The position numbers and the translations under genes are program-made. A stretch of DNA of 34,430 bases, from positions 1-34,430 of the forward strand of contig JAADHZ010000169.1 in the NCBI GenBank assembly GCA_013151575.1, read 5' to 3'. Origin of the DNA: Gammaproteobacteria bacterium. GTDB taxonomy: Bacteria > Pseudomonadota > Gammaproteobacteria > SZUA-152. Shown one piece after another: positions 1 through 34,430 of this stretch. How positions within the stretch are numbered: position 1 is the first letter of the stretch; the number at the start of each line of letters is the position of its first letter. The notes under the pieces are model-generated. The model worked only from the letters and a program-made list of their open reading frames with translations. It was not told where the DNA came from and did no database searches.

Positions 1-382
1 TGCCGATATCCGCATGACCGGGGTGGTGCTGGGTCAACAGGGTTTTGAGGCGTGTGGTCAGCGCATTGATGTGTGAAGAGAGTATGCCTGGTTGCAGGCT
101 GTCTAGCAGTTGGTGGGCGGTCAGTAGGGCATGTGTTTCTTGAGGACTGAACCAGAGGCCGGGCAGTTCGAAGACGCCGTTTTCTTCCGGCTGATAAATA
201 TAGCCGTTACGTTGCCGGTCGTAGATCAGCGGTGCGCCAAGGTTGTCTCGAAGTTGGCGTACCGTGCGCCGCGCGGTGGATTCGGAACATTCCAGTTCGC
301 GCTGGATGGTGGCGCGTGAAACCGGATACCGACTGCTGGCCAGCAGTTGATGCAGTTCGTAGATGCGGTTGAATATATTCAC
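1..382 (-). CDS. WYL-type DNA-binding transcriptional regulator (5' part, runs off left edge)
   Basis: About 127 codons are present; the gene continues beyond base 1. The first 55 or so residues form a winged helix-turn-helix of the HTH_11/DeoR-like kind (ASSRYPVSRATIQRELECSE, then STARRTVRQLRDNLGAPL), followed by the YDRQRNGYIY wing and the FELPGLWFSPQE stretch that opens the WYL region in this family. Proteins of this type bind DNA and sense a ligand, often a nucleic acid or nucleotide, through the WYL domain, which here lies outside the window. The start is the GTG at 382-380; an in-frame TGA a few codons upstream rules out a much earlier start, and AAGG lies about 14 bases upstream. The leader contains the palindromic repeat at 519-695. 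The family call is firm at the HTH; the WYL domain itself is inferred. Confidence 0.75.
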   Translation of the reverse strand, partial: MNIFNRIYELHQLLASSRYPVSRATIQRELECSESTARRTVRQLRDNLGAPLIYDRQRNGYIYQPEENGVFELPGLWFSPQETHALLTAHQLLDSLQPGILSSHINALTTRLKTLLTQHHPGHADIG

Positions 383-518
383 AATGGACTGGCGGCCTTG
401 CTTGCACCGTCAGCAGACATTGTGTGGATAGCCGGGGTGTATGACGGCGCTTCCCAATACAAGCGATAAGATGATTCCGCACAACATCCCCTTGCGGAGA
501 GACGTGGGTGACTGCACA

Positions 519-695
519 TACTAAGGAGTACATTGCTTAGACGACATAACCGGCACCTATTGGCCTGCGCCTTCGTTGGACATTGTGAAAAAATCATCAA
601 CGTATCAGCATAAGCCTGCGGTTTTTTTACAATGCCCGCCTTGTCTCGGCTCAATAGTCGCTCGCCTATGTCGCCCACCAATGTACTCCTTAGTA
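519..695. repeat. 177-bp foldback element with 17-bp perfect inverted ends (MITE-like or paired operators)
   Basis: The ends TACTAAGGAGTACATTG (519-535) and its exact reverse complement (679-695) are perfect over 17 bp. The similarity continues inward as an imperfect palindrome over about 75 bases per arm: CGACATA, CTATTG and CATTGT followed by a run of A recur in matching order on both arms. The whole piece could fold into one long hairpin with a loop near 596-618. It contains no convincing ORF. It is flanked by ACA on both sides (516-518 and 696-698), which could be a 3-bp target duplication or chance. It lies in the leader of the WYL gene and downstream of the XRE gene. The end motif is itself nearly palindromic (TACT-AAGG-AGTA) and recurs upstream of ispG. 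It could be a non-autonomous mobile element, a structured RNA, or two inverted copies of a regulatory region. Confidence 0.65.
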
Positions 696-720
696 ACATT
701 TTCCCTGTTTGCAGCTGCTG

Positions 721-746
721 AAAAATTCACATCAATTTTTCGATGT
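721..746 (-). terminator. Weak possible terminator after the XRE gene
   Basis: On the minus strand a short ACATC...GATGT hairpin follows the XRE stop by about a dozen bases and is followed by GAATTTTTC. The stem is only 5 bp, so termination activity is uncertain. Confidence 0.3.
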
Positions 747-758
747 AGAAATCTGCCG

Positions 759-989
759 TTAATATTTTCGGGTCATCCCCAGGCCACTTAACAACAGGTC
801 GCAGGGATCACACTCCAAGGCTCTGGCGATGCGGCAAAATTCCTGAACGGTGACGGTCCCCACCCCGTGCTCGATGTCACACAACCGGGAGACGGGAAGA
901 TGGCTACTTTCTGCCAAATGGGCAAGTGACAGATCATTCTCTTGTCGATATTGAGTTATATTTTTTCCTGCGGACTCATTCGGTGTCAT
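759..989 (-). CDS. Small XRE-family helix-turn-helix regulator
   Basis: This 76-residue protein is essentially one Cro/C1-type helix-turn-helix. It shows NITQYRQENDLSLAHLAESS, then HLPVSRLCDIEHG and TVTVQEFCRIARALECDPCD, which match the usual order of helices 1-5 (first helix, the turn with recognition helix, then the IARALxxxPxxLL closing helices). No second domain is present. I place the start at the ATG at 989, because GGGAG sits 8 bases upstream; a GTG three codons earlier is possible but overlaps that ribosome-binding site. The gene follows ispG on the same strand with a gap of about 60 bases. A TTGACA lies in the gap without a convincing -10 partner, so co-transcription with ispG is likely. 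Its target is unknown. Confidence 0.75.
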   Translation of the reverse strand: MTPNESAGKNITQYRQENDLSLAHLAESSHLPVSRLCDIEHGVGTVTVQEFCRIARALECDPCDLLLSGLGMTRKY

Positions 990-1051
990 GTTTACCACTC
1001 CCTGTTTTTCGTCATCGCAATGTCAAAAAATTCTGACCCATTCCAAGGATC

Positions 1052-2179
1052 TTAAACCGCCACCGGGTCCTTCCTGTGCTCGGCAGGGGTCTTACGGTCC
1101 TCGATTATTTTCTTTTCATCGTTAGCGATGAGTTTGAAAAGTTCTGACACCAGTTCTTGTTCCGGTACGGTTTTTATCACGATGCCTTTTTTGAAAATAG
1201 CGCCCTTGCCTCGCCCACAACCAATACCGTAATCGGCTTCTCTTGCTTCACCTGCGGCACTTACTGTGCAGCCCATCACTGCAATTTTAAACGGTTCGGT
1301 GAGTGCGGTGGCGCGGTCTTCGACTTCCAGTGCGATGGTTCGAATATCCGCTTCCGCACGACCACAGGATGAGCAGGAGATCACTTCGGGCTCCCCACCT
1401 CGCAAGCCCAGGGTTTTCAATATTGCCTTTGCGACTTTGACCTGTGTGACAGGGTCTTCGTTAATAGAGACGCGCATGGTGTCACCAATGCCTTCGCGCA
1501 ACAGCGTTGATAGTCCAATGGATGTTTTAACGATGCCTGATAACAGTGTTCCGGCATCGGTTACACCGATGTGCAAGGGATAATCAGTTTTTTGAGCGAC
1601 CAGTTGCTGGGCTTCGATGCTGGCCAACACATTTGAGCTTTTTAACGACAGGACAATATTTTCGAAACCTTTCTGTTCAAACAGCGCCAGCCATCGCAGT
1701 GTGGATTCCACCATGGCTTCGGCCGTCGGGTGCCCGTATTTGTTCACCAAATCCCTTTCCAGGGAACCGGCATTAATGCCGATGCGCACGGGAATGCCAG
1801 CCTCTGTCGCTACCCGCAACACGTCGTCAATTTTATCGGCGGCCATATTGCCGGGATTAATGCGGATTTTATCCACGCCGTTTTCAATAGAGCGAATCGC
1901 CAGACGGGCGTTAAAGTGAATATCGGCAATCAGTGGAATATGAATCTGCCGGATGATGTCCGGCAATGCGGCAGCGGCCCTGTCGTCCGGCACAGCCACC
2001 CGGATGATGTCACAACCGACATCTTCCAACGCCAGTATTTGCGCGACGGTGCCGTCAACATCGTGCGTTTTTGTCACGCACATTGACTGAATGGCAATTG
2101 GGTTGCCGCCGCCAATGTTGACATTGCCTATAGCGATTTCTCGTGTAATTTTTCGTGAGGGTTTTCGTGTGGCGTCCAT
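1052..2179 (-). CDS. ispG: 4-hydroxy-3-methylbut-2-enyl-diphosphate synthase (IspG/GcpE), divergent
   Basis: IspG reduces methylerythritol cyclodiphosphate to HMBPP in the MEP isoprenoid pathway, using a [4Fe-4S] cluster. The 375-residue length is normal. The N-terminal TIM-barrel part carries IQSMCVTKTHD, LIADIHFN and KIRINPGN. The C-terminal iron-sulphur part keeps the cluster ligands Cys269 and Cys272 (ISCSSCGR), Cys304 (VMGC) and the acidic ligand Glu311. The loop between Cys304 and Glu311 is odd: the usual GCVVNGPGEA reads GCTVSAAGEA, so the Asn-Gly-Pro of the family is Ser-Ala-Ala. AAGGAG lies 7 bases before the ATG at 2179. The gene is followed by an XRE regulator rather than the usual rodZ/hisS neighbours, so it may be an extra or transferred copy. 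The family is certain; whether it is the housekeeping copy is not. Confidence 0.93.
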   Translation of the reverse strand: MDATRKPSRKITREIAIGNVNIGGGNPIAIQSMCVTKTHDVDGTVAQILALEDVGCDIIRVAVPDDRAAAALPDIIRQIHIPLIADIHFNARLAIRSIENGVDKIRINPGNMAADKIDDVLRVATEAGIPVRIGINAGSLERDLVNKYGHPTAEAMVESTLRWLALFEQKGFENIVLSLKSSNVLASIEAQQLVAQKTDYPLHIGVTDAGTLLSGIVKTSIGLSTLLREGIGDTMRVSINEDPVTQVKVAKAILKTLGLRGGEPEVISCSSCGRAEADIRTIALEVEDRATALTEPFKIAVMGCTVSAAGEAREADYGIGCGRGKGAIFKKGIVIKTVPEQELVSELFKLIANDEKKIIEDRKTPAEHRKDPVAV

Positions 2180-2244
2180 TCACTGCTCCTTCCATAGATA
2201 TGCGGCATCAATTTGTGGCGGTTCGTTGGAATATTTCCCTATTT

Positions 2245-2261
2245 TTACTAAAGAGTACAAT
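2245..2261. promoter_or_regulatory. Copy of the TACTAA-GAGTAC motif upstream of ispG
   Basis: TTACTAAAGAGTACAAT matches the inner-facing end of the 519-695 palindrome at 15 of 17 positions when compared with TTACTAAGGAGTACATT. It lies 66-82 bases upstream of the ispG start. The core TACT-AAAG-AGTA is nearly palindromic, as expected for a dimeric regulator. Binding is not shown; the XRE and WYL proteins nearby are the obvious candidates. Confidence 0.35.
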
Positions 2262-2280
2262 GTGAATTAAGCGCTAAATC

Positions 2281-2301
2281 GCCATATTTTCAGCATATGG
2301 C
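2281..2301. other. Short hairpin between the REP remnant and ispG
   Basis: GCCATAT and ATATGGC form a 7-bp stem around a 7-base loop. There is no clear T-run on either side, so its role is unknown. Confidence 0.4.
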
Positions 2302-2335
2302 AGCAAAATCGGGATAATTCTACAGTTGGTCGGGG

Positions 2336-2388
2336 AGGCATTGCCCACCAATTGCGCCTTGTTTAACCTGTAATGGTGGGCAATGCCT
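2336..2388. repeat. Decayed REP pair (BIME-like)
   Basis: AGGCATTGCCCACCA (2336-2350) and its exact reverse complement (2374-2388) form a 15-bp inverted repeat with a 23-base spacer. Each arm contains a TGCCCACC or GGTGGGCA half like the intact REP hairpins around 26395-27286, and the spacer begins with ATTGCGC as in the 26395-26464 pair. The outer GTAG heads are lost. It looks like an old copy of the same repeat family. Confidence 0.6.
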
Positions 2389-2463
2389 TTATGCCCTTGG
2401 GTGCACCTTACAGATGAGGAAACTGATTGTTTTGTGGTAATCCTGGAATCCTGAACGCAAAGG

Positions 2464-2527
2464 TCGCAAAAAAACAATAAACAACCCCGCAGCAAGCTAT
2501 CTCGACTTCGCTACGCGAAGCGGGGTT
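2464..2527 (-). terminator. Intrinsic terminator of rlmD
   Basis: Read on the minus strand, AACCCCGC (from 2527) pairs with GCGGGGTT (to 2483), with an inner CTTCGC...GCGAAG hairpin, and is followed by GTTTATTGTTTTTTT. It lies about 70 bases after the rlmD stop. The perfect 8-bp outer stem plus the T-rich tail supports termination of the cysM-rlmD transcript. Confidence 0.6.
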
Positions 2528-2598
2528 ATTACACTGCCAGTGGCTATATAGGACAAATTCCACCCGTAATGCAACTCATAACGGGGTGCAATGATATA

Positions 2599-3939
2599 TC
2601 AGCTTTTTGTCAACAGGGCGATGGATTCAACGTGGCCGGTGTGGGGAAACATGTCCATGACGCCAGCACTCACCAACGTATAACCCTGCTGATCCACGAG
2701 CGTGCCAATGTCGCGCGCCAGCGTGGCCGGGTCGCAGGACACATAAACGATGCGGGAAGCATGTGGCTTGGGCAGGTTTTTCACCACCATCGGCGCACCA
2801 CTGCGCGGCGGGTCCAGCAACAGCTTGTTGAAGCCTTCGCGATACCAGGGCTCGGCGGGCAGGTCGCCGTTGAGGTCGGCAGCATGGAATGCCACATTGT
2901 CGATGCCGTTGCGCTGGGCGTTTTCCCGTGCACGAGCCACCAGTCCGGCGTCGCCCTCCACGCCCACCACGGCACCAGCCCGCCGCGCCAGTGGCAGGGA
3001 AAAATTGCCGAGGCCGCAAAATAGGTCCAGCACCCGGTCCTCCGGCTGCGGGTCTAGCAACTCGATGGTACGAGCGATCATCTGCCGATTCAGCTCGGCG
3101 TTGACCTGGGTGAAATCGGTGGGCCGAAATTGCATGTCCACGTCATGCGCCGGGAGTCGATATCCGAGCTGAGTATTGGCGCTTTCTTCACCCTCGGGCC
3201 ACAGGCGTGACACGGTTTTGGGGCCACCGGACTGGAGGAAAATAATCAATTGATGCTCTTGGCCAAAGGCGCGCAGCCGTTCGAGGTCAGCCTCGCTCAG
3301 CTCGGCGAGATGCCGGAACACCAGGGCTACGTTGTCATCACCCACGGCCACTTCAATCTGGGGAATTTTATCGCGGATACTGAGTGCGCCGATCAATGCT
3401 GCCAGCTCACCGATGCGCTCACCCACGCTAGGATGCAATACTTCACAGCGTTTGATATCCGCCAGAAACGAGCTGCTGCGCTCACGAAAGCCCACCCGCA
3501 CCACTTGCTCCCGGCGCATGAAGGCGACACCGAGCCGAGCCTTGCGGCGATAACCCCAGGCAGGCCCTGTCAACGGCGGCAACACCGTCTGCGGTTGTAC
3601 GTGGCCAATGTTTTTCAGGTTATCCAGCAGACGTTGCTGCTTGTGAAGAATCTGCTGCTCGGGGGACAGGTGTTGCAGGCTGCAACCACCGCACACACCA
3701 AAATGGGCGCAACGCGGTTCAATGCGCAGCGGCGAAGGCTTGATGACCTCCACCACGTCCCCTTCGTCGAACTTGCTGCGGGTGCGGCAGTAACGAAACA
3801 CCACCTCCTCTTCCGGGAGTGCGCGATGCACGAACACCACTTTGCCAGCCACGTGACAAATGCCACGGCCGTCGTGGGATAGGGATTCGATCACCGCTTG
3901 GCGCGGTTCGGGGCGTTTTTTGTTACGACGTCGAGACAT
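2599..3939 (-). CDS. rlmD: 23S rRNA (uracil-1939-C5)-methyltransferase RlmD/RumA
   Basis: RlmD uses S-adenosylmethionine to make m5U1939 in 23S rRNA. The 446-residue protein has an N-terminal TRAM domain (about 12-66, with SHDGRGICHVAGKVVFV), the four iron-sulphur cysteines Cys77, Cys83, Cys86 (RCAHFGVCGGC) and Cys165, the SAM-binding LDLFCGLGNFSLPLA (about 304-318), the LLLDPPR motif near 373, and the catalytic cysteine Cys402 in SCDPATLARD. All key residues of the TrmA/RumA family are present. It lies 84 bases downstream of cysM on the same strand, an arrangement common in Pseudomonas-like gammaproteobacteria, where relA often follows; here ispG and a REP remnant follow instead. Confidence 0.96.
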   Translation of the reverse strand: MSRRRNKKRPEPRQAVIESLSHDGRGICHVAGKVVFVHRALPEEEVVFRYCRTRSKFDEGDVVEVIKPSPLRIEPRCAHFGVCGGCSLQHLSPEQQILHKQQRLLDNLKNIGHVQPQTVLPPLTGPAWGYRRKARLGVAFMRREQVVRVGFRERSSSFLADIKRCEVLHPSVGERIGELAALIGALSIRDKIPQIEVAVGDDNVALVFRHLAELSEADLERLRAFGQEHQLIIFLQSGGPKTVSRLWPEGEESANTQLGYRLPAHDVDMQFRPTDFTQVNAELNRQMIARTIELLDPQPEDRVLDLFCGLGNFSLPLARRAGAVVGVEGDAGLVARARENAQRNGIDNVAFHAADLNGDLPAEPWYREGFNKLLLDPPRSGAPMVVKNLPKPHASRIVYVSCDPATLARDIGTLVDQQGYTLVSAGVMDMFPHTGHVESIALLTKS

Positions 3940-4023
3940 GATTTATGGCGTTTTCCAACGGTGGGTTATAAAAAGGAAGAGCGGCGGACTGTTTTTCAGT
4001 GCCGTCCCGGCAACATCGCATTG

Positions 4024-4914
4024 TCATGCCGGAAACACGTTGGTAGACAGGTAACGGTCACCCCGGTCGCAAATAATGACTACGATCACGGCGTTTTCCA
4101 CCTGTGCCGACAGTGCCAGAGCAGCAGCCACGGCGCCACCCGACGACACGCCGGCGAAAATGCCTTCCTGCGAGGCTAAAGCGCGGGTGGTGTGCTCCGC
4201 GTCTTCCTGAGTCACATCAAGAATGCGATCCACCCGCTCAGCTTCGTAAATTTTCGGCAGGTAGGCCTCGGGCCAGCGGCGGATACCGGGAATACTCGCC
4301 CCTTCGCTGGGCTGCACACCCACAATTTGGATCTCGGAATTGTGCTCCTTGAAAAACCGCGAGCACCCCATAATGGTGCCGGTGGTGCCCATGGCGCTGA
4401 CGAAGTGGGTGATGCGATTGTCCGTGTCCCGTAGGATCTCCCGCGCGGTGGCCTCGTAGTGGGCCTGTGGGTTGTCGGGGTTGGCGAACTGATCCAGCAC
4501 CCGCCCCTGGCCGTCCTTTTGCATCTGTAGCGCCAGATCGCGGGCACCTTCCATGCCCAGCTCCTTCGACACCAGCACGATATCTGCACCGTAAGCCTTC
4601 ATGGCCCCGCGACGTTCCACGCTCATGTGCTCCGGCATAATCAAGGTCATACGATACCCCTTGATGGCTGCTGCCATGGCCAGGGCAATACCGGTGTTGC
4701 CGCTAGTCGCCTCGATGAGCCGGTCCCCGGGTTTCAGCTCCCCTCTCTCCTCGGCATGCTGGATCATGCTCATGGCCGGACGATCCTTCACCGAACCGGC
4801 GGGGTTGTTGCCCTCCAGTTTGGCCAGCAAGGTATTGCTGGTTTCGCCGGGCAAGCGCTGTAGGCGCACCAGCGGGGTGTTACCGATAAAGGACTCAATG
4901 GTGGGGAAGCTCAT
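4024..4914 (-). CDS. cysM: Cysteine synthase B (O-acetylserine sulfhydrylase, PLP enzyme)
   Basis: CysM makes cysteine, or S-sulfocysteine from thiosulfate, from O-acetylserine. The 296-residue protein carries the PLP lysine Lys43 in NNPAGSVKDRPA and the substrate loop TSGNTG (70-75). The C-terminal phosphate-binding glycine and serine stretch is FAGVSSGGAVAA. The short length and the SFPTIESFIGNTPLVRLQR start are typical of the CysM rather than the CysK branch. The ATG at 4914 is preceded by GGAAACCCC. rlmD follows on the same strand. A possible promoter (TTGAAG, 18 bases, CATTAT) lies upstream, in the gap shared with the divergent TonB operon. Confidence 0.95.
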   Translation of the reverse strand: MSFPTIESFIGNTPLVRLQRLPGETSNTLLAKLEGNNPAGSVKDRPAMSMIQHAEERGELKPGDRLIEATSGNTGIALAMAAAIKGYRMTLIMPEHMSVERRGAMKAYGADIVLVSKELGMEGARDLALQMQKDGQGRVLDQFANPDNPQAHYEATAREILRDTDNRITHFVSAMGTTGTIMGCSRFFKEHNSEIQIVGVQPSEGASIPGIRRWPEAYLPKIYEAERVDRILDVTQEDAEHTTRALASQEGIFAGVSSGGAVAAALALSAQVENAVIVVIICDRGDRYLSTNVFPA

Positions 4915-5004
4915 GGGGTTTCCAGGCGGTGAGTAGCGAGCCGCATAATGTCACCGTTTAACCCGTTTCTTCAAGGGTTGGGGCAAGATCGTAACGAATA
5001 AGCC

Positions 5005-5013
5005 TGATAGAAT
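5005..5013 (+). promoter_or_regulatory. Candidate extended -10 promoter for the TonB-SBP-kinase operon
   Basis: TGATAGAAT is an extended -10 (TGn plus TAGAAT, five of six consensus bases). No good -35 is visible at the usual spacing. Transcription from about 5020 would give a leader of roughly 115 bases containing a GTGCGG/CCGCAC stem at 5066-5099. Confidence 0.35.
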
Positions 5014-5133
5014 CGCGCAAATACTGGCAGGCGGGAGGCTTGGTTATCCACATTCCTGGCGGATGGTGCGGAGGGGAATTTGCCCGCATGCCGCCGCACA
5101 CAGACTCACGGCGAAGATTTCCCTAATGAATCC

Positions 5134-7152
5134 ATGAATACGTCACGTCACCGTTTTGCATTTTTTACCGCGCTTTTTTTAGCGCCCGTGTTTTCAGTCA
5201 CGGTGCTGGCCGACACCGTTCAGCTCCCGGAGCTTCCAAGCTTCACGGACGACGATTTTTTATCCGGCATTCCCGTCGTGCTCACCGCCACCCGCCTGGC
5301 CCAGCCATTGAGCGAAGCTCCCGCCGCCATGACCGTCATTGACAGGGAAATGATCAACGCCTCCGGGGCACGGGACGTAGCCCATCTGTTTCGGCTGGTG
5401 CCGGGCTTCATGGTAAGCCAAGACAATGGACACATGCCCATTGTCGCTTACCACGGGCTGACCTCAGAATACGTCAATCGATTGCAGGTTTTGGTGGACG
5501 GCCGCTCGGTGTATTCACCGCTGTTCGGCGGGGCGGACTGGAGCAACCTGCCGCTGGTGCTTGACGATATCGAACGCATCGAAGTCATCCGTGGCCCCAA
5601 TGCCGCCAGCTACGGCAGCAACTCTTTTTTGAGCGTCATCAACATCATCACCCGACATGCCTCCGAAACCACAGGGCAATTTTTTCGCGCCACACGCGGC
5701 AGCAACGGCATCAAAAATGGCGTTTATCGCTTCGGTGATTCCACGCAAAACGCCGACTACCGGCTCACCCTGGCCTCGCATGGAGATAGTGGCCTAGTGA
5801 CCCGCGCCGACGACCATCGCATCCATAATCTGCGGGGACGTGCCGATATGCAGCTCAGCGAGCGCGATACCCTGCTGCTGCAAACCGGCATCAGCAAAGG
5901 CATGCGGGAAATAGACTCAATGTCCCTGAACGCCGTGGAAGACCGAAAAATTCTCATGCAGTTTGAACAAGTACGCTGGCAACATCAGATAGGCGCCAAC
6001 GACGCATTAAGTGTGCAATTTTTCCACACACTTGAAGACACCGACGAAGTTTTCGACGTTACGATTCAGCCCCCGTTGGGGCGCATCATTCGGAATGCCT
6101 CCAACCGCGCCGAACGGTTTGACCTTGAAGTGCAACACACCCTGCAATTATCACCGCAGGCGCGTCTGGTATGGGGTGGTGGTCTGCGCCAGGATTCCGC
6201 CCAGGGACCACAAATTTTCAACACCAACCCCGCCACAATGCAAACGGGAAATAACCGCAAATTTTACAATAAGGTTTTCCGTAGTTTCGCCAATATCGAA
6301 ACTCGCCTGCGCACTGACCTCACCCTGAACACCGGGGCCATGCTGGAAAAATCCACCCTGGCCGCCACGGCGTTATCCCCCCGTATCGGTGCAAATTATT
6401 TCATCACCCCGCAGCAATCCGTGCGCTTGATATACAGCCAAGCCACGCGTACCCCCAGCCTCAATGAGGCCCGATCAAACTATCGGATACCGGTTGAAGG
6501 CCCCCCCAGCTTCATCACCACCGTGTGGGTCGGCAACCCACAACTGAAGGTAGAAAAAATCACATCTTATGAACTGGGATACCATGCCAATCTCAACCGG
6601 CAACGCACCGTGTTGGACATAAAGGCATACCATGAACATCTGCGCGACCTCATCACCGTGGAAGGCAACAGCGTATCCGACCCCAGTGACCTTTTGGATC
6701 GCAAACATTTTGTGTACGACAATTTAACCGATGCCGACATCACCGGCCTGGAAATTGCGCTGGATATTCGGCCCACCCGACATACTCGCTTCGTGCTTTC
6801 CCATTCCAGCAACAAGATCAAAAGCACCAACCCCAATATCAGCTCTGCCAAGCTGGCGCAATCTTCACCGAAACACATCACATCCCTGCTGGCCATTGCA
6901 CGCCTGCCCGGAGGCTTCAACAGCAGCATCAGTTATTACAGCGTCAGCAAAAGCAATGGCCTGGGTTCAGGCGATGGAGTAAAACGATATAAAACCGCAA
7001 ATTTACGACTGGCGTACCCCTTCACCTGGGGTAGCGCACGCGGCGAAATTTCCTGGGTGTATGAAAACCTCGGCGGCGACTATAAGAACTGGCGCCAAGA
7101 CAACACCATGACCGCACAGCATTACGTGAGCATTTTTCTGTACTTGGATTAG
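5134..7152 (+). CDS. TonB-dependent outer-membrane receptor (BtuB/FepA-like fold)
   Basis: A 673-residue outer-membrane protein. Residues 1-26 (MNTSRHRF, a hydrophobic stretch, then VTVLA) form a signal peptide. A plug domain follows (about 45-170) with VVLTATRLAQPLSEAPAAMT, SGARDVAHLFRLVPGF, QVLVDGRSVYSPLFGG and DIERIEVIRGPNAASYGSNS, all classic plug motifs. The rest is alternating barrel strands, including SPRIGANYFITPQQSVRLIY and VEKITSYELGYH. I chose the ATG at 5134 because it begins the signal peptide; the longer reading frame from a TTG at 5080 adds 18 implausible residues. The substrate is unknown: no riboswitch or Fur box was recognised. The protein ends in LYLD rather than the usual aromatic residue. 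It begins an operon with a binding protein 17 bases downstream and a hybrid kinase. Confidence 0.9.
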   Translation: MNTSRHRFAFFTALFLAPVFSVTVLADTVQLPELPSFTDDDFLSGIPVVLTATRLAQPLSEAPAAMTVIDREMINASGARDVAHLFRLVPGFMVSQDNGHMPIVAYHGLTSEYVNRLQVLVDGRSVYSPLFGGADWSNLPLVLDDIERIEVIRGPNAASYGSNSFLSVINIITRHASETTGQFFRATRGSNGIKNGVYRFGDSTQNADYRLTLASHGDSGLVTRADDHRIHNLRGRADMQLSERDTLLLQTGISKGMREIDSMSLNAVEDRKILMQFEQVRWQHQIGANDALSVQFFHTLEDTDEVFDVTIQPPLGRIIRNASNRAERFDLEVQHTLQLSPQARLVWGGGLRQDSAQGPQIFNTNPATMQTGNNRKFYNKVFRSFANIETRLRTDLTLNTGAMLEKSTLAATALSPRIGANYFITPQQSVRLIYSQATRTPSLNEARSNYRIPVEGPPSFITTVWVGNPQLKVEKITSYELGYHANLNRQRTVLDIKAYHEHLRDLITVEGNSVSDPSDLLDRKHFVYDNLTDADITGLEIALDIRPTRHTRFVLSHSSNKIKSTNPNISSAKLAQSSPKHITSLLAIARLPGGFNSSISYYSVSKSNGLGSGDGVKRYKTANLRLAYPFTWGSARGEISWVYENLGGDYKNWRQDNTMTAQHYVSIFLYLD

Positions 7153-7169
7153 CAAAAATTCCCGCAAAT

Positions 7170-8171
7170 ATGCCACTCCGACAAAACACAGCACATATCG
7201 ACACAGGAAAATTCCCCTGGATTTTTTTTGTCGCGTTATTCTGTTTGATATTTTTCAACCCGGCGAGCCAAGCCGACAGTTTTCGTATTACTCTCATTAG
7301 CAGTGGAAAAACCGATATTTACCAACAGCTCGTAAAAGGCATAATGGAAACCGTTCACGCACAGGTTTCACAACCCGTGGACTTCAACACAATATTAATG
7401 AAAGGTAAGCCTCCGCAGGTGGACCTAAAACCACAAATACATGCTGCTGACTTGGTCGTCACCATTGGACAGCAGGCAACTCACACAACCCTGAGCACAA
7501 AACCGAAGGCGCCGGTATTAGCAACCTTAATTCCCGAATACAGTTATGAAACGCTACTGGAAACACTCAAAAAACGAAGTCCACAACATATAAATAGCAG
7601 CGCTATTTTTATCACCCCACCACCTTCAGCCTATATTTTACTGGCCAAAATATTATTGGGTGAAAAACAACGCATTGGCATACTGGCCAGCGAGGCTAGT
7701 ATTGGCGACGCAAAAAAAATCAAAAAAATCGCACAAACTCTGGGCATTGGTTTATGGCTGGAAACAGCAAATCCCTCCGACAACCTGATTCAAAAACTCA
7801 CCCAGACCCTGGATAATAGCGATGCTCTGCTCGCATTACCTGACCCCTTTATTTTTAATCGCAAAACAGCGAAAAATATATTACTCACTACCTATCGACA
7901 CCGGGCACCGGTTATTGCCTTTTCCGCTTCTTATGTAAAAGCAGGCGCCATGGCTGCCGTGCACTCTTCCCCCGCACTGATTGCCCGCCAAACAGGTGAA
8001 ACAATAGCCGGGATAATCCAGTCCTCCGACAAAACCTTACCTGCACCCATGCACGCGAAATACATACTGGTGAGCATTAATGAAAATGTCGCCAGATCAC
8101 TGGGCGTCACCTACAGCAGCATTGGACAAGTACAACAGGAGCTACATCGACAAATGAGGTCTGCACCATGA
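7170..8171 (+). CDS. Periplasmic ABC-type substrate-binding protein without transporter partners (ABC_sub_bind-like)
   Basis: A 333-residue exported protein. An N-terminal hydrophobic segment (FPWIFFVALFCLIFFNPASQ) precedes a likely cleavage site after SQA; no lipobox is seen. The mature part resembles the ABC_sub_bind (TrpX-like, PF04392) fold: a first lobe with ADLVVTIGQQATHTT and PVLATLIPEYSYETL, a second lobe with QRIGILASEASIGDAKKIKK and DALLALPDPFIFNRKTAKNI, and the closing ILVSINENVARSLGV typical of the family. No permease or ATPase gene is next to it. The stop overlaps the start of the kinase gene by four bases (ATGA), which implies translational coupling. A sensing role, handing a ligand signal to the kinase, is therefore more likely than uptake, but this is inferred. 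Base composition is more AT-rich than in the receptor gene. Confidence 0.75.
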   Translation: MPLRQNTAHIDTGKFPWIFFVALFCLIFFNPASQADSFRITLISSGKTDIYQQLVKGIMETVHAQVSQPVDFNTILMKGKPPQVDLKPQIHAADLVVTIGQQATHTTLSTKPKAPVLATLIPEYSYETLLETLKKRSPQHINSSAIFITPPPSAYILLAKILLGEKQRIGILASEASIGDAKKIKKIAQTLGIGLWLETANPSDNLIQKLTQTLDNSDALLALPDPFIFNRKTAKNILLTTYRHRAPVIAFSASYVKAGAMAAVHSSPALIARQTGETIAGIIQSSDKTLPAPMHAKYILVSINENVARSLGVTYSSIGQVQQELHRQMRSAP

Positions 8172-10915
8172 CCCAGTTCGGCATTAGAGCACGCGTGCTA
8201 TTACTGGCGATTTTTCCAACATCGTTGGTATCAGTGATTTTTTTCTTGGTGTTTATTAACAAACAACTGGAGGATATCGACCAAAATATAACTATAAAAG
8301 GCAATTCTGTATCCCGCTACCTGGCTTCGGCAAGTGAATACGGTATTTTTTCCGGCAACATGAGCTTATTAACCCCATTGGCGGAATCCGCCTTACTGGA
8401 ACCGGATGTGGTGTCTGTCACAGTCACCAACCATTTAGGCACCCCGCTGATTCAGCTTCCCGAGAAAAATAACATTGGTAACCCACCGACCACAAACAAC
8501 CGCGTATTCAGCAAACCCGTCATACAAAAAATCGTCGATATCAACGACTTCGCCGAACCGGATGAATCACTACCTGATATTCTGGGCTGGGTGGTTGTGG
8601 AAATTTCCAACGAAATCGCACAGACCAGAAAACAGCAGGCAATTTTCAATTCACTGTTCATTGCCACCGGCATCCTGTCGCTCAGCATTATCATCGCACT
8701 GCGCATCAGCCGACGAGTCACCACCCCCATCACATCTCTGACACAGGCCGTCCGCGAAATTGAGGCGGGAAACTACGACGTATCGGTACAAACGCAAGCC
8801 ACCGGCGAGCTACTGGAGTTGGAGAAAGGCATCCACACCATGATTCGCTCACTAAAAGCCGCACAGTTAGATTCCTTTTCCAAAATTGAAAAAACCACCC
8901 TTGGACTCAGAGAATCACTGAAAGTAGTGGAAAGACAGAATGAAGAATTGCGTATTGCACGACAAGAAGCACTCTCTGCCAGTGAGGCGAAATCAGCTTT
9001 TTTAGCCAATATCAGCCACGAAATACGCACCCCTATGAACGGTATTTTGGGTTTTATAAAATTACTAAAGAAATCCAACCCAACGGCAGAACAACTGGAC
9101 TATCTGGACACCATTGATAAATCTGCAGACAATTTACTGAAACTCATCAATGATGTTTTGGATCTGTCAAAAATTGAGGCGGGAAAACTTTCACTTCATG
9201 GCAGGCCATTTGATTTATACGCCTGTGTTGAGGATGTGTTGTTACTTTTGGCCCCTGGCGTTTATGAAAAAAACCTGGAAATCACTTCACTTTTTTATGA
9301 TGACACACCAAGGTACACCATTGGCGCGGAAGACCGAATTCGTCAAATTTTGATCAATCTGGTTGGGAATGCAATAAAATTTTCCTCGCGCGGTGTCATC
9401 GTGGTACGCGCCATGCTGGAATCCCGGCATAACGACCGGGTATTGATCAAAATTTCAGTCAGCGACCAGGGTATCGGAATCCCTGAAAACAGCCAAAAAC
9501 AGTTATTCCATTCATTCACACAACTGGATAATTCCAGCACCCGACGGCATGAAGGCGCAGGCCTTGGCCTGGCGATTTCCAAATCCCTTGCCGAGGCAAT
9601 GCAGGGGGATATTGGCGTTGAAAGCATACCGGATGAAGGATCGACTTTCTGGTTCAGCTTCGAGTGCCTGTTAACAAAAACCGATCAAACGCTGAAAAAC
9701 GAAGCAATGCGTTTTCCCCCGTTAAATGTATTTGTGTATGACCGTTATGAAGCGTGTCGGCTTTCGGTATGCCACCAACTGAAAAAATATGGGCTGAAAA
9801 CAGTGGAGTTCAAACATCTTGGAGAACTGTCCCAGGAAATCAAACAAGACGGAAACTGTAGCCTGTGTGTGATAGGGCTCAGCCGAGAAGAAACTCGCTC
9901 TGATGATGCCAGACGTATCCTGTCGCAAGTATCAGCCGCTGGCACTGTCACCGTTTTAGCCCTGGTGAACAGTGCGGACCCCGTTACTCTCACCCGAATC
10001 CGCGAGCAAGGCGCCAATGTTTGTCTGCCGAAGCCATACCGTACCCGGGAATTTGAAGATGCCATCGAAGACCTATTGGGCAAACCCCAGCCGGATGGCC
10101 TTTTGGTTCAACAGGATTTTTCTTCTACAGTGCACAATGCCTTGAATTCTACCGCATCTGTGCAACACCAACTAAGTCACGTTAGGGTGTTGATTGCGGA
10201 AGACAACTCCATCAATGCCAAATTGATACAAACCATTTTATTACAAGCCGGTGCAACCACGATGCTGGTACAAAATGGCCACGAGGCAGTTGAGCAGGTC
10301 TGCACAAATGTCTTTGACATTGTACTGATGGACATACACATGCCTGGAATGAATGGTGTCGATGCAACAAAAATCATTCGATCCAGAGCCCACCACGACA
10401 ACCACCGCAGAATTCCTATTTTAGGGCTTACCGCCAATGCGCTGGAGGAAGATCACCGGTTTTTTTTAAGCGCGGGAATGGACGACGTGCTCATCAAACC
10501 CATATCGGTGGACAAACTGCTGCGGGAGATAACCCATTGGTTGTCAGCTCCCTCCCACATTGGCAAAAAATCCCTCGCCACAACGGGATATCATCATGCG
10601 GAGCAAACGGAAGGCACCGTGCATACCGACCAACTGGGGGTGAGTCAGGAACTGGCTGACGCACTATTCGAGATGTTGACTGCGGAGCTACCCGCAGTGC
10701 TCGAACAATTACAGGCCGCCTTTGATGCACAAAATTTTGATTCCTTGCGCGAACAAATTCATCGTCTGTTGGGCGGCATCAGTTATTGCAATGTCGACAC
10801 ATTGCGTCGCAGCATCATCTGCTGCCAACAGAGTGTCAAAACCCGCTCACCGGATCTGGCCATGGACTTCCAGGCCATGCTGGATGAAATCAGAAAAATA
10901 CTTAAAATTCGTTGA
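8168..10915 (+). CDS. BarA/GacS-like hybrid sensor histidine kinase with receiver and Hpt domains
   Basis: A 915-residue inner-membrane kinase. The N-terminus (FGIRARVLLLAIFPTSLVSV, then ASASEYGIFSGN) resembles BarA/GacS: TM1 at about 10-30, a periplasmic sensor to about 160, TM2 at about 165-183 and a HAMP domain to about 237. The HisKA domain has phospho-acceptor His284 in ANISHEIRTPMNG. The ATPase domain has ILINLVGNAIKFS, DQGIGIP and EGAGLGLAIS. A degenerate receiver (about 515-637) lacks the acceptor Asp. A full receiver follows, with Asp722 in DIVLMDIHMPGMNG, and an Hpt domain with His865 in REQIHRLLGGISYC. This gives a complete His-Asp-His relay that should pass phosphate to a separate response regulator, as BarA does to UvrY. 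GAGG lies 8 bases upstream of the start. No such regulator is in the window. Coupling to the binding protein upstream suggests the ligand source. Confidence 0.9.
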   Translation: MTQFGIRARVLLLAIFPTSLVSVIFFLVFINKQLEDIDQNITIKGNSVSRYLASASEYGIFSGNMSLLTPLAESALLEPDVVSVTVTNHLGTPLIQLPEKNNIGNPPTTNNRVFSKPVIQKIVDINDFAEPDESLPDILGWVVVEISNEIAQTRKQQAIFNSLFIATGILSLSIIIALRISRRVTTPITSLTQAVREIEAGNYDVSVQTQATGELLELEKGIHTMIRSLKAAQLDSFSKIEKTTLGLRESLKVVERQNEELRIARQEALSASEAKSAFLANISHEIRTPMNGILGFIKLLKKSNPTAEQLDYLDTIDKSADNLLKLINDVLDLSKIEAGKLSLHGRPFDLYACVEDVLLLLAPGVYEKNLEITSLFYDDTPRYTIGAEDRIRQILINLVGNAIKFSSRGVIVVRAMLESRHNDRVLIKISVSDQGIGIPENSQKQLFHSFTQLDNSSTRRHEGAGLGLAISKSLAEAMQGDIGVESIPDEGSTFWFSFECLLTKTDQTLKNEAMRFPPLNVFVYDRYEACRLSVCHQLKKYGLKTVEFKHLGELSQEIKQDGNCSLCVIGLSREETRSDDARRILSQVSAAGTVTVLALVNSADPVTLTRIREQGANVCLPKPYRTREFEDAIEDLLGKPQPDGLLVQQDFSSTVHNALNSTASVQHQLSHVRVLIAEDNSINAKLIQTILLQAGATTMLVQNGHEAVEQVCTNVFDIVLMDIHMPGMNGVDATKIIRSRAHHDNHRRIPILGLTANALEEDHRFFLSAGMDDVLIKPISVDKLLREITHWLSAPSHIGKKSLATTGYHHAEQTEGTVHTDQLGVSQELADALFEMLTAELPAVLEQLQAAFDAQNFDSLREQIHRLLGGISYCNVDTLRRSIICCQQSVKTRSPDLAMDFQAMLDEIRKILKIR

Positions 10916-10928
10916 GCAGCCTACACCA

Positions 10929-11816
10929 CTACTTTTTTGGCGGCAGACAGTAGCGGTGAAGATAGTCAAGAAATTCGTCTTTCAACGCGGGATGTTTTAG
11001 CGCATATTCCACCGTCGCTGTGAGATAACCCAACTTGCTGCCACAATCAAAACGTCGGCCGTTGAACTGATAGGCTAATACAGACTCCTCTTTCAACAGA
11101 TCGGCAATGGCATCGGTCAACTGAATTTCTCCACCGGCACCGGCGCCAGTACTTTCCAGCAGTTCAAAAATCCGAGGTGTCAGAATATAACGCCCTACCA
11201 CCGCCAGGTTGGAAGGCGCATCAGCGGGCTTGGGTTTTTCAACGATTTGTTCCACCCGCCCAAAACGTCCATCACCTTTATTTGCCTTCACAATGCCGTA
11301 TTTGTCCGTTTCGTTGTGGTCGACCTCCTCCACACCCAACAGGCTGCATTGCTGCTGTTCGAACAAAGTGGTCATCTGCGCGAGACAACCACGCCCATCG
11401 TCATCAATGAGATCGTCGGCGAGAATAACGGCAAAAGGGTGATTACCAACGACGTTCTTTGCGCATAACACCGCATGCCCTAAGCCCAGAGCTTCGGGCT
11501 GACGAATATAAACACAGTTCACTCCTTTGGGCAGGATGTCATTCACAATGGCCAGTAACTCATCCTTGCCACGTTGCGCGAGCACCGTCTCTAATTCGAA
11601 ATTGCGGTCAAAATGATCCTCGATGGCACGTTTGCTGCTGCTGGTGACAAACACCATTTCGGTGACGCCGGCGGCAACAGCCTCCTCCACGGCATACTGG
11701 ATCAGAGGCTTATCCACCACCGGCAACATTTCTTTCGGGTTGGCCTTGGTCGCGGGCAAAAACCGGGTACCGAGCCCGGCGACGGGAAATACCGCTGTTC
11801 GAATATGTTGAGCCAT
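10929..11816 (-). CDS. galU: UTP-glucose-1-phosphate uridylyltransferase
   Basis: GalU makes UDP-glucose from UTP and glucose-1-phosphate, for envelope polysaccharides and osmoprotective glucans. The 295-residue protein begins with the nucleotide-binding [20 protein letters not shown] and the [17 protein letters not shown] motif, followed by [12 protein letters not shown] and [12 protein letters not shown], all standard for bacterial GalU. AGG lies 6 bases before the ATG at 11816. The gene stands between the pnp terminator and the convergent kinase gene, whose stop is only 13 bases from the galU stop, with no clear terminator in between. Confidence 0.95.
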
Positions 11817-11861
11817 GATTTACCTGGGTTCCTGTTGGGGTCGCATTTTTTTATTCAAAAG

Positions 11862-11883
11862 AAAAGGGCCATCGGCCCCTTTC
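11862..11883 (-). terminator. Intrinsic terminator after pnp
   Basis: Read on the minus strand, AAAGGGGCCGATGGCCCTTTT is a GC-rich hairpin with one bulge, followed by CTTTTG. It lies some 50 bases after the pnp stop and just before the galU start. The plus strand reads the same hairpin followed by CTTTTTTG. Confidence 0.7.
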
Positions 11884-11935
11884 TTTTTTGCTTTTTAGTG
11901 ACTGGATACGATGACTCGATCAGTGTGCGAAACGC

Positions 11936-14023
11936 TTATTCCGCACCCACGGCCTTCATACTTAGGCGGATACGACCCTGCTTGTCGATCTCCAGCACCT
12001 TGACCTTGATCACGTCACCTTCCGACAATTTGTCGCTCACATTTTCCACACGCTCCTCAGAAATCTGCGAGATGTGCACCAGACCGTCCTTACCCGGCAG
12101 GATGGTGACAAATGCACCAAAGTCCATGAGTTTGGCGACCTTGCCTTCGTAGATAACGCCCACTTCCACATCGGCGGTAATCTGCTCGATAAGTTTCAGG
12201 GCCTGCTCTCCGGCAGCGCTGTCCACCGAAGCAATCTTGATGGTGCCATCGTCTTCGATATCCACACTGGCGCCGGTCTGCTCGGTGATGGAACGAATGG
12301 TAGCACCACCCTTGCCGATAACGTCGCGGATTTTGTCCGGGTGGATTTTGATGGTCAGGTAACGCGGGGCGAACTCCGACATTTCCTCGCGGGTTTCCCC
12401 CAGCACCTTGTTCATTTCACCCAGGATGTACAGGCGACCCTCGGTGGCCTGACTCAATGCCTGCTTCATGATATCGCCGGTGATGCCGTCGATTTTGATA
12501 TCCATTTGCAGTGCGGTAACGCCTTTTTCGGTACCCGCGACCTTGAAGTCCATGTCGCCCAGATGATCCTCGTCACCAAGGATATCGGACAACACGGCAA
12601 ACTTGTCGTCGTCCTTAATCAGGCCCATGGCAATACCGGCCACCGGCGCCTTGATGGGCACACCGGCATCCATCAACGACAGACTGGTGCCACACACCGA
12701 GGCCATGGAACTGGAGCCATTGGATTCGGTGATTTCCGATACCACACGAATGGAATAAGGGAACTCATCCACGCTGGGCATCACCGCCAACACGCCGCGT
12801 TTAGCCAGTCGGCCGTGGCCGATTTCGCGACGCTTAGGGCTGCCGACAAAACCGGTTTCACCCACGCAATACGGCGGAAAATTGTAATGCAGCATGAAGT
12901 GTTCTTTGCGTTCGCCTTCGATAGCATCGATGATCTGCGCATCACGGGCGGTGCCCAGGGTGGTCACCACGATAGCCTGGGTTTCGCCGCGAGTGAACAG
13001 CGCGGAACCGTGGGTACGAGGCAATACACCGGTACGAACACGGATATCCCGCACCGCGCGAGTGTCACGGCCATCGATACGCGGCTCACCGGCGAGAATG
13101 CGACTGCGCACAATGGATTTTTCACACTTGCCGATAGCCTCTTTCACATCGGCACGATCGAATTCGCTGGCACTATCCTCGGAGCACAGCTGGCCGCAGA
13201 TGTCGGTGCGAATAACGGAAAGCCTGTCGTAGCGTTCTTGTTTATCGCTAATCTGGTAGGCCTCCGTCAACGCGTCGTTACCCGCAGCGGACACCGCCTC
13301 AGCCAACGCTTCATTGGTGACAGGTGCAGTCCAGTCCCAGGCCTGAACGCCAAGTTCGGCGATGAGTTCACTGATGGCGGTGATGACCGTCTGCATCTGC
13401 TCGTGGCCAAACAACACGGCACCGAGCATGACCTCTTCCGACAATTCCTGGGCCTCAGACTCCACCATCAATACGGCATTTTCGGTGCCTGCGACCACCA
13501 GATTCAATTCGGAATCAGCCAACTCGGTGACTGAGGGATTCAGCAGATACTGGCCGTCTTTGTAACCCACTCGTGCACAACCGATGGGGCCGCTGAACGG
13601 TACACCGGAGATGGCGACAGCAGCAGAGGCACCGATCATGGCGGGCACATCAGGATCAATTTCAGGGTCCAGGGACACTACCGTGGCAATAACCTGTACC
13701 TCGTTAATGAAGCCCTTTGGAAACAGTGGACGCAAGGGACGGTCGATCAAACGGCTGGTGAGTGTTTCCTTCTCCGAAGGACGGCCCTCGCGCTTGAAAA
13801 AGCCGCCAGGGATTTTGCCAGCGGAATACGTGCGTTCCTGATAGTTGACCGTCAACGGGAAAAAATCACGCCCCGGGTCAGCCTCTTTTTTCGCCACGCA
13901 GGTGACCAGCACCACGGTCTCACCCATGCTGACCATGACCGCACCACCCGCCTGCCGGGCGATTTCGCCCGTTTCCAGGCTGATGGTGTGTTCGCCATAC
14001 TGTACGACTTTTTTGGTAGACAT
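11936..14023 (-). CDS. pnp: Polyribonucleotide nucleotidyltransferase (PNPase)
   Basis: PNPase degrades RNA 3' to 5' by phosphorolysis and is part of the degradosome. The 695-residue protein has two RNase PH domains (first: [20 protein letters not shown]; second: [20 protein letters not shown]), separated by the helical linker around 220-310. The second carries the catalytic-site stretch [22 protein letters not shown] domain ([20 protein letters not shown]) and an S1 domain ([20 protein letters not shown]) close the protein. Length is close to the usual 700-711. It follows rpsO by 108 bases, the standard arrangement in which RNase III cuts the leader and PNPase controls its own expression. 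Confidence 0.97.
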
Positions 14024-14079
14024 CTTATCGAGGTATCCTTGAGATTTTTGTCGTTAACGGAACCGGCTTTCAGATCACG

Positions 14080-14094
14080 GGTGTCTGTGACACC
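14080..14094 (-). other. Hairpin in the rpsO-pnp intergenic leader
   Basis: GGTGTC-TGT-GACACC is a perfect 6-bp stem in the 108-base gap between rpsO and pnp. In E. coli the matching gap folds into an RNase III substrate that mediates PNPase autoregulation; this stem could be part of an equivalent structure. There is no T-run, so it is not a normal terminator. Confidence 0.4.
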
Positions 14095-14131
14095 AGGCCA
14101 ATACCCGCTAAATTTGAGGCAATGGCCGAAT

Positions 14132-14401
14132 TTAACGGCGCAGACCTAGACCCGAGATCAAATCGCGATAGCGTTGCTGGTCTTCCTTTTTCAGGTAATC
14201 AAGCAATTTACGGCGACGGCTCACCATACGTAACAAACCCTGGCGTGAGTGGTGGTCGTGGATATGGCTTTTGAAATGATCGGACAGGTCGTTGATGCGC
14301 GCAGACAGCAGCGCAACCTGTACTTCGGGGGAACCGGTATCACCCTCGCCACGGGCGTATTTTTTAGTGATCTCTGCTTTTTGGGATGCGTCTAAAGACA
14401 T
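14132..14401 (-). CDS. rpsO: 30S ribosomal protein S15
   Basis: S15 binds the central domain of 16S rRNA early in 30S assembly. The 89-residue length is exact for the family, with [40 protein letters not shown] and [20 protein letters not shown] present. AGGAG lies 7 bases before the ATG. It sits between truB and pnp, as in most gammaproteobacteria, and has a likely promoter of its own near 14543-14571. Confidence 0.98.
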
Positions 14402-14542
14402 TGTTGTCTCCTAGTATGAAATGAGTAGTTAAAGTAAGAAAAAACCGCTAAGCCGACTACTAGGTCCAGCCCAGCAACGTATGATTCCCGCGTTTTGACG
14501 TTTTGAAGTAAGAGTAAAACCCAGAACCATAACAAGCGCGTG

Positions 14543-14571
14543 ATTCTACCCCATCGAAAAGGGTTTCACCA
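14543..14571 (-). promoter_or_regulatory. Candidate promoter for rpsO-pnp
   Basis: Minus-strand TGGTGA (14571-14566), 17 bases, then TAGAAT (14548-14543). The -10 matches five of six consensus bases; the -35 is poor. The site is consistent with the known separate rpsO promoter of other gammaproteobacteria. The 172-base gap holds nothing else recognisable. Confidence 0.35.
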
Positions 14572-14583
14572 TGTTAGGAAACC
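14557..14583 (-). terminator. Possible terminator overlapping the end of truB
   Basis: Minus-strand GGTTTC (14583-14578) pairs with GAAACC (14567-14562) around a 10-base loop and is followed by CTTTTC. The hairpin begins inside the last codons of truB. It is short, so partial read-through into rpsO is likely. Confidence 0.45.
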
Positions 14584-15512
14584 TTTGATTTAGGGATGTT
14601 AAGCAGGCGTTTTGGGGCCACACGACCATCGTCCAATACGGTTCCCAGCCCCAAAAAATGCGTTTCTCCCGCATAAAGACGCACCAATCCGCGCTCCTTC
14701 AGCTGCGGCACAAATACGGGTTGGCCCTGCTTGAGATAAAAACTGGCGTCTTCGGACAAGCGTACTTGGGGCCAATCGGGCAGTGCGGATTCGACAGGCA
14801 ACAACAGCTCATCCAGCGAGTGTCGGCCCTGCTCTTCCGCCCGGGCCTCAAGGGAGGCGAGGCTGTGTAATGCTTCCCCATCCAGTGCCCCGACCCCGGT
14901 GCGCCGCAACACGGAAATATGCGCACCGCAGCCCAAGGCTTCACCGATATCTTCTGCCAGGGTGCGAACGTACGTGCCTTTGGAGCAATGCACGTGAATC
15001 TCCAGCTTATCGGCCTCCAGCCGTATCAAATCCAGGCTGAAGATGTTCACTTCTCGGGCCTCCCGCTCCACTTCAATGCCCTGATGGGCCAGTTTATACA
15101 GGGGCACGCCATCACGTTTGATGGCGGAATGCATCGGGGGAATCTGCTGGATAACGCCGGTAAACTCCGCGAGGATGTCGCGCACGCGCGCCTCGCTGAC
15201 GCCCTGTACTGGACGGGTTTGCGTGATCTCGCCGTCGGCATCACCACTGTTGGTGTTCACCCCCAGCGTGCACACCGCGCGGTAGTGTTTGTCCGCTGAC
15301 AGTAAATAGGTGGAAATCTTGGTGGCTTCCCCGAAACAAATGGGCAACATGCCCGTCGCAAGGGGGTCCAGACTGCCGGTATGTCCGGCCTTGGCGGCAT
15401 TGAACAGCTGTTTAACCTGCTGTAAAGCGGCGTTGGAAGTGAGTCCGATGGGTTTGTCCAACAACAATACACCGCTCACATCGCGGCCTCGAAAACGACG
15501 TCGTCGTGCCAA
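14574..15512 (-). CDS. truB: tRNA pseudouridine-55 synthase
   Basis: TruB makes pseudouridine 55 in the T-loop of tRNAs. It carries GVLLLDKPIGLTSNAALQQV and the catalytic aspartate in AGHTGSLDPLATGMLPICFG (Asp49 with the start chosen here), followed by the HYRAVCTLGVNTNSGDADGE and CSKGTYVRTLAEDIG motifs and a C-terminal PUA-like tail. The start is probably the TTG at 15512, which gives the normal opening MARRRR and has GGAG 9 bases upstream; a TTG two codons earlier is too close to that site. At about 312 residues it is of usual length. It lies 39 bases after rbfA. Confidence 0.95.
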   Translation of the reverse strand: MARRRRFRGRDVSGVLLLDKPIGLTSNAALQQVKQLFNAAKAGHTGSLDPLATGMLPICFGEATKISTYLLSADKHYRAVCTLGVNTNSGDADGEITQTRPVQGVSEARVRDILAEFTGVIQQIPPMHSAIKRDGVPLYKLAHQGIEVEREAREVNIFSLDLIRLEADKLEIHVHCSKGTYVRTLAEDIGEALGCGAHISVLRRTGVGALDGEALHSLASLEARAEEQGRHSLDELLLPVESALPDWPQVRLSEDASFYLKQGQPVFVPQLKERGLVRLYAGETHFLGLGTVLDDGRVAPKRLLNIPKSKVS

Positions 15513-15551
15513 AATCAATTACTCCGCTGGGTGGCCGCGCGATAAATGCGG

Positions 15552-15944
15552 TCAGGAATCGGTGGAATCGTCCGTGGAGGATTGATCCACTGCCGATTTG
15601 ATCAAATCGGAAAGCCGGTTGCCCCGCTCCATGGAATTGTCGTAGACAAACTTCAACTGCGGGGTTGAACGTAACTTAAGGCGTTTGGCCAACGCTGAAC
15701 GCAGATAACCGGCAGCATTGTTCAATACTTTGGCGGTTTCTTTCACCTGCTCAGCATCGACCTGCACGGTATTGCCCAGCACCGTAAAAAAAACCTGTGC
15801 CCGTTCAAATTCCTTGCTCACCTCCACCGCGGTGATCGTCACCATGCCCACGCGCGGGTCGCCCAGTTCCATCTGGATCAACTCCGCCATGTAACGCTGG
15901 ATCTGATCGCCCACCCGTTGGCTGCGACTATATTCTTTTGCCAT
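15552..15944 (-). CDS. rbfA: 30S ribosome-binding factor A
   Basis: RbfA is a KH-fold factor that helps late 16S rRNA maturation and cold adaptation. The 130-residue protein shows [38 protein letters not shown] and the [20 protein letters not shown] segment, then [15 protein letters not shown], all characteristic. The tail [15 protein letters not shown] is acidic and probably disordered. AGG lies 9 bases before the ATG. It stands in the conserved order infB-rbfA-truB. Confidence 0.96.
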
Positions 15945-15982
15945 ATTTTATCGCCTGTGCGAGCAGGGGTAACCGGGCGACA

Positions 15983-18490
15983 CTATAATGTGCGCTCGAC
16001 TTTCACCTGTTCGAACACCTCGATCTGGTCGCCCACCTGCACGTCATTGTAGTTTTTCACGCCAATGCCGCACTCAGTGCCAGAGCGGACTTCCTGCACG
16101 TCGTCTTTGAAACGACGTAAAGACTCCAGCTCACCTTCGTAGATCACCACATTGTCGCGCAATACGCGAATGGGATTGCTGCGTTTGACCGTTCCTTCCG
16201 TCACGATACAACCGGCGATGGCACCCAACTTGGGTGAACGGAACACGTCCCGCACCTCGGCAAGACCAACGATCTGCTCCTTGAATTCGGGAGCCAACAT
16301 GCCACTAAGGGAACTTTTTACTTCATCAATGGCATCGTAAATGACGCTGTAGTAATGAAGGTCAATGCCCTCTTCTTCCACCATACGTTTTGCGGTGGCG
16401 TCGGCGCGTACGTTGAAACCGATCACCACGGCCTCGGAGGCTACCGCCAAATTAGCGTCAGACTCATTGATACCACCCACGCCACTGGCCACGATTTTCA
16501 CTGCCACTTCGTCAGTCGACAGATTAGTCAGTGACTCGCTAAGAGCTTCCACCGAGCCCTGTACGTCGGCCTTGATCACCACATTCAGGGTATTCACCTG
16601 GCCGCCTTCCATCTGCGAGAACATGTTCTCGAGCTTGGCCTTTTGTTGGCGAGCCAGCTTCACATCGCGGAATTTGCCCTGACGGAACAGGGCCACTTCG
16701 CGAGCCTTACGCTCATTCTCCACCACGATGACTTCATCACCGGCGATAGGCGCACCGGACAAGCCAAGCACCTCAACCGGAATAGATGGCCCAGCCTGCT
16801 TGATCTGCTGACCGGAATCATCCAGCAATGCACGCACACGTCCGTATTCCTGGCCAGCAAGCACCATGTCGCCCTTGCGCAGAGTGCCGTTTTGCACCAA
16901 CACCGTCGCCACCGTACCGCGCCCCTTATCGAGACGAGCCTCGATCACCACACCGCGCGCCGTCGCATCCGTCGCCGCCTTCAGCTCCAATATCTCCGAC
17001 TGTAGAATGATGGATTCCAGCAGGGTGTCCACACCTTCACCGGTTTGGGCCGACACGTGAATAAATTGGGTATCGCCACCCCAGTCTTCGGGCACCACTC
17101 CTTCGGTCACCAACTCCTGCTTGACCCGATCCGGCTGGGCTTCTTCTTTATCAATTTTGTTGACCGCCACCACGATAGGCACACCTGCCGCCTTGGCGTG
17201 TTGAATAGCCTCTTTAGTTTGCGGCATGACGCCGTCGTCGGCAGCCACTACCAGCACCACAATATCGGTGGCCTTGGCGCCACGCGCACGCATGGCGGTA
17301 AAAGCCGCGTGCCCGGGAGTGTCTAGGAAGGTAATTGGTCCAAATTCAGTCTTCACATGGTAGGCACCAATATGCTGGGTAATGCCACCGGCCTCGCCCG
17401 ACGCCACCTTAGACTTGCGAATATAATCCAACAATGAGGTCTTGCCGTGATCAACATGGCCCATGATGGTCACCGCTGCGGCGCGAGTCGTTTGCTCCCC
17501 GCTCTCCTCCTCCGGTTGCATCAGCCCTTCTTCGATGGCATCGTCGTTGATCAGCTTGACGGTGTGGCCCATTTCCTCGACCAGAATGGAGGCGGTTTCT
17601 TGATCCAGCACCTGGTTAATGGTCACCATGCTGCCCATGCCCATCATGACTTTGATGACTTCACCGGCTTTCACCGCCATACCCTGAGCCAGGTCGGCGA
17701 CAGTAATGGTCTCGGGCACATTAACTTCGCGCACCACCGGTGCCGTCGGCATTTCAAAGCCGTGCTCGGTGGGCCCGGAGGCCACGGCTCGACGTCCGCC
17801 ACCTCGGGCTTTCTTTTTACGGCGACCGGACTTGCCCGCCGTGACGTGCAGCTCTTTGCGCCCGTACTTGGTGGCTTGTCCACCTTTTGCGGGTTTTGCC
17901 GGTTTTTCAGTACGCTCGCGTTTGGCGCCACGTTTGTCGGCTGATTTTTCTGCCGTCGGTGGCGCTGCCGCTGCCTGCTTGGCGGCTTCGGCCTTGGCCT
18001 TTTCCGCCTTCGCGGCCTCAACCTCTTGTTGTTTTTGCAGCTCCTCGGCCTGAAGGACCTCGGCGCGCCGCTGGCGCTCAGCCTCGGCATCCCTTTCGAC
18101 ACGCTCCTGCTCTTCGGCGATCTTATCGGTCTCGGCTTTGAGGCGGTCCGCTTCTTCGGACACCACATCACTGCGTTTCATGTAGGTGCGTTTTTTCCGC
18201 ACTTCCACGTTGACCGTTTTTCCACGCCCCGCCGTGCGACCCGAGCCACTGGGTTGCTTCAACTCGGTGACCGTTTTACGCCGCAGAGTGATTTTTTTAG
18301 CTTCACCCACCTTGGGCATTTCACCGCCGTGGGAACCTCGCAGGAAGTCCAGCAGCTTCATTTTTTCTTTGTCGCTGACGGTGTCGTCCTCTTTTTCGTA
18401 GGACATGCCTGCCTTGCCCAGTTGAACCAATAATCGGTCAACCGAGACACTTAACACTTCCGCCAGTTGTTTTACGCTTACGCCTGCCAT
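15983..18490 (-). CDS. infB: Translation initiation factor IF-2
   Basis: IF-2 is the GTPase that brings fMet-tRNA to the 30S subunit and promotes subunit joining. The start at 18490 ([20 protein letters not shown]) matches the IF2 N-terminal domain and has GGGGGAAGG just upstream; an in-frame ATG at 18538 would overlap the end of nusA and is unlikely. A long charged linker rich in Ala, Glu and Lys (about 95-240) follows. The GTPase domain has [14 protein letters not shown] (G1, about 342), [15 protein letters not shown] (G3) and [11 protein letters not shown] (G4), then the beta-barrel and C-terminal fMet-tRNA-binding domains (ending [15 protein letters not shown]). At 835 residues it is of normal length for a gammaproteobacterial IF-2. 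Confidence 0.97.
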
Positions 18491-18515
18491 ACCTTCCCCC
18501 AATTCCTTACCCTGG

Positions 18516-20057
18516 CTATCCGTCAGTAGACGCGACAATTTCCGCCGTTTGTTCAGTCAGCCCATCGTCCGCAAACCAGGGCTCGCGCGCGGTCATAATC
18601 AAACTGGCCGCCCGCTCTTCATCCATACCTTCAATCTCTATCAATTCATCGACAGACTGTTCCGCCAAATCTTCCATGGTGATCACATCATGACTGGCTA
18701 GTACAAAGGCCAAATGCTGGTCCATGCCGTTCATGTTGAGCAAGTCTTCGGCGGGTTGCTTTTCTTCCAGCACCTCTTCCTGCACCAGGGCGCGTGTCAA
18801 CAACACGTCCTTGGAGCGATTGCGCAACTCGTTCACCATGCTCTCATCAAATTCCTCGATTTGCAGCATTTCGTCCAGCGGTACGTAAGCAATTTCTTCT
18901 ACGCTGCTGAAACCTTCCTGCACCAGGATGTTGGCCACTTCCCCGTCGACGTCCAGCTGCTCCATGAATATATTCAGGGTCGCCGCGTTTTCGGTATCGC
19001 TCTTTTCCGCCAATTGGGTCTCGGACATGACATTGATGTTCCACCCCGTCAGCTCGCTGGCGAGGCGCACATTTTGTCCGCCACGACCAATAGCCTGGGA
19101 CAATTGCTCATCGTCCACCGCGATATCCATGGTTTTGGAATCTTCGTCCACGATGATGGAAGTCACTTCGGCCGGAGACATGGCGTTGATAACAAACTGG
19201 GCGTTATTTTCATCCCACAGGATGATGTCCACACGTTCGTCACCCAGCTCATTGGAGACCGCGCGCACCCTCGAGCCACGCATGCCTACGCAGGCACCCA
19301 CGGGATCAATGCGGGCGTCGTTGGAACGCACCGCGATCTTAGCGCGGGAGCCGGGATCACGGGCGGCGCCGAGAATATCAATCAGCCCCTCGCCCACCTC
19401 GGGCACTTCCAGCTTGAATAATTCAATTAACAATTGCGGCGCAGTACGGCTGACAAACAACTGCGGCCCACGCACTTCGGAACGCACATCCGCCAAGTAA
19501 CCACGCAGACGGTCACCGGGGCGTACCGCCTCACGAGGAATGATCTCGTCACGCGCCACCATCGCTTCCACGTTACCGCCAAGATCGAGAATGATGCTGC
19601 CCTTGTCCAGGCGTTTCACCACACCCATCACTAGCTCACCAATACGGCTCTGGTAGGACTCCACCACCTGCGCACGCTCAGCCTCGCGAATTTTCTGCAC
19701 GATGACCTGTTTGGCCGCCTGGGCTGCAATACGGCCAAATGGTGCCGATTCCATCGGTTCTTCAATAAATTCGCCCGCCTGGACATCAGGGTTTTTCTTC
19801 AGCGCATAAGTCAGCTTAATCTGGGTATCAGGATCTTCGAAGTCTTCGGAATCATCCTCAAAAATTTCCCAGCGGCGGAAAGTATCATATTCACCTGTAA
19901 CGCGATCAATCACGACACGGGCATCGATTTCCGTACCGCTCAGTTTTTTACTGGCGGTGGCCAGCGCCGACTCGATCGCTTGAAAAATAGTCTCCGTGTC
20001 GATGCCCTTCTCATTGGAGACTGCATCAACCACCATCAAGATTTCTTTACTGTTCAT
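18516..20057 (-). CDS. nusA: Transcription termination/antitermination factor NusA
   Basis: NusA binds RNA polymerase and RNA to modulate pausing, termination and antitermination. The roughly 513-residue protein has the N-terminal polymerase-binding domain ([18 protein letters not shown] onward), an S1 domain ([20 protein letters not shown]), KH1 and KH2 ([20 protein letters not shown] and [20 protein letters not shown]), and two C-terminal acidic repeats ([20 protein letters not shown] and [20 protein letters not shown]) as in proteobacteria. The ATG at 20057 has GAGG 9 bases upstream; a GTG one codon earlier is the alternative. It lies between rimP and infB, the standard order, with a gap of about 110 bases after rimP. 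Confidence 0.97.
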
Positions 20058-20170
20058 CACACATTGCCTCTAAATACCCGGGGTCTCTCAGCATCCTGAC
20101 TACCCACCAATTTGGTACCCGTTTCACATCCGTTCCCCCTGCATAAGCAGGGCCATCTACAATATCTGCA

Positions 20171-20626
20171 CTAAAATTTTGGCACCAGGTTTGCCTTGTC
20201 TATCGCGGCCAGCAGGAATAAAAATTCCTCACCATCCACCTCCAGCACTACCTGGGCGTCACGAAAACCTTTGATCACACCGCGAAATTTACGTCGTCCA
20301 TCCATCGGAACAGTGAGACGCAGCTTCACTTCCTGCCCAACAAAGCGCTCAAAATGGGCCTCATTAAACAGAGGGCGATCCAGCCCGGGAGACGACACCT
20401 CCAGCTGGTACTGCCCCTTGATCACATTCTCAACATCCAGCACACCGCTCAGCTGGTGGCTCACGCGCTGACAATCTTCCACTACCACACCATTTTCGGC
20501 GTCAATATACACGCGCAGCAAACCGTGTTTACCCTGCATTAGATACTCTACGCCCACCAGCTCGTAACCCAGCGTAGACACCACCGGTTCCACTACGGCC
20601 TGCACGTTTGTCGGCGCTTGACGCAC
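20171..20626 (-). CDS. rimP: Ribosome maturation factor RimP
   Basis: RimP is needed for 30S maturation, binding near S12 and helping pseudoknot formation. The 151-residue protein shows VEPVVSTLGYELVGVEYLMQ, LRVYIDAENGVVVEDCQRVS and the signature YQLEVSSPGLDRPLFNEAHF, then a C-terminal SH3-like part. The start is GTG at 20626, with AGGAG 9 bases upstream. It begins the nusA-infB operon and has a long leader with an attenuator-like terminator. Confidence 0.96.
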   Translation of the reverse strand: MRQAPTNVQAVVEPVVSTLGYELVGVEYLMQGKHGLLRVYIDAENGVVVEDCQRVSHQLSGVLDVENVIKGQYQLEVSSPGLDRPLFNEAHFERFVGQEVKLRLTVPMDGRRKFRGVIKGFRDAQVVLEVDGEEFLFLLAAIDKANLVPKF

Positions 20627-20837
20627 GTTCTCACACTCCTAACTTTTGAACCCTGCGCCAACGGCGCTAACGAGCCCTTAATATTCAACCGTTTGTAGCG
20701 GAGGCACTCCTGCCCACCTCTCCGCAACATCGAAAACCGCAAACGCTACAAACAAAAAATGGGCACAAGGCCCACCTCCCAAACAACGGCTTTCACGTCG
20801 GTGTCTTCGACATTTTCGCAACGCGCATTGCGGAAGG
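20627..20837 (-). promoter_or_regulatory. rimP operon leader with attenuator-like structures
   Basis: From a start near 20837, the transcript meets an intrinsic terminator (20754-20776), then GTTTGTAGCG and CGCTACAAAC, a perfect 10-bp inverted repeat (20744-20753 with 20691-20700). An inner GCGGAG/CTCCGC stem (20698-20703 with 20720-20725) overlaps the outer one by three bases, so the two are alternatives at their junction. A further GCGCC-AAC-GGCGC hairpin (20655-20667) lies closer to the gene. A rimP leader attenuator is described for gammaproteobacteria (Rfam rimP-leader); I infer but could not test that this is a member. Confidence 0.55.
20754..20776 (-). terminator. Terminator in the rimP leader
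   Basis: Minus-strand GGTGGGC-CTTGT-GCCCATTTTTT: a 5-bp GC-rich stem (TGGGC/GCCCA) directly followed by six T and GTTTG. It lies about 60 bases downstream of the TATAAT promoter and about 130 bases upstream of rimP, the position of an attenuator. Confidence 0.65.
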
Positions 20838-20843
20838 GCGCTA

Positions 20844-20872
20844 ATTATAGCGCCACGCACCAGGTACGCCAA
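20844..20872 (-). promoter_or_regulatory. Strong sigma-70 type promoter of the rimP-nusA-infB operon
   Basis: TTGGCG (20872-20867), exactly 17 bases, then TATAAT (20849-20844). The -10 is perfect and the -35 matches four of six bases. The -10 lies inside a GGCGC-TATAATTA-GCGCC palindrome. Confidence 0.75.
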
Positions 20873-20926
20873 GCTGCGCACGCCCCGGAGTTTCTCCCTG
20901 CCAACCGAACTCTCAGCCGGACGGCC

Positions 20927-20949
20927 AAAAAAAAACCTCGTTACCGAGG
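20927..20949 (-). terminator. Strong intrinsic terminator of the candidate small RNA
   Basis: Minus-strand CCTCG-GTAA-CGAGG followed by nine T. The stem is perfect and GC-rich, and the T-run starts immediately after it. It lies upstream of the rimP promoter, so it ends a separate transcript. Confidence 0.8.
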
Positions 20950-21062
20950 CCTTGTATCCGCTTGATCCATTTGCCAACCATTCGAATGACTAGCGGGGGC
21001 TGATCGCCAACACGACATCCCTCAAAATCGCTATCCTTTGGAGGGAACCCGCAGTTCGATGG
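20927..21062 (-). ncRNA. Candidate structured small RNA, about 135 nt
   Basis: The stretch lies between a promoter (TTGTGG, 18 bases, TACAAT with TG extension) and a strong terminator, and no plausible protein is encoded. The predicted RNA has nested complementarity: GCGGG near its start with CCCGC in the middle, enclosing a CCCTC/GAGGG hairpin whose loop holds AAAGGATAG. A CATTCGAATG palindrome and the terminator follow. It contains four GGA triplets (AAAGGATAG, GAGGGATG, AATGGATCA, AGCGGATAC), two of them in likely unpaired regions, which recalls Csr/Rsm RNAs, but four is few and no GacA box is seen. It occupies the place where many gammaproteobacteria have an initiator tRNA gene before rimP, yet no tRNA cloverleaf can be drawn. 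It matches neither the 4.5S RNA nor the tmRNA motifs I know. Confidence 0.45.
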
Positions 21063-21068
21063 GTGCGG

Positions 21069-21098
21069 ATTGTACCAGCAGTTCCCCAAAAGCCACAA
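21069..21098 (-). promoter_or_regulatory. Candidate promoter of the small RNA
   Basis: TTGTGG (21098-21093), 18 bases, TACAAT (21074-21069) with TG one base before the -10. The discriminator is GC-rich (CCGCACCC), as at stable-RNA promoters. Confidence 0.5.
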
Positions 21099-21405
21099 GA
21101 GGGAGTTTTGTCCAATATGAAATGAGTCTGAAGCAGGATCAGGCTCCGTTCGGTGAGGGGAGGATAAAAACCATCATGAAACTCGAAAACTTGCTAAAAA
21201 CAATCCTGATGTCCCCTGAAACACAGCCGTTTTCTGAGTAAGGATGATACTTGGGTCAGTAGTGAGTTGAGGTTCAGATCCACACCCTGCTCGTCCAGAA
21301 AATCTTCGAAGCCCAGCCGCCGCAGGTTCACATTCAATACCCCGGTGATGGCTCAATATTGGCGATTGGCTTGCAACCCGATGTGGGCATAAGGGAGAGG
21401 TATTT
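21099..21405. other. Intergenic stretch with a possible gene remnant
   Basis: There is no clear gene in about 300 bases. On the minus strand a 45-codon frame from GTG at 21331 to TAG at 21194 reads NVNLRRLGFEDFLDEQGVDL, which has protein-like composition but no ribosome-binding site. On the plus strand GGGGAGG lies 11 bases before an ATG at 21176 that starts a 21-residue ORF. I recognise neither. The stretch may be a decayed gene end or a spacer behind the PilZ-like gene. Confidence 0.3.
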
Positions 21406-23382
21406 TCAAGCCTCTCGACCACTGATAGCCGCCAGTCGATATACCACAAATTCGCGCTGTATCTGCATCAGATCACCAATTTGAACCACCCGGGATTCAC
21501 CACCAGTCTCGATTTTCACCGTCAGGCCAGAGGCCATGCGGTGACTGTGGTGCAGCAACAAACTCGGCTCCTCCCCATGAGAGAAACCATTGGAAGAGTC
21601 ACTCAACAGAATAGCTGGCAAGGCCATGTCATTCTGGCTGAGGAAGTCGCTTTGTACGGCCGCAGCCTGCGGCTGCTGGGAAATAATGCGCACAGTGATT
21701 TCAATTTCCTGCTCCCGGTCACGACACAGCCGCACCACGTAACCCAACAGGGGATGCTGCAATTGTTCGCGGGAATACGCGAAGGCCACCAGCTGGCCGA
21801 TAAACATCGCGGTGGTGAACTGGCTTTCGCGTGTTTTGATGTGAACACCGCCGTCATTGCGATCAAGCACAAACCATTGTCCCTCATCGGCGGACACCCG
21901 GCCGCTAGTGATCAGCGCCGATCGCCCCGCCAAGGTGTCGCGCAATTCGTTGTCTACCGCCAGTTCCGCCAGGGTGTCTTCATCTTCTTCCTGATTATCC
22001 GTCAGCAGTTTGAACACCGAGGCATAACCGTTGTACACATAAAGCACCTGCCGACCGACGATGTTATCGCGCACCCTGCTGCGGCGACGTCGACGCAGCT
22101 GGTCACACATGGAGCCCAACACCAGCATGCGGGCGAGATCCTGTTTGTCGGCGACCGCTTTCCCCCGCTGCCTGCTGCCCTTGCCCGCCTCGGCCTCACT
22201 GGCGCAATAGACATGAAACTGGCTCAATGAGTCCGCGTGTGCCGCCAATACCCGTTGAGCCAACGGTACGATATCGAGCTGTAAAGCAGGTGGGCCTTCC
22301 CGTGGCGCGAGTTCATTTTCGCCGGTCACCGGGGCTGGGCCAGGCTGCGGGCGACGCCAGTTGGCCAGGGCCTTTTCATCCTGCCGCTGGTAGTACGGCG
22401 GGCAATCCTGCTGGCAGTACACCACCAGCCGCCCGTCAGCCAGCGGGCCGCCATCGTCAGGCTCCAGCGACATATTCGCCAACACGGGATTGATTTGTGC
22501 ATCCACCACATGCAGCTCGCGGGATGACACCGTATTGGCGTCCATCAAGCCGAACAGCTGAATGGCCAGATAGGTTTGCTGCACACTGGTGGTGGGCGCG
22601 GCGCGGTGAGCCAAATCCCCCGGCATCCATTCCGCACGCAATTGCAGGCAACCCATGGCGGGCGCAACGGCATTAACGTCCTCCGTTTGCGCTAACGCAA
22701 AATAGATGGCGTTGCAGTCGCGCCAGGTCAGGGGCAGCAGTTTTTGGTAACGCATGGCGCGCAGGCGTTGTTCCATGCGGATCAGCTCCAGCGCCCGCAA
22801 CCCACAGCGTCGCAATCGACCACGCACGCGCAGGAATCGTGTTTCGGGCAGGGCGTAGTCCAGGCTCAATTGACGTTTGTAAGCGATGGCCAACTGGCGA
22901 CACACATGAATGGCCACCACCAGCCCCTCACGACGATCGTGAGATTCCGGCAGAGCTTGGGCCTTGTGCTGTTCGGAATAAATTTTGCGTAGCGCGGGGC
23001 AGGCATGCCGCTGCACCTGCTCACGCCAGCGAATGCGTTTGCGGGTCGGCAGGCGTTCTGTGTTGAGGCGTTTCAGATATTGCTCAATCTGACGCAACAA
23101 CTCGATGGGGTGGGAGGCCAGCGCCAGCCAATCTTCCTCCTCCGGCGCCGTCAGCGGCCCTTGCCTGGCGCTACGACGCTTTCCCTGCTGAATCAGTGGT
23201 AAATCCAGCAACAACGGGAGATGCCGAAGCTGCGCCGCCGGAACCTCACCCCGCAACCGTTGCTGCGCGAGGTCCAACACATAGGATAACTCCCCGGCAA
23301 CATCTCGCCCCAGGTCGATACCGGCTTCGCCACCACGCACCAGCCAATCACGCCAGCGAGGAGTATTCCCAGTCGTTGTCAT
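21406..23382 (-). CDS. Large protein with a PilZ-like C-terminal region (putative cyclic di-GMP-responsive factor)
   Basis: A 658-residue, probably soluble protein: no signal peptide or membrane segment is visible. The first 400 or so residues are helix-rich and basic (RTRKRIRWREQ-like segments, VRGRLRRCGLRALELIRMEQ) and match no domain I can name. The C-terminal part (about 499-575) reads QWFVLDRNDGGVHIKT, then FIGQLVAFAY and LLGYVVRLCRDREQEIEITV. This fits the pattern W-x-V-x-N/D-x-S-x-x-G ... GQLVA ... GVVRW seen in a PilZ-related family of beta- and gammaproteobacteria, although the usual Ser is Asp here. A RxxxR-like basic cluster (RRRRRSRVRDN) lies some 70 residues earlier. The ATG lies 6 bases after the parC stop, so the two are probably co-transcribed. 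Function is inferred only; a cyclic di-GMP link is plausible with the diguanylate cyclase at 32011. Confidence 0.55.
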   Translation of the reverse strand: MTTTGNTPRWRDWLVRGGEAGIDLGRDVAGELSYVLDLAQQRLRGEVPAAQLRHLPLLLDLPLIQQGKRRSARQGPLTAPEEEDWLALASHPIELLRQIEQYLKRLNTERLPTRKRIRWREQVQRHACPALRKIYSEQHKAQALPESHDRREGLVVAIHVCRQLAIAYKRQLSLDYALPETRFLRVRGRLRRCGLRALELIRMEQRLRAMRYQKLLPLTWRDCNAIYFALAQTEDVNAVAPAMGCLQLRAEWMPGDLAHRAAPTTSVQQTYLAIQLFGLMDANTVSSRELHVVDAQINPVLANMSLEPDDGGPLADGRLVVYCQQDCPPYYQRQDEKALANWRRPQPGPAPVTGENELAPREGPPALQLDIVPLAQRVLAAHADSLSQFHVYCASEAEAGKGSRQRGKAVADKQDLARMLVLGSMCDQLRRRRRSRVRDNIVGRQVLYVYNGYASVFKLLTDNQEEDEDTLAELAVDNELRDTLAGRSALITSGRVSADEGQWFVLDRNDGGVHIKTRESQFTTAMFIGQLVAFAYSREQLQHPLLGYVVRLCRDREQEIEITVRIISQQPQAAAVQSDFLSQNDMALPAILLSDSSNGFSHGEEPSLLLHHSHRMASGLTVKIETGGESRVVQIGDLMQIQREFVVYRLAAISGREA

Positions 23383-23388
23383 GCTGAG

Positions 23389-25653
23389 TTAACCCTCTTC
23401 ACCCTTGCCCACCACCATGGCGTCCACACGTTGAAAGCCGCGCGGCAGCTTGGCTCCACGCCGCCCCCGCTCACCTTCATAATGTTGAAGATCACGGGGT
23501 TTGAGCGTCAAATGCCGCTTACCGGCGTAAATAGTAAGGCTCTCACCCTCGGGCACCACCGCCATTCCCACCACGAATTCTTCGCGGGCAGCGACGCGCG
23601 CCGGTGGAATGCCGATAATTTTATTACCCTTACCCCTGGGCATTTCCGGCAGCTCGCTCAACGCGATCAGCAACAGACGACCCTCAGTGGTCACCGCCGC
23701 CATGCGGTCCGTTTTCACATCCGTGACCACGCAGCCGGGCAAAACTCGTGCCCCCTTGGGCAATCGTAGCAACGCCTTGCCGGATTTGTTTTTCGTATAG
23801 AGATTTTCCAGTTGAGTGACAAAACCGTAACCGGCGTCACTGGCTATCATATAACGATCACTGCCAACGCCCGCCAGCACATCCACAAATGCAGCGGCAT
23901 CCGGCGGCGTGACCCGCCCGGTGAGCGGTTCACCCTGCCCCCGTGCCGACGGCAGACTGTGCGTGGCGATGGAATACGAACGCCCGCTGGCATCGAGGAA
24001 CACCACCAACTGATTGCTGCGCCCGAGTGCCGATGCTTTGTAGTCATCGCCAGCCTTGTAGTTGAGCGCCGCCGCGTCCACTTCGTGCCCCTTCCCTGCT
24101 CGCACCCACCCCTTCTCCGACAGCACGATGGTGACCGGCTCAGCGCTGATCAACGCCGTTTCATCCAACGCCCGCGCCGCGTCACGCACCACGATGGGCG
24201 AACGGCGGTCATCACCATATTCTTCCGCATCGGCCACCAGCTCTTTGCGCACCAGGGTTTTCAAACGGTTTTTTGAGCCCAGGGTTTTTTCCAGCTTGTC
24301 GCGCTCCACCGCTAGCGCTTCCTGCTCGGCGCGGATTTTCATTTCTTCCAGACGTGCCAACTGACGCAGCTTGGTGTCGAGGATGTAATCCGCCTGCTCG
24401 TCGCTGAGTTGAAAACGGTTGATCAGCTCGGTTTTCGGTTCGTCTTCGGTACGGACAATACGAATCACTTCATCGAGATTCAAAAAAGCAATCAGCAAGC
24501 CATCCAACAAATGCAGACGACGTTTCACTTTTTCCAAACGATATTCCAATCGCCGACGCACCGTGTCGGTACGAAACACCAACCATTCTATTAACAGCGT
24601 GCGCAGGTCTTTCACCTGTGGCTTACCATTGAGGCCGATGATGTTCATATTCACGCGGTAAGTGCGTTCGAGGTCGGTCGTTGCAAAAAGATGTGCCATC
24701 AACTCATTCAAATCAACACGATTGGAACGCGGCACAATCACTAGCCGTGTAGGGTTTTCGTGATCGGATTCATCACGCAAGTCCTCCACCATCGGCAGCT
24801 TCTTCGCGTTCATCTGCGCAGCGATCTGTTCCAACACCTTATTGCCCGACACCTGATGCGGCAATGCCGTCACCACCACCGCGCCGTCTTCCTTTTCCCA
24901 CACCGCGCGCATGCGCACCGAACCACCGCCCTTCTCGTACATCGCAATCAATTCAGTGCGCGGGGTAATAATCTCCGCATCGGTGGGATAATCCGGCCCC
25001 TGCACGTGTTCGCACAAATCGGCCAACGTCGCCTTGGGCGCATCCAGCAAGTGCACACAGGCACTCACCACCTCGCGTAGATTGTGTGGCGGGATATCCG
25101 TGGCCATGCCCACCGCGATGCCGGTGGTGCCGTTCAACAACAGATTCGGCACCCGCGCGGGTAACACCGACGGCTCTTCCAGAGTCGCGTCAAAGTTCGG
25201 CATCCAATCCACCGTGCCCTGCCCTACTTCGCTGAGCAGCAACTCCGAATACTTCGCCAACCGCGATTCCGTATAACGCATCGCCGCAAACGACTTGGGA
25301 TCATCCGGCGCACCCCAGTTGCCCTGCCCGTCCACCAGCGGATAACGATAGGAAAACGGCTGCGCCATCAACACCATCGCCTCGTAACAGGCCGAATCAC
25401 CATGAGGATGGAACTTGCCCAGCACGTCACCCACCGTGCGCGCGGACTTTTTGTATTTCGCGCCCGCCTTCAAGCCCAGTTCGGACATGGCGTAGATGAT
25501 ACGTCGCTGCACGGGTTTTAGACCGTCGCCAATATGGGGTAGCGCGCGGTCCAGGATCACGTACATGGAGTAGTTTAAGTAGGCGTTCTCAGTGAAAATG
25601 CTGAGGGGTTGTTGCTCTACACCTTCGTAGTTTGGTTCGGTTGTTTGTGTCAT
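23389..25653 (-). CDS. parC: DNA topoisomerase IV subunit A
   Basis: ParC is the DNA-cleaving subunit of topoisomerase IV, which unlinks daughter chromosomes. The 754-residue protein has the winged-helix region [18 protein letters not shown] and the catalytic tyrosine Tyr127 in [10 protein letters not shown], the tower and coiled-coil region, and a shortened C-terminal beta-pinwheel ending in the [20 protein letters not shown] segment. The quinolone-resistance positions are wild type: Ser87 and Glu91 (Ser80 and Glu84 in E. coli). AGGG lies 8 bases before the ATG. Only 18 bases separate it from the stop of the HEPN-like gene upstream, so any former parE-parC junction is now split by an insert. 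Confidence 0.97.
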
Positions 25654-25671
25654 TGGTTACCCTGCTAAAAC

Positions 25672-26283
25672 CTAAGCTCTATCTAATTTCGTAAACCAAT
25701 CACTTCCAGGAATCACATCATTTGGATTGTGCCAAGAATCAATCCACTCATATACATCTGCAAGTAATTCAAAGATCGGGATAATTTCATTGAGGTTTTG
25801 AGTATCTAACTGCATCCCATGAAAAATTTGGTTTCTAATTTCTTTGTAAAATAATTCTATTTCTTCCCAAAGATTAACATTTACATTTTTTAACGAAAGC
25901 TCATCTGAAATAAGAGCAGGCATTAAATTAAAATTAATCCCAGCCGTACCTAGCCCTCTTGCTCCTGGAATAGTTCTAGGTTTTTTCAAATACTTTATGT
26001 GCTCATTCAGTACGCCTCGTATTCCTAGCTCTTCATATACAGCCCCTATCACATAAGACTCAAGGCCAATAATGGACAGCTGCGTTAAAAACGTAAAAAA
26101 TTCACTTGGCCAGTAGTACCAAGACAAATATGGAGTCTCAATTACAGGTTTATCTGGCTGCCAGCTCTCTATTTGCCTCGCAAAGTCATCACTTTTCACC
26201 ATATGATAGTGATTGAAAAACTGCGAACGATGGTTATGCACATTCACAAGCTTAATCGATCTGAATTTACTTTCTGTTGGCAA
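25672..26283 (-). CDS. Unknown protein with a HEPN-like motif
   Basis: A 203-residue protein I do not recognise. It is AT-rich compared with parC and parE on either side, suggesting transfer. The start is a TTG at 26283, with AAGGA 7 bases upstream. The most telling segment is EIRNQIFHGMQL near the C-terminus: Arg150-Asn-x3-His155 fits the R-N-x3-H (Rx4-6H) signature of HEPN ribonuclease-like domains, and it lies in a predicted helix after another long helix (LWEEIELFYK). The N-terminal half is aromatic-rich (YLSWYYWPSEFFTFLTQLSI). No signal peptide or clear membrane helix is present. HEPN proteins are frequent in toxin and defence modules, but no partner antitoxin is visible, and many HEPN-fold proteins are not nucleases. 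Its stop is 18 bases from the parC start. Confidence 0.55.
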   Translation of the reverse strand: MPTESKFRSIKLVNVHNHRSQFFNHYHMVKSDDFARQIESWQPDKPVIETPYLSWYYWPSEFFTFLTQLSIIGLESYVIGAVYEELGIRGVLNEHIKYLKKPRTIPGARGLGTAGINFNLMPALISDELSLKNVNVNLWEEIELFYKEIRNQIFHGMQLDTQNLNEIIPIFELLADVYEWIDSWHNPNDVIPGSDWFTKLDRA

Positions 26284-26394
26284 AACAAATTCCTTAATTA
26301 AAACGTGTGCACACGTTCCGCAGCTGCTCGTCCAGTTGTTTTATTTATTCCCTGGCGGAAGCATCGAAGGGACGAAGGTCAACAGCCCAATCCC

Positions 26395-26464
26395 GTAGGG
26401 TGGGCACTGCCCACCATTGCGCAGAACCAAACATCACCTCATTGGTGGGCAGTGCCCACCCTAC
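26395..26464. repeat. Pair of inverted REP sequences (BIME)
   Basis: GTAG followed by GGTGGGCA-C-TGCCCACC (26395-26415) is a perfect 8-bp-stem hairpin with the GTAG head typical of RAYT-recognised REPs. The same 21-base sequence occurs inverted at 26444-26464, with a 28-base spacer. It lies just downstream of the RAYT gene. Confidence 0.9.
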
Positions 26465-26481
26465 AAAAATACACCATCAAA

Positions 26482-27035
26482 TTATTCGCCAAATCCTTCG
26501 GTTGGTTCGTTGAACTCGCCACCCCAATTCTCGCTGTAAATTCCCTCTCTGACATACCGGTGAAACGTGGAATATGGCCATGATTTTACCGTTGTCGTGT
26601 TGTCGTTAACCCATGCTTAACCGGATTGTAATGGATGTAATCTGCGTGTCGCTGAAAATCCGTTTCATCTCTGATTTGATGTTCCCAAAAACGACGTTGC
26701 CAAATAGCGCTTTCTCTGTGCCGTTGCTTTGAATTATTTAATTGCATATCGCACGAAAAAATAGGCTTTGTCTGTTTCGTATATCTGGCTTTTATCATTC
26801 CCCAGCGTTTGGAATAATCGGCATCGCCTTCCGGCAACGTCCACATGCAATGTAAATGATCTGGTAATAAAACCCAGGCATCAATGGTAAATGGATGTTG
26901 CTGTTTTACCTCTTCAATCACTTGTCGCAATATTTTCCGGCTTTCCGGTTGAACCAAAATCGGTTGACGTCGATGGGTGACTACGGTGAAAAAATACGTT
27001 GCACCCGTTGTTGTTGATCTGCGGTAATTTGGCAT
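26482..27035 (-). pseudogene. REP-associated tyrosine transposase (RAYT, Y1/HUH), frameshifted by an 8-bp duplication
   Basis: The open frame from 27035 to 26586 gives 149 residues. It has the Y1 transposase core: YFFTVVTHRRQPIL, WVLLPDHLHCMWTLPEGDAD with the His60-x-His62 metal pair, RRFWEHQIRDE, and the tyrosine motif ADYIHYNPVKHG (Tyr133 or Tyr136). It then ends early in LTTTRQR. The family's usual C-terminus is present in another frame just beyond: KSWPYSTFHRYVREGIYSEN, then a stop at 26484-26482. The cause is visible: GTTGTCGT is tandemly repeated at 26591-26598 and 26599-26606. Deleting one copy restores HGLTTVKSWPYSTFHRYV and a frame of about 181 residues, the usual size. REPs flank the gene on both sides. 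Whether the truncated protein is active is unknown; the catalytic motifs are intact. Confidence 0.9.
26591..26606. repeat. 8-bp tandem duplication inside the RAYT gene
   Basis: GTTGTCGT occurs twice without a gap. The extra 8 bases shift the reading frame of the transposase after His-Gly-Leu-Thr-Thr. Such duplications typically arise by slippage. Confidence 0.9.
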
Positions 27036-27062
27036 ACCATTTTTATTTCAATTGAGGATTTT

Positions 27063-27083
27063 GGTGGGCAGTGCCCACCCTAC
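27063..27083 (-). repeat. REP sequence upstream of the RAYT gene
   Basis: GGTGGGCAGTGCCCACCCTAC is identical to the 26444-26464 copy and is the reverse complement of the 26395-26415 copy. Its GTAG head supplies the stop codon of the small ORF at 27080-27247. Confidence 0.9.
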
Positions 27084-27247
27084 GAATTCATCCATTTATT
27101 TAACCTCTCCTTGGCTTCTTCACTGCTGTGATGATTTCCGTTACGGATATCTGCTTGCCACGGCGAATTTTCCCAGCACATATTAAGGTGGTATTGAATA
27201 TTCTTAATGCTGGCATCGTTGGGCAAATAACCTGTTGAATCTTTCAC
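27080..27247 (-). CDS. Small hypothetical ORF ending inside a REP (possibly truncated)
   Basis: From a GTG at 27247 the frame encodes 55 residues with natural-looking composition (STGYLPNDASIKNIQYHLNM, then SSEEAKERLNKWMNS). The TAG stop is the TAG of the GTAG head of the REP at 27063-27083, so the repeat may have been inserted into, and cut short, a longer gene. No ribosome-binding site better than AAAGG is visible. The family is not recognised. It lies between parE and the RAYT on the same strand. Confidence 0.35.
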   Translation of the reverse strand: MKDSTGYLPNDASIKNIQYHLNMCWENSPWQADIRNGNHHSSEEAKERLNKWMNS

Positions 27248-27261
27248 GGTTGTACCTTTAT

Positions 27262-27286
27262 GTAGGGTGGGTATTGCCCACCCTAC
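27262..27286. repeat. Symmetric REP hairpin directly after parE
   Basis: GTAGGGTGGG and CCCACCCTAC form perfect 10-bp arms around TATTG, so GTAG heads face outward on both strands. It starts four bases after the parE stop and could stabilise or end the parE message. Confidence 0.85.
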
Positions 27287-27290
27287 AAAA

Positions 27291-29204
<1,914 letters not shown>

Positions 29205-29458
29205 TCAAGGCTATTTTGACGATGCGTGTAGGCGCCTAGCGTGGAAAAAGACGAAAGAAATGGGCCAGTTTACCTGCCCACCGCCCGCGAGGCGAGACCG
29301 TTGCCCTGGACTGAAGATACCCTCTTGGTCTCTGGCGGATTGTGTACAACCCGGTTTTCAATACCCGTTAAAGCCTGCGGAAGCCGTGCCGATAAATTCC
29401 AGGGAACATTGGAAACAAAATACGTAACAGAACGCTGAGGCATTGCGGCATCAGGCTT

Positions 29459-31975
29459 ATGGCAAAATCATCAGACACAGCACCATCCACCAGTAGCAGC
29501 AGCATCGGTTTCTGCGACTGGAGCGTGAGCCAAAAAATCGCCCTCGGGTTCGGTGGTTTGATTCTGCTCATGGCGGTCGGCATGGGCATCACTCTGTTGA
29601 ACCTCGACAACGTCAAGCGCACCGCCTCCTCCGCCCTCGAAGAACACCAGCCCGTCGCCAATTATTTTCAGCGCCTATCACAAAACCTAAATCAATCAAT
29701 TGCCTTGCTAAACGGTTATTTATTAACGGGTGAAGCAGAACGCAAGGCCAAGTTCAAACGAATTGCTGACGACATTTCCGACCGCCTGGAGGGTGCCAGA
29801 CAACAGGAAATTTTCCAAAAACTAGGGCTCGACAGCACCCTGCACACGTCCCAGGCTCTGCTCCGGCAATTTCGTGAATACGCGAAGGAATTGTTTGTGC
29901 TGCACGACAGCCATCAAAACAACCGTGGCCTACAATTGGCGGGACAAACACTGAACCCGCTGGCCATCCGCTTTCTGGGCGACATTAACATTCTGCTGGC
30001 CAGCGATGACGCTGACCCCGGCGACCCGAAAACCGCCCAAGCTTTGCTCATTTTACAAGAAATTCGTTACACCTGGGTGCGGATGATGGGGGCGCTTAAC
30101 CTTTATATTACAGCCCCAAACCAAGACGTTTTGATTAATTTCAATAACTTTAACGAACGCGTCAGCGCGCTAATGGAAAAATTGAACCAGCTGGATGTCG
30201 ACATTGGGTTCGGCGAAATAGAGGCAATGAACGAGGCTCGTACCCAGTACCTCAAAAAATTACCGGCCGTACTGGATATATTTAAAACCGACGAATGGCA
30301 CGCCGACACCCGCCTCATCAAAACCCGGGTGCAACCCGTCACGGACCAACTACAGGAAATTTTCGAAGATACTGCCGACGCGCTGCTTGACGACGCCTTT
30401 GACAGCAGCGAAGTGCTGACGAAATCCCTGAACCACATTCGTCTCTCAGCCTTCATCATCCTCGCACTGGGCCTGCTCACTGGCATCTTACTAGCGATCA
30501 TCATTTCCCGAGGCATTGTTTCCCCCATCCAACAACTGATGGCGGCCGCAGGCCAGGTGGCCAATGGCGACCTTAACGCCGAGGTGGAAGTCACCACCAA
30601 AAACGAAATCGGACAGCTGGGTTCATCCTTCAACACCATGGTTGATCGTCTGCGCGTGGCCGCCGCAAACGAGCAAAAAATGCTGGATGAACTGGAGACC
30701 CGCGTTCAAAACCGCACCCGGGACCTCAAGCAAAGCGAAACCAAAATTCGCGCCATTCTCGACAATATCGGCGAAGGCATTCTGGTGCTCAACGAAGATG
30801 GCCGCATCGAATCCATGAACCCGGCAGCAGAACAGATCTTCGCCATGAGGGAAAAAGAAGCCATTGGCATCAATAGTGCCCTGTTCATCGACGGCCATGG
30901 TTCGGTAGATTTCACCAGCTTTAGCCGCGTCGACACCTCATCAAACAATCCGGCCAAAATGGGCAAAGACCACCAGCCTGAGGAATATCGGGGAGTGCGG
31001 GCCGACGGCTCCACCTTCCCCATGGAATTCGTGGTATCCCATATGAACCTGGGCGAAAACCCCTTGCAGGTCTGCATCGTGCGAGACATCACCACCCGCA
31101 AACAGACCGAAGAAAAACTCTCCGATGCCCAGAGCCAGCTGGTGGACGCTGCCCACAAATCTGGCATGGCAGAAATGGCCACCGGCGTACTGCACAACAT
31201 CGGCAACATCCTCAACAGCGTCAACCTGGCCGGAGAAGAAATTGCCCGCATCACCAATAACAGTAAAATCACCAACTTCATCAAGGCCAACGAACTGCTG
31301 CAACAGCACAGTGAAAACATGGGAGAATTCCTGCTCAACGACGTTCGCGGCCAAAAACTACCGGGTTATTATCTGAAAATCGGCCAGGTGCTGGACGACG
31401 AAGTCGCCGCAGTACGCAAGGAAGTACGCTCGCTGATCGAAAAAACCACCATGATGAAAGAAGTCATCAGCACCCAGCAGTCCTACGCCCACTCCGGCTT
31501 CCACAGTGAAACCCTAGACGTAGAAGCACTGGTGGAAGACGCATTAAAAATCCAGGCCAGTTCGTTGCACAAATGGGGAGTCAAGCTGCACAAGCAACTT
31601 GCCGATACCCCAGCATGCACGGGGCAAAAATCCAAACTTTTACAGGTCATCACCAACCTTATTAAAAATGCCCAGGAAGCTATGCGAGATAACGACCACA
31701 CCAACAAACCCAAGGAATTGATCATCGAAACCGGCCGTCTCAATGAAAGCCAAGCTTTTGTCCGCGTGTGTGACAACGGTTGCGGCATTATCCAAGAACA
31801 GCTGTCGAAGATATTCAATCATGGCTTCACCACCAAGGAAGACGGTCACGGCTTCGGCCTGCACACCAGCGCCAACGCCATGACTGAAATGCACGGTTCA
31901 CTGATGGCGGAAAGCGATGGCAAGGAAAAAGGCGCCCGCTTTACCTTAACCATTCCCATTGACAAAGCGGCCTGA
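29459..31975 (+). CDS. Membrane sensor histidine kinase with HAMP and PAS domains
   Basis: An 838-residue kinase. TM1 (about 27-47, GLILLMAVGMGITLL) is followed by a long helical periplasmic sensor resembling chemoreceptor four-helix bundles, TM2 (about 331-352), and a HAMP domain with MAAAGQVANGDLNAEVEV and NEIGQLGSSFNTMVDRL. A coiled coil and a PAS domain follow (about 430-545, with GILVLNEDGRIESMNPAAEQ and CIVRDITTRKQTEEKL). The phospho-acceptor region is not the usual SHELRTP type but GMAEMATGVLHNIGNILNSV, with His579. The ATPase domain has QVITNLIKNAQEAM, VCDNGCGII and GHGFGLHTSAN. The receiver-GGDEF gene follows after 35 bases, so this is its likely partner. The N-terminus is long and serine-rich. 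The signal sensed is unknown. Confidence 0.9.
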   Translation: MAKSSDTAPSTSSSSIGFCDWSVSQKIALGFGGLILLMAVGMGITLLNLDNVKRTASSALEEHQPVANYFQRLSQNLNQSIALLNGYLLTGEAERKAKFKRIADDISDRLEGARQQEIFQKLGLDSTLHTSQALLRQFREYAKELFVLHDSHQNNRGLQLAGQTLNPLAIRFLGDINILLASDDADPGDPKTAQALLILQEIRYTWVRMMGALNLYITAPNQDVLINFNNFNERVSALMEKLNQLDVDIGFGEIEAMNEARTQYLKKLPAVLDIFKTDEWHADTRLIKTRVQPVTDQLQEIFEDTADALLDDAFDSSEVLTKSLNHIRLSAFIILALGLLTGILLAIIISRGIVSPIQQLMAAAGQVANGDLNAEVEVTTKNEIGQLGSSFNTMVDRLRVAAANEQKMLDELETRVQNRTRDLKQSETKIRAILDNIGEGILVLNEDGRIESMNPAAEQIFAMREKEAIGINSALFIDGHGSVDFTSFSRVDTSSNNPAKMGKDHQPEEYRGVRADGSTFPMEFVVSHMNLGENPLQVCIVRDITTRKQTEEKLSDAQSQLVDAAHKSGMAEMATGVLHNIGNILNSVNLAGEEIARITNNSKITNFIKANELLQQHSENMGEFLLNDVRGQKLPGYYLKIGQVLDDEVAAVRKEVRSLIEKTTMMKEVISTQQSYAHSGFHSETLDVEALVEDALKIQASSLHKWGVKLHKQLADTPACTGQKSKLLQVITNLIKNAQEAMRDNDHTNKPKELIIETGRLNESQAFVRVCDNGCGIIQEQLSKIFNHGFTTKEDGHGFGLHTSANAMTEMHGSLMAESDGKEKGARFTLTIPIDKAA

Positions 31976-32010
31976 CCCGCTACAAAACTGGAATTCACAG
32001 AGGCAACAAA

Positions 32011-33171
32011 ATGGAAGACATCACCCCGGACGCCCCCGCCACCGCACAGGAATACAACACACGCATCCTCATTGTTGATGACAACGAATCCATTCACGAG
32101 GATTTTCGCAAAGTACTGCTCCAGGAAAAAAACGAAAACCATGCGGCGCTGGATGAACTGGAAGCAGAGCTATTCGGTGAAGACTCCAGTGAAGCCGCTC
32201 TTCCATCCACAGAAAACGATCTCGAATATCGCGTGGACTCCGCCTTTCAAGGCGAGGAAGCACTGGAAATGGTGAACAAGGCCGAAGCCGAAGGACAGCC
32301 CTATTCCTTGATTTTCATGGACGTGCGCATGCCTCCAGGCTGGGACGGCATTGAAACCATCAGCCACATCTGGATCGACCATCCCTATCTGGAAATGGTG
32401 TTATGCACCGCCTACTCTGACTACACCTGGGATGACATCGTAGCCAAACTGGGCTGCACCGACAAACTGCTGTTTTTACGCAAACCTTTTGACGCCGTGG
32501 CCGTGCAGCAAATGGCGCTCAGCCTGGTAAAAAAATGGAATTTGGGGAATCAGGCAAGAAGCCATGTGAAAAATTTGGAGCGGGAGGTGCAGGAGCGCAC
32601 GGTACAATTGCGTGAGCTGTTACAGGAGCTGGAGGAAAAAAATGCCGTACTGGCCAGCAGCAATGATGAACTGAAGCACACCTCGTTACACGATTACCTG
32701 ACGAGTCTGCCTAACCGCATTTTGTTTCACGACCGGCTCGAACAGGCCATCAAGCTAGCCAGCCGGAATGACGGCCAATTCGCCGTGGCATTAATGGATC
32801 TCAATGGCTTCAAGGATATTAATGACCAACGCGGCCACCTCGCTGGTGACCAGGTATTAATCGCTGTGGCCAAACAACTGCAATCGGTATTGCGGGGGAG
32901 TGACACAGTGGCCCGATTGGGAGGAGACGAGTTTGCTTTCGTGCTGCCCACGGTTGCCAGCGAATCCCCGCAAACGGTAGCGCAAAAGCTGATTGATGCC
33001 GTGGCCCTTCCCATAACGCTGGACGACGGCACCATCACCGTTTCCAGTAGCATCGGCATCGCCTTGTACCCCGATCACGGCAAAAAAAATGACGGTCTGC
33101 TAGAAAAAGCGGACGCGGCCATGTACGAAGCCAAACGCAGTGGTGGCGGAATAAAGGTGCATAACACGTAA
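32011..33171 (+). CDS. Response regulator with diguanylate cyclase (REC-GGDEF)
   Basis: A 386-residue cytoplasmic protein. The receiver (about 16-165) has RILIVDDNESIHEDF, the acceptor Asp104 in IFMDVRMPPGWDG, and the conserved Lys in FLRKPFD. It carries an insert of about 35 residues between the first acidic pair and the acceptor (NENHAALDELEAELFGEDSS and following), longer than in ordinary receivers. A coiled-coil linker (about 185-225) joins it to a GGDEF domain with intact catalytic GGDEF at 304-308 and the inhibitory RxxD site (RGSD, 295-298) exactly five residues before it. It should make cyclic di-GMP from GTP with product inhibition. GAGG lies 8 bases before the ATG. It follows the kinase gene with a 35-base gap. 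Confidence 0.93.
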   Translation: MEDITPDAPATAQEYNTRILIVDDNESIHEDFRKVLLQEKNENHAALDELEAELFGEDSSEAALPSTENDLEYRVDSAFQGEEALEMVNKAEAEGQPYSLIFMDVRMPPGWDGIETISHIWIDHPYLEMVLCTAYSDYTWDDIVAKLGCTDKLLFLRKPFDAVAVQQMALSLVKKWNLGNQARSHVKNLEREVQERTVQLRELLQELEEKNAVLASSNDELKHTSLHDYLTSLPNRILFHDRLEQAIKLASRNDGQFAVALMDLNGFKDINDQRGHLAGDQVLIAVAKQLQSVLRGSDTVARLGGDEFAFVLPTVASESPQTVAQKLIDAVALPITLDDGTITVSSSIGIALYPDHGKKNDGLLEKADAAMYEAKRSGGGIKVHNT

Positions 33172-33195
33172 ATAGCCGACCCGGAAAATATCGAC

Positions 33196-33242
33196 AGTTT
33201 CACGAATACGGCCCACGCATTTCACCCTCTCTGCGTGAAACT
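33196..33242. terminator. Inverted repeat between convergent genes, possible bidirectional terminator
   Basis: AGTTTCACG (33196-33204) and CGTGAAACT (33234-33242) are exact reverse complements, with a 29-base loop. An alternative inner CACGCA/TGCGTG stem also exists. There is no long T-run, so termination is uncertain. Confidence 0.4.
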
Positions 33243-33256
33243 TTCTACGGGCGACG

Positions 33257-34430
33257 TTATTTCACCGTCGACTGAGCCCTAACAACCACGCTGACCTGCA
33301 AGCCGCCCAACGCATCAGACATTGCAAAACGCAGCTCTCCCTCGTAAAGCTCCACAATATCGCGCACGATAGCCAGGCCAAGCCCGTGGCCGGAGACAGA
33401 CTCGTCCACACGCACCCCGCGCGTGGTTAGCCGGGATATTTCTTCCACCGTACAGCCCGGCCCATCGTCCTCCACCCGCAGCTGCAAGTTTTGTTGATCA
33501 CCCTGCAAAGTACACACTACCCGCTGCTGTGCCCACTTGCAGGCGTTGTCCAGCAAATTCCCCAACAGCTCCAGCATATCGTCACGATCAAACATGAGTA
33601 ACGGCAATGATGAATCCGGTTGAATGCACCACTGAATATCCAGCGACTTGTCTGAATAAACCCGCTGCAACACATCCACTAGAACCGGTAATTCTTCCAC
33701 TGGTGAAAACCGTTTACCCGGCACGCCTTGCCCCATCAGCCGGGCGCGTTTCAGTTCTCTGTCCATCAGGTGGCCAATGGTTTCAGTATTGCGTTGCAAC
33801 TCGTGGGATAACGTCGGCAATGCCCGCAGTTCGTCACGTTGCGACAATTGGGTGAGCACACTGAGTGGAGTTTTGAGGGCGTGGGCAAGGTTACCCAGCG
33901 CATTGCGCGAGCGTTGCAGACGGTCCACCGACAATGCCAACAGATGATTGATCTCCCGCACCAGCGGTCGCACTTCGGCTGGCACTTCATTGGTCAATTC
34001 GCCCACCGCACCTTGTTGAAGGTTTTTTATTTCCTGTCGAATCTGTTGCAGCGGTCGAAACGAACGCCGCACAATAAAGCCCTGCAACAACAACAATAAA
34101 CACAACACCAAAAAAGCCAGCCCGGCAAATATCCAGTTGATGCGTTGCAGGCTGGCCAACAACGGTGACACATCCTCCGCCACCACTAATGTGACCTGCT
34201 GCCCCTGTTTGCGAAAGGTCGCCGCACGCATCAGCAGTTGCTGGTCCATCGGTCCACGTGCCTGCCAATGGTGTGTTTTTCCGGGGGACAGTGATGGCAT
34301 TGATGACAATTCCAACGTTTCGTCCCACAGCGAACGTGAATACCGTTTTCCTCCGGCCTCGCCGAGCACGATAAAATAATATCCAGAAAAAGGACGCTGA
34401 TAAACGGATGTCATGCGCCCCGGCGCCACA
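33257..34430 (-). CDS. PhoQ-like sensor histidine kinase (C-terminal part, runs off right edge)
   Basis: About 390 codons are visible and the reading frame continues past base 34430; the GTG near the edge is probably internal. From the N-terminal side: the end of a periplasmic sensor (YYFIVLGEAGGKRYSRSLWD), a membrane helix (IFAGLAFLVLCLLLLLQGFI), a HAMP-like linker (RRSFRPLQQIRQEIKNLQQG), the phospho-acceptor helix with His in ALGNLAHALKTPLSVLTQL, and an ATPase domain with LLGNLLDNACKWA, VEDDGPGC and GHGLGLAIVRDIVELY. The AHALKTPLSVL box and the overall layout match the PhoQ-like kinases of Pseudomonas relatives. The response-regulator partner should lie just outside the window. It converges with the diguanylate cyclase gene. 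Confidence 0.88.
   Translation of the reverse strand, partial: VAPGRMTSVYQRPFSGYYFIVLGEAGGKRYSRSLWDETLELSSMPSLSPGKTHHWQARGPMDQQLLMRAATFRKQGQQVTLVVAEDVSPLLASLQRINWIFAGLAFLVLCLLLLLQGFIVRRSFRPLQQIRQEIKNLQQGAVGELTNEVPAEVRPLVREINHLLALSVDRLQRSRNALGNLAHALKTPLSVLTQLSQRDELRALPTLSHELQRNTETIGHLMDRELKRARLMGQGVPGKRFSPVEELPVLVDVLQRVYSDKSLDIQWCIQPDSSLPLLMFDRDDMLELLGNLLDNACKWAQQRVVCTLQGDQQNLQLRVEDDGPGCTVEEISRLTTRGVRVDESVSGHGLGLAIVRDIVELYEGELRFAMSDALGGLQVSVVVRAQSTVK

Follow-up and report, generated by a model that had tools for sequence, protein, structure and literature searches.

The window analysed here (the whole stretch of 34,430 nucleotides from an uncultured gammaproteobacterium) encodes a phosphorelay kinase of the BarA/GacS type together with an outer-membrane receptor and a periplasmic binding protein. 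We consider it probable that these two proteins form a dedicated envelope input module of the kinase, so that the whole chain would run from the receptor via the binding protein and the kinase to the regulator UvrY/GacA. The locus and its landmarks are as follows (positions are those of the window):

2599..3939, minus strand: rlmD, marker of the canonical barA place (relA-rlmD/barA in E. coli); NCBIfam RlmD, 600 bits; order as in E. coli K-12
4024..4914, minus strand: cysM, divergent neighbor and marker of the canonical barA place; NCBIfam CysM, 527 bits, above the cut-off; kept in relatives
5134..7152, plus strand: TonB-dependent outer-membrane receptor (plug and β-barrel) with a signal-like N-terminus; PF07715, 1.7e-20; PF00593, 1.4e-29
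7170..8171, plus strand: periplasmic binding protein of family PF04392 (3.8e-10), type I fold, without lipobox
8168..8171, plus strand: ATGA stop/start overlap of the binding-protein and kinase genes; kept in relatives
8168..10915, plus strand: tripartite hybrid kinase of the BarA/GacS type; Pfam domains; NCBIfam BarA, 606 bits over the full length
8264..8635, plus strand: sCache_4 (DUF2222) periplasmic sensor region of the kinase, residues about 33-156; PF09984, 2.3e-7
10929..11816, minus strand: galU-like nucleotidyltransferase, convergent and downstream, ending the operon; PF00483, 3.7e-32; same place in relatives

The three reading frames are intact, each with one stop; that of the receptor starts at ATG 5134, with the same frame already open from TTG 5080. 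The receptor gene is separated from the binding-protein gene by 17 bases (7153-7169), and the latter overlaps the kinase gene by the four bases ATGA, which confirmed the tight packing described in the initial annotation and amounts to an operon-like layout. The identities assigned there were equally borne out by Pfam. Receptor and binding protein each begin with a hydrophobic, signal-like stretch; in the kinase, sCache_4 is flanked by two membrane segments, near residues 6-32 and 157-182. The best NCBIfam match of the receptor was the TOL_0244 family (244 bits, below the cut-off of 645). Five ExbD-type matches were found in the genome, so energy for TonB is likely to be available. Downstream of the kinase, pnp and truB lie beyond the galU-like gene. 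The shared operon-like layout suggests that the kinase may receive its signal through the receptor and the binding protein. Elsewhere in the window, a HAMP-PAS histidine kinase is followed after 35 bases by a receiver-GGDEF protein (29459-33171), the two probably making up a pair of kinase and diguanylate cyclase; parC and the gene for a gyrB-type (parE-like) subunit have an IS200-like (Y1_Tnp) transposase gene (26586-27035) between them; and a 658-aa ORF directly downstream of parC (21406-23382) had no Pfam match at E 1e-5.

The kinase has the domain order sCache_4-HAMP-HisKA-HATPase-REC-Hpt (Pfam), the architecture of the BarA/GacS family, and the residues H284, N397, D722, and H865 (Hpt domain) for phospho-acceptance and the ATP site are kept. 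The best curated models were BarA (606 bits) and LetS (456 bits); the two matches spanned the full length but stayed under the respective cut-offs, which for the E. coli-type BarA equivalog (NF008318) is 890 bits. The gene adjoins rlmD-cysM, the canonical position of barA, which in E. coli K-12 is divergent from rlmD and relA. In its sensor, domain order, position at rlmD (and cysM) and the presence of UvrY/GacA in the genome, the kinase is like BarA, GacS, VarS, and LetS. On the basis of place, architecture, and tree, it is the BarA/GacS orthologue of this genome and not an extra sensor; a paralogous kinase added beside another BarA was ruled out by the finding of only one full-length match in the genome, at the canonical place. 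The part of the initial annotation that saw a BarA/GacS-type kinase as the partner is supported, but by synteny and tree this kinase is not an extra dedicated sensor. For the regulator receiving phosphate from the Hpt domain, which was to be identified, a likely partner can now be named: the single UvrY/SirA/GacA regulator of the genome, encoded on contig C64 (54% identity; 283.9 bits against NF007018, cut-off 280). Searches of this genome for the CsrB family (the only sRNA family covered) and for a strict GacA box were both negative.

The trio recurs in relatives of the same genus or family (G005, G010, G011, G013, G015, G017, G019, G020, G022, and G023) and in G044 of another family. Wherever the contig was long enough, these trios are adjoined by cysM, rlmD, or galU, except in G015, where none was recognized. 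The ATGA overlap was kept in all 11 of the 11 relatives compared, their binding proteins being 29-39% identical to that of the window. In other relatives, the kinase gene stands by itself beside cysM, namely, in four members of the same genus (G002, G007, G008, and G009) and three of the family (G014, G016, and G018); locus L212 was not counted among the lone kinases, as tblastn revealed a binding-protein gene there, although the tally made on the tree still lists this one locus as lone. The four congeners with a lone kinase group together (100/100) within the trio clade of the kinase tree, which points to loss of the module. Furthermore, the gap of 217 bp between cysM and barA in G008 still contains a fossil of a binding-protein motif (ALPDPFIFNR). 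As judged from the nested lone barA genes and this fossil, the receptor and the binding protein make up an input module that an orthologous BarA/GacS can lose.

How far the arrangement extends, which the initial annotation had left to a search across genomes, became apparent from a census of 369 gammaproteobacterial genomes (even draw; E up to 1e-25 for binding-protein homologues). Homologues were present in 73 of them, from which 76 loci were retrieved, 67 of these being well covered (at least 1.5 kb on both sides). A protein with a BarA-type sensor was encoded directly downstream of the binding protein in 62 of the 67 well-covered loci and a receptor upstream in 52; the full trio was present in 49, that is, far beyond the strain studied here. 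Two loci (L224 and L254) have the sensor gene adjacent to the binding protein in another order. Full trios occurred in 32 of the 44 families having the binding protein. Binding protein and sensor lie beside cysM/rlmD in 35 of the 76 loci, and the full trio does so in 28 loci from 19 families. Reciprocally, a binding-protein gene was located within 300 bp of 68 of 105 sensor genes, a count favored by a sensor profile built mainly from trio members. Across genomes, the two proteins co-occurred with an odds ratio of 39. Among the named carriers of the sensor-linked binding protein are Sedimenticola, Thiodiazotropha, Zoogloea, Porticoccus, and Methylophilaceae; Sedimenticola selenatireducens and S. 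hydrogenitrophicus are carriers in culture. Gene order maintained in 32 family groups, and the ATGA overlap in 11 of 11 relatives, indicate more than chance; a chance neighborhood or an oddity of a single strain was ruled out by the census.

The binding protein is the single PF04392 match in the genome of the window. Its predicted structure (pLDDT 92.8) is that of a type I binding protein, for which L-Trp-bound 3lft, CD0873, and 3lkv are the nearest solved folds; the PDB neighbors 3lft, 6hnj, and 3lkv scored at Z 22-25 in a list comprising only VIA-align re-scorings of Foldseek matches. XylFII-LytS structures were also among the fold neighbors. Some PF04392 proteins, TrpX for example, function together with a BPD_transp_2 permease. 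The binding protein could likewise serve an ABC permease whose gene lies elsewhere, in which case the operon would be a nutrient-uptake unit merely regulated by the kinase. One such unit, a classical PF02653 permease with its ATPase, adjoins a homologue, albeit a weak one and only in G246. However, while TrpX-type transport proteins (3lft, CD0873) are closest in fold (Z 22-25), they share only 16-18% identity with the window's protein, which scored 38.9 bits against a TrpX cut-off of 390; overall, it reached 39-40 bits with the PF04392 and TrpX models, compared with 359 bits for PF04392 in the transport-type protein of G246. As noted in the initial annotation, no permease or ATPase is encoded between or adjoining the three genes. 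The genome, a draft in 173 contigs at 85.6% completeness in which absences are provisional, likewise gave no PF02653 permease; 12 of 14 control genomes yielded one. Together with the near-universal linkage of the binding protein to sensor proteins, this makes a transport function very improbable, and it was set aside as the leading reading.

In the protein encoded downstream of the binding protein, sCache_4 and HAMP are constant (Pfam); the output is in some loci the BarA phosphorelay, in others a short hybrid kinase, and in others again GGDEF-EAL, which may include PAS. Judged from these neighborhoods, it is the sensor domain, and not any one output, to which the binding protein is linked. 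In 85 complete trios, the distances between binding proteins correlated with those between sensors when the kinase core was allowed for (partial rho 0.33; largest value of 500 permutations, 0.26), compared with 0.11 for binding protein and kinase core given the sensor. This co-variation lends modest support to binding protein and sensor being a functional pair.

Several loci of the census deserve mention in their own right. Trios off the cysM place (L200, L204, L216, L232, L247, L249, L252, L261, and L268) have an upstream gene for a NarL/UvrY-type regulator, as do L114, L118, L133, and L149-L151; these regulator-bearing trios look like self-contained four-gene copies of the system. On the conjugative plasmid p123 of Vibrio tubiashii (L274, 6813-9660), the gene for a distant binding-protein homologue, without Pfam match and annotated only as hypothetical, overlaps that for a short hybrid kinase. 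In the BarA-type kinase of L202 (5416-9048; 1210 aa), from a trio beside cysM/rlmD, HAMP and HisKA are separated by an inserted PAS domain. In the trio of L097/L214, the frame of the kinase is split into two overlapping ORFs, by either a frameshift or a sequencing error.

The sensor region belongs to DUF2222 (now sCache_4), the sensory module of BarA/GacS-type kinases (PMC4822843); the PDB neighbors of its predicted structure (pLDDT 89.3) include CitA and a LapD orthologue, in both cases the periplasmic domain. At the positions of L95, T98, and I130 of BarA, the window kinase has P, Q, and V, and an alignment with the 5o7j sequence revealed that the basic pocket of Pseudomonas GacS (R94, H97, H124, and H133) is not kept. 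The kinases of the module-less congeners have nearly the same pocket residues (P, Q, I or V). The notion that trio kinases lost their Cache pocket as the binding protein took over is thus unsupported. That such kinases persist at the same place with this pocket would also be expected if the kinase sensed a small ligand directly, the receptor and the binding protein serving to raise or buffer that ligand without contacting the kinase. E. coli BarA does sense acetate directly, by binding it and without such partners (PMC8639471), there being no receptor or binding-protein genes beside E. coli barA, unlike in the window; moreover, receptor and binding protein were lost together. In contrast, the binding protein stays with the sensor domain even where output and locus differ and co-varies more with it than with the kinase core, and pocket residues vary widely among trio kinases. 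We therefore regard direct sensing as unlikely.

In the preferred reading, with the binding protein acting on the kinase, the TonB-dependent receptor would bring a ligand into the periplasm, where the PF04392 protein would capture it without serving a permease. The binding protein would then switch the dimeric kinase by contacting its sCache_4 sensor, and phosphate would pass from H284 via D722 and H865 (Hpt) to UvrY/GacA, encoded elsewhere, which in turn would feed the Csr/Rsm pathway and its presumed targets. Counted against this explanation were the four congeners keeping the kinase without the module, from which it follows that the kinase can persist without it; also weighed were the acetate sensing of E. 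coli BarA and the lack of a CsrB family match or strict GacA box in this genome. That the module was lost while the kinase stayed would be easily understood if the module were only a modulator, for instance, a brake and not an activator, the ligand-free binding protein holding the kinase in one state (as in LuxP/LuxQ or TorT/TorS) until the ligand releases it. We hold this opposite sign to be hardly probable.

A binding protein acting on the sensor of a kinase, as proposed here, and not on a permease has its counterpart in LuxP-LuxQ, TorT-TorS, and XylFII-LytS, where the binding protein is periplasmic or extracellular. To our knowledge, the sensor and binding-protein families of these systems differ from those of the trio, and none has a TonB receptor in the operon. 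A close likeness in layout is VpvABC of Vibrio cholerae, in which a porin (VpvA), a periplasmic binding protein (VpvB), and a membrane diguanylate cyclase (VpvC) are encoded in one operon; VpvA was proposed to import an unknown signal that is sensed by VpvB and VpvC (PMC12456836). As the same logic had been put forward for VpvABC, the initial statement that no characterized system of this layout was known did not hold. The two differ in the first protein, called a porin in VpvABC and a TonB-dependent receptor in the window, and in the third, VpvC being a diguanylate cyclase of 430 aa and the window's protein a BarA/GacS phosphorelay kinase without GGDEF. The same paper, which does not mention histidine kinases, describes vpvAB as conserved in many Gamma- and Betaproteobacteria in which vpvC is missing (PMC12456836). 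VpvC is VC2454 (PMC12051071) and VarS, the BarA of V. cholerae, is VC2453 (PMC6351105), which, by locus tag only, places the V. cholerae module next to its BarA orthologue. The layout is thus already of a known kind.

We take VpvA and VpvB to be VC2456 and VC2455, consistent with the STRING partners named. A literature search, with most subscription papers outside its reach, found no description of the trio with GacS or BarA, and its attachment to BarA/GacS appears unreported. The review "The Evanescent GacS Signal", in its available part, names no TonB receptor or periplasmic partner protein and treats the GacS ligand explicitly as an open question (PMC7695008).

A module residing on BarA/GacS offers a testable route to this signal. 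If the binding protein feeds BarA/GacS in these lineages, ligand screens could be run on a purified soluble protein, a much simpler task than with a kinase in the membrane, and their outcome would have a bearing on how biofilm, secondary metabolism, and lifestyle switching are controlled. VpvABC, a c-di-GMP module, would also be connected with BarA/GacS, the two representing different outputs behind the same type of input module. More tentatively, and as a possibility we would not yet favor, the global regulator BarA/GacS may be a four-part receptor system across much of the Gammaproteobacteria, with a TonB-dependent receptor and a dedicated binding protein handing the kinase an external molecule, possibly derived from a community or host. 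On this view, BarA of E. coli and GacS of Pseudomonas, which stand alone, would have been reduced by loss of the input module, and VpvABC would have branched off with its output replaced.
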